Below are positions 1-64,000 of a DNA stretch of 64,000 bases, piece by piece; within the stretch, counting starts at the first letter, position 1; every line of letters begins with the position of its first letter. The stretch lies in NCBI GenBank assembly GCA_002368155.1, contig AP018181.1, positions 248,001 through 312,000 of the forward strand, read 5' to 3'. The position numbers and the translations under genes were made by a program. The notes under the pieces are model-generated. The model searched no databases, was not told the DNA's origin, and was given only the letters and a program-made list of their open reading frames with translations. The stretch comes from Nostoc carneum NIES-2107 (lineage in GTDB: Bacteria > Cyanobacteriota > Cyanobacteriia > Cyanobacteriales > Nostocaceae).

Positions 1-416
1 AAGAGCGTTTCATACACCAGACTATGCATGATATTACGCGCTACCTTGGGGTTAATCAGATTTTGCTCTAGCAGTACCCAAAGATAGCTATATTCTTTTA
101 TATTCAGTGGATCTATGGAGGCTAGCTGGATTTCGTTGAGCGGAGTCTCCACACGGTAATGTCTTAAGTAATCGTTAATCCTCGATGAAGTACCATCTCC
201 TTCTTGGCAATAGAGAATCTGGCCATTTAAGAAAAAGACGAACCAGTACTGTTGTGGTTGGTAGCAAAAGGAATGGTGATGTTTGTTCACCTCTTCGCTA
301 ATTTGGCTGCTATTGCGAAAGTTATGAGTTTTCACCAACAGTTGGCCAGTTCGCTGGCCCAACTCAATCAATTGCAGGATACTACGAAGATCTATTTCAT
401 TTAAATTTCCCTGCAT
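1..416 (-). CDS. PATAN-domain protein, N-terminal part (response-regulator-like), truncated by window edge
   Basis: The reverse strand reads open from an ATG at 416 to the window edge, giving 138 codons beginning MQGNLNEIDLRSILQLIEL followed by GQRTGQLLVK. This opening is typical of the PATAN (PatA N-terminus, DUF4388-like) domain, which in cyanobacteria precedes one or more receiver domains in PatA, PixG and PixE. Family knowledge: such proteins regulate heterocyst pattern (PatA) or type IV pilus phototaxis by binding pilus motor components. A good AAGGAG lies about 13 nt upstream of the start. The gene is divergent from hmpF, which makes a motility role attractive, but the receiver part lies outside the window and cannot be seen. 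Domain call fairly sure, exact orthologue unknown. Confidence 0.72.
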   Translation of the reverse strand, partial: MQGNLNEIDLRSILQLIELGQRTGQLLVKTHNFRNSSQISEEVNKHHHSFCYQPQQYWFVFFLNGQILYCQEGDGTSSRINDYLRHYRVETPLNEIQLASIDPLNIKEYSYLWVLLEQNLINPKVARNIMHSLVYETL

Positions 417-975
417 TTAGCTCAAAGGTGCTCCTTGCGATCCTGTTGATATTGTTTAATTAATTTTGCCCAGTAATTTTTCGATGTTTTAACTAGCACT
501 ACCGATCTGCACTAAATTGATAATTTCCGCCTAATGTGAATTTGGTGTAAATTGTTCCATAAGGGTTTCTAGCCTAGCCCAAAATTACACTTTTGTGAGG
601 ATCTACGAAATTACAAGGGTTTTCCGGCTGGATTTACATTTTGTATAATTTGTTATATACAAATAAAATTACTGCCTATACAAACATCTCTAGTAATAGA
701 ATACGTTCAGCAATATTCCTTAATTTTTTGTAATAAACTTTGATGAAGCTAGTAATCACACGGTAGCCATCATTATTACCATCAGCACACAATATAAAGG
801 CGCGATCCAGAGTAAGCGCATCTAGATTTATATATATCAAGGCGTGATATCTCGTGTCTATAAATAGTTTTGCCAGTTTTATTTTTCCTAAATGCGGTTA
901 AATCAAACAGGCTAACAGAATTATCTATGGTATAAACCAAATCACGGACATCAAGTACACAAAAGGACTAACGGT
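417..975. other. Divergent intergenic region between PATAN gene and hmpF
   Basis: About 560 bases, AT-rich, with no ORF of note and no tandem repeats. It must hold the promoters of both divergent genes. I could not assign a specific promoter box. The hmpF ribosome binding site (AAAAGGA, 961-967) is at its right end. Confidence 0.5.
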
Positions 976-2733
976 GTGCTGTATTTAGCAGAAGTACAAA
1001 AGCAAAAAGGCGGCTTACTTAGTGGTAGTTCCAAAACCGAATTGAAACTGCTGGCTTGTCAGCGAACCGACCAGATTTGGAGTACTGTGTCGGAAGAAGT
1101 GATTGCGGCAGAGGAAGCAAGCAAATTAAATGATGGTGCATTAGTACTAGTAGAAGTGAATCCCAACCGTCAAGTGCAACGGATTCAAGAAGCTGGAAGA
1201 CCACTTGTTAATATATTGCAGAATTTTTCTCGGCAGTTAGAAAAATTTAAGCTCAAGGAAGACGAAATTGATCAGTGGAAACAATCACTGACATTTCAGG
1301 CGCAAGAATTGAATCGCCGTGAATTGGACATGGAAGTCCGCATGGAGCAGTTGCAACAAATGGAGGATGAATTTCAACGACTGGAGGCGCAAAAGCAGGA
1401 ATTTGAAGCCTCTCGTCAAGAAATTGAAAAGTTGCAACAACAAATCGAACGAGATCGCACAGAATTAGCTGGTGCTTGGGAGCATTTGCGAGGTGAGCAG
1501 CGTCGTCTGGAAGAATTTCAAGCAGATGCCACACAGAGTAAGGGTTTAGATGAGGAGCAAAGTCGAGTATTAAGTGAATTACTTGATCGCTTGTCTAGTC
1601 GTGTGGCTCCGACCGAGACAGTAAGGGAACACCTGAATTTTGCTTTTGAATTAGTCGAAAAGCAGCAAGCGACTCTCAATGAACACTGGCAAAACCTAGA
1701 GCAGCAAAAAACTGTAGCGACTCAACAGCAACAAGAAGTAGATAGCCTAGCCCAAACCTTCAGCGATCGCCAAAATGCTTGGCAAGAAGCAGAAAATTCG
1801 CTACAGCAACAAACAGCAGAATTAAAAGTCAACAATGCGATTCTCTTAAGCAAGCAAGAATACGCGCAAATTTTGAAAGCACAATTGCAAAGCCAAGAAA
1901 ATTTATATCAGCAGATTCAGTCTTTGGCTGCAAACTCCAGTGACATGATTCTTTGCGAAGTAGATGTCAAAGCTTTAGAGAATATGCCTATAGATGAACT
2001 GCAAAGATTAGTGCAAGATTTGCAGGAGAAATTTGATATCGATTCTAGCTTTGTCCACGATCAGGAACAAGAACTGGAATATAAAGAAAAAGCTATAGAA
2101 GATTTGCAAAATAAGATTCACCAGGCATCCGATCAAGACGTAATCAACTTGGAAATGGAACTAGCAGATGAAAAAGACCTTTACCAAATGCTCAATGAAA
2201 GTTTGGTAGGGCAACGTCGTAATTTGCTACAACGCCAGAATTTACTCAAGCAACACAAAACTGTACTCTTACAGAAGCAAGGACAGACAGTTGTTAATGA
2301 ACCAGAAGCAGCCAAAATTGATTTAGGGCCAATTCTATTGCAAACTGAAAACCTGCGACAAATACAATCTCAAGATTTGCAAAAATTGGAACGTGAGATT
2401 GAGCAGATGCATTCTGGTATTGAGCTAGCCCAAGGAATGATTGATAATCACAGCCATGACTTGGAACAGCAGCAGCAAGAATTGAAAGCAATGGAGGAAA
2501 ACTTACTAAAATTGAGAACTGCAACTAGTGAATGTTGGGGTAAGGTTAATCTTTACCAAGAAGCACTACAACCAATTCAGGATAGTCTTGACGGTTTACG
2601 ACAGAAGTTGCAAGCAATGGTGGAAGCTTTGGCCCAAATTCAAGAAACAGGTGATTATCAACTGCAAGCTATTGCTCAAATGCGCCATACTCTTCTGGAT
2701 TTACTATCTCAGCCAGAATTACTCGCATCCTGA
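976..2733 (+). CDS. hmpF: Pilus motility/taxis protein HmpF
   Basis: A 585-aa protein with a globular N-terminus of about 75 residues (MLYLAEVQKQKGGLLSGSS start) followed by almost continuous heptad coiled coil rich in Q, E, L and K to the C-terminus. Length, opening and coiled-coil architecture match HmpF. In Nostoc punctiforme and Synechococcus HmpF sits at the cell poles and is needed for surface pilin accumulation and gliding or phototaxis of hormogonia. The start is GTG at 976, supported by AAAAGGA nine bases upstream and by the conserved N-terminus. The gene is monocistronic, ending in a hairpin terminator at 2763-2794. The divergent PATAN gene fits a common role in pilus-driven taxis. 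Confidence 0.85.
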   Translation: MLYLAEVQKQKGGLLSGSSKTELKLLACQRTDQIWSTVSEEVIAAEEASKLNDGALVLVEVNPNRQVQRIQEAGRPLVNILQNFSRQLEKFKLKEDEIDQWKQSLTFQAQELNRRELDMEVRMEQLQQMEDEFQRLEAQKQEFEASRQEIEKLQQQIERDRTELAGAWEHLRGEQRRLEEFQADATQSKGLDEEQSRVLSELLDRLSSRVAPTETVREHLNFAFELVEKQQATLNEHWQNLEQQKTVATQQQQEVDSLAQTFSDRQNAWQEAENSLQQQTAELKVNNAILLSKQEYAQILKAQLQSQENLYQQIQSLAANSSDMILCEVDVKALENMPIDELQRLVQDLQEKFDIDSSFVHDQEQELEYKEKAIEDLQNKIHQASDQDVINLEMELADEKDLYQMLNESLVGQRRNLLQRQNLLKQHKTVLLQKQGQTVVNEPEAAKIDLGPILLQTENLRQIQSQDLQKLEREIEQMHSGIELAQGMIDNHSHDLEQQQQELKAMEENLLKLRTATSECWGKVNLYQEALQPIQDSLDGLRQKLQAMVEALAQIQETGDYQLQAIAQMRHTLLDLLSQPELLAS

Positions 2734-2762
2734 AAAGGATAAAGTATGAATTATCAAGGATA

Positions 2763-2794
2763 AAAAACTCCATGCCCTTGTGGTTGGAGTTTTT
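2763..2794 (+). terminator. Rho-independent terminator of hmpF
   Basis: A perfect 10-bp stem (AAAAACTCCA / TGGAGTTTTT) with a 12-nt loop lies 30 bp after the hmpF stop. The A/T arms give a U-tract on either strand, so it may also stop tilS transcription coming from the other side. Confidence 0.75.
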
Positions 2795-2823
2795 GAGCAT
2801 ATGAGAGGAGTTATATTCAGCCT

Positions 2824-3810
2824 TCATTGTTTGTTGATATCTATCCAATCACCTGCGACTTGAGCGATCGCACCTCCGGGAAATGGATCGGTTTGGGAAC
2901 GATTGGGTGCTGTAATTAAAGCAGTTAATTTTTCGATGTGTTCAAAACTGGGAGCATCAGGAAGTATTTGCTGTAAGACTTGACGCATGACTCGACGCTG
3001 CAACGCCACTGGTGCTGTCTGCAATACGCGACGATTGAGCCGTAGAGGAAAATTATCTGGATTTTCTCCTGTTAGCGCTTCAGCTTTCAACTTTTGGGCG
3101 GCTGTCTCTAAATATTCCACTTCTGCTTGCAATAGTTCCGCAGTTTGAGCTAAAGCTGATTCGACTTTGGGATTGAAGTGCGCTTGTAAATAAGGTAGCA
3201 ACTCATTGCGGATGCGATTGCGAGTGTATTTTAAATCTTGATTTGTGGAATCTTCCCAAACTGGGAGATGGGAATCATCACAAAATTGTTTGGTTTGTGT
3301 ACGAGTAATTTCTAAGAGTGGGCGTACTAAGGTAATGTCTAGTGTTAGCGGACGTTGCCAAGTTAGAGCTTGTAAACCATCTGCCCCCGTACCGCGCATT
3401 AAATTATAGAGAAGAGTTTCTGCGCGATCGCTAGCTGTGTGTCCTGTGACAATATAGTGGTAATTATGCTCCTGGGCGATCGCACTTAAAGCCTGATATC
3501 GCCAATCGCGAGCAGCAGCTTCACTAGTTAAAGGCTCTTTTGCCGTTTCTAAATAAAATAATGTTTCCCAGCTTTTTGCTAGCTCTTCTACATGAAGGGC
3601 ATTAGCTTGGGAGTCTTCACGCCAGCGATGATCGCAGTGAGCAATACCTAAATGCCATCCCCATTTTGGTTGTAAATCTAATAGTAATTTTATTAAGCAT
3701 AAAGAATCTTGCCCGCCGGAAACTGCGATTAATAGGCGTTGATTGCGCTCAAATAGATGGCGCATTCGGATAGTTCGATGAATTTTTGCATGAAGAGGAG
3801 TCCATACCAT
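2824..3810 (-). CDS. tilS: tRNA(Ile)-lysidine synthetase TilS
   Basis: This 328-aa protein carries the PP-loop ATP pyrophosphatase signature SGGQDSL at residues 31-37 and the downstream HCDHRWREDS and GHTASDRAET motifs typical of TilS. Known role: ATP-dependent attachment of lysine to C34 of the CAU-anticodon tRNA-Ile, giving lysidine, which changes decoding from AUG to AUA and is essential. The catalytic domain covers about residues 20-210. The substrate-binding C-terminus is short, as in other cyanobacterial forms. The ATG at 3810 leaves about 20 residues before the PP-loop, normal for the family. No operon partner: the next gene on this strand ends at 3947 with its own terminator between. 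Confidence 0.95.
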   Translation of the reverse strand: MVWTPLHAKIHRTIRMRHLFERNQRLLIAVSGGQDSLCLIKLLLDLQPKWGWHLGIAHCDHRWREDSQANALHVEELAKSWETLFYLETAKEPLTSEAAARDWRYQALSAIAQEHNYHYIVTGHTASDRAETLLYNLMRGTGADGLQALTWQRPLTLDITLVRPLLEITRTQTKQFCDDSHLPVWEDSTNQDLKYTRNRIRNELLPYLQAHFNPKVESALAQTAELLQAEVEYLETAAQKLKAEALTGENPDNFPLRLNRRVLQTAPVALQRRVMRQVLQQILPDAPSFEHIEKLTALITAPNRSQTDPFPGGAIAQVAGDWIDINKQ

Positions 3811-3892
3811 TGTGAATTTTGCACTTCCAATGAACCCAGGACATTATATATTTTATCTACATCATTCTGAGGTTCCCTAACTAACCAAAACC

Positions 3893-3925
3893 AAAAGCTG
3901 CGCCAAATATATTGGCGCAGCTTTT
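3893..3925 (-). terminator. Strong hairpin terminator downstream of the small membrane gene
   Basis: A perfect 14-bp stem (AAAAGCTGCGCCAA / TTGGCGCAGCTTTT) with a 5-nt ATATA loop, ending in a T-run on the reverse strand, lies 22 bp after the stop of the 102-aa gene and upstream of tilS. Confidence 0.8.
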
Positions 3926-3946
3926 AATTTAATATTTATTAAAAAT

Positions 3947-4255
3947 CTAAAAAGTCGGGCTATGTTGCTCGTCCCAACATTTATTGTCATGCCAACTCCT
4001 ATCAGTATATTGGCATTCTGAGGGATTATCAATCCAAGGAATAGATGTCTCGTGTGCTGAGGTGTTTTGGGAGGTAAACAATGATGAAACTGAAGAGGAT
4101 GTGGATGAAGAGGACAAGAAACGGAAAGTTGCAAAACTACAAATTGGCAGAATTATAAGACCTGCTACACAAAGTAGAGTGTTGTTTAAAGTCCAAGTCT
4201 TTTTGCCACTTTTTAGCTGAATAACTTTTTTTGCTTGTTTGGAATTAAATAACAC
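3947..4255 (-). CDS. Small single-pass membrane protein, unknown function
   Basis: A 102-aa protein with a basic N-terminus (residues 1-25), one membrane segment (about 27-47, NNTLLCVAGLIILPICSF), a Ser/Thr linker and a short Cys-containing tail ending NKCWDEQHSPTF. The tail holds two cysteines 14 residues apart (C81 and C94) and aromatic residues, so it looks like a small conserved domain. The start is GTG at 4255, supported by GAAGGA about nine bases upstream. A strong terminator follows, arguing that this is a real gene rather than chance. The overlapping 85-aa frame in the same stretch lacks these features. I do not recognise a function. I have an impression of similar tails in small cyanobacterial proteins but cannot verify it. 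Confidence 0.6.
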   Translation of the reverse strand: MLFNSKQAKKVIQLKSGKKTWTLNNTLLCVAGLIILPICSFATFRFLSSSSTSSSVSSLFTSQNTSAHETSIPWIDNPSECQYTDRSWHDNKCWDEQHSPTF

Positions 4256-4932
4256 AATCTCAATCCTTCAAATATAAACTTGCTGGTATATATCTAATTG
4301 CCTTTCAAGTTCATTCTATAGACGGATGTTGAAATTAACCATGAGGATATTACGGTTTTTAGCTTTTTAGGTTGTAGATAGTTAGTAAGATTAACTAAAA
4401 GATATCCCCGGCAAAATTAAGTTTTTCTGCCTAAAATATTTAAAGATTTTATATATATTTGATAAACAATTTATCTATTGGTTATTGATTAACAGGCTTC
4501 AAAATTTGTTGAGATTAGATGATTAGTACAGGCTTTCCGCCTTGACAATAGAGGGATTTGATGAAATGGGTGAGCAATGATGAGCCAGATTTAGATGTAA
4601 ATTTCAATCAAATCTAAATACTAAAAATATCCGTTCAATAGCTAATTATTTGTGAAATAGCAATGTTTTAAATTAAATTTTCGACAGGTTGCTGACATCT
4701 CACTTCAGTGAAAATTACTAAGGCATTTTTACTGATATTGGGTGGATAACTTGGTTATGATATTTAGGATCTCAATAATTCAACCACCGCAGAGACACTG
4801 AGGTCACAGAGGAAAAGAGGAAATAGGGCTTTTAGGTGTAAACAAAGCATTGTTTCAGGCTGGGCCAAGTTTCACTAAAAAAACCTCCCACGGGGGGAGG
4901 CTCATACAGGAAAGCGGAGACAATTTGTCAAA
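4256..4932. other. AT-rich intergenic region
   Basis: About 680 bases without a convincing gene. At about 4781-4815 lies a fragment of the common Nostocales dispersed repeat (ACCACCGCAGAGACACTGAGG...). The right end holds the terminator of the large membrane-protein gene. Nothing else is recognisable. Confidence 0.5.
4877..4900 (-). terminator. Rho-independent terminator of the 1039-aa gene
   Basis: On the reverse strand GC-rich arms CCTCCC / GGGAGG with a short loop are followed by seven T residues, 33 bp after the stop codon at 4933. Confidence 0.8.
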
Positions 4933-7900
4933 CTACAGCCGAACGACAGCGATCGCTCCTCCTAATGCGGAGAAAATAGCAGAGACAACTGCTGTCGCAA
5001 ATAACCACCAAGCTGCTGTAGCGGCGGCTTTGCGGGTTTCTTCGGCTTGGCGCTGTGCTTGATGCTTGACTTGTTCGAGGCGGCGTTGGGCTTCTTGCTG
5101 TAAGCGTTCTGCTCGTTGTAAAACTGTGTTGCGCGCCCCTTCTATTTGGTCGATAATCCGGTTGGCATCTTCTTCGGAAATATCTTCACGGGAACTGATC
5201 AGTGCGACTAGGGTATCGCGGTTAAAGGAAGATAGGCGATCGCGTAAAGCGTCAAATCCGGCTTGCGGATCGTCAAATAATTGGCGCACATCACGCTTAA
5301 TATTATCGTAGTTGAGTTCGGGGCGTTCCAAGGAGTTGAGGTAGTTGCGGATGCGGGCAAATACGCCATCAATCACATCTTGGATACGGCGTTGAATACC
5401 CCGTACTTGTTCTACAAATTGTTCCTGCACGGAGACGATATTATCTGCAATTTTCGCTGCTTCTTCATCGGAAATATCTTCGCGGATTTTCAGCAGGGCG
5501 ATAATTGTGGAACGGTCAAAATGCGCCAGGCGATCGCTAAAGCTTTCAATCCCCACTCGTGGATCGTGCAGTAACAGTTGTAAGTCGCGCTTGATACCTT
5601 CGGGGTTGAGTTCTTCTTTGCCAGTCTGCCGTAAATACTCTTCTAAATAAGCTTGGAATGTTTCTACTCTTTGCTGGGTTCTGCTAGCCAGGCGACGCGG
5701 CGCACGCACAAAATTGCGAATCGAATGTTGTACGGAATCAATGACTTCATTTACTTGCTGTTCGCTCAAGTCTTGACGCTGACTAAGTAATTTAACTAGG
5801 GTGTCTCTATCTACCTGAGACAAGCGGCGGCGGAGTGCGAAGGCTCCTTCTTTGGGGTTTTCAAACAGTCGATTTAAATCGCGTTGAATACCTTCGGGAT
5901 TGAGTTCGCTTTTGCCTGTATTACGCAAGTAATCAGCGATGGTTGTGCTAACAGAGTCATATTGCTCTTTGGCTTTATCTGCTACCGCTTGGGGTGCGTG
6001 GCGGATACTATGCCATGAATGTTCGACAGTATCAATGATTTGATTTGCTTGGTCTTGGCTAATATCTTGGCGCTGACTCAACAGTTGTACTAGGGTATCG
6101 CGGTCAAAACGAGATAAACGTGCCTGAATTGCAGCCACACCCGCTTGCGGATCTTCCAGCAATCTTTTGAGATCGGCTCGAATTGCATCGGGGTTGAGTT
6201 CGCCTTTGCCGGTATTACGCAGATATGATTCTAAGTTTAGCCACAGGGTTTCTGCCTGGAATTTTGCTTGATCTGCCAAATTTTTAGATTCGATTAACAC
6301 GCGATCGCGTTGTTTTTCTAAATCCTCGAGAATTGCGTCTAGTTCATATGGTTGAATGTCGTTGCGTTGATACAGGATTTGCTGCATTTGTTGGCGATCA
6401 ATCGCCGCTAACCGCCGTGAGAGGGTTTCATAATCGGCATCTGGATCGGATAACAGGGGTCTAAAATCTCGTTCAATACCTTCAGAAGTTAAATCAGACT
6501 TACTAGTAACGAGGAGGTAGCTGGATACTCGACGCTGCAAGTCTTCTACTATCTCTCTTTCTTCTGCAGCCGTTACAGTCACCAATACTTCTCGGCGGAC
6601 AGTTTCTAGTTGATCTGCAATCCGCTGTATTTGTCCTTGGGTAAGTAGTCCCCGCTGTTGCAAGATGTTGACAAAATCATTGCGGGATAGGCGCTCTAAT
6701 TCTCGCCGTACTACTCCTGGATCTGCTGCTGCATCGTAGATGACATCGCGGAATTCTTGGGCAATTCTTTCGCGGCTGAGTTGCCAAGCAAAGGTATTGG
6801 CAAGGTAATTTTCGACATCAGCTCGAATTGGGCTATAAGGTTGAGAAGCTGCGGGTAAACCTAACTTATCCGCTTGTTCGCTAATTTTGTCTTTAGCAGT
6901 GGATAAGGATTGCCAAATTTTTTCTACATCTAAATCTGATAAATCTGTTCTGCCTAAAACAATACCCGTCAAAGCCGAAAGTCCTTGCTGGAGTGTACTC
7001 TGGATTGGCCCTGGGGTGGCTTTTTGGTCAGCTTCTTTAGATTCACGAGTTTCTGCAATTAATCTTTCTAATTTGGCATTGAGTTCATCTGTTTTGCTTT
7101 GTCCTGGTGGTAAGGATTTTAGATAATCGACTAATTCCCCGAGGCGGTCTTGGGCTGGTGCTTGCTGACTAACTACCTGCTGCCAAATTTTATATAATGT
7201 GTCAGCGATGCGTTTCACATCGCGTTTAGATAAGTCTGTGCGACTGCTGACTAAATCAATAAACTTTTGACGGTCGATGTTGCGGAGATCCGGACTACCT
7301 GCGATCGCTTGGAATTGGGGGTCTTTGAGTAAGTTTTCAAACTCGCTGCGGATTTTGCCTAGATCCAACTCTGGCGGACGCAACCTGTCTAGGTAATCCT
7401 CTACATTTTCTCGAATGCTTGTGGGGTCAATTCCGCTTCCTAGTTCGCGGCGCATGGCGGCGGCGGCGGCTTCGGCTGTGGCTACAACTTGGTTATTTAC
7501 AGCTTTTGCACCTAGTGCAGCTGTCGCTGTCCCCATAATTGCTTGAAAGCCAGAGGTGGCTGTGTTGACTACTGAACCAATTAAGGAACCGACGGTGGTA
7601 GAACTCACCCACATCAGTAATAAGAAGTAAGCACCCCAAATTACTAACCCCAGAATTGCGCCCAGGGTTGGATCTAAAACCAGGAGACTGAGTTTAACTG
7701 CTAAGTAACTAGCAATTAAAAGGGCCACTGTCACTGTGACTAAAGTCCAAATCCCTACAGCGGTACCAATTTTGCGAATTGTGCCGCCAAAACTTCCTGC
7801 TTCATTATCGGAATCTGAGTCAGATGAATGTCCCAGGTAGGAAATCCCAGCAGCTAGGGAGAGGTTTGTTAATACTAGTTGAAAAGCAAAGGCTAGAATT

Positions 7901-8052
7901 ACGCCGGAAATTAAGGCAATAAAAAAGCGCGGCCCAGAAGTGAGAACCGATGCTTGTGCTGGTGAAATGTCTGAAGTGGGGTTGACTGGAATCTGTGCCA
8001 ACCTAAAAAGCGACTGGTAGAGTCCCAGGATAATTTCTGTACTTTGAAACAT
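4933..8052 (-). CDS. Large repeat-containing membrane protein, unknown function
   Basis: The N-terminal ~180 residues hold four or so hydrophobic segments (about 42-70, 95-120, 130-152 and 155-180). A long, highly charged helical region follows, and a final hydrophobic segment lies near 1010-1035 (AAWWLFATAVVSAIFSALGG). The charged region is made of about eight degenerate repeats of about 90-110 residues. Each opens with a YL-rNTGK-ELNPeGIkrDL-type segment and ends with a FDRDTLVqLLSQR-DISedqAnqIID-type segment, the last four being the best conserved. The start is ATG at 8052 with AAAGGAAA seven bases upstream. I know no function. It looks like a membrane-anchored scaffold or spring-like helical array. 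Monocistronic with its own terminator. Confidence 0.8.
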   Translation of the reverse strand: MFQSTEIILGLYQSLFRLAQIPVNPTSDISPAQASVLTSGPRFFIALISGVILAFAFQLVLTNLSLAAGISYLGHSSDSDSDNEAGSFGGTIRKIGTAVGIWTLVTVTVALLIASYLAVKLSLLVLDPTLGAILGLVIWGAYFLLLMWVSSTTVGSLIGSVVNTATSGFQAIMGTATAALGAKAVNNQVVATAEAAAAAMRRELGSGIDPTSIRENVEDYLDRLRPPELDLGKIRSEFENLLKDPQFQAIAGSPDLRNIDRQKFIDLVSSRTDLSKRDVKRIADTLYKIWQQVVSQQAPAQDRLGELVDYLKSLPPGQSKTDELNAKLERLIAETRESKEADQKATPGPIQSTLQQGLSALTGIVLGRTDLSDLDVEKIWQSLSTAKDKISEQADKLGLPAASQPYSPIRADVENYLANTFAWQLSRERIAQEFRDVIYDAAADPGVVRRELERLSRNDFVNILQQRGLLTQGQIQRIADQLETVRREVLVTVTAAEEREIVEDLQRRVSSYLLVTSKSDLTSEGIERDFRPLLSDPDADYETLSRRLAAIDRQQMQQILYQRNDIQPYELDAILEDLEKQRDRVLIESKNLADQAKFQAETLWLNLESYLRNTGKGELNPDAIRADLKRLLEDPQAGVAAIQARLSRFDRDTLVQLLSQRQDISQDQANQIIDTVEHSWHSIRHAPQAVADKAKEQYDSVSTTIADYLRNTGKSELNPEGIQRDLNRLFENPKEGAFALRRRLSQVDRDTLVKLLSQRQDLSEQQVNEVIDSVQHSIRNFVRAPRRLASRTQQRVETFQAYLEEYLRQTGKEELNPEGIKRDLQLLLHDPRVGIESFSDRLAHFDRSTIIALLKIREDISDEEAAKIADNIVSVQEQFVEQVRGIQRRIQDVIDGVFARIRNYLNSLERPELNYDNIKRDVRQLFDDPQAGFDALRDRLSSFNRDTLVALISSREDISEEDANRIIDQIEGARNTVLQRAERLQQEAQRRLEQVKHQAQRQAEETRKAAATAAWWLFATAVVSAIFSALGGAIAVVRL

Positions 8053-8582
8053 TGTATTTCCTTTCTCTAAGCTTAAATTTGGGGAAATTTAGAATTACGT
8101 TTGCAGAAACTCTGTATTTATGGTGATACCTAACTCTTGTAAGTCTCAGAATCGTGGAAATTGGGTATGAAGAGCATCTCTCCACAGTTTGAACAACATA
8201 TCTAGCGCTAGATAGAAATTTCCCTAGCCAAAGGGAAAATCTTCATTAGATAGGTGGCAAAATTCGGATTTCTTAGTTGTCAAGGTAGATAAATCGCGAT
8301 ATTCATGCATATTTTTTTATATGCATTGATTTTGTAGAGAATTTATTAATTGATGAGTAATATTTCTCAAGTAAATTCTCGCAATATAAAGTTGTTTATG
8401 TTGTCTGCGTTACATTTATTTACAAATAGTTTTTTATCACCATCTGCAGGTGGATATCTTAGTTGCGATCGCGTTTTAAGCTTCATCCATAAGAAGTGGC
8501 TATCCTTTGTACCCACAGACAGAAAGCAACTTGTTTGTAAATCGTTACATTTAAGGTACGAAACAAATTGTTAAGGCAAAAA
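8053..8582. other. Intergenic region upstream of the hli pair
   Basis: About 530 bases between divergent genes, holding the promoters of the large membrane-protein gene and of the hli pair. The only site I can assign is the HLR1 at 8409-8426. A single extra GTTACATTT half-site lies at about 8543-8551. A short open frame at 8350-8574 runs across the HLR1 and has no protein-like features. Confidence 0.5.
8409..8426 (+). promoter_or_regulatory. HLR1 element (RpaB binding site) upstream of hli genes
   Basis: GTTACATT-TA-TTTACAAA matches the HLR1 consensus (G/T)TTACA(T/A)(T/A)-NN-(G/T)TTACA(T/A)(T/A) at every position. Family knowledge: RpaB bound at HLR1 represses or activates high-light genes, hli genes being the classic targets. 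It lies 157 bp before the first hli start. Confidence 0.65.
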
Positions 8583-8786
8583 ATGGAAACTCGCTCTTCC
8601 ACTGATTTACCAACAATTACTAAAGAATATAACGGCATAGATCGCAATGCTTTTGTATTCGGCTGGACTCCACAAGCTGAACTCTGGAATGGTCGTTTAG
8701 CAGCGATTGGATTTTTAGCTTATTTACTTTGGGATTTAGCAGGTTATAGCGTTCTGCGCGACGTATTACACCTGATTGGATACTAA
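8583..8786 (+). CDS. High-light-inducible protein (Hli/Scp), first tandem copy
   Basis: A 67-aa one-helix protein of the CAB/ELIP/HLIP family. The chlorophyll-binding motif AELWNGRLAAIGF is at residues 33-45 and continues into one membrane helix (to about residue 60). Such proteins bind chlorophyll and carotenoid and protect photosystem II assembly intermediates in the thylakoid. The start is ATG at 8583 with TTAAGG six bases upstream. An in-frame upstream start would only add MLRQK and spoil the match with the second copy. It is about 80% identical to the next gene, 39 bp downstream, so this is a recent tandem duplication. The HLR1 site at 8409-8426 suggests light-stress control through RpaB. 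Confidence 0.92.
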   Translation: METRSSTDLPTITKEYNGIDRNAFVFGWTPQAELWNGRLAAIGFLAYLLWDLAGYSVLRDVLHLIGY

Positions 8787-8825
8787 AGATTAAATACAAA
8801 AAACCTGTAATTTGGGAGTAAAAAA

Positions 8826-9029
8826 ATGGAAACTCGTCCTTCTACTGATTTACCACCTGTTGCTACAGAATATAACGGTGTAGATCGCAATGCTTTTCTG
8901 TTCGGTTGGACACCACAAGCTGAATTGTGGAATGGTCGTTTAGCCGCTATTGGTTTCTTGGCTTATTTACTTTGGGATTTAGCTGGCTACAGCGTGCTAC
9001 GTGATGTATTACGCATTATTGGCTATTAA
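8826..9029 (+). CDS. High-light-inducible protein (Hli/Scp), second tandem copy
   Basis: A 67-aa paralogue of the preceding gene, with the same METRxSTDLP start and the same AELWNGRLAAIGF chlorophyll-binding helix. Most differences fall in the first 30 residues and the last ten (VLRIIGY against VLHLIGY). The 39-bp gap has no terminator, so the two are probably one transcript, which ends at the strong hairpin 9055-9091. The ribosome binding site (GGGAG about ten bases upstream) differs from that of copy one. Expected to sit in the thylakoid as a dimer binding chlorophyll, possibly with partners such as the PSII assembly factor Ycf39; that is family knowledge. Confidence 0.92.
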   Translation: METRPSTDLPPVATEYNGVDRNAFLFGWTPQAELWNGRLAAIGFLAYLLWDLAGYSVLRDVLRIIGY

Positions 9030-9054
9030 ATTATAGCTAATTAGCACAGACATT

Positions 9055-9091
9055 AAAATGACCGATTTCTCTTTTAGAAATCGGTCATTTT
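9055..9091. terminator. Bidirectional hairpin terminator between hli and the convergent gene
   Basis: A perfect 16-bp stem (AAAATGACCGATTTCT and its complement) with a 5-nt loop and A/T ends on both sides lies in the 90-bp space between convergent stop codons, so it can serve both directions. Confidence 0.85.
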
Positions 9092-9119
9092 CTAATATTA
9101 AAATTGATTTAGCTGTAAA

Positions 9120-9827
9120 TTAACGACCACCTAAAATTTCCGAGATTGCCGATACAATATCAAGATAGAAATTACCGCCAACGGCGCGAAATAATTCAAA
9201 TTTAGAGCCAGGTGAACCGAAAAATGGTCTTAGAAACCAGCCTAATTGCACGCCTACAAAACCATACAAGAATAGCCAAGAACGTAAAATAGTAGTGCGA
9301 GTTTTTTTACCAACTTCATCTTGTTGAGAAAGTAACTGCATCCCTTCATAGAGGAATTTCACACCAAATATACCTGTGATGCCAAAAATTAACACATTCA
9401 ACAGTTTAAAAAATTGGTAAGAATTAGGCGCAGTGATCATAAAAAATAGTGTCACTGGTGCCAAGCTGAATAACAGCACGCTGATTACAGATACAGCTGT
9501 GAGCAAAACCACAAAATGCTGTTGAATAGTGCTACGGGAACCAAATAAAACATTAAAAAAGAAGAGAGTTGGGAAACAAATAATTAGTGTGAGCAAATAA
9601 AAAGCTGGGAGTTTGATAGCGCCAGATAATGCTTGTCCCCAACTATGAGATGCACCGATAATTGCACCATAGATGGCGAAACAGATAGAACTGGAAACAA
9701 AAAGAGCGCTGATTTTACTTTGTAACCTGATTCCCTGGCTAATTTCTTCTAAAAAACCCTGGCGATCGCGTAGTAAACTGATGAGAATGTTAAACTGTTT
9801 ATTTTTGTAAGAAGGCTTATCAAGCAT
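9120..9827 (-). CDS. Polytopic membrane protein, first of two tandem paralogues
   Basis: A 235-aa protein with a soluble N-terminus of about 40 residues (ISLLRDRQGFLEEISQGIRL) and about six hydrophobic segments between residues 42 and 200. The architecture recalls Yip1-type membrane proteins, and I have an impression that cyanobacterial homologues are labelled 'actin-binding WH2 domain-containing', a label the sequence itself does not explain. No catalytic motif is visible. It is paralogous to the gene ending at 9948, sharing LLRDRQ-FLEEI-QGIRL, SHSW-QALS-A-KLPA-YL and the C-terminal G-QLGW-LRPFFG-PGS. Function unknown. The ATG at 9827 aligns with the paralogue's start. Confidence 0.8.
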   Translation of the reverse strand: MLDKPSYKNKQFNILISLLRDRQGFLEEISQGIRLQSKISALFVSSSICFAIYGAIIGASHSWGQALSGAIKLPAFYLLTLIICFPTLFFFNVLFGSRSTIQQHFVVLLTAVSVISVLLFSLAPVTLFFMITAPNSYQFFKLLNVLIFGITGIFGVKFLYEGMQLLSQQDEVGKKTRTTILRSWLFLYGFVGVQLGWFLRPFFGSPGSKFELFRAVGGNFYLDIVSAISEILGGR

Positions 9828-9947
9828 AGTGGTGTAGTAAGTAGATTATGGGGAATTCGTAATTCGTAATTAGGAACTGAGCTTGGGATATTTTATGAGG
9901 CTGCTGAATTGTAGGGAAATTGTAGAATTACAAAATCTATGGCTGTA

Positions 9948-10652
9948 TTAACGTAATCCTAAAAGATAGCCGATGGCTTGCAGCACACTGAGATAAAAAC
10001 TACCTTCTCTGTCTCTAAAGAGTTGGAATATAGAACCAGGAGTACCGAAAAATGGTCTGAGAGTCCATCCAAGTTGGCTACCTACAAATGCATAAAGAAA
10101 CAACCAAGATAGGATAATTTTGCGGCGTGTTTTGCTACCTTCATTGTCTTGTTCTAAAACTACACTTGTGGCTTGGTAGAGAGAAGAAATACCAATAAAT
10201 CCTGTAAAGCTAAATATGACAACATTCAGCAGGATTAAAAATTGATAATTATTAGTAGTGATTAAGAAAAAAAGCGTAATCGGTGCAAAGCTAAATAACA
10301 ATACGCTAGTTACAGAAACCGCAGTTAGTACTAGTGCAAAATGCTGCCCAAAAGTTCGTTTTGAACCGAAAATAATATTAGAAAAATAAAGAGTGGGTAG
10401 ACAAATCAGCAGGGTGATTAAATAGAGTGCTGGTAGTTTAACCGCAGAAGATAAAGCTTGCATCCAGCTATGATATGCGCCAATAATCCCGCCATAAATA
10501 GCCAGAAATAGAGAACTACAAACTAACAGTGAAATGATTTTACTTGGTAGTCTAATACCTTGGGTAATTTCTTCTAAAAAAGCTTGGCGATCGCGCAGCA
10601 AGCCAATCAGTACTTTAAAATATTTGATTCCTGAAGATTGTCGTTCAATCAT
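9948..10652 (-). CDS. Polytopic membrane protein, second tandem paralogue
   Basis: A 234-aa protein with the same layout as its downstream neighbour: an N-terminal FLEEITQGIRLPSKI segment, six hydrophobic segments, and a conserved C-terminal loop with LGWTLRPFFGTPGS. The frame opens at a GTG (10664), but three consecutive ATGs follow. I chose the last (10652) because MIERQSSGIKYFKVL then aligns residue for residue with MLDKPSYKNKQFNIL of the paralogue and a GAGG lies seven bases upstream. The 120-bp gap to the paralogue carries ATTACGA-type heptamer repeats. Expression of the two may be joint. Function unknown. Confidence 0.78.
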   Translation of the reverse strand: MIERQSSGIKYFKVLIGLLRDRQAFLEEITQGIRLPSKIISLLVCSSLFLAIYGGIIGAYHSWMQALSSAVKLPALYLITLLICLPTLYFSNIIFGSKRTFGQHFALVLTAVSVTSVLLFSFAPITLFFLITTNNYQFLILLNVVIFSFTGFIGISSLYQATSVVLEQDNEGSKTRRKIILSWLFLYAFVGSQLGWTLRPFFGTPGSIFQLFRDREGSFYLSVLQAIGYLLGLR

Positions 10653-10680
10653 CATCATCCTCACACAAATTTGAGAAAAA

Positions 10681-10704
10681 ATTCGTAATTCGTAATTCGT
10701 AATT
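10681..10704. repeat. Heptamer STRR (ATTCGTA unit)
   Basis: Three and a half copies of a 7-bp unit upstream of the membrane-protein pair. The same unit recurs near 9856, 14352 and 52391. Confidence 0.8.
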
Positions 10705-10840
10705 AATACCCTAGTGAAACCTAGCCGCTTGATTCGAGATTTCCAGAGTCAAAAGTCAAAAGTTAAAAATTTGAATGAACAAGTTTTAACTCTTGACATT
10801 TGACTATGAACTCTGATAAAAGATAACAATTTTTATTAAG

Positions 10841-12385
10841 TTATTCATCTAGATAATCACTACCAGAACCGAATTTCCAAGCATCAAATAAACGATGCCA
10901 ATAATATTGTTGTTGGCGTGGCAAATACTTAACTAATGCTTCTAACATTGGACTTAGCCAAAATAAGGCGGTATAAATACTTAAATTTACATAATGCAAG
11001 ATCCAATCTAGTAAATTGATAAAACCTACTTGAGGAATTATTTTGGCAATTAATCCCGGATTTGCCAAACCTGTTTTTACAAGTGTTTGCGTTAATGCAG
11101 GAAACTTTACTATATCTTGTAAAAATGGCTTGAGTACTTTAGTTCCTAACTTTTGCATTTCCTGAAAAACGACGGCAAGCAATTGATTAATTTGCTCTGG
11201 TGAAATATTTTGATTTATGCCTACACTCATGGCTTTTTGAAACAACCAAGTAACAGCTAAACTTGGCTGATAAGGTTGCAGTAAAGCTAGGGCGGTTGTA
11301 GATAATTGTTCGGTTTGTAGTGCTTCTTGAATACCAAAAGTTAACCGCTTGAGGTGTCGTACCATTGCACCAAAACCACCAAAACTTAAAGGTGATTGAC
11401 TTCCGCTACTATCTCCGACTGGCAAAATGCGATTCCAAGGAGTTTTGAGGGGACTTTGGCGATAGGTAGGGAAAAAGCCAAACAGTGCCCGTTGAAATTT
11501 CAACTGGCTCAATTCCACACCCTGATATTGTGGTAGAAGGCGCAAATATTCCTCAAATAAAGCTTCTAAACCTAAGCGTTGGGGGTGTGCATCCATGTAT
11601 GTAAATAAGTAGGTTGTTCTACCATCCCTAGCTGGGAAAGCTTCCCAAAAGTACTGACATTGATTTTGCAAGGGTGTAAAAGATAATAACAAGTCCCCAC
11701 TGTGATTTTCCGGAAATCCTTGGGCGCAACTTCCCACAACTAAGCATAGTGCATCTGGCTTTTGTCCTTGGCGCGCTTGTTGGGCGATGGGAGAGAGGTG
11801 TCCCATTGCATCAATCAATAACCGTGTTTTTAGCTGGTTGTTTACCATCACCCCATTAGGATGAACTACAGCTTCACTCAGGGGTGTGTTTTCCCACAAC
11901 GCACCACCAGCAGCCAAAAATCGGGTTTTCAAGGTTTCTAAGAGATAAACCGGATCGATACCAATGTTAAGAACATCTTCTACCCATACCTCTGTACCGC
12001 CTTGAAAGCTTACACGAGCTGGGTTATATTCAGTGGCGATCGCTTGCTCTAATTCTGCATTGGTAAGTAAATTTAATTCCAAAAATACTTCTAACTCTTG
12101 GCGAGAAATATTCCATTCTTGTTCTCTACCACGCAAAATTCCCCGTTCAATCAAGCCTACCTTGAGTCCTTGTACTGCTAAGGCGCAACCGATTAAAATC
12201 CCCAAGGTTCCACCGCAAATAATTACATCCCAGTCCACATTGTCTAAGAGTTCAGGGTTTTCTTTTACTACCATTGGAATTGGTGCTTGATCTGCCCTGA
12301 GTGATGCTAAAGTGCGATCGGCACGACGTAAACCTTCCATGACATTGCCTGGTAGTTGAGAGAGAATATCTTCGGTGATGCTCAT
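10841..12385 (-). CDS. cruP: CruP, lycopene-cyclase-family flavoprotein
   Basis: A 514-aa protein with an FAD-binding Rossmann motif near residue 55 (VIICGGTLGILIGCALAVQG) and then GREQEWNISRQELE, which is characteristic of CruP. Further family blocks are SCAQGFPENHSGD, the GDSSGSQSPLSFGGFG flavin-proximal motif at about 325-340, and the C-terminal WKFGSGSDY. These match my memory of plant and cyanobacterial CruP closely, including the C-terminal end, which separates it from the true cyclase CruA. CruP is reported to lower accumulation of beta-carotene epoxides under oxidative stress rather than to act mainly as cyclase. No pigment gene lies next to it. Start ATG at 12385; full length for the family. 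Confidence 0.85.
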   Translation of the reverse strand: MSITEDILSQLPGNVMEGLRRADRTLASLRADQAPIPMVVKENPELLDNVDWDVIICGGTLGILIGCALAVQGLKVGLIERGILRGREQEWNISRQELEVFLELNLLTNAELEQAIATEYNPARVSFQGGTEVWVEDVLNIGIDPVYLLETLKTRFLAAGGALWENTPLSEAVVHPNGVMVNNQLKTRLLIDAMGHLSPIAQQARQGQKPDALCLVVGSCAQGFPENHSGDLLLSFTPLQNQCQYFWEAFPARDGRTTYLFTYMDAHPQRLGLEALFEEYLRLLPQYQGVELSQLKFQRALFGFFPTYRQSPLKTPWNRILPVGDSSGSQSPLSFGGFGAMVRHLKRLTFGIQEALQTEQLSTTALALLQPYQPSLAVTWLFQKAMSVGINQNISPEQINQLLAVVFQEMQKLGTKVLKPFLQDIVKFPALTQTLVKTGLANPGLIAKIIPQVGFINLLDWILHYVNLSIYTALFWLSPMLEALVKYLPRQQQYYWHRLFDAWKFGSGSDYLDE

Positions 12386-12668
12386 ACCATTTTGGGTTTT
12401 AGATTGGGAATTACTGTCTCTGTTGGGATTCTGTTAATCCATCATCATTGTGCTGACTCGGCTAGGAATTACGCAACTAGCGCTGACTATGCAAACAAGC
12501 GATCGCCTAGAATCAGCATGACTTCGGTAAAATTATGTAACTGTTATTTGGCGTAACTTAGTATATCTTTGTACTCTTTTGGGAAAGTATGGGGTATAAC
12601 GTATCTGGACGAATACTAACTAAGTATTTTCCTGCATATAGTCAGAAAAAATTAAACAGATACAACCC

Positions 12669-13106
12669 ATGTTTAAACAAACCACAATACTTTCAGCAAC
12701 GGCTGCGATCGCATTACTGTTTACTGGTTGTGGCGAGAGTAAAGTCGCTCAATGTAACAAAATAGTTAAGGTAGCAAATCAAGCAGTAACTATCGGCCAA
12801 GATTTTGGTAAAAATCCCAATAATGCCAAAACAGGTTCTAAAGCCTTAAATGAAGTCGCTGGTAAGATAGACACAATTACTACAGAGATGAAAGCACTGG
12901 AAATAAAAGATGAAAAGTTGCAAGGCTTTCAGCAGCGCTTTACCACCCTTTATCAAAGTACAAGTCAGGGTTTGAAGGATGAAGCTAAAGCTTTAGATAA
13001 AAAAGATTTAGCTAGTGCAAAACGTTCTTTGGTAACTCTGAAAAAGAATAGTACTGAGGAAAGTACTTTAGTAAAGGAAATTAATACTTACTGTTCTGGA
13101 CAATGA
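12669..13106 (+). CDS. Small lipoprotein, unknown function
   Basis: A 145-aa protein with a lipoprotein signal: a short basic start, a hydrophobic core (ATAAIALLF) and lipobox LFTGC with the modified Cys at about residue 21. The mature part is almost all helix, rich in K, A, T and S, with a second Cys three residues from the end that could pair with Cys29. Expected location is a lipid-anchored periplasmic protein. It resembles the many small helical lipoproteins of Nostocales. No domain is recognised. Start is the ATG at 12669; no good ribosome binding site is seen. It stands alone, with unrelated genes on both sides. Confidence 0.75.
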   Translation: MFKQTTILSATAAIALLFTGCGESKVAQCNKIVKVANQAVTIGQDFGKNPNNAKTGSKALNEVAGKIDTITTEMKALEIKDEKLQGFQQRFTTLYQSTSQGLKDEAKALDKKDLASAKRSLVTLKKNSTEESTLVKEINTYCSGQ

Positions 13107-13137
13107 GGAATTAGTTATCAGAGTCACAATATTGTGT

Positions 13138-13205
13138 AGGGGAAGGGGGAAAGGGGAAAGGTTAAAGGGTAAGGTTTTTTCCGTTTCCCCTTTACCCTTT
13201 TTAAT
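13138..13205. repeat. Purine-rich G-run repeat tract
   Basis: The sequence between the lipoprotein and the next gene consists of GGGGAAAGG-type degenerate units followed by the complementary CCCCTTTACCC type, so it can fold into a weak hairpin. It may act as terminator of the lipoprotein gene. Confidence 0.4.
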
Positions 13206-13293
13206 ATAGTTATGTTGATTTATGCTGACTTATTTATTGCATTCAAAGCAGAATTGGTATATTTGAGTTCTGAGCTATGAGGACAACAAAAAA

Positions 13294-13776
13294 ATGGAAC
13301 TCAAAGCAGTTGCAATGCAAATTCCTGAAGGTTGTAATCTGATATTGGGACAAAGCCACTTTATTAAAACAGTGGAAGACTTATATGAGATTATGGTCAA
13401 TATATCTTCACAGGTAAAGTTTGGTATTGCTTTTTGTGAAGCTTCCGGGCCATGTTTACTCAGAACTACAGGAAACGATCGCACTTTAGAAGACACAGCA
13501 ATTAAAAATGCTCTCGCTATCGGTGCAGGTCATAGTTTTATAATTTTACTTAAAGAAGCTTATCCAATTAATTTTTTAAATGCTATCAAGCAGTGTCCAG
13601 AAGTTTGCTCAATTTTCTGTGCTACAGCAAATCCAGTAGAGGTAATTGTAGCTGAAACCGAGCAAGGTAGAGGTATTCTTGGCGTGATTGATGGTTTTTC
13701 GCCCAAGGGGTTAGAAACAGCTGAAGATGTCAAAATCCGTCAGGGATTTTTACGCCAAATTGGTTATAAGCTTTGA
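13294..13776 (+). CDS. Adenosine-specific kinase family protein (DUF355, PF04008)
   Basis: A 160-aa protein matching the compact ARP/DUF355 family along its whole length. Motifs seen are [18 protein letters not shown] near residue 16, [20 protein letters not shown] at about 44-63, [20 protein letters not shown] at about 71-90, and CATANPVEV plus [10 protein letters not shown] near 110-135. The family, best known from archaea, was named adenosine-specific kinase after binding studies on a Pyrobaculum protein. The physiological role is unproven, so the name should be used with care. Start is ATG 13294 with GAGG 13 bases upstream. It is a single gene between unrelated ones. Confidence 0.85.
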
Positions 13777-13798
13777 AGGGGGATGAGAACTTTGAGTA

Positions 13799-13824
13799 AA
13801 GACGCGATGAATCGCGTCTCTACA
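13799..13824. repeat. Short dispersed palindrome (GACGCGAT-GAATCGCGTC type)
   Basis: AGACGCGAT and ATCGCGTCT arms flank two bases and are followed by CTACA. This small palindrome is common between cyanobacterial genes. It may end transcription of the upstream gene, though the T-run is weak. Confidence 0.5.
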
Positions 13825-13900
13825 ATTCTTGGCTTTTTTATCTAAGCCAAACTCGCTTTTTTATTGAAATATTTTCAAGAGTAAAAAATGTGAGGTAAAA

Positions 13901-14356
13901 ATGGCTATTAATTATCGAGAAAAAATTATCGCGTTGTGGACAGTATTTTTATTAGGAACACTGTTTCACACTCAACTCGGTTTAATGCCTTTGTTCCACG
14001 GTTTATCGGTTGCGGAATCGCAAAAAGCCACAACAATGAATGAAATTTCGGTAATTATGTGGTTAATGTTGGGATTTTTTGTGATACCAATGTTGGCAAT
14101 TATTGCGACTGCTTTTGCTGATTCTAAACGCTATAGAGTGATTCATTTTGGATTGACTATATTTTACAGCGTGATGAATTTACTGCATCTGATTCTTGAC
14201 CTAATGGTGACACCAATTTTTTGGTATCAAATTGCTTTAATGGCAATTTTATTTGGTGTAGGTTTACTATTAAATGTTGTGGCTTACCAATGGCTGCGAT
14301 CACACCATGAAAAGGGCAAACACTGGACGGAACCATTAACCTCATCACATTCGTAA
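13901..14356 (+). CDS. Small four-helix membrane protein, unknown function
   Basis: A 151-aa protein with four hydrophobic segments at about residues 8-30, 48-72, 80-102 and 107-132. A conserved-looking His (LFHTQLGLMPLFHG) lies in the first loop and a basic, His-rich tail (LRSHHEKGKHW) at the end. No family recognised. The C-terminal codons run into an ATTACGA heptamer repeat, so the last residues (TSSHS) may have been set by repeat insertion. It converges with the GH65 gene only seven bases away. Confidence 0.65.
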   Translation: MAINYREKIIALWTVFLLGTLFHTQLGLMPLFHGLSVAESQKATTMNEISVIMWLMLGFFVIPMLAIIATAFADSKRYRVIHFGLTIFYSVMNLLHLILDLMVTPIFWYQIALMAILFGVGLLLNVVAYQWLRSHHEKGKHWTEPLTSSHS

Positions 14357-14383
14357 TTACGAATTACGAATTACGAATTATTA
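14352..14383. repeat. Heptamer STRR (ATTACGA unit) between convergent genes
   Basis: About four copies of the 7-bp unit overlap the stop of the small membrane gene and reach into the last codons of the convergent GH65 gene (its C-terminal IIRNS). Confidence 0.75.
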
Positions 14384-17249
14384 ATTTACCTTTGATATCT
14401 CCCCATTTAATGCCTGCTAAACTGGGTAGCACGATATTGGCAGCACCAACTCGTTCAACAGGGCCGAGTCCTACAGCCCACATTCCACCAGCTAAAGCGG
14501 CTTCCACACCTGCGGCTGCATCTTCGACAACTACACATTGTGCTGGCGGAAGTCCTAGCAATTTGGCGGCGAAGAGAAATAAATCGGGTGCTGGCTTGGG
14601 TTTTTCGACACTGTAACCATCTGCGATCGCATCTACTTTATCAGCAATCCCCAATTTATCGACAACGGTTTGGGCATTTTTGCTGGCGGAACCAATGGCT
14701 ATTTTAATCCCTGCTTGTCGTAGTTCATCAAGAAGTGCGATCGCACCTGGTAATAAATCTTGGGATGTGATGTGTTGAATTGATTCTACATAGTAGCGAT
14801 TCTTACGTGCCATCATCTCTTGAATTTGCTCTTCTGAATACTGTCTATCACCAATAATCAGCATCAGAGATTCCCGCCGCGAGACACCGCGCAATGCTTC
14901 GTTTGCTTGGCGATTAAAGGGTATACCTTCTTCATCTGCTAGCTTTTGCCAAGCGCGATAATGATATTCTGCGGTATCTGTAAGAACACCATCTAAATCA
15001 AAAATTACTCCCCGAATATCGGTAGAATTGGATTTTTCCATAGTCCCTAATCCTGGCTGTAAATCAAAATCATGCCACTTACCACGCCAATGTAATTTGA
15101 ATTTTAAACGCGTCCACCCTGGGGGTAAGTGCGGCTGGGCTACTGGGCCATTTTCGCGCATTTGAATGCCACCAAAGCCAAAAATTACCGCTTGCCAAAC
15201 ACCGCCAGCACTCGCGCCGTGGATTCCGTCGTTAGTATTGCCCCGCACATCCTGCAAATCCACCATTGCGGCTTGCATAAACCGTTCGTAAGCTACGTCT
15301 GATTTCCCTAAATCTGAGGCTAAGATGCCATGAATCGCCGGGCCAAGGGAAGAACCATAGGTGATATCTGTACGGGGTGCATAGTAGTCCCAGTTAATCT
15401 GCAATGTTTTTTGATTGTAGGGCGATTCCTCTGATTGCCGCATCAAATACAGCAGCATTAAAACATCAGGTTGCTTGAGTACTTGCCGCTTATTTGCACC
15501 ATCTATACCCAAGATAGCTTGCATGGAACGAGTGCGGGGTTCATACTTACTCAAGTCGATATCTTCTAACTGGAAAAATCCCTCGTACTGTTCAATTAAC
15601 CCTGTGTCTGGATAACAGAGAATCCAAATATTAGCAATGATATCTTCCCAGCGCGATCGCTGTTTACTACCCAGATGCAATTTTTCTTCTAGTTCCTTGG
15701 CTTGTTCTGGGAAGTTGGCGCGCAGCCAATCATCAATGATAATTGCCTTTTCCAGATGCCATTGCACCATGCGGTTGGTGAAGGTATTATTATGGACAAA
15801 TTCGTGATATTCGTCTGCACCGATAACGCCGCGAATCTCATAACGTTCGTATTTGGGGTTAAATTCCACCCGACTACCCCAAAATATCGCCGTATCTAAG
15901 ATAATTTCTGCGCCACGGTCTCGCATCCACTCATCATCGCCTGTGGCTTGCCAGTAGTACCAAACAGCATAAACGATATCTGCACTTATATGAATTTCGC
16001 GATCGCGGCACCAAATCCGCACGTCTTCGCCATAGGGGTCGTTAGGTAACGCCCAGCGAGGTGTAACTTCATCGCCTGTATCTGCACTTTCCCAGGCAAA
16101 CATTGCCCCTTTATAACCATCATGGGCGGCTTTGCGTCGTGCGCCTTTTAAAGTATGGTAGCGGTAGCTGAGAAGATTGCGGGCGAGTTCTGGTTGAGTA
16201 TATATAAAGAATGGTAGTATAAAAATTTCTGTATCCCAGAAGACGTGACCGTGATAACCGAATCCTGAAAGGGTTTTGGCGGGGATACTTACCTGATCAT
16301 CATTTCTTCTGGCTGCAATTAATAGCTGAAATAGGTTGTAGCGGACAGCAAAAGCGGCTGTAATATCGCCTTCAATGGCAATATCACTTTTTTCCCATAA
16401 CTCATTCCATGCTTGTTCTTGGTCTTGGAGGAGGGTTGTATAGTTGGGGAGAACAGCGAGTTTTTCCTGTGCGGCTTTGTATGGCGCTTCTATATCCCGT
16501 GAAGTAAAAACCGTAACAATCTTTTCTGCTGTTACTGTTTGATTAGCTGTCGCTGAAAATGACGCACTCAAGGTAGGATAACCAGGCGCACTGTTAACTT
16601 GTAAAGTTGTCTCAGCGCCAAAAATTTGCAACCGCGTCGCCATCCCAATATCAATACATGAGTTACGAGTACGGCGATGTAACCACACACCTTGATCAGT
16701 TTTACCTTGATCTAACCATTCCCAATGATTAAAACCAGGGTTTTCAGGATAACCGTTGATGCTAGCTTGAATTTCAATTAAGCCATCAAAATCGAGGGGG
16801 GTAACTTGGCAGCGTTGCCCTAAAATATGCTCATCTGCCATACTAGCGAAACGCTCAAATTGCAGGTCTACGGTACTTCCGGTAGGACTGCGCCAACGCA
16901 CAGAACGGCTAATTAAACCTCGACGCACATCAAGCTGACGTTCGTATTGTAATATTTCGCCTTGATCCATACGGAAGCGATCGCCATTGATCGTTATCGC
17001 TAATGGTAGCCAATCAGGACAGTTGACAAGTTCTGTATAGACAACCGGAACCTCATCATAAACACCGTGGATAAAAGTAGCCGGTAATGCACGCATATAC
17101 CCTTCTTCAAAGCTACCGCGTGTCCCCAAATAACCATTACCGATTGTGAAAATGGTTTCTCTGGCGTGTAATTGATCGGGGTTAAACTGAGTTTCAATTA
17201 AAATCCAGTCTTTATAAATAAAATCGTGATAATTACCTGTTATATCCAT
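14364..17249 (-). CDS. Bifunctional GH65 disaccharide phosphorylase / beta-phosphoglucomutase
   Basis: This 961-aa fusion has two parts. Residues 1 to about 735 are a glycoside hydrolase family 65 phosphorylase. The GADEYHEFVHNNTFTNRM block at about 478-495 contains the catalytic acid Glu, and HGASAGGVWQAVIFGFGG lies near 675-690. From about 745 to the end is a HAD-family beta-phosphoglucomutase with GVIFDLDGVLTDTAEYHYRAW, a GSASKN motif II and VEDAAAGVEAALAGG. The pair would phosphorolyse an alpha-glucoside (trehalose, maltose, kojibiose or nigerose type; not decidable here) to beta-glucose 1-phosphate and convert it at once to glucose 6-phosphate. It lies 84 bp downstream of sucrose synthase, same strand. 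The last few residues are encoded by repeat DNA. Confidence 0.9.
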   Translation of the reverse strand: MDITGNYHDFIYKDWILIETQFNPDQLHARETIFTIGNGYLGTRGSFEEGYMRALPATFIHGVYDEVPVVYTELVNCPDWLPLAITINGDRFRMDQGEILQYERQLDVRRGLISRSVRWRSPTGSTVDLQFERFASMADEHILGQRCQVTPLDFDGLIEIQASINGYPENPGFNHWEWLDQGKTDQGVWLHRRTRNSCIDIGMATRLQIFGAETTLQVNSAPGYPTLSASFSATANQTVTAEKIVTVFTSRDIEAPYKAAQEKLAVLPNYTTLLQDQEQAWNELWEKSDIAIEGDITAAFAVRYNLFQLLIAARRNDDQVSIPAKTLSGFGYHGHVFWDTEIFILPFFIYTQPELARNLLSYRYHTLKGARRKAAHDGYKGAMFAWESADTGDEVTPRWALPNDPYGEDVRIWCRDREIHISADIVYAVWYYWQATGDDEWMRDRGAEIILDTAIFWGSRVEFNPKYERYEIRGVIGADEYHEFVHNNTFTNRMVQWHLEKAIIIDDWLRANFPEQAKELEEKLHLGSKQRSRWEDIIANIWILCYPDTGLIEQYEGFFQLEDIDLSKYEPRTRSMQAILGIDGANKRQVLKQPDVLMLLYLMRQSEESPYNQKTLQINWDYYAPRTDITYGSSLGPAIHGILASDLGKSDVAYERFMQAAMVDLQDVRGNTNDGIHGASAGGVWQAVIFGFGGIQMRENGPVAQPHLPPGWTRLKFKLHWRGKWHDFDLQPGLGTMEKSNSTDIRGVIFDLDGVLTDTAEYHYRAWQKLADEEGIPFNRQANEALRGVSRRESLMLIIGDRQYSEEQIQEMMARKNRYYVESIQHITSQDLLPGAIALLDELRQAGIKIAIGSASKNAQTVVDKLGIADKVDAIADGYSVEKPKPAPDLFLFAAKLLGLPPAQCVVVEDAAAGVEAALAGGMWAVGLGPVERVGAANIVLPSLAGIKWGDIKGKLIIRNS

Positions 17250-17333
17250 CGTAAATATCTTGAATTAGTTCAATTGGCATTTGTCATTTGGTATTATCTA
17301 CCTTATCTCCCTCATCCCCCTCATCTTCCTAAA

Positions 17334-19748
17334 CTATCGCCTTGTATGATTTTCTAAAATTTTATCTGCTCTTGGTTTATAAACTAGATGGAATAATGTT
17401 TCCATATAGCGTACCCTAGCTTCGGTGTTTTCTGGCGCGACAAAGTTCCAAAAACTATAAATTTTCGCTAGCAAAAGTAATTGATTGGTGTGTATATTCC
17501 AGTTATATTTACTGCGAACTCTTCTGATCATCCAATTGGAAGCTTCCTCCCAATTTTCAGAATTAGTATCACATTGATGGCAGAATTCTACAATTTTATT
17601 GGCTGACCCTTCTAAATCTGTAGGATTCAGTGTAAATTTATGTTCTCGTTCATCAATAATTTCTAAAGCACCGCCAAATTGGGTGGCGAAAGTTGGTAAA
17701 CCAGAAATCATTGCTTCTAAAATGCTTCTACCAAAAGCTTCAAAGCTGGCAAAATGGACATAGATTCCCTTTTTATCAGCTATGACTCGATAAGCTTCAC
17801 TAATATCACGTCCCGGTAGACGCATTCCCAACCACCGAATATGACCGTGCAGATTGTATTGGTTTATAATCTCATGGAGTTTTTGGATTTCTTCAGCTTC
17901 TTCAGAGTTAGAAGCTTCTGATGGATGCAATTTGCCTGTTAAGATAAATAAGTTGCAATGGTCTTGCAAAGCCTGACTTTTACCAAAACATTCAGCCAAA
18001 CCCGCCAGATTTTTAATAGATATCATCGGCGCTAAAGTTAAAATTGGTCGCTTATTAGGGTTTTCTAAATGACCAAGAATTTGCTCACCTTCTTGATAAA
18101 AAAGTAATTCTTTGAGATGTTGACGGAGATTATCATCTCTTTTCTCTACTTCATTGTAGGGAAAGAAAATACTCTCGTTTACCCCTGGCGGAACAACGTT
18201 AAATTTAGCACTGAATAAATCAATACCATCAATTACATGATACAGTTCCGGCATTGTGAAACATTTGTATGACTCATACTGTCCCATGCTTTCTGGCGTA
18301 CCGACAATTTCTTGATAAGAAGACGTGACGATAAAATCGGACGCATTCATGTTAATTAAATCAGCACTATACTGCACTGAAAGATGGTATTGTTCTTCGA
18401 GATTTTGCCAATACAGGTTACTGAAGAGACGTTTTGGCTTTTCTAAAGAATGAGCAATATGACAATGGGTAACTTTCAGCTTTTGGGATAGCAGAAAAGC
18501 CACTAAATTCCCATCTGTATAGTTACCAATCAAAAGATGTGGTTTACTACCTTGAAATTCAGCTAATATTTCTTGTTCTGCATCTTGAGCAAATGTTTCT
18601 AAATAAGGCCAAATTTCATATTTAGAAATCCAGTTATTTGTAACTTCGGGATTAAATTCTCGGAAAGGTACGCGCAAAATCCAAGCATTTTCTGTCTCTT
18701 CAATTTTTTCCCGGCGGAGATTACAAAATGTACCTTCGCAGTTAGGAATTAGGCGAGTGAGAATAATTACTTGCGGCTTAATTCCTATCACATCAAGACC
18801 AGCCAGTTTGATTTCTTCCCACAGTTTGTTTTCTAAGCTGCGCGCTTGTTCTAAAACATAGGCGACTTGACCGAGGGTTTCATCTCTACCCAATGCACCT
18901 TCTTGACTCACCCAACCATGTATAGAAATGAGAACAACACGGAACACAGCCGGAATCCTCGCCACAAATGCTTCTAAAATTGCAGGTTGTGGGTTTTCAG
19001 TCAGTCTTTGAAATAGTTCTAGAGTTTCTCTCACTCGAGAGACAGTATTACCCCAGCCTGGTTCAAAACCCAGTTCTTGTAAATCAACGCGAAATTTCTC
19101 GTAAGGCGCATCAGGGTGTTGCTGGCTGAGGAATTTCAGGACTTGCTGCATTTGTTGGGCTAGATGATTACCCGATTGAATGCGATCGTTAATTAGTAAG
19201 CCAATACCATCATAGTTGAGCCGATGCAGGACTTTAAACAGAACATCTAAACAGTATTGCGGGTCTGTTAATACTTGGCTGCACAAATAACGGTTGAGAA
19301 AAGCTAGACCTTGACCAATATTTCTGGGATCGCTAATCGTTGGAGAATTCGCATAAAAAGGGTGCAAATCTATATCTAAAATATGAGATTGATAGCGATT
19401 TACTAGACGGTCTCTTACCCCTAGCAAATCCTGGGAAGTCATTAGCTCAAATTGAGCCAAATCAGCTGTTAATCGCCAAACTTCCTGACTAGCAATTCTC
19501 GGTCGGACAACAAACCAAATACTGTCATCTTCCAAAATAATTTCATGACAATAATGAATTAATTGACCTATAGAGGAAGAATGATAAAAATAAGTAGGCT
19601 TTTGGAATTGTTGGCAATAGTCAGCAAAAGCTTGTAGAATTTCGTTCCTGAGAAAGTAACGCTTATCTGTAGAACCCAGAGTAAGAATTAACTGATGCAG
19701 CGCACTTTTATCGTCACTATTTAAAGCAGCCTGAACAAGTTCATGCAT
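17334..19748 (-). CDS. susA: Sucrose synthase
   Basis: An 804-aa protein, the usual length for cyanobacterial and plant sucrose synthases. The N-terminal half holds the regulatory domains. The C-terminal GT-B glycosyltransferase includes LIGNYTDGNLVAFLLSQKL, HCHIAHSLEKPKRLFSNLYW (about 425-445), a PPGVNESIFFPY motif, and the donor-site E-x7-E in FASFEAFGRSILEAMISGLP near residue 680. Reaction: reversible sucrose + (U/A)DP to NDP-glucose + fructose. In Anabaena, SusA mainly cleaves sucrose and feeds glycogen, polysaccharide or nitrogen fixation. The GH65/beta-PGM gene follows after 84 bp, so the pair probably forms a disaccharide-use operon. Confidence 0.93.
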   Translation of the reverse strand: MHELVQAALNSDDKSALHQLILTLGSTDKRYFLRNEILQAFADYCQQFQKPTYFYHSSSIGQLIHYCHEIILEDDSIWFVVRPRIASQEVWRLTADLAQFELMTSQDLLGVRDRLVNRYQSHILDIDLHPFYANSPTISDPRNIGQGLAFLNRYLCSQVLTDPQYCLDVLFKVLHRLNYDGIGLLINDRIQSGNHLAQQMQQVLKFLSQQHPDAPYEKFRVDLQELGFEPGWGNTVSRVRETLELFQRLTENPQPAILEAFVARIPAVFRVVLISIHGWVSQEGALGRDETLGQVAYVLEQARSLENKLWEEIKLAGLDVIGIKPQVIILTRLIPNCEGTFCNLRREKIEETENAWILRVPFREFNPEVTNNWISKYEIWPYLETFAQDAEQEILAEFQGSKPHLLIGNYTDGNLVAFLLSQKLKVTHCHIAHSLEKPKRLFSNLYWQNLEEQYHLSVQYSADLINMNASDFIVTSSYQEIVGTPESMGQYESYKCFTMPELYHVIDGIDLFSAKFNVVPPGVNESIFFPYNEVEKRDDNLRQHLKELLFYQEGEQILGHLENPNKRPILTLAPMISIKNLAGLAECFGKSQALQDHCNLFILTGKLHPSEASNSEEAEEIQKLHEIINQYNLHGHIRWLGMRLPGRDISEAYRVIADKKGIYVHFASFEAFGRSILEAMISGLPTFATQFGGALEIIDEREHKFTLNPTDLEGSANKIVEFCHQCDTNSENWEEASNWMIRRVRSKYNWNIHTNQLLLLAKIYSFWNFVAPENTEARVRYMETLFHLVYKPRADKILENHTRR

Positions 19749-20241
19749 AGATGAATCCCAGAACTTTAATTAGGTCACGACCTCATTTATTTCTCTCCTC
19801 AACAAAGATAGTTGTAACAACTGCTATTTAGAGGTACATTTCCTTTCTAATAATAGTTAAGGGCAATACCTTGGGCTTCTAGCTGAGGGCAGAGATGTAT
19901 AAATTTTTTGCAAGAATCCAGATAGGCTAATAGATAGTAATAAGATTTAATTCGCAGATATTACTGGCGTAGTTAGGTACAGGGTGAATGAAATAGAGAA
20001 TATCAATTACAGTATACCTAGCTTGGCATGAATCAAATACAAGTTCTATACAAAATTTAAGTAAGTGCGATTAAACGTAATTAACTCAACTGTTGTAGTT
20101 CAAAAGCATAAAGGGTAAAGGTTTTGCTACTTACCCTTTACCCTTCTTCATGTATTTTTGTTTAGCTATTAAAGTAATACTAAATCAAATAATGTTTGCA
20201 AAACATCAATATCTTCTAGAGGTTACGGCAGTTTTATCGCT

Positions 20242-20269
20242 GATGCGTTACGCTATCGCTAACGCATCC
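20242..20269. repeat. Dispersed palindrome GATGCGTTA...TAACGCATC
   Basis: Nine-base arms around a CGCTATCGC centre. The same palindrome occurs at 30362-30390 and, as a GGGTTA variant, at about 56499-56525. Here it is fused to half of another dispersed element (20186-20235). Confidence 0.75.
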
Positions 20270-20552
20270 TACTGGACTTCAAAAATCCAATATAAGTCCT
20301 ATAACATGTAGCCAATTTTAATCAATAATCCCAATAATATAAGACTTTCTTAACTACGAATTAGGAATTACGAATTGCCAATTACTTGGTAGACCCTGAT
20401 AACAACACCCTTGAAGTCGTTTATCTTCTACACTTTAACTAGAATAATTTCTGATTGGTTGCCATTTTGGCAATTTACGAAATAATACCAATTCAAATAC
20501 TGTTGGGACAGATAAATAATTTAGATGGCACAGCATTGCTGTGTTCCTACTT

Positions 20553-20655
20553 ATACCAATTCAAATAATGTTTGCGACACATCAATATATATATTTTAGA
20601 GGGCACGGCACGCCGTGCCCCTACAATCTGTCGCATTCTTTTTTCAAATTGGTAT
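20553..20655 (-). repeat. MITE-like ~100-bp dispersed element, copy A
   Basis: Inverted ends ATACCAATT / AATTGGTAT enclose a conserved body with a central palindrome GGGCACGGCACGCCGTGCCC flanked by CTACAATCTGTCGCATTC. It has no coding capacity. Five more copies lie in this window (32439, 46915, 47104, 56377, 62974), in both orientations. Copy A is opposite to the 46.9-kb copies. The left neighbour 20484-20559 is a diverged relative sharing the ATACCAATT end. Confidence 0.85.
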
Positions 20656-20661
20656 AAACAT

Positions 20662-20691
20662 AAAAATAAGGGCATGGTTACCCATACCCCT
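20662..20691 (-). terminator. Terminator of the 221-aa gene
   Basis: On the reverse strand AGGGGTATGG / CCATGCCCTT form a 10-bp stem with two G-T wobbles, followed by TTATTTTTA, 43 bp after the stop codon at 20734. Confidence 0.55.
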
Positions 20692-20733
20692 ATTGACAAA
20701 ATTGTAATTAAACGATTTTTTGGTGGAGAGATA

Positions 20734-21399
20734 TTAATACTTACGTAAAATGGTAGAGAGAGAACTTTGTTTACGAAGATCCAATAAATCTGCCAAAGAC
20801 TCTTTGCTTTTCTCCATACCGTATTTGGGTTCTGGTGGTAGAACTGTCGCCAGAGGTTTTGTTTGAGATTGCATGGAAGCAAGAGGCGCAAGTGATGGGG
20901 GTGGGACAAATACTTGCGGACTTCGAGAAGGTTGTGGCTTTACTTGAGGTAACTGGCCGGGTACAGAACGAGTGGGATAGCGTTTAATCTGCTTTTGCCC
21001 TGTTTGCCCCTTCGCTGGACGGTTGAGGACGCGTAAAATAATTACGCATCCACTAGCACAGCTAAGAGCGATCGCCATTATCAGCCATAAAGGTGTAGGA
21101 TTGCTAGTCTCAGAGGGCGTATCGATGGTTGCTTCCGCTACAGTTGCGACATCTTGATTGTTCTGTGTTTCTGCTTGTGGCTGATTGAGATAGCCAACAG
21201 AACCAAGATTATATAAGGCCAGCACCGCACTGGCAAAAAATGTTGCTGTTAACCCAATCAATAACAGCCAAGGATGGCGCACCAGGATCTGTATCAGAAT
21301 TTTTGAATTACTGATGACGCTAGATTTACTCGTTGTCAGCTCTGGAGTGGCCCCAGTAGATTGGGTTACCTCTTGCTGTACACTCTGACTATTTTCCAT
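20734..21399 (-). CDS. Two-helix membrane protein, unknown function
   Basis: A 221-aa protein with a soluble Ser/Thr/Gln-rich N-terminus (1-40), a hydrophobic segment at 42-65 (HPWLLLIGLTATFFASAVLA), an acidic loop (75-100), a second hydrophobic segment at about 102-122, and a long basic, proline-rich tail (125-195). It ends in a short conserved-looking motif (KESLADLLDLRKQSSLSTILRKY). The tail could be a protein-interaction or wall-binding stretch. No family recognised. It lies 151 bp downstream of ddl on the same strand, so co-transcription and a role near the cell envelope are possible but unproven. Confidence 0.7.
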   Translation of the reverse strand: MENSQSVQQEVTQSTGATPELTTSKSSVISNSKILIQILVRHPWLLLIGLTATFFASAVLALYNLGSVGYLNQPQAETQNNQDVATVAEATIDTPSETSNPTPLWLIMAIALSCASGCVIILRVLNRPAKGQTGQKQIKRYPTRSVPGQLPQVKPQPSRSPQVFVPPPSLAPLASMQSQTKPLATVLPPEPKYGMEKSKESLADLLDLRKQSSLSTILRKY

Positions 21400-21549
21400 A
21401 GATTACTTTCAGATTTGTACCCCTCTCGATCCAAGATCATACTGGAGGATTCAGGTATCGGTAGCACAATTTTACAACAAAGTAACTTTTGCGAGTTGCT
21501 GAGGGGAATAAATCTGATGATTTATGACAAAAACTCTACTTTGGTGAGA

Positions 21550-22620
21550 TTAACTCTGTTTTTCGACTACCGTATCTCTTTCCAAAGCTAGTTGAATTAA
21601 TCTATCTACTAGTTCTGGGAAGGGAACACCACTATACCCCCATAATTGAGGATACATACTAGTTGCGGTAAACCCTGGCAAAGTATTGATTTCATTGATC
21701 AACACTTCCCCTGTAGATTCCACATAGAAAAAGTCTACTCTTGCTAAACCAGCAGCATCAACAGCAGCAAACGCTTGTAAAGCCATGTCTTGAATTTGAC
21801 GCGCGATCGCATCTGGTAATTGGGCAGGGATAAATAAATCTGCTAACCCTGCTGTATACTTTGTTTCGTAATCGTAAAAATCGCTCTTATAAGTAATTTC
21901 TCCAATCACCGAAGCTTGGGGTTGATCGTTACCTAAAACAGCACATTCTACTTCTCTGGCGACCACTCCAGCTTCGATAATAATCCGGCGATCATAACTA
22001 GCTGCATTATCTAACGCCGCTTCTAATTCTTGGCGCGATCGCACTTTGGCAATCCCCACCGATGAACCCAAGTTTGCAGGCTTTACAAAACAAGGATAGC
22101 CAAGGTCAGACTCAATTTCATCACATAATTTGGGGAATACGCAAGGATTTGACCAAACTTGCGCTCTGGTTACGGCTTTGTATTTAACTTGGGGTAATCC
22201 AGCTTGAGCAAAAGCCATTTTCATGCCAATTTTATCCATCCCCGTTGCCGAACCTAACACCCCAGAACCCACAAACGGGACTTGCATCAGGCTGAGTAAC
22301 CCTTGAATTGTGCCATCCTCACCATTAGGCCCATGCAGAATCGGAAACCAAATATCTACCGTTTGTGCTGCGGGTGGGAATTGCCAAAGATTCGGACTAG
22401 CCGCAGGATTTTGGATAGCAGCGCCAGAAGCTAAAACTTGCTGTGCTACTTCCCCGGCTTGCCAAAAACCATCTTTTTGAATATAAAAAGGCAGAATTTC
22501 GTACTTACTACTATTTTGCTCTGCACTTAAAGCATTAGCGATCGCTCGTGCTGAACTAATCGAAACTTCATGTTCCCCAGAACGTCCCCCAAACAGCAAC
22601 CCTACCCGCAGCTTAGTCAT
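21550..22620 (-). CDS. ddl: D-alanine--D-alanine ligase
   Basis: A 356-aa ATP-grasp enzyme. It begins [21 protein letters not shown] (the N-terminal Ddl signature), has [14 protein letters not shown] at about 95-110, the ATP-grasp [18 protein letters not shown] at about 175-192, and [21 protein letters not shown] near 310-330. It joins two D-alanines for peptidoglycan precursors in the cytoplasm. The GSSVGI segment and the EINTLPGFT block are intact, so an active D-Ala-D-Ala enzyme is expected. Active-site variants that would make D-Ala-D-Lac were not examined residue by residue. Start ATG 22620. The upstream 330 bp is a heptamer repeat array, so the promoter must lie in or beyond it. Confidence 0.95.
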
Positions 22621-22665
22621 CTTCAGTACCTAATAACGCTTTGTCTCGCAGATAGCGTATCACAG

Positions 22666-22885
22666 GTTTGTTATTTGTCATTTGTTATTTGTTATTTGTC
22701 ATTTGTCATTTGTCATTTGTCATTTGTCATTTGTCATTGGTCATTTGTCATTTGGTGTTTTTCCCCATTACTCATTACTCATTACTCATTACTCATTACT
22801 CATTACTCATTACTCATTACTCATTCCCCAATCCCCAATCCCCAATCCCCATTCCCCAGTCCCCATTCCCCATTCCCCAATCCCA
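22666..22885. repeat. Triple heptamer STRR array
   Basis: Three different 7-bp tandem repeats follow one another: TTTGTCA/TTTGTTA units (about 22668-22755), ATTACTC units (about 22767-22823, eight copies), and CCCCAAT/CCCCATT units (about 22825-22882). The rest of the 331-base space between ddl and the acyltransferase gene shows nothing else. The open frames through it are repeat artefacts. Confidence 0.9.
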
Positions 22886-22951
22886 AAAATTATCCTGAAA
22901 TCAATACACTACTCATTGTCTGCACTTTACCAAGTTTGTTAATATGCCTGG

Positions 22952-23800
22952 ATGTTAGAAACACGACATCATCTCAATAAAAAACTCGGATGGTCTTTGG
23001 ATGAGCGCGATCCAGGATTCATCAAATCAATCATGCCCATAATGGGGTGGTTCTATGACCACTATTTTCGAGTTCAAACTAGCGGTTGGGAGCACATACC
23101 ACCCCAAGAACAAGTTTTATTTGTAGGTTCTCACAATGGGGGACTAGCTGCTCCAGATATGCTGATGATGATGTATGACTGGTTCCGAAAATTTGGTGTA
23201 GAGCGGCCAGTCTATGGTTTAATGCATCCGAAAGTTTGGGAAGTTACGCCGCAAATAGCACAACTAGTAGCTAAATGTGGTGCAATTATGGCTCATCCTA
23301 AAATGGCCTATGCAGCCTTGCGCTCTGGAGCTAGTGTACTTGTATATCCTGGTGGCGCAGAAGATGTGTTTCGACCTTATGCTTTACGGAACCAAATTTA
23401 TTTTGCGGGAAGACAAGGGTTTATCAAGGTAGCACTGCGGGAACGAGTACCGATTGTCCCTGTGATTTCTGCGGGTGCTCATGAAACGCTGATTGTATTG
23501 ACTGAATGTTATGACATTATCGCCCAACTTCACAAATTGGGAATGCCTTGGTTGTTTGGGATTGATCCGGTAGTTTTTCCCATTTATTTAGGCTTACCTT
23601 GGGGTTTATCGCTTGGGCCATTGCCTAACATCCCCTTTCCCATGACTATTCATACCAGAGTTTGCCCACCAATTAAATTTGAGCACTATGGTAGAGAAGC
23701 GGCGTGCGATCGCCAGTATGTTAATGAATGTTATGAATTAGTTCGCAGTCAAATGCAGCATGAGTTAGACCAATTAGTCAAGCTCACTGCCCAGTCTTAA
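22952..23800 (+). CDS. Acyltransferase of the PlsC/DGAT2-like (LPLAT) superfamily
   Basis: A 282-aa protein with LPLAT-type blocks. FVGSHNGGLAAPD at about 49-61 contains the catalytic His and a downstream Asp with wider spacing than the standard HX4D. VYPGGAEDVFRPY lies near 128-140, and VPIVPVISAGAHET near 163-176 is the typical block IV. The wider motif I and GGAED are like TMEM68, DGAT2 and phytyl-ester-synthase proteins rather than classical PlsC. The product could therefore be a neutral lipid or acyl ester (Synechocystis slr2103-type) or phosphatidic acid. Location: membrane surface. Start ATG 22952; a nearer upstream ATG is blocked by a stop. Confidence 0.8.
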   Translation: MLETRHHLNKKLGWSLDERDPGFIKSIMPIMGWFYDHYFRVQTSGWEHIPPQEQVLFVGSHNGGLAAPDMLMMMYDWFRKFGVERPVYGLMHPKVWEVTPQIAQLVAKCGAIMAHPKMAYAALRSGASVLVYPGGAEDVFRPYALRNQIYFAGRQGFIKVALRERVPIVPVISAGAHETLIVLTECYDIIAQLHKLGMPWLFGIDPVVFPIYLGLPWGLSLGPLPNIPFPMTIHTRVCPPIKFEHYGREAACDRQYVNECYELVRSQMQHELDQLVKLTAQS

Positions 23801-23981
23801 ATTTAATTTTGGTTAACTTCTAGAAAATCAATTATTTAATGTCTCAGTTGCTTAGATGTGAGGCAAAAAGCTTTGATTTATACTTTAGCTTTTCTAAATG
23901 ATAGAATTAGATACTTTTTTTTGTAAAAATGATAAAAATAAGTAATTAAAATTTTGACATACATAATTAGGGACAGTTCAC

Positions 23982-24968
23982 ATGGCAGGGATGACGCTCG
24001 ATCAGCTACGCATCTTTCTCGCTGTGGCGGAGCATCTACACTTTACTCGTGCAGCGGAAGAGCTATATATTACTCAACCGGCTGTTAGTGCGGCAATCCA
24101 AAGCTTAGAGCAGGAATACCGAGTCAAGCTGTTCCATCGCATTGGCCGTCACATCGAGATTGCGGAGGCGGGTAAATTACTCCAAGAGGAGGCGCGCAAA
24201 ATTCTCGATCAGGTGAGTTTGACAGAACGCGGATTACGGGAACTCAATAATCTGCAAAGAGGGGAATTGAAATTGGGATCGAGTTTGACAATCGGTAACT
24301 ATTGGCTTCCGAGCAAGATTAGCGAGTTTAAAAGCCAGTATCCAGGGATTTCTGTGAACTGTACCCTGGCAAATGCAGAGACGATTTGTGCCGGAACAGT
24401 CATGGGACAATTTGATTTGGGTTTGGTGGAAGGAGATGTGAAGCCAGAACTGCAAACAACAATGGACTATGAAATTATCGGGAGCGATCGCTTACAAATT
24501 GTGGTCGGTCAAACGCACCCTTGGTTTGAACGTGGCGAAATTGAACTGACAGAACTGGCTCAAACTCCTTGGGTGATGCGGGAACCTGGTTCAGGAACAC
24601 AACAAAGATTTGAGGAAGCTTTACAAAACTGGGGGATAAATCTTAGCCAACTTGATGTCATGTTAGTTTTCAATAGCGGCGAGATGGCAAAAGCCGCAGT
24701 GGAAAGCGGTGTTGGTGCTACAGGAATTTCTGAGTTAATGGTAAAAAAAGAAATCCAACTGGGGACTTTACGTGCTATCCAAGTTCTAGATCATAGAAAT
24801 GGCTCTAGCGTCAATGCAGAGATTATTCGACCTTTTTTTAAACTCAAACATCGACAGCGTTTCCAAACAGCTCTCTCGAAAGCCTTTGAAGAAATGCTAA
24901 TAACATCACATTTGCCTAATTCATCACGCAGTTCATCAATATTGGCGCTGGAAAGGCAAGTCTCTTAG
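23982..24968 (+). CDS. LysR-type transcriptional regulator
   Basis: A 328-aa protein with the LysR winged helix-turn-helix at residues 4-63 (LDQLRIFLAVAEHLHFTRAAEELYITQPAVSAAIQSLEQ) and a periplasmic-binding-protein-like effector domain from about 90 to 300. Inside it VMREPGSGTQQRFEEAL and GVGATGISEL are typical. Closest in style to CysR/CbbR-like cyanobacterial regulators. The ligand is unknown. It is followed, 675 bp on and on the same strand, by an RND efflux pair that could be its target, though LysR genes more often regulate a divergent neighbour; the divergent side here is only the acyltransferase. Start ATG 23982. Confidence 0.9.
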   Translation: MAGMTLDQLRIFLAVAEHLHFTRAAEELYITQPAVSAAIQSLEQEYRVKLFHRIGRHIEIAEAGKLLQEEARKILDQVSLTERGLRELNNLQRGELKLGSSLTIGNYWLPSKISEFKSQYPGISVNCTLANAETICAGTVMGQFDLGLVEGDVKPELQTTMDYEIIGSDRLQIVVGQTHPWFERGEIELTELAQTPWVMREPGSGTQQRFEEALQNWGINLSQLDVMLVFNSGEMAKAAVESGVGATGISELMVKKEIQLGTLRAIQVLDHRNGSSVNAEIIRPFFKLKHRQRFQTALSKAFEEMLITSHLPNSSRSSSILALERQVS

Positions 24969-25643
24969 CTGGCTACCCTTTGTTTATTGGTGTTATTTGA
25001 TATACGAGAATAGATAATACAGTTATTAAGCATAAAACCCTTGAGAACTTATATTGAGAGGGTTTTGTGTACATTCTTGTATCTCCATTAAGTGTAAAAA
25101 ATTTAAATTTACACAATAAATAAATAAAATTGTCAATCAATAAGGTTCAGTTAATCAATTCTTTTATGCCGTAAGAAAACAGGTAACAAACAGCTAGGAA
25201 TAGTGCGGAGAAAAAACAAGCTGATTCCAACACTATTGCATCATAAATTACATTTTTTCTGCCAATACATCGACTGGAATTGCTAGCCAGCAAGATTAGA
25301 ACATTTTCCGCAAGTATTGAGAATACCTGATGAGTTACATATAGATAATCTGGTTTTTATCACTTACCTTTCGGTAGATTATAGATAACTACAAAAGTAG
25401 TATATTTGAGAAGGATTGTCAGAAAACTTGCCAGCAATCGTCATGCTAAATCAGTAAATTTAAAATAGTTAATGGTAAAAATTCAGGAGTCAAGGGTTAC
25501 GGGTTAAAAGTCCTCATTGAAAAATCTTGGACTAGTTGGCATTGCACCTTGATAGTCACTACAACGAGGAGGTAATGGAAAATTCTATGAGGTTAAATTC
25601 AAATTAATTTTTAGTTAACTTGTTTTGAGGTTCCTTATACACC
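24969..25643. other. Intergenic region before the RND efflux genes
   Basis: About 675 AT-rich bases with no gene. It should contain the promoter of the efflux genes. One notable element is a 10-codon frame at 25575-25607 preceded by GAGGAGG. No clear LysR T-N11-A box could be picked out by eye. Confidence 0.5.
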
Positions 25644-26954
25644 ATGACATCCCCTAATTCACCTACTGATTTTGAAGAAAGCCTTCCCGAGTCATCATTT
25701 GAGCCACCACCAAAACAAAGGCGGTGGCTTCGGTTATTGTTAGCTGCACTATTATTACTAGGTGGTGGTGCTATAGTTTGGCGTTTGGTAACCCCGCAAC
25801 AGCAACCCGCTCAAACTAACGCTCAACCTCCTGGAGTAAGAGTCAAGTTAGCCCCCGTACAAACAGGCACAATTCAAGAAAGTTCAGATTTTATTGCCAA
25901 CCTAGAGTCCCGGCGTTCAGTCAGCCTACAACCAAGAATCCAAGGACAAGTTACTCAGATATTTGTGCGATCGGGAGATAAGGTAGCTGAAGGTACGCCC
26001 ATTGTCCAGGTAGATCCAAGACAGCAACAAGCAGCAGTTAGCGGGTTAAATGCAGGAGCCCAAGGAGCGAGAGCGCAATTACAAAATGCTTTGGCTACAC
26101 TGAAATCCTTACAAGCCGATCGCCTATCGAATGTTGCTGATGTCAAATTAAATCAGCAGGATTATGACAGGTATGTCACCCTAGCTGCGGAAGGGGCTGT
26201 CTCCCGACAAGTCAGAGATCAGTACGCCAATCGCCTAGCGACATCTCAAGCCCAACTCAACGCCATAGATTCCAAAATCCAAGCACAGCAAGCTACTATA
26301 TCCCAGGCAGAAAAAGCTTTACAGCAAGCTGAGGCTAATACTAAGCAACAAGTAGTTGAGCTGCAATACTACAAAATTACTGCACCCTTTGCAGGCACTG
26401 TTGGTAATATTCCCGTGAAAGTGGGAGATTTTGTGAATAATTCCACGCAATTAGCTACTATCACCCAAAACCAACCCCTAGAAGTCAATATTTCCATTCC
26501 ACTAGAGCGAGGGGCACAATTACGTCAAGGATTACCTGTGGAAGTCATGGATGCTCAAGGACAACCCATAGGTAAAAGCAAAATATTCTTTATTTCTCCC
26601 AATGTGGGTAATGGCACACAAGCCATACAAGTTAAAGCCCTATTGAACAACTCGCAAGGTAAATTGCGAGCCGATCAATTAGTCCGGGCGAAAGTGATTT
26701 GGAATCAAAAGCCAGGAGTGTTGATTCCCACAACAGCAGTATCTCGCGTAGCTGGAGAAACCTTTGCTTATGTAGCGCAAACAGAAAACGATCCCCAAGG
26801 TAAACCGCAATTAATCGCGCGGCAAAAGCGGATCAAGCTAGGCAACATTCAAGGTAATAATTACCAAGTTCTCGAAGGATTGCAGCCAGAAGAGCAAATT
26901 ATCGTCTCTGGTTTGCTGAATTTGAGAGATGGCGTGCCTGTGATTGCAGAGTAG
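25644..26954 (+). CDS. RND efflux periplasmic adaptor (membrane fusion protein)
   Basis: A 436-aa HlyD/AcrA-type adaptor with a cytoplasmic proline-rich start (1-27), a membrane anchor at about 28-47 (WLRLLLAALLLLGGGAIVW), a lipoyl half-motif (VSLQPRIQGQVTQIFVRSGDKV, about 90-112), a coiled-coil hairpin (about 125-235), the second lipoyl half (KITAPFAGTVGNIPVKVGDFV, about 247-267), then beta-barrel and membrane-proximal domains to the end. It links the inner-membrane pump to an outer-membrane channel. No TolC gene is present in the window, so an unlinked channel must serve. Translationally it is 191 bp upstream of the permease, separated by a GCCCCAT heptamer array. Confidence 0.93.
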   Translation: MTSPNSPTDFEESLPESSFEPPPKQRRWLRLLLAALLLLGGGAIVWRLVTPQQQPAQTNAQPPGVRVKLAPVQTGTIQESSDFIANLESRRSVSLQPRIQGQVTQIFVRSGDKVAEGTPIVQVDPRQQQAAVSGLNAGAQGARAQLQNALATLKSLQADRLSNVADVKLNQQDYDRYVTLAAEGAVSRQVRDQYANRLATSQAQLNAIDSKIQAQQATISQAEKALQQAEANTKQQVVELQYYKITAPFAGTVGNIPVKVGDFVNNSTQLATITQNQPLEVNISIPLERGAQLRQGLPVEVMDAQGQPIGKSKIFFISPNVGNGTQAIQVKALLNNSQGKLRADQLVRAKVIWNQKPGVLIPTTAVSRVAGETFAYVAQTENDPQGKPQLIARQKRIKLGNIQGNNYQVLEGLQPEEQIIVSGLLNLRDGVPVIAE

Positions 26955-27072
26955 GGAGGGGGATTGGGGATTAGGGACTAGGGACTGGGTACTAGGGACT
27001 AAGAATTTTAGATTTTAAATTTCGGATTTGAGATTTAAACCTCATCCAAAATTGCAAATCCAAAATTGAATT

Positions 27073-27128
27073 GCCCCATGCCCCATGCCCCATGCCCCAT
27101 GCCCCATGCCCCATGCCCCATGCCCCAT
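27073..27128. repeat. Heptamer STRR (GCCCCAT unit, eight copies)
   Basis: Eight exact head-to-tail copies of a 7-bp unit lie between the RND adaptor and permease, 18 bp before the permease start. Each unit supplies an ATG, which extends the permease frame artificially by 25 codons. Confidence 0.92.
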
Positions 27129-27145
27129 TACCCATTCCCCATTTC

Positions 27146-30100
27146 ATGTTTGTCGATTTTTTTATCAGGCGACCTGTATTTACAAGTGTCTGCTCTATCA
27201 TCATCCTTTTGGTAGGCGCAATCAGCATTCCTACGCTACCTACAGCACAGTATCCAGAAATTAGTCCGACTCAAATTACTGTGACTGCAAACTATGTTGG
27301 TGCTAGTGCAGAAGTTGTGGAAAATACCGTGACGACGGTATTAGAACGTCAAATTAATGGCGTTGAAGGCTTGAAGTACATGACTTCGAGCAGTAGTAAC
27401 AATGGCAATAGTACGATTACAGTCACATTCGATCCCTCCAGAAATAAAGATATTGCCGCAGTTGATGTGCAAAATCGCGTTTCGCTGGCGGAACCATTTT
27501 TACCAGAAGTGGTGCAGCAAACTGGAGTGACTGTCACCAAACAATCGAACAATATCCTGTTAGCGATCGGGTTGTACTCTGATAACCAAGAGTTCGACAA
27601 TGTCTTTTTAAGTAATTACGCTGACTTGTATATCGTCGATGCCGTCAAAAGAATCAATGGTGTAGGTGAGGCACAGATTTTTGGGGAACGGCGTTATGCA
27701 ATGCGGTTGTGGCTTGACCCCAACCGTTTGGCTAGTCGCAGCCTCACCGCCCAAGATGTGATTGATGCCCTCAACGAGCAAAACGTGCAGGTGGGTGCAG
27801 GACAAATTGGTCAGCAGCCCACATTGCCCGATCAAATGTATCAAGTTGATTTGCAAGCTATCGGTAGATTAACGGATGTCACGGAATTCGATGATATCGT
27901 GATCAAGACTGCTACGGATGGGACGCTGATCAAACTGAAAGATGTGGGTCGGGCAGAATTGGGAGCAGAAAACTATAACTCCTTTCTGCGATTTAGGGGT
28001 AACGAAGGTGTAGGTATAGGGATATTTGCCACTCCTGGCAGTAATGCCCTAGATGTGGCTCATGCCGTCAAAACAGAAATTGTCCGACTGGCACAAAGTT
28101 TTCCACCGGGGATGAAATATCAAGTAGCTTTTGATACAACATCATTTGTGGAAGCTTCCTTGGCAGAGGTGGTTAAGACACTGATAGAAGCGATCGCGCT
28201 TGTAGTCTTGGTAATTTTCCTTTTCTTACAAGACTGGCGCACTACCTTGATTCCGGTGATTGTGATTCCTCTGACTTTGGTAGGGACATTTGCCTTTATC
28301 AAAGTGTTTGGATTTTCTATCAACACCCTCACCATGTTTGGTTTAACCCTCGCTACAGGTTTGGTGGTGGATGACGCAATCATCGTGGTAGAGAATATCT
28401 CTCGCTTAATTGAGGATGAGGGGATGTCACCTCGTCAGGCTGCGTCTGAATCCATGAAGGAGTTATTTGGGGCAGTAATTGCCACCTCTTTAGTTCTAAT
28501 GGCTGTATTTGTCCCCGTTGCCTTTTTCCCAGGCTCGACAGGACAGATATATAAACAATTTGCGCTGACAATCGCCTTTTCGATGGCGATTTCTACCTTT
28601 TTAGCCTTAACTCTAACTCCTGCACTTTCGGCTTTGTTGCTGCGTCGCGGACAAAAACCCCGTGGTTGGTTAGGTTGGATTTTTGAGCGGATTAACCGCT
28701 TTCTTGATTGGATGCGCCGAGGCTATGAGCGATCGCTATTTCGTTTGAATAAGTTAAAAGCGATCGTTGTTCTGTTATTTGTCATCTCCTTGGGTTTGAC
28801 AGCTTGGCTTTACACCCGCGTACCCACAGCATTTATCCCCGACGATGACCAAGGCTATTTCATCACCATCATTCAAGGGCCAGAAGGCGTTTCCCTGAAC
28901 TACACAAGTAAAGTGATGGCTCAGGTAGAAAAAGAAATTCTCAAATTACCAGAAGTTACAGGTACGTTTGCGATCGGTGGTTTTGGTTTTAGCGGGAACT
29001 CTGCTAATAGTGGGGCGATTTTCACTACCCTTAAACCTTGGGAAGAACGTCACGAACCAGGACAGTCAGCAGAAGCAATCATTGGTAAGTTAGCAGGAGT
29101 TCTATCCGCCATTCCAGAAGCTCGAATCTTTCCAGTGAACCCACCATCTATTCAAGGTTTAGGCAGTTTTGGGGGCTTCCAATTCCAGCTACAAGATAGA
29201 GCCGGGAACAGTGGTTTAAATACTCTCTTGGAAGTCATGGGTCAGTTACTTCAACGTGGTAATCAGACACCAGGATTACAAGCCGTATTTAGCACATTTA
29301 ACGCCAATACGCCGCAAATGCTGATTGAAGTCAACCGCAACAAAGCCAAAGCCTTGCAAGTTCCCGTAGACGAGGTTTTTAATACCTTGCAAAGTTACTT
29401 GGGTTCGCGGTATGTCAATGACTTTAATTTGCTCCAGCGAACTTATCGAGTCTATGTGCAAGCAGACGCGCAATTTCGCTCCAATCCTGAAGATATTGGC
29501 AAGTTGTACGTTCGCTCTGACAACAATCAGATGATTGCTTTGAGCAATTTAGTCAAAGTCACTTCCACTACTGGCGCGCAAACAATCAACCACTATAACT
29601 TGTTCCGTTCGATTGAAATTAACGGTTCAGCCGCCCCAGGTTATAGTTCTGGACAAGCAACCACAGCAATGGAACAACTAGCAAAGCAGGTTCTACCAGC
29701 GAGTATGGGCTACGAATGGTCAGGAATCGCGGCTGAAGAACAAGAATCTGGCGGTCAAGCACCAATCATCTTTATCTTGGGCTTGGTGTTTGTCTTTTTA
29801 GTATTGGCTGCTCAATACGAGAACTACGTTGATCCGTTGATTATTATGCTGGCAGTACCCCTAGCTATTTTAGGCGCACTGTTAGCGCAGTCGATGCGTG
29901 GTCTACCCAACGATGTGTTCTGCCAAGTTGGTTTAGTGATGCTGATTGGTTTAGCCAGTAAAAACGCGATTTTGATTGTAGAATTTGCCAACCAGCTGCG
30001 AGAACAGGGGCTTTCACTCACCAAAGCAGCTATTCAAGCATCTCAAGAGCGCTTACGACCAATTTTGATGACTTCCTTATCCTTTATTTTAGGGATTTGG

Positions 30101-30328
30101 CCGTTAGTCAATCCTGTAGGCGCAGGTGCAGCCAGCAGAAAATCACTAGGTACCGCTGTGGCTGGTGGGATGATTGTTTCTACTCTGTTGAGTTTGTTCG
30201 TAGTGCCAATTTTATACATCGTCATTGGCAAAATTCGCGATCGCTTCCGCCGCCATCCTCAGCACCCACAATTACCAGACTCTACCCAGGATGGCAAAGT
30301 AACTTACACAAGTCACCACGGAGGCTAA
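27146..30328 (+). CDS. RND efflux permease (AcrB/HAE1 type)
   Basis: A 1060-aa inner-membrane proton/drug antiporter starting MFVDFFIRRPVFTSV, the normal AcrB-type N-terminus. ATGs further upstream belong to the repeat array and were rejected. Twelve membrane helices and two large periplasmic loops are evident. The proton-relay residues are present: the Asp pair in GLVVDDAIIVVENI (TM4) and the Lys in GLASKNAILIVEFA (TM10). Overall closest in style to hydrophobic/amphiphilic efflux pumps of the AcrB/MexB group. It works as a trimer with the adaptor encoded just upstream. Substrates cannot be read from sequence. A short SDR gene follows after a dispersed palindrome. Confidence 0.95.
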   Translation: MFVDFFIRRPVFTSVCSIIILLVGAISIPTLPTAQYPEISPTQITVTANYVGASAEVVENTVTTVLERQINGVEGLKYMTSSSSNNGNSTITVTFDPSRNKDIAAVDVQNRVSLAEPFLPEVVQQTGVTVTKQSNNILLAIGLYSDNQEFDNVFLSNYADLYIVDAVKRINGVGEAQIFGERRYAMRLWLDPNRLASRSLTAQDVIDALNEQNVQVGAGQIGQQPTLPDQMYQVDLQAIGRLTDVTEFDDIVIKTATDGTLIKLKDVGRAELGAENYNSFLRFRGNEGVGIGIFATPGSNALDVAHAVKTEIVRLAQSFPPGMKYQVAFDTTSFVEASLAEVVKTLIEAIALVVLVIFLFLQDWRTTLIPVIVIPLTLVGTFAFIKVFGFSINTLTMFGLTLATGLVVDDAIIVVENISRLIEDEGMSPRQAASESMKELFGAVIATSLVLMAVFVPVAFFPGSTGQIYKQFALTIAFSMAISTFLALTLTPALSALLLRRGQKPRGWLGWIFERINRFLDWMRRGYERSLFRLNKLKAIVVLLFVISLGLTAWLYTRVPTAFIPDDDQGYFITIIQGPEGVSLNYTSKVMAQVEKEILKLPEVTGTFAIGGFGFSGNSANSGAIFTTLKPWEERHEPGQSAEAIIGKLAGVLSAIPEARIFPVNPPSIQGLGSFGGFQFQLQDRAGNSGLNTLLEVMGQLLQRGNQTPGLQAVFSTFNANTPQMLIEVNRNKAKALQVPVDEVFNTLQSYLGSRYVNDFNLLQRTYRVYVQADAQFRSNPEDIGKLYVRSDNNQMIALSNLVKVTSTTGAQTINHYNLFRSIEINGSAAPGYSSGQATTAMEQLAKQVLPASMGYEWSGIAAEEQESGGQAPIIFILGLVFVFLVLAAQYENYVDPLIIMLAVPLAILGALLAQSMRGLPNDVFCQVGLVMLIGLASKNAILIVEFANQLREQGLSLTKAAIQASQERLRPILMTSLSFILGIWPLVNPVGAGAASRKSLGTAVAGGMIVSTLLSLFVVPILYIVIGKIRDRFRRHPQHPQLPDSTQDGKVTYTSHHGG

Positions 30329-30361
30329 GCAAGGGGATCAGGGGGGCAAAGAGTTCACGTA

Positions 30362-30390
30362 GGATGCGTTAGCGATAGCGTAACGCATCC
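30362..30390. repeat. Dispersed palindrome GGATGCGTTA...TAACGCATCC
   Basis: Ten-base arms around GCGATAGCG. The same element as at 20242-20269. It lies between the RND permease and the SDR gene, and may separate their transcripts. Confidence 0.8.
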
Positions 30391-30421
30391 AGATTCTGTC
30401 AAAATCTCTTAATTTTGAATT

Positions 30422-31162
30422 ATGCCACCTTTAACAGGAAAAGTTGCAATTATCACTGGTGCATCGCGGGGTATTGGAAAAGCGATCGCACTCAAGTTAG
30501 CTAGTAAGGGTGCATCAGTTGTTGTCAACTATGCAGGTAATACCGCCAAAGCCGAAGAAGTTGTAGCTGAAATTACTCAGCACGGAGGACAAGCCATCGC
30601 TATCCAAGCAGATATTAGCCAAGTAGCTGAAATTGAGCGGCTCTTCGCTCAAGCTATTGCCAAATTTGGTAAGGTCGATATTTTGGTGAATAATGCTGGC
30701 AGTATTGTTTACAAGCCCATAACGGAAATCACAGAAGCCGATTTTGATAAAATCTTTGCTGTCAACGTCAAAGGTACATTTTTTGCTTGTCAACAAGCCG
30801 CCCAAAAGCTGACAGAGGGAGGACGGATTATTAACTTCTCTTCCTCAACTACAGCCCTGATGTTACCAACTTACAGCGCTTATGTCGCTACTAAAGGCGC
30901 TGTAGAACAAATCACGCGAGTATTAGCCAAAGAACTGGGTGCAAAGAAAATTACAGTTAACGCCGTTTCTCCAGGCCCCACAGATACAGAACTTTTCCGC
31001 GATGGTAAAAGTGATGAACAAATCAACCGTTTAGCCCAAATGGCCGCTTTAGGAAAATTGGGAGATGTGCAAGAAATCGCTGATGTAGTAGCATTTTTAG
31101 CTAGCGATGAAGCCCGATGGATTACAGGGCAAAATATTCGCGTCAATGGCGGAATTGCATGA
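30422..31162 (+). CDS. Short-chain dehydrogenase/reductase (SDR)
   Basis: A 246-aa classical SDR with NAD(P)-binding TGASRGIG at residues 12-19, NNAGS at about 90-94, and catalytic Ser-Tyr-Lys in INFSSSTTALMLPTYSAYVATKG (Tyr about 156, Lys about 160). The C-terminal SDEARWITGQNIRVNGG is typical of 3-oxoacyl-ACP-reductase-like and glucose-dehydrogenase-like SDRs. The substrate is not predictable. An N39-type Asn after the second strand (VVVNYAGN) suggests NADP(H) preference in many relatives. It lies close behind the RND pump but is separated by a palindromic repeat, so co-function is uncertain. Confidence 0.92.
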   Translation: MPPLTGKVAIITGASRGIGKAIALKLASKGASVVVNYAGNTAKAEEVVAEITQHGGQAIAIQADISQVAEIERLFAQAIAKFGKVDILVNNAGSIVYKPITEITEADFDKIFAVNVKGTFFACQQAAQKLTEGGRIINFSSSTTALMLPTYSAYVATKGAVEQITRVLAKELGAKKITVNAVSPGPTDTELFRDGKSDEQINRLAQMAALGKLGDVQEIADVVAFLASDEARWITGQNIRVNGGIA

Positions 31163-31418
31163 TCTAACAATTATTTACTTAGCTAAAGAGAAAGGAGAAA
31201 ATCATCTTCCCTGAGGACTCTTAACAAATGACTAATGCCAAACGCCAAACAGCAAACACCCAATATAATGTCTATGGCAGCTAACCAAATAGGTGAGTGA
31301 ATATAAGCTAAAAAACATTGTATGAAAACGTTGACAACGCTTATGTATATCAGTTAATTCACTGACTTTTGGCTTCTGTTTTACCCACGAAATGTCATTC
31401 CGCAACATCCTAACAATT

Positions 31419-32132
31419 ATGGATTTATCCAACTTTACTACACTTCAAAACTTAGAAGCTGCCTTCGGTGGCGAATCGATGGCAAATAGAAAGTATCTGT
31501 TTTTTGCTGATGTGGCGCGTAAACTTGGGTTTACAGACATAGCGAAACTTTTTAAAGAAACAGCAGATCAAGAAACAGAACACGCTTTTGCACATTTTGT
31601 TTTGCTACATCCAGAACTAGTTGTTCAAGATCCAGCGGCGTTAACTGACGAACAAAAGCGAGAAATTATCTCTCGTTGTTTATCTTTAGCAATTGAAGGC
31701 GAAACCTATGAATACACTACAATGTATCCAGAATTCGCCTCAGCTGCTCAACGCGATCGCGACAATCCTGCAGCAGAAGAATTTCTTAAACAAGCAAAAG
31801 AATCTAGCGAACACGCTACCACATTTCGTGAAGCAGCCCATCGTTTTGGTTTGCTAAAGTTCATCGAAAATTACCACGCAGATCGATATGCGGAAGCTTT
31901 AGAAGTATTAAACGGTGGACAAGCAGCAACCAGAGTTGCAGGTGAAGATCCAAAAACTCGGAAATGGATTTGCAGACAATGCAGCATGATTTACGATCCT
32001 GTTGCTGGCGATCCTGATTCTGGAATTGCGCCTGGTACAGCTTTTGAAGATATCCCTGATGATTGGCGTTGTCCAATTTGTGGCGCAACCAAAAAGACCT
32101 TTAAACCACTTGAGGAAAAACTCGCTGCCTAA
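31419..32132 (+). CDS. Rubrerythrin
   Basis: A 237-aa protein with an N-terminal ferritin-like diiron domain (about 1-150), its Glu/His ligands in [28 protein letters not shown] and [16 protein letters not shown]-terminal rubredoxin domain has two CxxC pairs (CRQC near 187 and CPIC near 220). Known role: NADH-dependent peroxide reduction in the cytoplasm; the heterocyst RbrA of Anabaena is the model. The frame opens at an ATG at 31392, but I chose 31419 because [20 protein letters not shown] is the normal family start. Neither site has a clear ribosome binding site. Single gene. Confidence 0.93.
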
Positions 32133-32724
32133 AATTGTAAGATAGCAGTTATCTCAATACTGCTCGGTTAAGGATTTTCAACTCGGAATTTGGTTTGGGG
32201 AAAAGGTGAAAGGGTCAGGGTTAAAGGTTTTTTCTTGCCCCTTTTCCCCTTAACCGACAAGTATTAGCAGTTATCTTGGCGATATCACACTTTGTAGGGC
32301 ACAACATTGTTGTGCCTTTATTGCTATTAATAATAAGCCGGAGGTTTAGACTAATTTCCTATAGTCAATCCTGATATCAATTAGCATCAAACCTTTTTAA
32401 TTTTGGGCTTTGAATTGTTAAGCTAATACACATCTAATACCAAGTCAAATAATGGTTGCGACATATCAATTCTAGAGGGCAAGGCAGTGCCTTGCCCCTA
32501 CAATCTGCTACATTCTTTTTTTTATTTGTAGAAATTTATTAAAAATAATTGCGAATTATCTATATTCTTAAATAATATTTACAACAAATAAATGATTTGG
32601 TGTATTGCAATATTTTTTTAACCTGGTATTAATTGATAGATAGTATTTTTGGCTTTTACCTCCGTCTGGGAATAGTTTGAATTTGAGCATCACATAAATC
32701 AAACAAGGTGCTGATACACAATAT
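32133..32724. other. Repeat-bearing intergenic region
   Basis: About 590 bases without a gene. From left: complementary G-rich/C-rich tracts (about 32196-32252) that can form a terminator for rubrerythrin, a hairpin GGCACAACA/TGTTGTGCC (32298-32316), and MITE-like copy B (32439-32533). The rest is AT-rich. Confidence 0.6.
32439..32533 (-). repeat. MITE-like dispersed element, copy B
   Basis: Same orientation as copy A, with a diverged right end. Its central palindrome is GGGCAAGGCAGTGCCTTGCCC: relative to copy A, the C-G pair is replaced by A-T on both arms, so pairing is kept. Confidence 0.75.
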
Positions 32725-33570
32725 ATGGTTATCAATCAAAGCCAGTTACAATCAATATTAGCTCAACATAGTATTAAATCAGATACTCTAGAAGTACTGT
32801 GGAATGTTGACTCACAGCAAATATATGGCTTGACATTTGCTGGTGCTGAGGCGATAAAGTATTGGCAACAACTTCGTCAGCTTGTAGATGAGACGGAACA
32901 TTATCCTTTGTTGCTAGGAAATCGAGATGAAGTTGAATCTCATCTAGAAACACTTAAATTCTACAACCAAGATTCCTCGATTTATCAAGCCTTAACTGTT
33001 GCTGAAATCATCACTCAAGCAGATACTTTTAATATAGATGAGTGGCTGAATAATAAAGCACAACAGCAAAGGGAAGAAAGAGAAACTTTATGGGCAGATG
33101 ATAGTAACAGCGTAGAAATGCAGCATACTTTAGATCCACTTACCCAAGCAGAAATTGGTGAATGGGACGATTTAATTTCTGAACAGCCAGAAAGATATAC
33201 AATTCCCTATAATATTTTGACTCGTCTACCACATCCAAATATAGTATTAGCAATGATTCCTACTAAATTGAGTTGGCAAGTTCCGGCTTTTCTAAAATTT
33301 GGTAATTGGAATGATTGCCCTTTACCAACAATACACGTGGGACTGATGAAATACTGGCAGCAGAAATATGGTGCAGAAGTAGTTGGGATTACCCATGATG
33401 TAGTAGAAATGTGCGTTAATCATCCTCCCCAAAATCGCGAAGATGCATTTCGCCTTGCTCAAGAACAGTATATGTACTGCTCTGATATTGTAGACCAAGG
33501 TGTAGAAACGCTAAATAATTTAGCAGCTATGTTAGTCAACACAAAAGTTTGGTATTTCTGGTGGGATTAA
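32725..33570 (+). CDS. DUF4253 domain protein
   Basis: A 281-aa protein whose C-terminal ~110 residues fit DUF4253: SWQVPAFLKFGNWNDCP, a KYWQQKYGAEVVGITHDVVEMCV block, RLAQEQYMYCSDIVDQGVETLNNLA, and the very end WYFWWD. The N-terminal half (1-150) is helical and acidic with no motif I know. DUF4253 proteins are scattered in bacteria and often look like polymorphic-toxin immunity (SUKH-like) or stand-alone cytoplasmic proteins; the function is not established. No toxin gene is seen next to it here. Start ATG 32725; no clear ribosome binding site. Confidence 0.82.
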   Translation: MVINQSQLQSILAQHSIKSDTLEVLWNVDSQQIYGLTFAGAEAIKYWQQLRQLVDETEHYPLLLGNRDEVESHLETLKFYNQDSSIYQALTVAEIITQADTFNIDEWLNNKAQQQREERETLWADDSNSVEMQHTLDPLTQAEIGEWDDLISEQPERYTIPYNILTRLPHPNIVLAMIPTKLSWQVPAFLKFGNWNDCPLPTIHVGLMKYWQQKYGAEVVGITHDVVEMCVNHPPQNREDAFRLAQEQYMYCSDIVDQGVETLNNLAAMLVNTKVWYFWWD

Positions 33571-33895
33571 GCCAGTAGTAAAACAGAGTGCGATCGCAGC
33601 CAGAATATCGGTTGAAAAAATCTCAGCTAACTGATGCCGTACTCTCGCTGCCAATACATCCTACGTGAACTGCAAAAATCAAATATGAGTTCTATAGAGT
33701 CTCTCTATTTATTTAAGTATACAGATATCTTTTTTTACAAAAATTATTGATTTTATTAATGTAAATTACCAGCGCAGGAAGCGATATCAGCCTAAACAAG
33801 GCGTTATCGGGCGGTATATCTACAAAAATGCGCGCTAAAGTATATAATCTCCTTATTGTATAAAATAAATTCCAAATACCACAATACTGAAAATA
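33571..33895. other. Intergenic region before the M48 protease gene
   Basis: About 325 bases. A degenerate relative of the GATGCGTTA palindrome unit (about 33632-33696) is present. The remainder is AT-rich and should hold the protease promoter. Confidence 0.45.
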
Positions 33896-34894
33896 ATGAG
33901 CAACTGGAAAACCAAACTCCTGACTAGTGGTTCTTTGTGCCTATTTTTGTTGTCTGCAACACTTCCAGTATTAGCTAAACCAGCCACGCAAAAAAAACCT
34001 GCGCCCACATCCTCTTCCAACTACGAACAAGCTAGAAAGCAACTACCTGAAGATTTTTATGCTCTTTATCGAGTGATAGATAGAATTGCACGTGCCAATG
34101 AATTGGATAATCGACCTTGGCGAGTTGTGACTATTGCTAAATATGATGTGAATGCATTTGCAACGGATGTCAATCTCATTGCTATCTATGATGGTATTCT
34201 TGACCAATTAGCTGGTGATTCTTCAGCATTAGCTTGTGTAGTTGCTCACGAAATGGGTCACCATGCTAAACGTCACATTGCAGTTGGTGTAGCTCAAAAA
34301 AATGAGTTAATTGCCAAAATAGAAGAAGAAGCCAAAAGAGAAGTTTTAGGAGAACAAAAAGCAGCAAATGAAGAGTCCACAGCGGCTGTTGTGGGTGGTG
34401 CTGTAGTGAATCGTGTAGTAGGAGGAACGGTTGGTGGCCTCTTAGGTTCGGTATTGGGTAATCAAGGCGTGCAACGCCAAGCAGATTCACAAAAACGCAT
34501 TAATGAAATTATTGAAAGAAAGAAAAAAGAACTAGAAGAACGTATAGCTGAGCAAGACAGACAACAAGAATTTGAAGCGGATGAAATTGGCTATATAGCT
34601 TCTGCAAAAGCTGGCTTTGATCCAGAAGGATGTCTGCGAGTTATGCAAGTTCTATCTCAAATTCCTGGTTCTGAAGCTGATTCTGGGCATCCAGCAGTAC
34701 CTAAAAGAATTGAGGCTATTAAAGCTTTAATGATTAAATATCCACCTCAAACTTTAGCCAAAGAAGGTGAAGCTAGAATCTCTAAAACTAAGCCTTTAAC
34801 TTATAACCTTTCTAAAGATAAAGCTTCTTTAAGAATTAACTCTATTCGCGGTGGTTCTCAAGCAGATGATATAGACCATAGATTTGGTAAATAG
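33896..34894 (+). CDS. Periplasmic M48 (BepA/OMA1-like) metalloprotease with Gly-rich insert
   Basis: A 332-aa protein with a signal peptide (1-27, cleavage near VLAKP) and an M48 peptidase domain. The zinc motif is HEMGHH at 118-123 and the third ligand lies in EFEAD at 225-229. Between them, at about 164-190, lies a glycine-zipper-like hydrophobic stretch (AAVVGGAVVNRVVGG, GLLGSVLG), followed by a strongly charged helix (195-223). Known M48 relatives act in envelope quality control; BepA handles outer-membrane LptD/BAM clients. The Gly-rich insert could touch or enter a membrane. The C-terminal 60 residues carry no known domain. The stop is followed at once by GATGAGGGG repeat units. Confidence 0.88.
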   Translation: MSNWKTKLLTSGSLCLFLLSATLPVLAKPATQKKPAPTSSSNYEQARKQLPEDFYALYRVIDRIARANELDNRPWRVVTIAKYDVNAFATDVNLIAIYDGILDQLAGDSSALACVVAHEMGHHAKRHIAVGVAQKNELIAKIEEEAKREVLGEQKAANEESTAAVVGGAVVNRVVGGTVGGLLGSVLGNQGVQRQADSQKRINEIIERKKKELEERIAEQDRQQEFEADEIGYIASAKAGFDPEGCLRVMQVLSQIPGSEADSGHPAVPKRIEAIKALMIKYPPQTLAKEGEARISKTKPLTYNLSKDKASLRINSIRGGSQADDIDHRFGK

Positions 34895-34988
34895 CAGGGA
34901 TGAGGGGGATGAGGGGGATGGGAGATGAGGGGGATGAGGGAGAAATAATCAATGCCCTATGCCCCATGCCCCATGCCCCATCCCCAAT

Positions 34989-36725
34989 TTAATATTGACT
35001 ACCAGATTTCCGATGTTGAATGGCAGTGAAGCCATCATTTTCTAATACTTCTCCACTATTAACTACGGCATAAATTAAATATCTGTCGCCGCATTCTAGT
35101 TGATTTTGAACTGTACATTCTAAATAAGCTAAAGCTTCATTCAAAATTAAGCAGCCATTTTCAGCAGTTTGGGTAGGAAGATTTGCAAAGGGATTTTCGC
35201 CTAAACTGCTGTTACGAGAAAAATAGCGCCGGACATTTCTACCTTCTTTGAGGATGTTCAGCACAAATTTGTCACCAGGATGACGCATTAAATCAGCATT
35301 TTGCTCTTGAGCGATCGCAATCATAATTCCTGGGGGGTTAAAAGTTGCCTGGGATACCCAAGAAGTTAAAATACCTTTGTGATTTTCTCCATCGTGAGTT
35401 GTAACGACGCACAAAGAACCAATAATTCTGCCTACTGCTTGTTCGGTGCGGTCTACTTGTGCTTCTGTGGCTACGAGGCGAGAAGTCCGCAGTTTCTTAG
35501 TTTTCTTCAAGTTTTGGGCAAAGGTCGCACCCGCATCTTGACATTGCTGTAAAACATAGGGAGTTGGGCTAAAGCGGACGCGAATTGTCTCAAACCCTAA
35601 ACCATAATTGGCATCTTTAAGCTTACTTTCGATTAAATCAATCGCCTCGCCACTCCAACCGTAGGAACCAAACACCCCAGCTAACTTAGTTTTCGCACCC
35701 GAAGCTAAGACTATTCCTAAAGCAGTTTGAATTTGGGTGGGTGCGTGACCGCCTAAAGTAGGCGAACCTATAATTAAGCCATCGCAAGCTTCAACAACGC
35801 GGGTAATTTCTGCCGCATCTGCTAGTTCACAGTTGATGGATTCGACATTAATGCCATTTTCAATTAAACCTTGAGCGATCGCCTGAGCTAAAATCGCTGT
35901 ATTCCCATAAGCAGAGGCGTAAAGTAAAGCAACGCTTAACTCTTGAGACTTTTGACCTTGACACCATTGACGATAATCGTAGCTAAAACGGCTGAGGCTG
36001 TAACGCACAACCGGGCCATGTGCAGGTGCGTAAGATTTGGCAGCAAAAATTGCCAGTTTATCTAAAGCAGCTTCTACTTGTTTAGCTTGGGGAGCATGAA
36101 GACAATCAAAATAGTAGCGACGTTCTGCGTCTAAAGCTTTCCAATCTTCATCAAATAAAGCATCTTCACAAATATGAGCGCCAAAAAACTTGTCTGTGTA
36201 AAGAATTTTGGTTGCAGCATCGTAAGTACAAAGTCCATCAACCCAGTGGGGAGTAGGAACACTGATAAATGATAGAAGATGTCCTTGTCCTAAATCGAGA
36301 GTATCTTCTGAACGCACAGCTTGAATCCGAGATTCCCATTCTGGAAAAGCGGTTTTGAGCGCATTCGCAGCTGCACGAGAACAAATTAACGTTACTTGCG
36401 TCGCTAGGGAGAGTAAAACCTTTAAAGTGGCTCTACGGTTAGGGTTGACATGACCGAGAACAATGTAATCAAGAGTGGTCAAGTCTAATTGTTGTGCTAA
36501 TTGTGCTAAGAAAATCTCCGTAAAAGACTCACCAGGAGGGTCAATTAAGACCTTTTGATCAGCTTGAATCAAATAAGAATTTGCTGTAGTTCCCTTTTGG
36601 CGGGAATATTCAACCTCAAATTTAAGACGTTCCCAAGTACGCGATCGCAATATCAGCGTATTTGTACCAATTTCAGCTAATTGAACATCTCGAGAACGGT
36701 TGGGGGTTAGGGTGGCGGTGGACAT
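34989..36725 (-). CDS. flv1A: Flavodiiron protein, Flv1 type (non-canonical metal site)
   Basis: A 578-aa three-domain flavodiiron protein: metallo-beta-lactamase-like (about 30-260), flavodoxin-like (about 275-415, SPTLGGHAPTQIQTALG) and flavin-reductase (about 430-578). The canonical H-x-E-x-D ligand motif is replaced by GHVNPNRR, the hallmark of Flv1/Flv2-type subunits, which work as heterodimers with Flv3/Flv4. Here the canonical partner is 1 kb upstream on the same strand. Role: light-dependent reduction of oxygen to water downstream of photosystem I. I start at 36725 (MSTATLTPNRSRD). The longer frame reads through GGGTAAT repeats (NAQLPITHYPLPITHYP). The assignment to the vegetative A form rather than heterocyst B form rests on gene order only. 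Confidence 0.87.
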   Translation of the reverse strand: MSTATLTPNRSRDVQLAEIGTNTLILRSRTWERLKFEVEYSRQKGTTANSYLIQADQKVLIDPPGESFTEIFLAQLAQQLDLTTLDYIVLGHVNPNRRATLKVLLSLATQVTLICSRAAANALKTAFPEWESRIQAVRSEDTLDLGQGHLLSFISVPTPHWVDGLCTYDAATKILYTDKFFGAHICEDALFDEDWKALDAERRYYFDCLHAPQAKQVEAALDKLAIFAAKSYAPAHGPVVRYSLSRFSYDYRQWCQGQKSQELSVALLYASAYGNTAILAQAIAQGLIENGINVESINCELADAAEITRVVEACDGLIIGSPTLGGHAPTQIQTALGIVLASGAKTKLAGVFGSYGWSGEAIDLIESKLKDANYGLGFETIRVRFSPTPYVLQQCQDAGATFAQNLKKTKKLRTSRLVATEAQVDRTEQAVGRIIGSLCVVTTHDGENHKGILTSWVSQATFNPPGIMIAIAQEQNADLMRHPGDKFVLNILKEGRNVRRYFSRNSSLGENPFANLPTQTAENGCLILNEALAYLECTVQNQLECGDRYLIYAVVNSGEVLENDGFTAIQHRKSGSQY

Positions 36726-36726
36726 G

Positions 36727-36781
36727 GTAATTGGTAATGGGTAATGGGTAATGGGTAATGGGTAATGGGTAATGGGTAATT
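36727..36781. repeat. Heptamer STRR (GGGTAAT unit)
   Basis: About seven tandem 7-bp units sit directly before the flv1-type start codon, so the ribosome binding site of that gene is repeat DNA or absent. Confidence 0.88.
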
Positions 36782-36839
36782 GGGCATTGGGCATCATTAA
36801 TTATTTCTCCCCCTGCTCCCTGCTCCCTGCCCCCTTGCC

Positions 36840-37352
36840 TTAACGTCCGTTACTGTTCGCTAATTCCGTTTTATGAAGGCGTTGATAGCGTTTAGATACT
36901 TCTTGTTCTGGATCGATGCCTTCAAATGTTGGGGGTAGCCAAACTCGTAAGAAAAGTAGTACTCCCAAAACCAGTAAGAATGCACAAGTGGCTAAAACTT
37001 GGCTGGAACTAATTTCTAGTACGCCTTTGACAATCACTTCTCTTAACGCTGAGACAATGGAAACTTCGACGGCTACACCAATCGAAATGCGTTGTTCTTG
37101 GAGGTAAATTATGAGCAGCCGGAATAACTCAACTAAGATCAGTAAAAACAGAATATCGGCTGTGACTACATGGAAATCTAATGGAGGGAGCAAGGAGAAA
37201 AACATATCTCTCACTTGAATCACCATGAAGCTAAATAAACCCATGCACAAGGAAATCACAATCATGTCTTGGATAAATTCCAAGGTTCGCAGAATGCGCC
37301 CCCGATTGATTTCATAAGCGGGGATTGAGTTCTTTTCAACAGGCTGATACAT
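36840..37352 (-). CDS. PsiE-family (phosphate-starvation-inducible) membrane protein
   Basis: A 170-aa protein with four membrane segments (about residues 27-50, 62-85, 103-125 and 130-152) and the PsiE-type arrangement including a HVVTADILFLLILVELFRLL segment. Function of PsiE is unknown; in E. coli it responds to phosphate starvation. I start at 37352 (MYQPVEKNSIPAYEINRG), because the longer frame reads through CCCCAAT repeat DNA. It lies between the flv3-type and flv1-type genes on the same strand, an arrangement I recall from Anabaena, hinting at a link with photosynthetic electron flow, unproven. Confidence 0.8.
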   Translation of the reverse strand: MYQPVEKNSIPAYEINRGRILRTLEFIQDMIVISLCMGLFSFMVIQVRDMFFSLLPPLDFHVVTADILFLLILVELFRLLIIYLQEQRISIGVAVEVSIVSALREVIVKGVLEISSSQVLATCAFLLVLGVLLFLRVWLPPTFEGIDPEQEVSKRYQRLHKTELANSNGR

Positions 37353-37749
37353 ATTGGGGGGATTGGGGATTGGGGACAAGATAAATTGAAGAAGGCAGAG
37401 GGCAGAGGGCAGATGGCAGAAGAGAATTCTGCCTTCTTCCATATAAAAAGTCGAGCATTTATAAGTTTGAGTCGAATTTTTACAGCTTTGTCTGCTTTTT
37501 TCTCATAAAAAGTCGAGCATTTATAAGTTTGGGTCGAATTTTTACAGCTTTGTCTGCTTTTTTCTCGTGAAAAGTCGAGCATTTATAAGTTTGGGTCGAA
37601 TTTTTACAGCTTTGTCTGCTTTTTTCTCGTGAAAAATGGTGTCTTCACAAGTTTTGTGGCATTTTTTGCCATAAACTTCTGCAAAAATTTGCGAATAGGG
37701 AACAGGGAAAAATAAATCATGCCCTATGCCCCATGCCCCATGCCCAAAT
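37353..37749. other. Repeat-filled spacer between flv3-type and psiE genes
   Basis: About 400 bases: CCCCAAT and GGCAGAG short repeats on the psiE side, the triplicated 62-bp unit (37446-37631), and GCCCCAT heptamers next to the flv3-type stop. No gene. Confidence 0.75.
37446..37631. repeat. 62-bp unit, three near-identical tandem copies
   Basis: The segment containing GTCGAGCATTTATAAGTTTG begins at 37450, 37512 and 37574, an exact 62-bp period. Copies two and three differ from copy one by single bases. Each ends with a CTGCTTTTTTCTC pyrimidine run that would act as a U-tract on the forward strand. Unlike the heptamer repeats, the unit is complex, so it could carry a function such as a small RNA or binding site. 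Nothing specific is recognised. Confidence 0.9.
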
Positions 37750-39480
37750 TTAGTAATGATTACCGATTTTGCGGTGGTGGACGGCGGTGAGGGCGTTGAC
37801 TTTGGCAACTCGTCCGGTTTGGACTGTGCTGTAAATAATCCAATGGTCGCCACAATCGATGCGGCTGGTGATTTCGCATTCCATGTAGGCTAAGGCTTCA
37901 GCTAAAATGGGGGAGCCGTTGGTGGCTGGATAGGTTTTGACTCCGGCAAATCGGTCTGCACCTGGGGGAAAGCGCTTGAGGAAATGTTTCATTAAGCCTT
38001 GATAATTGCCTTCTTCTAAAACATTTAAGACAAAGCGATCGCCTACGTGCATTAATGATTCAATAGCGCGGTCTTTGGAGACAGCGATCGCTACTCCTAA
38101 GGGATTTAAGCTGGCTTGGGTAACCCAAGAAGCAAACATGGCGCTTTGAACTTCTCCTTTTTTGGCAGTAATAATGTAGAGTCCGTTGCTAATTCTGCCT
38201 AAGGCTTTCTCTAAATTTGTGTTGATGGATTTGATTTGTTTGATGGTGCGATCGCGGGTTAACCATTGCCCTATATCTGTACCCGCTTCATCACACAGTT
38301 GTTCTAGGGAAGCGGTGGGATTTTCTTTGACTAAAATTGGCGGGAAGGCTTCTGTTAATCCTAATTCCTGAAATTTGTTGCGTAGGGGATAAACAGGTTC
38401 ATCTTCGCCGCCACCAGATTCTAATAAACCAATGCTTTGTTTATTATGAGCCGCCGCTAAAATTGTGCTAATTGCCGCTTGAGCATTCACTGCATTTTGA
38501 GCAGGCATACTAATAATTAACCCAGCCGCTTGTCCTACTAATTCCCGGACTTCTTGCGGTTCGGCGCTGTTGATATCAACTAATTCTACTGCGACACCTG
38601 TTCTGGTGCAGCCATGCGCGATGGTTCTTACTAAATGTTCGCTATAACCGTAATCTTCGGCATAAAATAGCGCCACTAATTTCTCGGTTTTTGCTTGTTC
38701 TAAACTCCAGTTTTGATACCGTCCCAGCCATTCGGGAATATAGTTTTTCAGTAAAGGCCCGTGTCCGGTGGCGACTGTACCAATTGCTAAATTTTCAATC
38801 CGCTTTAAAGCTGCTAATACAGAGCGGGCATTCGGCCCCATTAAACAATCATAGTAATATTTAAAATCATCTTCGATCACATTAAAATTCTCATCATAGG
38901 TGTGATCGTCGCAGTAGTGCATTCCAAATACATCACAGGTGTAGAGAATGCCTGTTTTGTGGTCGTAAGTCAAAATTGTGTCAGGCCAATGTAAGTTAGG
39001 CGCAGAGATAAATTCTAATTCGTGATTATTTCCTAATGCTAAACGCTGTCCACTCTTCACCTGAATGGATTTAAATGGCTGGTGAATCATGTTTTCCAGA
39101 AATTGAATTGCCACCTTCGCTGCCACAATGGTGATATCGGGAGCGAGTTGTAAGATGTCTTTAACTAAAGCACTATGATCGGGTTCGGTGTGGCTGACAA
39201 TTAAGTAATCTATTTTTGTGGGGTCAATGATTCCTGTTAGCAATTCTAGATACAATTGCTCAAATTTGCGATGAGAAGTATCAACTAAAGCAACTTTTTC
39301 ATCCTGAATTAAGAAAGAATTATAAGTTGTACCATTACGTAAGCCAAATTCAATATCAAAGCGTTCTCTATCCCAATCCAGACAACGAATAGCGGTTGTT
39401 TGTGGTGCAATTTCTACAGTTTCAATTGTCAATAGTCCGGGAGAAGCAAGCGTTTGTGGGGCTTTTGTGAGTAAGTTCAT
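37750..39480 (-). CDS. flv3A: Flavodiiron protein, Flv3 type (canonical metal site)
   Basis: A 576-aa three-domain flavodiiron protein. The diiron ligand motif HTEPDHS is intact (SHTEPDHSALVKDIL, about residues 98-112), unlike its partner at 34989-36725. Further blocks are LHWPDTILTY and GHGPLL, then flavodoxin-like (about 265-405) and flavin-reductase (about 425-576) domains. Flv3 with Flv1 forms a heterodimer that reduces oxygen to water on the acceptor side of photosystem I, protecting against fluctuating light. Gene order on this strand is flv3-type, psiE, flv1-type, with repeats in between. Start ATG 39480, consistent with the family N-terminus. Confidence 0.9.
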   Translation of the reverse strand: MNLLTKAPQTLASPGLLTIETVEIAPQTTAIRCLDWDRERFDIEFGLRNGTTYNSFLIQDEKVALVDTSHRKFEQLYLELLTGIIDPTKIDYLIVSHTEPDHSALVKDILQLAPDITIVAAKVAIQFLENMIHQPFKSIQVKSGQRLALGNNHELEFISAPNLHWPDTILTYDHKTGILYTCDVFGMHYCDDHTYDENFNVIEDDFKYYYDCLMGPNARSVLAALKRIENLAIGTVATGHGPLLKNYIPEWLGRYQNWSLEQAKTEKLVALFYAEDYGYSEHLVRTIAHGCTRTGVAVELVDINSAEPQEVRELVGQAAGLIISMPAQNAVNAQAAISTILAAAHNKQSIGLLESGGGEDEPVYPLRNKFQELGLTEAFPPILVKENPTASLEQLCDEAGTDIGQWLTRDRTIKQIKSINTNLEKALGRISNGLYIITAKKGEVQSAMFASWVTQASLNPLGVAIAVSKDRAIESLMHVGDRFVLNVLEEGNYQGLMKHFLKRFPPGADRFAGVKTYPATNGSPILAEALAYMECEITSRIDCGDHWIIYSTVQTGRVAKVNALTAVHHRKIGNHY

Positions 39481-40234
39481 GTGATTTATCTAAAAATATT
39501 TTCTTTAGTTAATGTGCTTATTTATATAATTGCTACAAAATAGTGAATTAGTAAAATGTTTATTTCTAAAGTAAGTCATCAGAAACATTTATTGTTGATG
39601 AGCGTGTAATTACCATTGATTAATATCAATGTTTATCATTGAAGCTTTAGATAATAAGTTTTAGAGATGGAAGTGATGAATATTTTTAGATTTCATTTAC
39701 TTAATTTAGAACCCCGACTTCTTCAAGAAGTCGGGGTTCTGGGCACTACAGTTTGATTCATCAATTGGAAACATGACGGCGATGCTTAATAGTGAAAATA
39801 CTGAGAAATAGACCAGCATTGCTAAATAAATAACTCTTGTAGAGCTTAATTGCATCTGCGATCGCCAACCTTTGATGCGCTTAAATGTAGCTCTAAATAC
39901 AATTTTTGGGCATTTTTTGCTTTTAAATACAAGATAATGTTGGAAAAAACCTATATCTTTGGTTGGAATCGTTCTCTATCTAAAGAAGTAAATACTTGCT
40001 ATCTCAGCAGTTTCATCTTATAAATGGATAACTCGTACAAAGTTAAAAAGACAAACTACTTTTCGGTTCGTGGAGTTGTTTTACTTTGTGACAAACAATA
40101 GTTTGTCTAATCACGGTGGATTTACATAGTGCGTAGTTGCAATGATTTGGGAAGTATTGGCAAGGCTGACAGAAGACGCATAAATCCACATTTTTTCCTC
40201 AATATCAGAACCGCTGCATCTGGAAAACTCAAGG
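39481..40234. other. Divergent intergenic region with a perfect 33-bp palindrome
   Basis: About 750 bases between the divergent flv3-type and zinc-protease genes, so it holds both promoters. The one clear element is the palindrome at 39708-39740. The rest is AT-rich, with no gene. Confidence 0.6.
39708..39740. repeat. Perfect palindrome AGAACCCCGACTTCTT-C-AAGAAGTCGGGGTTCT
   Basis: Two 16-base arms around a single C. Variants of this hairpin are a common dispersed element in cyanobacterial intergenic DNA by my memory. It has no T-run and sits about 230 bp upstream of the flv3-type start, so it is probably not a simple terminator. Confidence 0.8.
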
Positions 40235-42916
40235 ATGAAATACTGGATTAGGAAATTAGTAATCTGTATCTTTTTACTCTATAACTGGTTATTAGGAACT
40301 AATTACGCAGCCGCCAATCAACTTGCAAATAATGATGTACCGCCATTCCATGCAATCACAGCTATGGAAAATATTGCCAGTGCGGACAATATTTTTAGTG
40401 ATAGTAGAAGAGAAGATTTGCGGCGATTTCGTGAGATAGTTAAAGCCACAGAGAAATTAGAGGGATTGTTTACCCTTTATCGCAGCCATGAAGACGGCAG
40501 AACTTATTGGGAAATTAAGCCAGAACAACTCAATAAAAATTACTTAGCGACAGTCACATTAGAATCGGGATTAGGGGAAAGTGGGATTTATAGTGGATTA
40601 CCCCTAACTGATTTTCTCTTCTATTTCAGAAGAGTCAATAACAATTTGCACTTCGTCGTGCGGAATGTGAAATTTCGTACAGAAGAAGGTGAACCAGAAC
40701 AGCGATCGCTTTCCCGTTCTTTTAGCGATTCGGTGCTTTATGCATTGCCAATTGATACTATTGATCCGTGGAGTAAGAATATTTTGATTAACCTGGATGA
40801 CTTACTCATGCAGGATTTTCCAGGTTTAACTGGGATATTGAAATACTCTTTACAAGCTGATTACCGCTTAGAACCTAGCAAGTCTTATTTTGGCGATATT
40901 AACAGCTTCCCGGAAAATCTCGAGATTGATTCTATTTACGGTTTTTACTCACCAGAAGGTGCAAATTTAGTTACTTTACCCGATAGCCGCGCACTTTCTT
41001 TAAAAGTACATTATAGTTTTTCCCAGCTACCAGAAAATAACGGTTATATTCCCCGAATCGCTGATGATAGAGTGGGATATTTTATTACCGCATTCCAAGA
41101 TTTTTCTCACAATCATAGTCACGATCCATTTGTCCGTTATATCAATCGTTGGCATCTAGAACCATCAGACCCCAACGCACCTTTATCACCACCGAAACAG
41201 GCGATTGTATTTTGGATTGAAAATGCTGTACCCCTAGAATATCGTGACGCAATCCGCGCAGGTGTTCTCATGTGGAATCAAGCTTTCGCCAAAGCTGGAT
41301 TCCAAAACGCCATTGAAGTGCGACAAATGCCAGATAATGCTGATTGGCAACCCGCAGATGTGCGTTACAACACTATTCGCTGGTTTAATTCTTTAGATGC
41401 AGGTTTTGCCAAAGGGCCGACCCGTGTTAACCCATTTACCGGGGAAATACTGGACGCAGATATTATTGTCGATGCTAATATGGTGCGTTCTATTCAGCAA
41501 GAATATCGCGCCTATGCAGAGTCAGGGAATAGCAAAAGTAAATTAGATGGTTGTGATGTCGCAGGTTTTCAGAGAGATTCGGAACTCTGTTATGGACGGG
41601 AAGCGACAAATCAAGCCGCTATTGGGGCGTTGGCGTTGTCATTGTTACCTGATACAACACCAACCAGCGCAGCCATGCAGGAATATGTGCAGCAATATTT
41701 GCGTTCTTTAATTGCCCATGAAGTCGGGCATACTCTGGGTTTACGTCATAATTTTCACGGCAGCACCATGTTAGCGCCCCAGGAATTAAATAACACCGAA
41801 ATTACCCATAGCAAAGGTTTAGCGGGTTCGGTGATGGATTATTTACCCGTGAATATCGCACCGCTGGGTGTAGAACAAGGTGATTATTTCCCTGGGATGA
41901 TTGGCCCTTATGATGAATGGGCAATTGAGTATGGTTATAAAATCAACCCGGAAGCCGCAACTGATGCGATGCTACCGGAAGCCGAAAAAAGCTTCTTAGA
42001 AAAGATTGCTTTAGCTTCACCACAGCCAGAATTATCCTACGCTACAGATGAAGATATTTGGGATATTAACCCCCTAGCAAATCTCTGGGATATGAGTAGT
42101 GATGTACTAATATATTCCCAATGGCAAATGGATAACGCCCGTGTGATGTGGGAACGCCTAGATCAGCGTTATCTCTCCCCAGGAGAAAGCTACAGTAATC
42201 TGCGCGCCTTATTTAATCGTGTTCTCAGATATTATTTTCGTAACGCCACCTTAGTTTCTCAATATATTGGCGGGCAATCATTCCGGCGTGTTCATGCTGG
42301 TGATGAAACTTCCTGGGCGTTTGTACCAGTTTCCCTAGATAAACAACGTCAAGCTTTAGCGAAATTGCAAGAATATGTATTTGCTGAGGATGCTTTTAAC
42401 TTCTCACCGCAATTACTCAATCAGCTAGCACCATCACGCTGGCAACATTGGGGAAATCCTATCCCGAACGATCGCCTCGATTATCCCCTACACGATCGCA
42501 TTTTACAATTCCAAAGTCGAGTATTGCGATCGCTCCTCAATAGCGATCGCCTCAGTCGCCTCCAAGATATAGAATTAAAAACGCAGCCAGGAGAAGCCCT
42601 TTCCATTCCCGAACTATTTGAAACCTTACAACAAGGTATCTGGACAGAAATTTTCACTCCCACAGAACCAAAACCCATTTCTAGCCTGCGCCGTTCCCTG
42701 CAACGCGAACATCTCAACATCTTGCTAGAAATGATGTTGCGAAATACCAACACATCAGAAGACGGACGCACACTAGCTTGGTATGAATTGCGTCAACTGC
42801 AAACCGCAATTGAAAACAGGCTGAAAGACTTGGGCGAAAACATTGATATTTCCACGTTAGCCCATTTGCAAGTGACGAGCGATCGCATCACCAAAGCATT
42901 AGGGATTAGGGAGTAG
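40235..42916 (+). CDS. Secreted zinc-dependent metalloprotease (DUF5117/DUF4953 family)
   Basis: An 893-aa protein with a signal peptide (1-26, cleavage after AAA), an N-terminal DUF5117-like beta-rich domain (about 60-300) and a DUF4953-type metallopeptidase domain. The zinc motif is [16 protein letters not shown] beginning at His495 (HExxHxxGxxH, metzincin-like), followed by SVMDYLPVN, where the Met fits the metzincin Met-turn. A helical C-terminal region completes it (about 640-893). Expected location: periplasm or outside. Substrates unknown. The 3' end carries several HIP1 sites, and the stop runs straight into GGGGATT heptamer repeats. Transcribed alone. Confidence 0.9.
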
Positions 42917-43021
42917 GGATTGGGGACTGGGGATTGGGGACTGGGGATTGGGGATTGGGGACTGGGGATTGGGGATTGGGGATTGGGGATTGGGGATTGG
43001 GGATTGGGGACTGGGGATTGG
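42909..43021. repeat. Heptamer STRR (GGGGATT/GGGGACT units, ~16 copies)
   Basis: A long run of 7-bp units lies between convergent genes. Interspersed ACT and ATT variants give a purine-rich strand. A second short heptamer tract (AAATGAC/AAATAAC, about 43072-43105) follows. Confidence 0.92.
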
Positions 43022-43114
43022 GGATGAGGGAGATGAGGAAGCAGAGGAGAAATTTTCAATTCCCATTACCAAATGACAAATGACAAATGACAAATAACAA
43101 ATGACAACCCCCAA

Positions 43115-45379
43115 TCACCTTTTATATTCAGCCAGTTTTTTAATCAACTGATCACGAGTTGTTTTATCTTCCAGAATTTGAGCAATTTTTAAAGCTTGTT
43201 GATAGTATCCAATTAAGGCTTTGAGCAGGGCTATTTTTTCTAAAGAACTACCTCTATCTTGCTCATCTTCAATAATGGTACTGGGTGAACCATCTGGAAG
43301 CGAGCCGAATTCTAAAACACGAGATTCGGGGCCGGGAATTGTTTTGGCTGCTGCAAAGGCGAAGTCAAGTATTTCGGAGGCTAAACGAATTTTTTGGGCG
43401 TGGATGTAGGTTTCTGCGACGTTGATTAACCCTGTAGTTTTAATTTCTGGAGTTTTGATTTGTTGGTAAATTTTATTGACTACATCAATTTGTTCATAGC
43501 CAGTTTCAACCAGCGATAAAGCTAATCCATTTAATTTATTATCTTGTGTTTCTGTGGGATGAGCTTGCATAACTTGCAAAGCAGCAAGATATTGTTTCGC
43601 TGTCATCAACAATTCTTCTATTTTCAGCAAGTTAGACTCGCGCACAGTTGCATCTTCTGCGGTTTTAGCTAACTGTATTGCTTCAGCTAACAGTGCATCT
43701 GCTTGCTGTTGATTGCCAATGTGCAAATGTTCTCGCGCAATGATAGCTAAAGCTAAAATCTGGGATTGTGGTGCTAATTTTCTCGCAGCTGCGATCGCCT
43801 GTGTAAATAGTTGCTCGGTTGACTCAGTTTTACCGTTAGCAGTCGCAATTAATACTAAAGTTTCAATCTGATAGGGTAAGCTCCCAGAATTATCAATTTG
43901 TGGGACTAAGGTGAGGGCATTTTCTATTTGTTGATTTTGTCCATAGATTAAGGCTATTTTCTGCAATAACTGATTGCGTTGCTCAATATTGCTAGGCTCT
44001 AAACTCTGAGCAAACTTTAATGTTATTTCTATTTCTCCTGCCTGAATTGCTGCATTACCAATTTGTAAAATCCAAATTGCCTTATTTAAAAAATTGGGAT
44101 GGTTCGCATTTAGAATTATCTCAAACGCCAGCTTATATTGTTGTGTTTCCAGGGCGTTGGATAAGATGCTGGGTACGCTGCCCATTGGCTCGACAGCTTC
44201 TACAGTTTGAATTAAGGGAATAATCTGAGGCATAATTTCCTCAGCGATTTCTATCTTGCCAAATTTCAGGTATTCAATAGCGATGATGGCTAAAGTTAGT
44301 GCTAATACTTCTGGATTTTGTAGCTGTGGAACTGCTAAATAAGCTGCATCCAACTGCCCAGCTTTGGCATAGGATTGAATAAAAATTCCTTTAGCTTCTT
44401 CTTCTGCAGCAGTAAATGCTGTCAGTGCTGTAGCAAATACCTGATTGGCTAATTCTTGTTCTCCTTGATCAACATATATCAGGGCAATTTCTCGCAGTCT
44501 TGCGCTTTTCATCTCTGATATTTCTAGCTTTTGAGCTAGTTTTAGTGCTGCTTCTAATTGATTTGTTTTGACGAAATACCGCACTACCTCAGAAATTACA
44601 TGAGAACGATAGTAAAGGTAAGAGATTGATACAGCAATTTCTAAGGCGATATCAATTTTACCTAGTTTAATATAAGTAAGAGCAATAGCCTCTAGAGGAA
44701 TACTTTGAGCCGTTGGATCTTCAGACTCAATTTGCCGAGCAATTTGCAGTGCATTTGATAAAATTTCTTCTGCTTGCGTAGTTTGCTTGAAAGCCAGATA
44801 TGCTTGCGCTATTGGTAATAATGCCTTAGCTTGAAATTCTGCACCAGGAATTAGCTGGCTAGTTTTTAATGCTGTTGTCAACAATTGCAAAGCTAGTTTT
44901 TGTTCGCCAATTCTTTGGCTATAATTAGCAATCTTGGTTAAAATTATGGTTTTTTCAAAATTGTAACCCTGGTTGACACTCTGCGTGAGCTGCACCACTA
45001 ACATCAATAACTTTGTTGCTTGCTGTTTCTGGTGGGGTTTCACTCTGTTAATTAATCTTCCTAACAACCAATCTTGAATATCGTAAGTATTGATAATTCT
45101 ATTGAGTAAGGATAAAGTAAATTCTGGATTAGCCAATTTCTGGGTAGTTTGTAAAATTTGGTGAAGTTCGGAAATTACTTCTTCAGTCTGTTCCCCAGTA
45201 ATATCTTCTTCTATCAAATATTCCAGAGCACTAATTCGTGCTTCTAATTTTTGCTGTTGCTGTTCGCGACGCTGTTTCATTTGAGCTAATATTTGTGATG
45301 CAAAGGGAAGGCTGACAGCGCTTAATAAGAGTGCAAATGATAATTTAGGAAGCGCCAATTTAGGATAGGAAATATTCAT
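43115..45379 (-). CDS. TPR-like helical repeat protein, exported or membrane-anchored
   Basis: An N-terminal hydrophobic segment (LSFALLLSAVSLPFASQILA) followed by coiled coil and then about 16 degenerate TPR-like helix pairs to the end (for example ALQLLTTALKTSQLIPGAEFQAKALLPIAQAYL). The tandem units have similar A-x-Y-x-x-x-G and L-x-x-A-x-x-A patterns, indicating a superhelical protein-binding scaffold in the periplasm or on a membrane. No catalytic domain is seen. I prefer the start at 45379 (MNISYPKLALPKLSF), which gives a compact signal peptide. The frame can open 13 codons earlier (MTDLVKGNK), also plausible. Function unknown. It is divergent from the oxidoreductase at 45503. Confidence 0.8.
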   Translation of the reverse strand: MNISYPKLALPKLSFALLLSAVSLPFASQILAQMKQRREQQQQKLEARISALEYLIEEDITGEQTEEVISELHQILQTTQKLANPEFTLSLLNRIINTYDIQDWLLGRLINRVKPHQKQQATKLLMLVVQLTQSVNQGYNFEKTIILTKIANYSQRIGEQKLALQLLTTALKTSQLIPGAEFQAKALLPIAQAYLAFKQTTQAEEILSNALQIARQIESEDPTAQSIPLEAIALTYIKLGKIDIALEIAVSISYLYYRSHVISEVVRYFVKTNQLEAALKLAQKLEISEMKSARLREIALIYVDQGEQELANQVFATALTAFTAAEEEAKGIFIQSYAKAGQLDAAYLAVPQLQNPEVLALTLAIIAIEYLKFGKIEIAEEIMPQIIPLIQTVEAVEPMGSVPSILSNALETQQYKLAFEIILNANHPNFLNKAIWILQIGNAAIQAGEIEITLKFAQSLEPSNIEQRNQLLQKIALIYGQNQQIENALTLVPQIDNSGSLPYQIETLVLIATANGKTESTEQLFTQAIAAARKLAPQSQILALAIIAREHLHIGNQQQADALLAEAIQLAKTAEDATVRESNLLKIEELLMTAKQYLAALQVMQAHPTETQDNKLNGLALSLVETGYEQIDVVNKIYQQIKTPEIKTTGLINVAETYIHAQKIRLASEILDFAFAAAKTIPGPESRVLEFGSLPDGSPSTIIEDEQDRGSSLEKIALLKALIGYYQQALKIAQILEDKTTRDQLIKKLAEYKR

Positions 45380-45502
45380 AGTGAGAATTTTCTTATTACC
45401 TTTTACTAAATCAGTCATATTGATATACAGGTATTTTTGCAGTAGTTACGCAAAATTTTCTCAGTTTGAATTTTTTTATAATTTTTTTCTAGGAGGAATT
45501 TT

Positions 45503-46516
45503 ATGAAAGTCTACGTACTTCAAAGTAATGCGGGGATTGATGCACTGATGTTAACAGATCGCCCAGAACCCCAACCAGGTGCGGGACAGGTTTTGATTAA
45601 AATTAAAGCCACAGCCTTAAATTACCGTGACTTGCTAGTCGCTGAAGGCGCTTATGGTGCGGGGGTGAAATATCCTCTGGTTCCCATGTCTGACGGTGCG
45701 GGGGAGGTAGTAGCCATCGGAGAAGGAGTAACAAGAGTCAAAGTAGGCGATCGCGTCGCGGGTATCTTCTTCCAAGACTGGATTTCTGGCGCTTTAACTA
45801 GAGAAAAAATGAAATCTGACTTAGGCGGTGGTATCGATGGAATGCTGGCTGAATATGTGGTTCTACACCAAGATGGCTTAGTAATATTACCTAATCATAT
45901 ATCTTATGCTCAAGGTGCAACTTTACCCTGTGCCGCAGTTACAGCTTGGCACGCTCTAGTTACTAAAGGCAATATTACGGAAGGCAATACTGTATTATTA
46001 CTGGGTACAGGTGGAGTATCGATTTTTGCGCTGCAGTTTGCCAAAATATTTGGTGCGAAAGTTATCCTCAGTTCTAGCAGCGATCATAAGTTAGCACAGG
46101 CTTTAGTTTTGGGTGCAGATCAAACCATCAACTATAAAACAACGCCAGATTGGGAAAAGCAAGTCTTTGCAATGACCGATCGCATAGGTGTAGATCATGT
46201 AGTAGAAGTAGGTGGTGCAGGTACATTACCTAAATCTTTACAAGCTGTTAGGGTTGGGGGACGTGTCAGCTTAATAGGCGTACTCTCAGGGAGAGGAAAT
46301 GAAATTGACCCCATGCCCATACTTTTCAAGAGCATAACACTGCAAGGTATTTATGTTGGTAGTCGCAAAATGTTTGAGGCGATGAATCAGGTAATACAAG
46401 ATTCGCAATTACAGCCAGTGATTGATCGAATTTTCCCTTTTACCCAAGCGAAGGAAGCTTACCGTTATGTTAAAAGTGCTTCACACTTTGGCAAAGTTGT
46501 AATTGAGCTTGATTAA
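45503..46516 (+). CDS. MDR-family NAD(P)-dependent oxidoreductase (zinc-free type)
   Basis: A 337-aa medium-chain dehydrogenase/reductase with a GroES-like N-terminal domain (ALNYRDLLVAEGAYG, VPMSDGAGEVVAIGEGV) and a Rossmann cofactor domain (LLGTGGVSIFALQFAKIFGA, about 167-186, then SSSSDHKLAQALVLGADQTINY). The catalytic and structural cysteines of zinc alcohol dehydrogenases are missing, so it belongs with quinone-oxidoreductase-like enzymes. The substrate is unknown. A textbook ribosome binding site (AGGAGG, 45492-45497) lies before the ATG. Short spacing to the divergent TPR gene leaves about 120 bp for both promoters. Confidence 0.9.
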   Translation: MKVYVLQSNAGIDALMLTDRPEPQPGAGQVLIKIKATALNYRDLLVAEGAYGAGVKYPLVPMSDGAGEVVAIGEGVTRVKVGDRVAGIFFQDWISGALTREKMKSDLGGGIDGMLAEYVVLHQDGLVILPNHISYAQGATLPCAAVTAWHALVTKGNITEGNTVLLLGTGGVSIFALQFAKIFGAKVILSSSSDHKLAQALVLGADQTINYKTTPDWEKQVFAMTDRIGVDHVVEVGGAGTLPKSLQAVRVGGRVSLIGVLSGRGNEIDPMPILFKSITLQGIYVGSRKMFEAMNQVIQDSQLQPVIDRIFPFTQAKEAYRYVKSASHFGKVVIELD

Positions 46517-46575
46517 TCAAGTCTTTGCCAAGCGAATTTAAATAGACTTACGCAAGTGTCATATTTTTTGCGTTT

Positions 46576-46692
46576 AGGTTTGTCCAGGGGAGCCAGTCAC
46601 GTGCGGTGAGACCAGCGCTGCAGGAGGGTTTCCCTCCGCAGGCGACTGGCGAACCCGAAGGGAGGTTCCCTCCGTTGAGTGAACTGGCGTTC
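46576..46692. repeat. GC-rich dispersed element with nested palindromes
   Basis: Contains GGAGGGTTTCCCTCCGC, GGAGGTTCCCTCC, and paired AGCCAGTCA / GCGACTGGC and GGAACC-like segments. The GC content is much above its surroundings. It resembles a multi-hairpin repeat family of Nostocales. Confidence 0.6.
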
Positions 46693-46914
46693 AAATGTCA
46701 AGAGTCCAAAAAACCTAAATTTTTGACCCTTGACTCTTGACTCTTGACTCTTATGCCAGAGGATCACTGTGCCAGCTGCGTGAATCCTTTTAAAATACAT
46801 GAGTGAGTACAAAAAGCCTGTACTCAGTTATTTAATATCATATTGATTATTGATAAGGACACAAAAATTTTGTGTTCTTAGTACTTGCTCCAAGTTCTCC
46901 AATCTGGGAAGTTT

Positions 46915-47013
46915 ATACCAATTGGAAAAAAGAATGTGACAGATTGTAGGGGCATGGCACGCCGTGCCCTCTAGAATATATTGATGTGTTGTAAACATTA
47001 TTTGATTTGGTAT
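46915..47013 (+). repeat. MITE-like dispersed element, copy C
   Basis: Complete copy with ATACCAATT...TTTGGTAT ends. The central palindrome GGGCATGGCACGCCGTGCCC has a T facing G (a U-G wobble in RNA of this orientation). Confidence 0.88.
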
Positions 47014-47103
47014 CACTGATTCAAGAAGCCAGAAGAATTGGGGGATTCTCCCCCAAACCCCCTCCAAAATTATTGTTCGGTTTTTCGGTTTTTTTGTTGA
47101 GTA

Positions 47104-47200
47104 ATACCAATTGGAAAAAGAATGCAACAGATTGTAGGGGCACGGCACGCCGGCCCTCTAGAATATATTGATGTGTCGCAAACATTATTTGAATTGGTAT
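47104..47200 (+). repeat. MITE-like dispersed element, copy D
   Basis: Complete copy with perfect ATACCAATT / AATTGGTAT ends. Two bases (TG) are lost in the right arm of the central palindrome (CACGCCGGCCC). Same orientation as copy C, 90 bp away. Confidence 0.88.
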
Positions 47201-47651
47201 TGTCTATAGTAATAGGGATATACAACACTTTTTGGTAAAGCGCAGTTTATGCCTGTATAGGCAGGACAGTTATCATTGTGATTTACACAACATATCTTCG
47301 TTAAAAACATTTATATTTATTAGATAATTTCTATCAGTAGTGTGATTGATTATTTGCAGATAATATGTTTTATATAGATGAAATGAGCTATTTTTTATAA
47401 TTAAAGCAAATGAATCATTAAAGTATTTTATAAAATAAAAATAAATAAACTTTTGATAATTAATAGCGTTTTTGATGTTAAATAATTTTTAGTTATGTCA
47501 TAATCATCTCAACGGATTCAGACCGACATACCTGAATATTTGGTAGGACTTCTTTTGCCAAATAAATCTCGTGACATTAGAAAAAAGTTCTTAATTTTTC
47601 TATTACTTATCGGTTGATTTTCTATAAGCAATAGAATTGAGGAGATAACTA

Positions 47652-48377
47652 ATGTTAATAACAAATAAACCTCTAATGCAGCCGGAAAATCAGCTACTTG
47701 GGGCTTTACCAGCCGATATATATGAACGCCTTGCTTCTCACTTTAAGTTAGTTTCTCTCCCAACTCAGGAAGTTATTTGCGAAGTAGCAGAACCAATCGA
47801 GTATGTCTATTTTCCTCATCATGCAGTAATTTCTCTACTCGCCACTATGGATGATGGTGCAACAGTCGAAGTAGCCTTAGTAAGTCAAGAAGGTATGGTA
47901 GGTCTACCTGTAATTTTGGGAGACAATATTTCATCAATGCGAGCAATAGTGCAAGTTCCCGGCGAGGCTATGCGAATTGACGCAGATATACTCAAGGCAG
48001 AGTTTGACCAATGTGGCCCTTTACAACACCTGCTACTACGCTACGTACAAGCTGTATTAACAGAATTCGCACAAGGCGCTGCTTGTAACCGTCTCCATAG
48101 TTTAGACAAGCGCCTAGCCAGGTGGCTGCTAAAAATTGCCGATCGCAGACAATCGCAAGAGTTTCCTTTAACCCAAGAATTTATCGCCCAAATGCTAGGT
48201 GTCAGGCGTTCTGGTGTCAGTGTCGCGGCTGGTATTCTGAGCCAATCAGGGATCATCAGCTACAATCGCGGACATATTAGCATTTTAGATAGAAAGGCTT
48301 TAGAAGCAACTTCTTGTGAGTGTTATCGAGTAATAAAAGACGAATTTACGCGATTATTAGGAAAATCGTCATATTAA
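47652..48377 (+). CDS. Crp/Fnr-family transcriptional regulator
   Basis: A 241-aa protein with an N-terminal cyclic-nucleotide-binding-like beta-barrel (about 20-140, YVYFPHHAVISLLATMDDGATVEVALVSQEGMVGLP) and a C-terminal winged helix-turn-helix (about 160-225, LTQEFIAQMLGVRRSGVSVAAGILSQSGII). The phosphate-binding-cassette Arg typical of cAMP receptors is not evident, so the effector may be something else or absent. A few cysteines (35, 112, 149 and two near 221) lie in no Fnr cluster pattern. Ribosome binding site GAGG ten bases before the ATG. It is followed on the same strand by a response regulator 186 bp away. Target genes unknown. Confidence 0.88.
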   Translation: MLITNKPLMQPENQLLGALPADIYERLASHFKLVSLPTQEVICEVAEPIEYVYFPHHAVISLLATMDDGATVEVALVSQEGMVGLPVILGDNISSMRAIVQVPGEAMRIDADILKAEFDQCGPLQHLLLRYVQAVLTEFAQGAACNRLHSLDKRLARWLLKIADRRQSQEFPLTQEFIAQMLGVRRSGVSVAAGILSQSGIISYNRGHISILDRKALEATSCECYRVIKDEFTRLLGKSSY

Positions 48378-48563
48378 GAAAATAGATAAATATACATAAA
48401 TATACAAATAAATATATTTACATTCTTATGTGCGAAACCGGACAGACGACATGATGTAACTTTATTACTCTTTATATGAGTGGCACGAGAAATCATATAT
48501 AGTTCAGCACGTAACTTTCAGGCAGTTGCTAATCCCAGTTTTTCTACTTAACTAGGTCGAATT

Positions 48564-48974
48564 ATGTATAAGAAACCTATTTCATTTCAGGGTCTCAGAT
48601 TAGTAATTGTGGATGACGATCCTGATACTATTAAACTTTTGGGCATTTTGTTTGAATTAGAAGGGGCAGAAGTCAAGACCGCCACATCAGTAAAACAGGC
48701 TATAGAAATCATGTCATCCTTCCCACCAGATATTCTGATTAGTGATATTTGCTTACCAGATGAAGATGGCTATTCTCTCATCAAAAAAGTCAGAAAACTT
48801 GACGCACAGACAGGGAGAAGAACCCCTGCGATCGCACTTAGCGCATACATCACGGATGACGATCGCAGAAATGCATATGTAGCAGGTTATCAAAGATATC
48901 TCCACAAGCCCATTAACTTAGATTTATTAGCAGTAGCGGTTGCTGATTTAGCGGGAATTTCGCAATGTGCGTAA
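48564..48974 (+). CDS. Stand-alone receiver-domain response regulator
   Basis: A 136-aa CheY-like protein consisting of one receiver domain. The acidic pocket is DDD (about 17-19), the phosphoacceptor Asp is in ILISDICLPDEDGYSL (about residue 62), Ser/Thr of the switch is in ALSAY, and the Lys is in YLHKPI (about 117). No output domain follows, so it acts by protein-protein contact or passes phosphate on. In heterocystous cyanobacteria such small regulators are numerous and often pair with hybrid kinases elsewhere. The neighbouring Crp/Fnr gene is on the same strand but the 186-bp gap does not prove an operon. Confidence 0.93.
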   Translation: MYKKPISFQGLRLVIVDDDPDTIKLLGILFELEGAEVKTATSVKQAIEIMSSFPPDILISDICLPDEDGYSLIKKVRKLDAQTGRRTPAIALSAYITDDDRRNAYVAGYQRYLHKPINLDLLAVAVADLAGISQCA

Positions 48975-49077
48975 TGGGGATTGGGGAAAGGGGAAAGGGG
49001 AAGGGGGAAAGGAAACAGGGGGGAAATTGCTGATTCCAATTACCAATTACCAATTACCCATTACCAATTGACAACCC

Positions 49078-50256
49078 TCATTTCTTCCGCTTTTTCCTAG
49101 CTGCGTCTCGCACTTGTTGATTGAGTAAGTAGCCAAAGCCGGCGGTTTCTAGGCGAGTGACGAATTCTTCGCGGGTGTTACCTAAGGCTGTGGCGGTTGC
49201 GTCTATGTTCCAGTTGTAGAAGTGTAGCTGGCTGAGTAAATAGACACGGCGGGTTTGGGCGGCGGAAAGGCGATAGGTTTTGAGATATTCGAGTTCGCCA
49301 TCTTCGCGAATAATGGCTTCGCCAATATGGTTTTCTTCCTTGGGAAGCAGACTAGTGATAAAGCGTTGCAGTACAAACGGCCCCATTGTATACACTCGCT
49401 GGGAATTTAGGGGACGTTGCAGCAATGCTTCCGCCATGAAGCCTTGAAAAGCAGCCCAATCGGATCGCATATTGGCGATCGCATTTCTCAAATCTGCCAA
49501 GCTGTTAATTTTAGCATCATCTACAGACAAATCCATCGGAAATGGCTTGTCGAACATCATGCTGTATTCGTAAATTAACTCGCCGTAGAAGTCCTCTAGT
49601 AAGCTTGTATGCAAAGCACGATAGTCTTCTGGGGTAGGAACTACAAAAGCCGATGCTAAAGTCTCAGCTACAAATACCAACACCCCAACCTGACGCGGAT
49701 GAATCTCAAATACCCGCAAAGCATCTTCTAATCCCGCGATATAACGTCCACTGAAGGACATTTCATAGCGTGAACCCAGCCCATGAGACAGAGCATACTT
49801 AGAATACTCACTCCAAGCAATATCCGGCCCAGAAAAAAATAGCGACAGAAAACCTTCCATAGCCAAATGCAGAGGTAACAATCGCAGTTGATTCTTAGTC
49901 TCCCGCTTCGCCATGCGATGCATCAACCGCACACTTGCACAACCACAGTCTAAACGCTTTCCATCCGGCTTGAACATCTGTCCACCAAAAGCGGCGATGG
50001 GGCTACCGTCATCACTCCAAGAAAGCACCAAGCCGTGAGGTATATAGGAGTAATATTGCATCTCTGGTACTGTGATTCTACCTGCTAAGGAAACCACCGT
50101 TATGTCTTCATGATAATCACGCCGCACTAAACGAAAGTCTCCGCGCACCTGACGACGCAATAAAGGGACAATCCGCACTGCACCGCGTATCTGGGATGGT
50201 GCAATTTCCAATCCTTTTAAGGATATATCTGTTAATAATTTCTGTTTGGTAGCCAT
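49078..50256 (-). CDS. Conserved protein next to vWA protein (possible ARPP-type)
   Basis: A 392-aa soluble protein starting MATKQKLLTDISLKGLEIAPSQ. The first ~250 residues look beta-rich with blocks GAVRIVPLLRRQVRGDFRLV, DCGCASVRLMHRMAKRETKN, GVLVFVAETLASAFVVPTPEDY and LLEDFYGELIYEY. The C-terminal ~60 residues (RRVYLLSQLHFYNWNIDATATALGNTREEFVTRLE) resemble a Fis-like helix-turn-helix. The order is reminiscent of ARPP ('ARG and rhodanese-phosphatase associated') domains known from RNA-repair and conflict operons; that is a recollection, not a firm call. It lies downstream of the vWA gene on the same strand, separated by a 21-bp minisatellite. The longer frame (to 50394) reads through repeat DNA. 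No ribosome binding site is visible. Confidence 0.7.
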   Translation of the reverse strand: MATKQKLLTDISLKGLEIAPSQIRGAVRIVPLLRRQVRGDFRLVRRDYHEDITVVSLAGRITVPEMQYYSYIPHGLVLSWSDDGSPIAAFGGQMFKPDGKRLDCGCASVRLMHRMAKRETKNQLRLLPLHLAMEGFLSLFFSGPDIAWSEYSKYALSHGLGSRYEMSFSGRYIAGLEDALRVFEIHPRQVGVLVFVAETLASAFVVPTPEDYRALHTSLLEDFYGELIYEYSMMFDKPFPMDLSVDDAKINSLADLRNAIANMRSDWAAFQGFMAEALLQRPLNSQRVYTMGPFVLQRFITSLLPKEENHIGEAIIREDGELEYLKTYRLSAAQTRRVYLLSQLHFYNWNIDATATALGNTREEFVTRLETAGFGYLLNQQVRDAARKKRKK

Positions 50257-50707
50257 AAGATTAAAGGGAAAGGAGAAGGGGGAAGGGGTAATGGGGAAAG
50301 GGGAAGGGGGAAGGGGGAAGGGGAAAAACTGGTGTGATGGTGTAGAGTGAAGTACTTGAGATGGTGGGTGGTGCGTTGCGCTACGCGACAACACACCCTA
50401 CTCTCCTCTTCTTTGCGCCTCTGCGCCTCTGCGTGAGACAAAAAAGCCGCAATCTTCAGCCTCAAAGGTGCAACATTTAAGCTCAAAGCCGCAACTTCCA
50501 GCCTCAAAGGTGCAACGTTCAAGCTCAAAGCCGCAAATTCCGACATCAAAACCGCAACCTTCAGCCTCAAAGGTGCAACGTTCAAGCTAAAAACCGCAAA
50601 TTCCGACATCAAAGCCGCAACTCCCACCTTCAAAGCTGCAACCTTCATGAAAACAGCGGGAAACTCCATCCCCCATGCCCAATGCCCCATGCCCAATGCC
50701 CCATCCC
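50257..50707. other. Repeat-filled spacer between the vWA gene and its partner
   Basis: About 450 bases with no gene. Left: GGGGAAGG-type purine repeats (50264-50325). Middle: a fragment of the dispersed CTTTGCGCCTCTGCG repeat (about 50405-50438), then the 21-bp minisatellite (50441-50650). Right: GCCCAAT/GCCCCAT heptamers up to the vWA stop. The open reverse frame through all of it (50232-50717) is a by-product of stop-free repeat units. Confidence 0.75.
50441..50650. repeat. 21-bp minisatellite, ten units
   Basis: Ten contiguous units of exactly 21 bp, consensus TCAAAGCCGCAACTTCCAGCC alternating with TCAAAGGTGCAACGTTCAAGC and a third type ending TTCCGACA. The period is a multiple of three, so reverse-strand translation gives a stop-free seven-residue repeat (VAALxLN-like). 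The unit types recur in an ordered pattern, indicating block duplication. Confidence 0.92.
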
Positions 50708-52135
50708 CTATGCCCATTTCAACATTTGTTGCACTCGTTCAGCCAAATATGCTTCTAATTCTGACAAAGGTGCAGAACCATCAGCGAAGCGTGCAAATCC
50801 TAACATGGTTGGTAAGTCTTCTGCATCGCGCAATCCCACTGTCGGGATGCTGGCGCTGAGATTTCGCAAGGAAAAATCCTCAGAATTAAACACCGGATTG
50901 CAATGAATAATGGAAGTTCTTCTTTTTGGATCTAACTTAGCTCTAAATATCCGCAACACTTCCGCCGCACCATTGGGGGGATAGTTATCGCAACCATCGG
51001 AGACAATCACAACTAAATCTGCACCAGAACCCAAGGCGGCTAATAGAGGTGTAGCTAAGTCAGTTTGTCCATGTGGACGGACTTGCAAAGCATCTTCTAC
51101 GGGTACCGTCCAAAAAGCTCGATATTCCTGTGATGCGGCTTGCAATAAATAGTGAGTAGCAACAGCTACACCCAAAGGACGGCGACGTTTTTCGCTAGAA
51201 CCTGAGCTAGAGTAGCTACAATCTAAAACTGCTGCCACTTTTCCCAGTTTCAACGGTGCTTTTTTTAGCACTGAACGCGCCGATCGCTCTAAGGCTTGGT
51301 GAAAAATCTCCCTTTGCTCTTTTCTCCTTTCCAATGGCAAAGATAAAATATACAACGCCAACTTAGTTAAGGGTAACTTTCCCAAATCTAAGTCGATTTC
51401 CACCTTTTCAGTACGTTCCGCCGCACCTTGGAAGCGCAACTTTTCACCTACAGTCATCTGCTGTTGGATGCGGGTTAAAAACACATCCCGTTTAACTTTG
51501 TGCTTTACAGCCAATCCCTCAGCCACAGTGAAAGGTAAGTCATAAATAGCCTGTTCGCTAAAATGTGCTTGACGAAACTTCTCGAATAATTCAGTTTCAT
51601 ACACCTTTTGTTTCCAATTACGGAACAGAAAAGTACCCAATTCACCCTGAAGTTTCAAATGTGCGTGAGATGCGATCGCTCTTACCTTGGGACGATACTT
51701 CACAGCATGGAAACTTATATCGCCTCGCTGTTGTAAATAATCCCGTGCGATCGCGCGACTTCGACGGTTGTTAATTCGCCGTTGACGCAACTGCTGCAAC
51801 ACTCCCCAAGCACGTTGCGGTGGTAAAGCATTGAGCGCATGAGCAATTAATGCACCCTCCTCTTCCTTATGTTGTGGTAACGTATCCTTTCCCGTCGCCA
51901 GCAATTTCAAAATAATCTGTGCCTGATTAAAATGATTAATCCCCGCCGCCAAAGAACGAGCATAAAGTAAGCGATAATTCCCCAAAATATAATCATGTAA
52001 AAAATCAATTGATACTCTTTGTCCATAAGCATCATCATAAAATTCTCGCTGTCCCGTACAAGCCAGACAAGCATTAATAAACATCACCAAATCTTCCCGC
52101 GCCACCTGCTCAACGCGGTTATTATTAGTAACCAT
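50708..52135 (-). CDS. Helical-repeat + vWA protein resembling Ro60/TROVE
   Basis: A 475-aa protein. Residues 1 to about 295 are helical with HEAT-like pairs. Residues about 298-475 are a vWA domain with a complete metal-ion site: D305-x-S307-x-S309, Thr358 in GQTDLATPLL, and Asp380 in VIVSDGCDN. A helical ring closed by a MIDAS-bearing vWA domain is the architecture of Ro60 (bacterial Rsr), and segments such as QQQMTVGEKLRFQG recall the Ro60 repeat turns; direct homology was not tested. Two structured RNA elements lie 143-397 bp upstream on the same strand, as Y-RNA genes do beside rsr. The conserved protein at 49078-50256 is downstream. Start ATG 52135; the sequence before it is a GAGTAAT heptamer array. 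Confidence 0.75.
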   Translation of the reverse strand: MVTNNNRVEQVAREDLVMFINACLACTGQREFYDDAYGQRVSIDFLHDYILGNYRLLYARSLAAGINHFNQAQIILKLLATGKDTLPQHKEEEGALIAHALNALPPQRAWGVLQQLRQRRINNRRSRAIARDYLQQRGDISFHAVKYRPKVRAIASHAHLKLQGELGTFLFRNWKQKVYETELFEKFRQAHFSEQAIYDLPFTVAEGLAVKHKVKRDVFLTRIQQQMTVGEKLRFQGAAERTEKVEIDLDLGKLPLTKLALYILSLPLERRKEQREIFHQALERSARSVLKKAPLKLGKVAAVLDCSYSSSGSSEKRRRPLGVAVATHYLLQAASQEYRAFWTVPVEDALQVRPHGQTDLATPLLAALGSGADLVVIVSDGCDNYPPNGAAEVLRIFRAKLDPKRRTSIIHCNPVFNSEDFSLRNLSASIPTVGLRDAEDLPTMLGFARFADGSAPLSELEAYLAERVQQMLKWA

Positions 52136-52142
52136 ATAAATT

Positions 52143-52190
52143 GAGTAATGAGTAATGAGTAATGAGTAATGAGTAATGAGTAATGAGTAG
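52143..52190. repeat. Heptamer STRR (GAGTAAT unit)
   Basis: About seven 7-bp units lie immediately upstream of the vWA start codon and replace any ribosome binding site. A related ATTACTT-type tract follows to about 52228. Confidence 0.9.
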
Positions 52191-52278
52191 GAAATTTACT
52201 TATTACTTACTACTTATTACTCATTACTTTTTTCAATTAGTTGCTGTACCTTATAAAAATCTAATCTGCTGTATTTAT

Positions 52279-52374
52279 GGTGCTGTTCGGGGAAAGATTA
52301 GCATGACTAGGTTTATCAACTTAACAGGTTGGAACGGAAGTCATACTCAAGTCCCGCGAACAGCAAGACTGAAA
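52279..52374 (-). ncRNA. Structured RNA element, copy 1 (proximal to vWA gene)
   Basis: A 96-base segment about 65% identical to copy 2, with conserved ends and strong secondary structure. Outer stem P1 pairs 52282-52289 with 52357-52364 (GCTGTTCG/CGAACAGC) and continues into GGG/CCC after a bulge. P2 pairs 52300-52308 with 52339-52347. P3 pairs CAAC 52317-52320 with GTTG 52328-52331. Three P2 pairs change in a compensated way between the copies. The two remaining non-pairs are C opposite A on the forward strand, which become G-U wobbles on the reverse strand, so the RNA is most likely read in the direction of the vWA gene. I do not recognise it as a known riboswitch. Confidence 0.6.
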
Positions 52375-52390
52375 AGTTTTATAAATTTTT

Positions 52391-52432
52391 TTAATTACGA
52401 ATTACGAATTACGAATTACGAATTACGAATTA
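52391..52432. repeat. Heptamer STRR (ATTACGA unit) between the two RNA copies
   Basis: Six units of 7 bp separate the two structured elements, so the tandem arrangement may have been extended by the repeat. Confidence 0.9.
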
Positions 52433-52435
52433 TAG

Positions 52436-52532
52436 GGTGCTGTCCGGGGAAAGGCGGCGCGACTGGCTAGGACGAATTCAAAGTTCGGGTTCGGAAGTCG
52501 CACCAAAGTCCCGCGAACAGCAAGACTGAAAA
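52436..52532 (-). ncRNA. Structured RNA element, copy 2
   Basis: A 97-base, GC-rich paralogue of copy 1. P1 pairs 52439-52446 with 52514-52521 (GCTGTCCG/CGAACAGC, one wobble on the reverse strand). P2 pairs 52456-52464 (GGCGCGACT) with 52496-52504 (AGTCGCACC). P3 pairs CGAA 52473-52476 with TTCG 52484-52487. Invariant between copies: the outer ends (GGTGCTGT, GTCCCGCGAACAGCAAGACTG) and CGGAAGT. It begins about ten bases after the stop of the 122-aa gene on the same strand. No terminator T-run follows either copy, so it is either processed from a transcript or acts as a leader element. Confidence 0.6.
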
Positions 52533-52541
52533 ACTTGAAAA

Positions 52542-52910
52542 TTAAGCGTAACAAAATTGTTTAGTTTGCGCTAGTTGTTCAAGTAATAATTCCGCAGATT
52601 TGTCCAGTGAAGTCACAAAAATACCTACTTCACTCTCTTGATTAGATGCTATCCAAGTACCTTTGAGAACAACTTCCACCGCATCAGCATCACAAGGACA
52701 AATTTCTAAAATATTTGCTTGATTTAATTTCTCTAACTCTGCCAAATTAGATAAATCACAAGGAAGTAAAAATGCTGCTTGACTAGATTCAATGTAAATA
52801 TTATTTGCAGAATGCAAAGATAGTGTAACTCTTTGATTTACCCAATTTTCTAATGAGGTTTCCAGATGTTCTAAGCTAAAGCTGTCTTCGGTGTAGGTAA
52901 GTTTTAACAT
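52542..52910 (-). CDS. Small conserved cyanobacterial protein (alr0857-like)
   Basis: A 122-aa acidic, soluble protein starting MLKLTYTEDSFSLEHLETSLENWV, with no signal or membrane segment. C-terminal Cys residues occur (ICPCDAD at about 71-77 and FCYA at the end). I recall a cyanobacteria-specific family (alr0857 family) with the same opening LKLTYTE and the segment RVTLSLHSANNIYIESSQAAFLLP; function unknown. It lies upstream of the structured RNA pair and the vWA gene on the same strand, so all could be one transcription unit of gene, two RNAs, vWA gene and partner gene. Confidence 0.7.
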   Translation of the reverse strand: MLKLTYTEDSFSLEHLETSLENWVNQRVTLSLHSANNIYIESSQAAFLLPCDLSNLAELEKLNQANILEICPCDADAVEVVLKGTWIASNQESEVGIFVTSLDKSAELLLEQLAQTKQFCYA

Positions 52911-53279
52911 ATTGGCTGACTGATATTTAAACTTTTAGGTGCTTCATCTATGTCTTAAGAATATGCGAGGGAATTTCCCCTAAGCCAATATAGCCTCAAA
53001 AGCTGGAAATGCTGATAAAACAAGGCTGAGAACGCTAGGGGAAGTTGAGAAGCTAGGGGAATCCCCGAACTTTGTCGTGCTGGGGACTGGGGATTGGGGA
53101 CTGGGGATTGGGGACTGGGGATTGGGTAATTGGTAGAGAATTTTCTTTTCTTTCCCCCTTCCCCTTTCCCCCTTCACCGTTTCCCCTTCCCCCTTCCCCC
53201 TACTAACTAAATACCCAGTGCGGAAGTTGTTAAACTTGGATAATTCCCGGTAACGTTGTCCAGTTCTACAACTACAGCG
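52911..53279. other. Divergent spacer with heptamer repeats
   Basis: About 370 bases between the divergent 122-aa gene and the NACHT gene. GGGGATT/GGGGACT heptamers (about 53082-53128) and CCCCTTC units (53153-53202) fill its centre. A TTG at 53256 could extend the NACHT frame by eight codons. Confidence 0.65.
53082..53128. repeat. Heptamer STRR (GGGGATT unit)
   Basis: About six 7-bp units identical in type to the array at 42909-43021. Confidence 0.88.
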
Positions 53280-56200
53280 ATGGCAAGAGCGAGTTATGGC
53301 CCCGAAGCAAAAAAGCGATCGCGCCGCTTGTTAGAGGTATTATTAGCTTATGCTAACGATGCCCTAGACTGTAGTGATGAAGCGAGTTTGGATGCTCTCC
53401 GTTCCCAAATCCAAACTCGCTGGCTGTCTGAGAATCGCCTAGTTGTCAGAACGAAAGTGAGATTTTTACAAACATTAACAAATTTGGCAGCAGGTGAAGG
53501 ACAATTAAACGCCGAACAAATTAAAGAAGCTTTAAAACGGTTTACAGATTTCTTAGAAATCTTAGAAGATAATCGCCCATCTCGTAGCGGTTCAGAAACT
53601 TGGCACTTTACTCTCAATTTATGGTGCGATCGCCAAGACATAGCCGCCAATTTACAAAAATTTGATATCCACTGGGAAAGCCGCCGCCCGGAGAAATCGA
53701 AGCAAGTGACAAGGGGACAAGGAGAAGCAAATTCTCCCCCATCTCCCTTATCTCCCTCATCTCCCTTATCTCCCTCATCTCCCTCACCTCCCTCATCCCC
53801 CTCATCCTCATCCTCATCCCCCGACTGGAAGCAACTTTGTCGTGATGCTTTAACGGCGCAAAATCACCAACGCTTGACTACAAATCCGCTGACGAGTGCT
53901 GATGGTGTGAGTTTTGAATTAAATCAGGTTTATGTTCCCCTGGGTTTAGTGGAACGCAAACAACGTCTGCGTCAAGGTGGCGATGTCACGCCTCAAGATG
54001 GTTCGCGGTTATATGAACCGGAAGATTCGGAAATGACTCAGAGTTTTAACCCTGATGAATTTATTCAACAATTATTAGGGGCGCAAGATAGCCAGCGCAT
54101 CGCGATTTTAGGAGAACCAGGGGCGGGAAAAACTACATTGTTGCAAAAAATTGCCGCATGGATTTTAGATAATACTGAAGATTTACCTGTCTGGGTTTCT
54201 TTGGCAGATTTACAAGGTAAAACTTTAGAACAATACTTAATTCAAGATTGGCTACCTACTGCACTTCGCAAGCTGCGCGTCTCGGAGGAAGTTGAAGAAG
54301 CATTTTGCGAACAGTTTAACCAAGGGCGAGTTTGGTTACTTTTAGATGCTGTCGATGAAATGGCTTTGGAATCTAGCCAAGCTTTAACGAAAATTGCGAG
54401 TTTTTTGACAGGTTGGGTTGCAGATGCCAGGATAATTTTGACTTGTCGGCTGAATGTTTGGGATGGCGGTAAAAATGCACTGCAAGCTTTTAAAGTCTAC
54501 CGCAACTTAAATTTTAGCTATGGCACAGAATTTTCCTTCGGTTCTAAATCTGCATCCAACCAAGTAGGAGAATTTATTCAGCATTGGTTTCAAGATAATC
54601 CCGCTTGTGGTGAAAGTTTACAAGCAGAGTTAAATCAACCAGAACGGCGACGGCTAAAAGATGCGGTAAAAAATCCCCTCAGGTTAGCTTTATTATGTCG
54701 TACCTGGGGATTAGCCCAGGGAAGATTAGCAACTACCAAAGCGATGTTGTACGAACAGTTTGTAGAGTCAATCTACGAATGGAAACAGGATCGCTTTCCC
54801 ACAACTTCCAGCCAGCGACAGCAGTTAAATCGCGCCTTGGGAGAATTAGCATTATTAGCTATTTCCCAAGAAAAAACTAAGTTTCGCCTCAGACATCGCT
54901 TTGTTTCTCAGGTTCTCGGCGCGTCTGATGATGGTTTATTTCAATTAGCATTACAGTTAGGCTGGCTCAATCAAGTAGGTATCTCCGAAACTCAGGGCGA
55001 AAAAGTTTATGCTTTTTACCATCCTACCTTTCAAGAATATTTTGCTGCCCAAGCTGTTACTGATTGGCATTTTTTCCTAAATCACACATTACATCTCAAC
55101 CCTTCCCCCTCATCTCCCTCATCTCCCTCATCCCCCTCATCCCCCTCACCCCCCAGTTACCTCATATTTGCACCCCAGTGGCGCGAAGTCATTTTGCTAT
55201 GGCTGGGTAGAGATGATATTCCGCAGACACACAAGGAAGAATTTATCCAAGCATTAATTGAATTCAATGATAACTGCGGTGGCTACTATGATTATCAAGC
55301 TTATTTTGTCGCCGCCCAAGGAATTGCTGAATTTGCAGATTGTCAAAAAGCTGATGAAATTGTGCAGCAGTTGGTAAAGTGGCGTTTTGGTTATGGCGAC
55401 TTCCAAGACGAAAAGCCGTGGAGATACCCAGCACCAATTGTAGAATGTGCGCGGGTGGCTTTATTAAAAACTGATCGCCCAAAAGCGATCGCAGCTTTAG
55501 AAAACTACATCTCTTCCAGCCAAAATGACTTTGTAATCTGGAATGCGGCTTACAGCTTGGGTAAAATTTTCGATCCAGGTAACAAAATTGCGATCGCTAA
55601 ATTAGAACAACTCGTCAAAACTATGCGTTATGATACAGTGCGCTGGCAACTTGCCTATAGTTTAGCTAGGGTCGATGCTGGTAATCAAAATGCGATCGCC
55701 GCTTTAGTAGAAATTATCGCCACTAGCAAAAATGAATCTACTCGTCGCAAAGCTGCCTATAGTTTAGGTAAAATCGACCCTCAAAATTTCATTGCCATTT
55801 CTACACTCAAGGAAATCGCTACATCTGCAATTGATTCCTCTCAAAGCCGACAAGCTTTAGAAAATTTAGCCACACTTCAAGGTGATGAGTTACCTAAATC
55901 CGCTCCAGTTTCTCCAACTTCATCATTTCATCAGCATAGAAGAAACAAGAGAAAACAAAAATCAGGCGCATCAAATTATTTCTCTATCAACTCCAAAATT
56001 TCTGAATTAATTCGCGGTATCTCCGCCTCGGAAGATGAAGATACCCAAAGAAGAAGGGCTTATAAATTAGCGCAACTCAATCCAGGTAATCCAATTGCAC
56101 TTACCACTTTATTACAATTAATGGAATCAACTGCAAGTATATCATTGCATAAACGTGCAGCCGATAACTTAAAAGAAACCATTCTCAATGAACAGTTACC

Positions 56201-56351
56201 ACAAGTAATTGCAGCTTTAAAAAATTCCAACTGCTATCAAGTTTTAGATGATGAATGGGAAAGATATCGCAACTCTTTTAAACTTCTGTGGCACTGTGCA
56301 GAAAATATGGATTATTTAGAATTTTATCGAGTTTGGCATCTTGAGAGTTGA
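53280..56351 (+). CDS. NACHT NTPase with HEAT repeats (NLR-like STAND protein)
   Basis: A 1023-aa protein. The N-terminal adaptor-like domain (1-150, MARASYGPEAKKRSRRLLEVLL to WESRRPEK) is known to me from many Nostocales NACHT and WD40 proteins. The NACHT ATPase follows: P-loop GEPGAGKTTLLQ near 278-289, Walker B VWLLLDAVDE near 362, and ARIILTCRLNVW. A winged-helix/helical region runs to about 640 (FYHPTFQEYFAAQAV), then HEAT repeats (RRKAAYSLGKID, WNAAYSLGKIF) from about 700. Family knowledge: such proteins are nucleotide switches, many in antiviral defence. No separate effector domain is visible. Odd: two Ser/Pro tracts are encoded by nine-base tandem repeats (53731-53822 and 55101-55154). 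I prefer the ATG at 53280. Confidence 0.88.
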   Translation: MARASYGPEAKKRSRRLLEVLLAYANDALDCSDEASLDALRSQIQTRWLSENRLVVRTKVRFLQTLTNLAAGEGQLNAEQIKEALKRFTDFLEILEDNRPSRSGSETWHFTLNLWCDRQDIAANLQKFDIHWESRRPEKSKQVTRGQGEANSPPSPLSPSSPLSPSSPSPPSSPSSSSSSPDWKQLCRDALTAQNHQRLTTNPLTSADGVSFELNQVYVPLGLVERKQRLRQGGDVTPQDGSRLYEPEDSEMTQSFNPDEFIQQLLGAQDSQRIAILGEPGAGKTTLLQKIAAWILDNTEDLPVWVSLADLQGKTLEQYLIQDWLPTALRKLRVSEEVEEAFCEQFNQGRVWLLLDAVDEMALESSQALTKIASFLTGWVADARIILTCRLNVWDGGKNALQAFKVYRNLNFSYGTEFSFGSKSASNQVGEFIQHWFQDNPACGESLQAELNQPERRRLKDAVKNPLRLALLCRTWGLAQGRLATTKAMLYEQFVESIYEWKQDRFPTTSSQRQQLNRALGELALLAISQEKTKFRLRHRFVSQVLGASDDGLFQLALQLGWLNQVGISETQGEKVYAFYHPTFQEYFAAQAVTDWHFFLNHTLHLNPSPSSPSSPSSPSSPSPPSYLIFAPQWREVILLWLGRDDIPQTHKEEFIQALIEFNDNCGGYYDYQAYFVAAQGIAEFADCQKADEIVQQLVKWRFGYGDFQDEKPWRYPAPIVECARVALLKTDRPKAIAALENYISSSQNDFVIWNAAYSLGKIFDPGNKIAIAKLEQLVKTMRYDTVRWQLAYSLARVDAGNQNAIAALVEIIATSKNESTRRKAAYSLGKIDPQNFIAISTLKEIATSAIDSSQSRQALENLATLQGDELPKSAPVSPTSSFHQHRRNKRKQKSGASNYFSINSKISELIRGISASEDEDTQRRRAYKLAQLNPGNPIALTTLLQLMESTASISLHKRAADNLKETILNEQLPQVIAALKNSNCYQVLDDEWERYRNSFKLLWHCAENMDYLEFYRVWHLES
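53731..53822 (+). repeat. In-frame 9-bp STRR tract inside the NACHT gene, first
   Basis: TCTCCCTCA/TCTCCCTTA units (9 bp) encode a roughly 30-residue Ser/Pro linker between the adaptor and NACHT domains. The same unit occurs between genes (17306-17330, 57944-57968). Confidence 0.9.
55101..55154 (+). repeat. In-frame 9-bp STRR tract inside the NACHT gene, second
   Basis: TCTCCCTCA and TCCCCCTCA units encode about 18 Ser/Pro residues between the NACHT-associated helical region (HTLHLNP) and the next conserved block (YLIFAPQWREVILLWLG). Confidence 0.9.
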
Positions 56352-56376
56352 TCAATTAGCTAAATTACATCTATTT

Positions 56377-56473
56377 ATACCAATTTGAAAAAAGAATGCG
56401 ACAGATTGTAGGGGCACGGCACGCCGTGCCCTCTAGAATATATTGATGTGTCGCAAACATTATTTAAATTAAT
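56377..56473 (+). repeat. MITE-like dispersed element, copy E
   Basis: Copy with intact left end and perfect central palindrome GGGCACGGCACGCCGTGCCC. The right end is diverged (TTTAAATTAATAA instead of TTTGAATTGGTAT). It sits 26 bp after the NACHT stop. Confidence 0.82.
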
Positions 56474-56498
56474 AAGTAGGGAGGCATAATTATTTGTA

Positions 56499-56590
56499 TG
56501 ATGGGTTAGCGATAGCGTAACCCATGCGGGTGTTGGGTTACCCTACGGGAAGCCGCTGCGCGTCTACGTGCCTCAACCCAACCTACATCC
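56499..56590. repeat. Dispersed GGGTTAGCGATAGCGTAACCC repeat with GC-rich tail
   Basis: The left palindrome is the GGGTTA variant of the GATGCGTTA element. It is followed by GGGTTGGGTTACCC-like and AAGCCGCTGCGCGTCTACG segments typical of cyanobacterial dispersed repeats. Confidence 0.65.
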
Positions 56591-57094
56591 ATCTTATATT
56601 TAATTCCAACCAGGTACTTATAATAAGTTAAATTTTTGTCAATTCAAAGCCGAAGTATAAAGTACTAATAAAGCTGGAAAGCAATCCTGCTCATAACATC
56701 TCCATCACAAGTGAAAAATAGTGTCAATTACCGTATTCATCAGGCGAAAATTTCAAATAGCCAGAAGTCAGCAATTAACAGTTTTTCAGCTATTTATCTA
56801 TAGCCAAACCCCTAAACTAAATACGAAAATTTCTCTTCTCTAACCCATAGTACAGCACAGCATAAATCAACAGAGTATACTTACAGGTTCTCCGTTAGTA
56901 CTTGCCATTATCTTATTGAGCCAAAATTTATAGAGCTTTTACCCACTCTCACTTCATCATTTTTTGGTTAATTATACTTAGATAATAGAATATAATTACT
57001 TACAAACTAACCATATTTATGACACAGTGTTGTCATAACATTGTCAACGCCAAGTGCTATCTTGAATGAAGATAGATTTTTAGACTCATTCTAC

Positions 57095-57119
57095 AGGCAG
57101 GTTATCCTGCCTTTTTTTT
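57095..57119 (+). terminator. Strong orphan Rho-independent terminator
   Basis: AGGCAGG-TTAT-CCTGCCT followed by eight T residues. No gene ends upstream on this strand (the nearest stop is 744 bp back), which points to an unannotated small RNA ending here. Confidence 0.8.
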
Positions 57120-57489
57120 CAGGATGAAACATAAGATTCTTCCAAATAAAAATAATCAATCACTTTGGTAAGCCAGGGAACTAGAGTAAGCAGTCCCAAT
57201 GAAAAAAATTCATTACCATCCATGAAAGTCGAGACGGGGATTTGTACTCAGCACTTTCAAGCTAGAGGCGGAAGAATACAATTACAGACTTCACTATGAA
57301 AACTGAAAAAGCTTGCTTATATACGTTCTTATGTATTTAAACGTATCTCAACATCTAATAGTGGTTTAACTGCGCGCTGGTTGATTTACCGATATTAACT
57401 TATGTAAAGAATATGCGATCGCACATCTAAATTTATCAAGCCATATAACTAAACGGTTAAATAGCCATCATAAATAATAAATATAAAAC

Positions 57490-57517
57490 ATCCTACTCAC
57501 AATTAAATGAGTAGGAT
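57490..57517. repeat. Hairpin ATCCTACTCA / TGAGTAGGAT
   Basis: Ten-base perfect arms with an 8-nt A/T loop. On the reverse strand it is followed by GTTTTAT, so it could end a reverse-strand transcript. Confidence 0.5.
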
Positions 57518-57995
57518 TGGAAGCAAAATATTTCTTTAAACCCAAGTCTTATTTTACACTTATATTTCGCAAAATAGCAGAGGGGTATTACCCCTCAATT
57601 TATTTGAGATTAACATCATAATCTTTCATTCCTCAGATAGATTGACAGCCACAGAAATTTCATATTTAAAAACAAATAAACCACTCAAAAACACGTTTTA
57701 GTAGTGCTATAAGCAAATGTAAGTAGATGCTTATTTATAGTTCAGATTTCTAGATAATCTCAAGATTAGATTTGCTGCTTGAGCCAATATAAATCACATC
57801 ACTGCATCTAAATTTTGGGTTCAAAAGAGCTTAAGTTGTTTTGTATTTGGTGTTGAGGATTTGGTGTTTGGCGTTTGTAAGAGGCAATAAGGGATAGGAA
57901 ACAGGGCATTATTTGTAATTTTGAATTTTGGATTATTTTTCTCCCTGATCTTTCATCTCCCTCATCCCAATTACTAGTACCTATACTTACAATTT

Positions 57996-58778
57996 CTATT
58001 GCGCGCCTAACATTTGTAAGATTTTTTCTGCTTGATCTAAATCGCCAACAAGTCGGCGAATGGGATGGGGCCAAACTTTAACTAAGGTGGGAGTAGCGCT
58101 AACCTGATCGATTTCCGCCTGTTCAGGATTAGTTAACACATCAACTACTTTTAAAGTGTAAGGTTGTCCCAGCGATCGCTCTAGTAGTTCATGTAAATTA
58201 TGTAAAATGCGTTCCGTATTTGCACTATGCCCAGCCACAAACAGCCGCAGTACATAGGCTTGGGTTTTTAGTTGGAAACTCTGTGTTGTTGTGGCAACTT
58301 GATGGTACTTCTGTATTGATTCCGCATCTAAGCGCACAATTAAGTCATGGTCTTCCCAAAGCTGCGGAAAGGAGGAACGATAAGTAGCTAGTACCATGCG
58401 ATCGCACAAACCATCAACCCAAGGCGCAGCTTGCCATGCTAAATCCCCTGTGCCAAAAATCGCGTTAAGCACAGCTTGATGTCGTAAAACTGCTGGATAA
58501 GCTTCCGCAAAGGTTCGTACTTGTTTAGTGCGCGGATCTAACCAGTGATCCACTGTTGCTGTGTAGCAAGGTACTAAAAAATGTGGGGGTTCTGATAGAT
58601 CCAAAATTTCCTGCAAAGCAGCACACAGCTGTAAATGCCATCTCCCTTGTTTACTAGGGTCGATGCAATAAATTAAATCGCCGCCAGGTGTAAATAAGGC
58701 AATACCCTTAAACAGCTGGGTTTTAGATAGTTTATCTGTATTCAAATCAGTTTCTGGAACTACATCACTCCACAACAA
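57996..58778 (-). CDS. KaiB-fold domain protein adjacent to pilT
   Basis: A 260-aa protein whose last ~90 residues (171-258) are a KaiB/SasA-N-type thioredoxin-fold domain: YVLRLFVAGHSANTERILHNLHELLERSLG, then YTLKVVDVLTNPEQAEIDQVSATPTLVKVWPHPIRRLVGDL. The N-terminal ~165 residues (KGIALFTPGGDLIYCIDP, FLVPCYTATVDHWLDPRTKQV) form a separate cysteine-containing domain I do not recognise. KaiB-like domains mediate clock or redox protein contacts. It follows pilT on the same strand after 63 bp, so a link of pilus motility with clock or light input is suggested. No ATG lies at the front: the only usable start in the repeat-disturbed region is TTG 58778, so the exact N-terminus is uncertain. Confidence 0.78.
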   Translation of the reverse strand: MLWSDVVPETDLNTDKLSKTQLFKGIALFTPGGDLIYCIDPSKQGRWHLQLCAALQEILDLSEPPHFLVPCYTATVDHWLDPRTKQVRTFAEAYPAVLRHQAVLNAIFGTGDLAWQAAPWVDGLCDRMVLATYRSSFPQLWEDHDLIVRLDAESIQKYHQVATTTQSFQLKTQAYVLRLFVAGHSANTERILHNLHELLERSLGQPYTLKVVDVLTNPEQAEIDQVSATPTLVKVWPHPIRRLVGDLDQAEKILQMLGAQ

Positions 58779-58841
58779 AAAGTAAAAAGTAAAAAATTTT
58801 GTTTTTTACCTTTTACTTTTTACTTTACTTATTTACTTTAA
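58779..58841. repeat. Inverted short-repeat spacer (AAAAAGT / ACTTTTT)
   Basis: AAAGTAAAAAGTAAAAAA and its near complement TTTTTTACCTTTTACTTT face each other around TTTTG, giving an A/T hairpin in the whole pilT-KaiB-like gene spacer. Confidence 0.7.
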
Positions 58842-60182
58842 CTAAACTCTTCCTCGGAGGAATTGAGCCATTTCATTCGGAGTGGGTGACATCTCTAAGG
58901 CTGTTTCCTCAGTAATGCGTCCATCTTGATACAGGTTATACAACGACTGATTCATTGTGATCATGCCATCAAAGCTGGCTTGCTTCATGAGTTCAGTAAT
59001 TTCGTCATATTTCCCATCTTTAATCCATTCTTTAATGGCCTCAGTATTAATCAGGATATCGTGGAATGCCGCCCGCTTACCATCTGTCGTCCGGCATAGC
59101 CCTTGGGCAATTACTGCTACTAAAGACTCGGAAATTGCCACCCGCATAGCATCTTGTTCTTCACCTGAGTAGAGGTTAAGTATCCGTTCAATGGTTTTTA
59201 CAGCGCTATTGGTGTGCAAGGTTCCCATGACTAAGTGACCTGTCTGAGCAGCTTTTAGCGCGGTGTTGACTGTTTCTTTATCCCGCATTTCACCCACCAG
59301 AATTAAATCTGGATCTTCCCGCAAGGCTGCTTTTAAGGCATTATCAAACTTGCGGGTGTGCATTCCCACTTCCCGTTGTTTAATCAACGATTTTTGGCTT
59401 TTGTGGACAAATTCAATGGGGTCTTCGATGGTAATGATATGCTTAGGCATCTCTTTGTTGATGTAGTCAATCATTGCTGCCATCGTTGTGGATTTACCAG
59501 AACCTGTAGGCCCAGTTACCAGAATTAAACCTTTGTGAGCATGACAAATTTCCCGAAAAATCGGCGGTAATCTTAACTGCTCCATTGTTAAGATTTTTAA
59601 CGGAATTAACCGCAGTACCATTGCATAGCCTTTGAGCGAGTCAAAGATATTAATCCGCACCCGGGCAAATTCATACTGAGTTGCACCGTCAAATTCTAAA
59701 TATTCTTCAAAGCGCTTAATTTCAGCTTCCGTTAAAACTTCCCGCATCCAACTAACAAAAGTATCTTTATCAGTTTCTGGATGATTGGTTTTCTCAATTT
59801 CGCCCCGGTTGCGGAAACGTGGAGTTTCACCTACACCCAAGTGAATATCAGAAAATCCTTTTTCATAAGCTTCTTCAATCAGCTTCTCTAATGTCAGAGT
59901 CGGAGTAGTTTTGGGACTCGGAACGGTAGGCATTGGTGGTGGTGTGCCAGGACGATGGGCCATTGCTGGGGGTGCAGCTGGTGGCGGTGGCGCAGAGGGT
60001 GGTGGTGGTGCAACTGGTGGTGGCGCAGCCGGAACCCCAGGGTAGTTTGACATATCCAATGTTTGTGTCGCCTGGCGTTGGGTACTCAGCGTCGGTGGCG
60101 GTGGTGCTGGCATTGGCGGTGGCATTGGCGGCACATTACGTGGAGCTGGATTAGAAGTAGATGGACGCTGTAGGTCTGTCAT
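58842..60182 (-). CDS. pilT: Type IV pilus retraction ATPase PilT
   Basis: A 446-aa secretion ATPase. An unusual proline-rich, PPPP-bearing N-terminal extension (1 to about 92) precedes the PilT core. The core shows Walker A GPTGSGKST near 222-230, the Asp box ITIEDPIEFVH, Walker B DLILVGEMRD near 290-300, and the His box GHLVMGTLHT near 313-322. It depolymerises pili, driving twitching or hormogonium gliding. The proline-rich extension may bind SH3-like or receiver partners; the family minimum is about 350 residues. The KaiB-fold gene follows after 63 bp of inverted CTTTTTA-type repeats. Related in function to hmpF at the other end of the window, though not linked to it. Confidence 0.94.
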   Translation of the reverse strand: MTDLQRPSTSNPAPRNVPPMPPPMPAPPPPTLSTQRQATQTLDMSNYPGVPAAPPPVAPPPPSAPPPPAAPPAMAHRPGTPPPMPTVPSPKTTPTLTLEKLIEEAYEKGFSDIHLGVGETPRFRNRGEIEKTNHPETDKDTFVSWMREVLTEAEIKRFEEYLEFDGATQYEFARVRINIFDSLKGYAMVLRLIPLKILTMEQLRLPPIFREICHAHKGLILVTGPTGSGKSTTMAAMIDYINKEMPKHIITIEDPIEFVHKSQKSLIKQREVGMHTRKFDNALKAALREDPDLILVGEMRDKETVNTALKAAQTGHLVMGTLHTNSAVKTIERILNLYSGEEQDAMRVAISESLVAVIAQGLCRTTDGKRAAFHDILINTEAIKEWIKDGKYDEITELMKQASFDGMITMNQSLYNLYQDGRITEETALEMSPTPNEMAQFLRGRV

Positions 60183-60901
60183 AAATCTTTATAATGAAGC
60201 AGAAAATTCAATTAGCGAAAAACTTACTGATGGATGCCCTCAAGGTGCTTGTAGTACAGGGCTATCGGTGTTTATTTGCTTGATACTGGAAACCCGTATC
60301 CAGTGATTTTTTTTACAACTGTCATGAGTATGTTTTTTTACTAGCTTTATGGCATCTATTAGTTATGTAAAATTTATTAACTAGATATCAACTTGTTTAA
60401 CATACTCAAACCCTTGAAAAGCATCAGTGATATTCCTGCTAATAACAAGTTTTTATTAAGACATATTACTTAAGAGAAAATACTTTATCCTCTCTAAATG
60501 AGAAATTTATTTCCAGCTTGGACAAAACTGGTGATCAATTAACAGCAAAAACACTAGCAGATAATTTCTTCAGCACTATCTGAGAATTATGAGAAGACCT
60601 AGGAATTTTTATAAGAAATGTTAAGCATAAGTGATGTAGATCATTTAGAAGGCATGACTGAAGTGCCTGCCTAAGTTCTTGTATTCCTTTTGATAGATGT
60701 TGATAGTAAGCTTTCTACCTATATATGACTTACGCTTTACATTCATATTTACAAAAAATTAACTGTAAACTTTAGTAACTAAATGCTCATCTTAGCAGTA
60801 GGTTTTTATATACTGAACTTCTAATTGAATAGTTCAGTGTTCTCGCGAAAGTGAGATAAAGCTGAAGTAAAAATCTTGCTGTGTATTTGGGAGGAAAAGT
60901 C
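60183..60901. other. Divergent AT-rich intergenic region
   Basis: About 720 bases between divergent pilT and the small membrane gene. It holds both promoters. A 7-bp inverted repeat ACTGAAC-N13-GTTCAGT (60812-60838) lies 64 bp before the right-hand start and is a candidate operator. No gene. Confidence 0.5.
60812..60838. promoter_or_regulatory. Inverted repeat ACTGAAC-N13-GTTCAGT, possible operator
   Basis: Perfect 7-base arms spaced 13 bases in the promoter region of the 123-aa membrane protein. The binding protein is unknown; the symmetry is the only evidence. Confidence 0.3.
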
Positions 60902-61273
60902 ATGGTTTCGGCAGATAGCTCTAATCTAGGTAAGACCTACTCCTTGTTAATGATCAAAAGTTTTTTGATCTGGACTTTCACGTTGGCAGTATGTTTGTTG
61001 GTTGTCGGGTTCCCACTAGTTGTTTTGATGGCTACGGTCGGGTGTCTGTTGTCGATTGTGTTGCAATCTGTGATGCCTGTAAGTGCAGTTTTATTAGTAG
61101 CAGGTGGTTTGATTTTGTTTAATGTCATGGCAGTTGTTTTAGGTGCCGGGGTGTTAACTGCTAAAGGTGTACATCCAAAACAAATCAAATGGCTTAGCTG
61201 GCTGCATGGAGAAGCAGAACAATTGCATACTTCCGTCTACGCATCTTGTCCATTAACTTGCGAAATCAAATAA
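60902..61273 (+). CDS. Small membrane protein, unknown function
   Basis: A 123-aa protein with three hydrophobic segments (about 17-40, 42-62 and 64-88) and a short hydrophilic C-terminal tail (GVHPKQIKWLSWLHGEAEQLH, ending in two nearby cysteines, CPLTCEIK). I start at ATG 60902 because GGGAGG lies seven bases upstream; the frame could open at a GTG 21 bases earlier, overlapping that site. No family recognised. A strong terminator follows at 61302-61322, and an inverted repeat lies in the promoter, so it is a regulated single gene. Divergent from pilT. Confidence 0.72.
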   Translation: MVSADSSNLGKTYSLLMIKSFLIWTFTLAVCLLVVGFPLVVLMATVGCLLSIVLQSVMPVSAVLLVAGGLILFNVMAVVLGAGVLTAKGVHPKQIKWLSWLHGEAEQLHTSVYASCPLTCEIK

Positions 61274-61301
61274 TTGCTAACTTCGACAAACAGTACATCT
61301 G

Positions 61302-61322
61302 CCCGGTTCAGCCGGGTTTTTT
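61302..61322 (+). terminator. Rho-independent terminator of the 123-aa gene
   Basis: CCCGG-TTCAG-CCGGG stem followed by six T residues, 28 bp after the stop codon. Confidence 0.85.
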
Positions 61323-61495
61323 CATGTTTATTTGGTGTTAGGAATATATGAATAAATATGAAGTAGGGTGTGTGATGCCAAAGGCTAACGCACCTTAAAT
61401 TTTGCTCGCACCTTAAATTTGCTGCTACCCTACTTGATAGCGATAACATACTCTACAATTTAATTTTCTTAATAGTCGTTTGTCATGATTACCTT

Positions 61496-61557
61496 TGACC
61501 ATTAACCCTTGACCCTTAACCCTTAACCCTTAACCCTTGACCCTTGACCCTTGACCA
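61496..61557. repeat. Heptamer STRR (CCCTTAA/CCCTTGA units)
   Basis: About eight 7-bp units lie just before the wecB-type start, so its ribosome binding site is repeat DNA. The remaining 220 bases to the left gene show only the terminator and a short GCACCTTAAATTT direct repeat. Confidence 0.9.
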
Positions 61558-61564
61558 ATAACTA

Positions 61565-62680
61565 ATGACTAATCAAAAACGAGTTTATATAATCTTAGGT
61601 ACTCGTCCAGAAGCAATTAAACTAGCTCCTGTAATTCAAGTATTTCAAAGGTCACAAGATTTTGAGTCACAAGTAATTTTGACTGGACAGCATCGTGAAA
61701 TGGTGGAGCAAGTGATGCAGCTGTTCAGCCTTAAAGCCGATGGAAACTTAGAGATTATGCAGCCTCAGCAATCTTTAAGTGATATTACCTGTCGCAGTCT
61801 GCGCGGGTTGGAAACGTTATTTAATGAAAGTAAGCCAGACTTAGTCATAGTACAGGGAGATACTACAACAGCTTTTGCTGCAGCTTTGGCAGCTTTTTAT
61901 CAAAAAATTCCTGTAGGCCATGTAGAAGCAGGATTAAGAACTGATGACATATTTAATCCTTACCCAGAAGAAGCGAATCGTCGCCTAATTTCGCAAATTA
62001 CACAATTGCACTTTGCACCTACGCCATTGGCTGTGGAAAATTTACAGCGTTCTGGTGTGTTGGGTGAAGTTCACTTAACAGGTAATACGGTAATTGATGC
62101 GCTGTTAAATGTGGCTGCAATTGAGCCAGCTTGCAATATTCCTGGTTTAGAGTGGTCATCATATCGCACATTGCTGGCTACTGTGCATCGCCGGGAGAAT
62201 TGGGGAGAACCACTACAAGGAATTGCTCAGGGGTTTTTACAGATATTAGATAAATTTCCTGATACAGCACTACTTTTACCATTACACCGCAACCCTACAG
62301 TCAGGGAGCCATTACAGGCGCTGTTAGGAAATCATCCCCGCATATTTTTGACAGAACCTTTAGACTATAAGGAATTAGTCGGCGCGATCGCGCGATCGCA
62401 TTTCTTGCTAACTGATTCTGGTGGTTTGCAAGAAGAAGCACCCAGCCTCGGTAAGCCTGTACTAGTTCTGCGAGAAACTACAGAAAGGCCAGAAGCGGTG
62501 ACGGCGGGTACAGCTAAACTTGTAGGAACTGAAACTGAGAATATTGTGGCAGCGGCGGCGGAGTTACTCAGCAACCCCGTAGCTTACGACACAATGGCAA
62601 ACGCTATCAATCCTTTTGGCGATGGTAAAGCAAGCGATCGCATTTTACAAATCGTCAAAAATTACTTTCAATCTCATTGA
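61565..62680 (+). CDS. wecB: UDP-N-acetylglucosamine 2-epimerase (non-hydrolysing)
   Basis: A 371-aa GT-B-fold epimerase with the family motifs IILGTRPEAIKLAPVI (9-24), GQHREM (about 42-47), VQGDTTTAFAAALAAFY (about 97-113), GHVEAGLRTDDIFNPYPEEANR (about 118-139), TVHRRENWG (about 208-216) and LTDSGGLQEEAPSLGKPVLVLRETTERPE near 281-306. It interconverts UDP-GlcNAc and UDP-ManNAc for envelope polysaccharides. All substrate-binding residues that I can recognise appear to be kept. The gene stands alone here; no other sugar-nucleotide gene adjoins. Start ATG 61565. The promoter must lie within or before the heptamer array. Confidence 0.95.
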   Translation: MTNQKRVYIILGTRPEAIKLAPVIQVFQRSQDFESQVILTGQHREMVEQVMQLFSLKADGNLEIMQPQQSLSDITCRSLRGLETLFNESKPDLVIVQGDTTTAFAAALAAFYQKIPVGHVEAGLRTDDIFNPYPEEANRRLISQITQLHFAPTPLAVENLQRSGVLGEVHLTGNTVIDALLNVAAIEPACNIPGLEWSSYRTLLATVHRRENWGEPLQGIAQGFLQILDKFPDTALLLPLHRNPTVREPLQALLGNHPRIFLTEPLDYKELVGAIARSHFLLTDSGGLQEEAPSLGKPVLVLRETTERPEAVTAGTAKLVGTETENIVAAAAELLSNPVAYDTMANAINPFGDGKASDRILQIVKNYFQSH

Positions 62681-63104
62681 AACTTGAAAATGTGACATTG
62701 GGCAAGAAATAACTCTTGCCCCTTTAGCCTTATATTTCTGCATCTTCTGCTCACTATTTTGTTAGTTGCAAGTTCCTAAGCTATTGTGCTTATAAACAAT
62801 TAACAGCCGATAGAAGAGGATTAACGCAGATATAGAGCCTTAGTGGCTACTCTCCGAGTTCTCTGAATGAGTAACCGCAGGGTAGGCAGATAAATTTGTA
62901 CTTCAATAGTTAGAAACTAAATATAGAAATCATCGTATTTTATCTTTGTTCCTTCTCTCTTGTGCCCTTTCTAATACCACTTTGAAAAAAGAATGCGACA
63001 GATTGTAGGGGCAAGGCACTGCCTTGCCCTCTAGAATATATTGATGCAAACAATATTTGATTAGGTATAAGCCAGTATTTTCAGGAATTAACCCAGATTT
63101 TTAT
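62681..63104. other. Intergenic region with MITE-like copy F
   Basis: About 420 bases. Plain AT-rich DNA to 62970, then MITE-like copy F, then 36 bases to the kinase start. A short GGGCAAGA/TCTTGCCC hairpin (about 62700-62721) can terminate the epimerase gene. Confidence 0.55.
62974..63068 (+). repeat. MITE-like dispersed element, copy F
   Basis: Ends ATACCACTTT / GATTAGGTAT, diverged from the others. Central palindrome GGGCAAGGCACTGCCTTGCCC with the A-T replacement on both arms, as in copy B. Confidence 0.82.
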
Positions 63105-64000
63105 ATGAGTATTACCATTGCAGGTTACAACCTCATCGAACTTCTTTATGACGGTACTACTACCTGCCTTTACCGTGCTTTGCGAGAAGCAGAGCAAACA
63201 TCGGTCATTATTAAAACTCTCAAAGCTGAGTATCCCAACAGACAGCAACTAACTCAGTTAAGGCATGAATATCAAATCCTTCAAAGTTTAAATATTGCAG
63301 GTATTGTTAAACCTTTGGCATTGGAAAATTATCAAAATGGTTTAGCATTAATTCTCACTGATTTTGCCGGAGAGCCGCTCAAGAATTTTATTAATATCCA
63401 AAATTTTGACTTAAGTAGATTTTTAAACATTGCTATTCAGTTAGCTACTATTCTTGCCGATTTACATCAAAACCATATTATTCATCAAGATATTAAGCCA
63501 CAAAATATTTTAATTAATCAGCAAATAGGTCAAGTAAAAATTATTGACTTGAGTATCGCATCATATTTATCTAACGAAAATCAGCATTCTGGCGACCCTA
63601 ACTTTTTAGCAGGTAGCCTCGCCTATATGTCACCAGAACAAACAGGCAGGATGAACCGTGCAATTGATTATCGTACTGACTTTTACTCTTTAGGCGTTAC
63701 TTTTTATGAAATCTTAACGGGTCAGTTACCTTTTCAAGTTAATGACTCTTTAGAATTAGTTCATTGCCACATTGCCAAAACTCCCCTATCTCCTCAAGAA
63801 ATTAACTCAAATATTCCTTCAGTAGTGGCAGATATTGTCATGAAGTTATTAGCCAAAACTGCTGAGGATAGATATCAAAATGCTTTAGGACTCAAAGCAG
63901 ATTTAGAAGAATGCTTGCGAAAATTACAAGCAACAGCAGAAATTACCAATTTCCACATCGGTCAACTAGATTTATCTAGCCAATTTCTGATTCCTCAAAA
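63105..64000 (+). CDS. Serine/threonine protein kinase, N-terminal part (likely multidomain signalling kinase), truncated by window edge
   Basis: The frame is open from ATG 63105 to the window end (298 codons). It begins MSITIAGYNLIELLYDGTTTCLYRA (glycine-loop region), with the VAIK-like SVIIKTLKAEY, the catalytic loop HQDIKPQNILIN, the activation segment start IIDLSIAS, AGSLAYMSPEQTGRMNR and DFYSLGVTFYEILTGQLPF. The kinase domain ends near residue 270. YMSPEQTGRMNR is typical of the long cyanobacterial proteins in which this kinase is followed by AAA ATPase, GAF and histidine kinase modules. The metal-binding DFG is replaced by DLS, as in some relatives. The C-terminal modules lie outside the window. 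Copy F of the dispersed element ends 36 bases upstream. Confidence 0.85.
   Translation, partial: MSITIAGYNLIELLYDGTTTCLYRALREAEQTSVIIKTLKAEYPNRQQLTQLRHEYQILQSLNIAGIVKPLALENYQNGLALILTDFAGEPLKNFINIQNFDLSRFLNIAIQLATILADLHQNHIIHQDIKPQNILINQQIGQVKIIDLSIASYLSNENQHSGDPNFLAGSLAYMSPEQTGRMNRAIDYRTDFYSLGVTFYEILTGQLPFQVNDSLELVHCHIAKTPLSPQEINSNIPSVVADIVMKLLAKTAEDRYQNALGLKADLEECLRKLQATAEITNFHIGQLDLSSQFLIPQ

Follow-up and report, generated by a model that had tools for sequence, protein, structure and literature searches.

What role do two structured elements play that stand in tandem upstream of a vWA gene of Nostoc carneum NIES-2107? A preliminary description of this locus had considered them to be candidates for a Y-RNA-like or a leader RNA next to a Ro60-like gene. 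Ro60 proteins and Y RNAs are found in animals and in a minority of bacteria, and the function of the Y RNAs is, as described in PMC4726728, still debated. We analysed a window of 64,000 nucleotides (contig AP018181.1, positions 248,001 to 312,000) together with related loci from other genomes. Coordinates without a locus or genome handle refer to this window. According to our analysis the element, of which the window holds two diverged copies, is likely a small non-coding RNA that acts in trans and serves a divergent Ro60 protein, encoded by the adjacent gene, as a Y-RNA-like partner.

Fold, covariation and strand of the RNA

Both copies of the element lie on the minus strand between the vWA gene and an alr0857-family gene (Table 1). 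They were thus found where the preliminary description had placed a tandem pair, and they fold as it had claimed. P1 starts at position 52364 in copy a and at 52521 in copy b, and a single unpaired C is located at 52356 and 52513, respectively. Compared to shuffled controls, the fold z-score of copy a was -6.3 on the minus strand and -4.6 on the plus strand, while copy b reached -4.7 and -2.2. The scores assigned to the two copies by the RNA model R1 (Table 1) are, taken alone, not independent evidence, since both copies served as training sequences of the models.

Table 1. Positions of the RNA copies and of the genes around them in the window.
Feature	Position	Strand	Evidence and remarks
ARPP-2 protein, downstream of the Ro60-like gene	49078..50394	-	PF22549, E 4.2e-115, residues 57-338
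Ro60-like protein, 475 aa	50708..52135	-	Predicted: helical residues 1-292, vWA domain about 297-475
RNA copy a (proximal to the vWA gene)	52282..52365	-	R1 92.3 bits; covarying fold
RNA copy b (distal to the vWA gene)	52439..52522	-	R1 102.8 bits; covarying fold
alr0857-family gene	52542..52910	-	NF045647, E 1.5e-45; ends about 20 nt before copy b; clade-specific neighbour

Using copy b as query in 58 genomes (this genome and relatives), the element was found in 14. From these genomes and from loci around vWA homologues 37 copies were gathered by a sequence pattern. Five of them (exact repeats or a double hit) were dropped and the 32 distinct ones were aligned; one degenerate copy (G005, L030) did not fit the pattern. 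The consensus is an unbranched stem-loop with a core of about 84 nt. It begins with P1 (8 bp), the unpaired C and the four pairs GGGA/UCCC; beyond an internal loop follow P2 (8 bp) and P3 (4 bp). P1, the GGG/CCC pairs and P3 agree with the layout drawn previously. For P2, nine pairs had been given, which can be drawn in the window copies, while the counted consensus holds eight. The unpaired nucleotide at position 9 is a C in 30 of the 32 distinct sequences and a U in two.

In the set of 32 sequences 98.7% of 768 pair cells were paired. Two-sided changes occurred at 13 of the 24 pairs, a number reached by 1 of 500 shuffles; the invariance of part of P1 and of GGG/CCC is in this set partly built in, because the collecting pattern fixes them. 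A larger set of 62 sequences, taken from 52 hand-picked loci, had 96.5% of 1477 pair cells paired (98.1% for helix 1) and two-sided changes at 19 of the 24 pairs, leaning towards the covariance model with which it was collected and aligned. Its covariation score was 0.555 compared to 0.230 ± 0.009 after shuffling and at most 0.109 with the partners slid, where both controls leave the relatedness of the sequences in place. The covariation that had been deduced from two copies therefore holds in the 32 distinct as well as in the 62 model-collected sequences. A loss of pairing in homologues, which would speak against the element, was looked for as well, and pairing was kept across the 62 sequences.

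The wobble pairs carry information on the strand. When read from the minus strand, the 32 sequences contain 66 G-U versus 4 A-C cells, and a set of 83 unique, more divergent rows contains 160 versus 27. Since reading the plus strand would turn the G-U cells into mismatches, we read the RNA from the minus strand, i.e. towards the vWA gene. This is the direction that had been predicted from the window alone.

The surroundings of the two copies are rich in simple repeats. When the stretch 52250-52560 was compared with the whole genome, it occurred in full only once, and 46 of 47 matches covered only the repeat in the spacer. This spacer between the RNA copies (52379-52434) is a short tandem repeat of ATTACGA type, which is found at more than 40 other sites in the genome. 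Another set of repeats, GAGTAAT units in tandem plus a partial copy in inverted orientation, separates the RNA from the vWA gene (52141-52236) and gives rise to spurious microRNA and Y_RNA matches when Rfam is searched. One such Y_RNA match (52165-52225, E 0.32) lay on this repeat and off the element, and was discarded as low-complexity.

The preliminary description knew no family with such a core, and Rfam gave the same answer with no match at the curated threshold in the window. At E values up to 10 the element itself drew only sub-threshold matches of HtrA_thermometer and CRISPR-DR27, which touch the outer edge of copy b. In six other loci three matches at E up to 1 were obtained, none of which was on the RNA. 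The scans of the window and of these six loci rule out a known riboswitch or RNA family. The vertebrate Y RNA model RF00019 did not match the RNA, and a tRNA or tmRNA was rejected by ARAGORN, which had no match in the window. Among the matches listed in a search of the open-licence literature, no title or abstract start describes this RNA. Judged from the alignments, we are dealing with a real, conserved RNA family that is not in Rfam.

Ro60-like features of the vWA protein

Sequence searches against Pfam and NCBIfam, and against the PDB with the single protein or with a profile, returned nothing useful for the vWA protein. For the window protein no family was obtained up to E 10, the TROVE model PF05731 included, and vWA_Ro60 (PF25045) was touched weakly by 3 of 16 aligned sequences with a best E of 0.11. 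We therefore turn to predicted structures and profile comparisons. An AlphaFold model of the window protein, based on an alignment of 16 sequences, had a mean pLDDT of 84.6. In a Foldseek search of the PDB with this model, all five matches at E<0.001 were Ro60 or Deinococcus Rsr. For the model of the Archangium homologue (pLDDT 86.0) the corresponding number was ten out of ten. The query TM-scores against Ro60/Rsr were moderate (0.38-0.57 for the two models).

A profile of 23 sequences was compared to 11 cyanobacterial TROVE proteins using hhalign, and 373 columns were aligned with an E value of 1.7e-9. Compared separately with TROVE, the N-terminal halves reached a score of 35.8, for which 30 column permutations gave no more than 22.8; for the vWA halves the score was 40.4, versus 17.8 when reversed. 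The MIDAS-type residues D305, S307, S309 and D380 are invariant in the 23 aligned sequences, while T358 is present in at least 90% of them. Since the structure models, the TROVE profile comparison and the MIDAS-type residues agree, we consider the protein to be a divergent Ro60-like protein beyond the family models tried. It is predicted from the models to have the Ro60 architecture, i.e. a helical-repeat ring followed by a C-terminal vWA domain. The label Ro60-like, which the gene had received from the sequence alone, is borne out by the two models and the profile comparison.

A classical TROVE/Ro60 protein is encoded in the same genome outside the window (G000:C1:1310888-1311769). Such proteins were found in 26 of 194 cyanobacterial genomes, this genome included. 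In six of the genomes with classical TROVE (G012, G026, G083, G119, G169 and G171) neither the vWA protein nor the RNA was found, such that the RNA does not follow classical TROVE.

Linkage of the RNA to the Ro60-like gene and its neighbours

A genome scan with the protein alignment provided the best 80 of 231 loci for a closer comparison. They belong to Cyanobacteria, to Myxococcota and related delta-type bacteria and to two Beggiatoaceae (Parabeggiatoa and Thiomargarita), and they include one record titled Comamonas, where the name is taken from the title alone. Upstream of the gene and in its orientation, R1 detected the RNA in 74 of these 80 loci, with one copy in 62, two copies in 11 and three copies in one of them. 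R1 had been trained on cyanobacterial copies only and matched all 23 loci with non-cyanobacterial record titles among the best 80 of 231. From a total of 105 R1 matches, 18 on the reverse strand were dropped from the counts of strand, spacing and flanks.

Most loci missed by R1 have particular circumstances. The RNA of L143 was recovered by a second model, R2, that had not been trained on it (L143/L044, E 1.5e-8); it was not listed in the whole-genome model search. For L088, L101 and L133 the contig ends 39, 293 and 3 nt upstream of the protein match, and in these genomes the RNA is located near the start of another contig with its strand reading off the contig. The remaining two, L067 and L093, are loci of Nostoc sp. 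106C and T09, where the RNA is on a different contig (see below).

Whole genomes gave a similar picture. The vWA protein was present in 17 and the RNA in 13 of 386 cyanobacterial genomes, where all 13 were among the 17; this RNA count is informative mainly for the absence elsewhere, because all 13 genomes had provided R1 training sequences. The RNA scan used strict filters, which can lose weak matches. Two protein-positive genomes without an RNA in the scan (G060, G071) have weaker model matches directly upstream of the gene. The RNA of G088 was found by R2, and the contig of G091 breaks off within the vWA gene (match from residue 53). In 193 Myxococcota genomes the protein was found in 48 and the RNA in the same 48, always 35-75 nt upstream, where R2 had been trained on sequences from some of these species and the Fisher p-values of the co-occurrence leave kinship uncorrected. 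Provided that the vWA protein counts as Ro60-like, the RNA thus has a Ro60 gene as its neighbour in 74 of the best 80 of 231 loci and in 48 of 48 Myxococcota genomes. Many scattered copies away from vWA genes would have counted against the preliminary description. None were seen in the genomes searched apart from two exceptions, an orphan copy in one myxobacterium and the RNA of the two Nostoc strains, which lies apart from the gene. The orphan (G544, L238:4826-4909, minus strand) is a second copy 13 kb from the vWA-linked one and keeps most pairs. On plasmid pNe_3 of Nostoc edaphicum, which is typed as conjugative, the RNA stands upstream of the Ro60-like gene, and a XisH/XisI pair lies between this gene and the next hypothetical gene (L239:5478-6217).

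Downstream of the vWA gene follows the gene for ARPP-2. Its open reading frame in the window is listed from a GTG, and the true start is probably further in. An ARPP-2 gene comes after the vWA gene on the same strand in 73 of the best 80 of 231 loci; of the seven loci without it, two are truncated and five have 6 kb lacking ARPP-2. ARPP-2 is probably the partner enzyme or effector of the putative Ro60-like/RNA complex, with its gene completing the cassette. A known defence system was rejected on the basis of PADLOC, which gave no model for either the Ro60-like or the ARPP-2 protein. On the plus strand (53256-56351) the cassette is adjoined by a gene for an EAD4-NACHT-HEAT protein of conflict-system type, and a related open reading frame is found in 13 of the best 80 of 231 loci.

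Separate transcript, leader or other element

In 29 of 87 copies the RNA is preceded, at a distance of 5-7 nt, by the end of an extended -10 box (TGnTAnnnT), and in one more at 10 nt, compared to 43 of 3810 background windows, where the motif was chosen after inspection of some flanks and the loci are related. Many lineages outside Nostoc carry this box. From its position, transcription would start at the base of P1 where the box is present. Nostoc-type copies do not have it at the expected place, and by eye the flanks in the window have none. Here, a conserved CAGTCTT is found directly 5' of the RNA, in the window at 52522-52528 and 52365-52371 (minus-strand reading) and in many other Nostoc-type copies. 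It is perhaps a processing site of a transcript that comes from the alr0857 gene. On the 3' side, T-runs follow directly after P1 in L105, L117, L138 and L144. At least four T within the eight bases after the RNA are seen in 29 of 87 copies, with a mean T fraction of 0.38 versus 0.27.

The first matched vWA codon follows the RNA after 16 to 579 nt, and in 59 of the 74 loci with a match (best 80 of 231) it does so within 100 nt. In Nostoc sp. 106C and T09, both of which are draft genomes and in which the decoupling may be one shared event, RNA and vWA gene are on different contigs. The RNA is still beside the alr0857 gene and has another gene downstream. At the vWA loci of these strains the model found no RNA, nor was one seen by eye in the 420 nt upstream. 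Between the two strains the RNA is identical at 78 of 84 positions with all P1 positions unchanged, compared to 95.6-98.1% identity in longer neighbouring stretches; a stronger constraint on the decoupled RNA was looked for in this comparison and not found.

Promoter position, T-runs, decoupled copies and variable spacing together favour a trans-acting RNA. From the earlier alternative between a Y-RNA-like and a leader RNA, the Y-RNA-like separate transcript is thus the favoured half, and a role as leader may exist as well. We consider it unlikely that the element is instead a cis-acting leader, i.e. the structured 5' end of the vWA mRNA, through which expression would be controlled once the encoded Ro60-like protein or another ligand is bound. 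Such a leader fits the finding that the RNA lies ahead of the gene and in its orientation in every one of the 74 loci with a match, in most of them at a short distance (both among the best 80 of 231), and the mRNA would begin with the RNA wherever the -10 box is present, because the box precedes it. Against this stand the two Nostoc strains with RNA and gene on different contigs, the orphan in G544, the spacings of 16 to 579 nt, the four loci with T-runs directly after P1 and the two or three copies in 12 of the 74 loci (best 80 of 231).

The promoter-like box before 29 of 87 copies and the unlinked copies in two Nostoc strains and one myxobacterium would also be accounted for by an independent base-pairing sRNA sharing the promoter region of the vWA operon by chance. 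We regard such an sRNA as quite improbable: the RNA co-occurs with the protein across phyla, and conservation is centred on the lower stem, the unpaired C and the UUCCG stretch rather than on a loop seed. Hardly any weight is left for an element at the DNA level, such as a mobile repeat or an integration site with incidental pairing. The tandem copies, the simple repeats around them and the recurrence of the inter-copy spacer at many genome sites would suit it, but the excess of G-U over A-C on one strand contradicts a DNA-level reading. Two-sided covariation and the single locus of the RNA itself in this genome are further points against a repeat.

We thus return to the trans-acting, Y-RNA-like partner as the likely role of the RNA. 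Sequence comparison shows one conserved fold, the strand, the near-exclusive gene linkage and the -10 box in many lineages outside Nostoc; that RNA and protein bind to each other is what we infer. The RNA would then act in trans within a ribonucleoprotein and not primarily as an mRNA switch. Its lower stem, with the unpaired C at position 9 and the GGGAC and UUCCG stretches, would dock on the outside of the ring, and the variable upper part could gate the ring or tether a partner. The ring in turn would take free ends of damaged or misfolded RNAs.

Animal Ro60 is described to bind the lower stem of the Y RNA on the outside of its ring, where the vertebrate site combines the sequence GGUCCGA with a C that bulges out at position 9 and, across from it, a bulge of three nucleotides (PMC4726728, PMC11277228). 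Vertebrate Y RNAs (RF00019) and the RNA described here share a lower stem that pairs the two ends and leaves one C unpaired at position 9. In contrast to the vertebrate Y RNAs, our RNA has neither GGUCCGA nor the three-nucleotide bulge, the opposite strand being continuous in the consensus, and an oligo-U tail directly after P1 occurs in only a few copies. Among bacteria, Deinococcus uses a Y RNA to tether Rsr to PNPase (PMC7790460, PMC8058203). As in the Rsr/Y RNA/PNPase system of Deinococcus radiodurans and in Salmonella rsr-yrlBA-rtcBA, a protein with Ro60 fold, here a predicted one, is encoded together with a structured non-coding RNA (PMC7790460, PMC8058203). Our case differs from these systems in that the protein matches no TROVE model of Pfam, the RNA matches no Rfam family and ARPP-2 is the neighbouring gene. 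Unlike bacterial YrlA, the unbranched stem-loop also contains no tRNA-like module, in agreement with the ARAGORN result.

For ARPP, an enzymatic activity on sugar moieties, for example on the ribose of ADP-ribose, has been proposed (PMC9503650). That ARPP-2 may have this activity as well is a step of our own. In the ARG/ARPP conflict systems described in the same source, an ARPP-family protein is found near vWA proteins, as is the case here. There, however, the vWA protein is given as a peptide-binding chaperone beside ARG and phosphatases (PMC9503650), while here a full Ro60-like protein (predicted) is accompanied by an RNA.

We see an even chance that the cassette represents a separate, ancient branch of Ro60 ribonucleoproteins, consisting of a ring missed by the sequence libraries tried, its own class of Y RNA and an ARPP enzyme. 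It would have moved as one cassette between Cyanobacteria, Myxococcota, sulfur-oxidising Gammaproteobacteria and, as a diverged version, plasmids of Bacillota, and what the RNA brings to the RNAs caught by the ring would be ARPP chemistry instead of PNPase. Already with the RNA as a Y-RNA-like partner there would be a further bacterial lineage of the Ro60 complex with an RNA of unrelated sequence. One could then ask which features of Y RNAs are essential, as paired ends and the bulged C recur while the sequence does not. The uncharacterised ARPP proteins would also become connected to Ro60 in a way that can be tested. According to record titles, the cassette is present in genera with cultured strains, such as Nostoc, Myxococcus and Corallococcus.

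More distant homologues of the Ro60-like protein were seen as well. A 462-kb (jumbo) phage record and two viral contigs (L241, L242, L243) encode proteins of 23-27% identity, and no credible match of the RNA model was obtained in them (best E 0.72). Plasmid pB6464 of Alkaliphilus sp. B6464 (Bacillota) encodes a 25% identical Ro60-like protein (L240:3842-6414) followed by ARPP-1, with TerD upstream. A stretch upstream of this gene (L240:3391-3582) folds with a z-score of -4.3; its P1 is long, its P2 is similar to that of the family, and it contains GCGATTTCCG. A motif derived from the consensus, though built after seeing this locus, is expected 0.0006 times in 450 nt. The covariance model did not match the Alkaliphilus locus and ARAGORN found nothing there, so that a relation of this upstream stretch to the family is a lead from folding and inspection by eye. 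Its lower stem has a similar layout, the upper domain is much larger and P1 is followed by a T-run. Within the upper domain a T-arm-like stretch, GGTTAGAATCC, can be recognised by eye.
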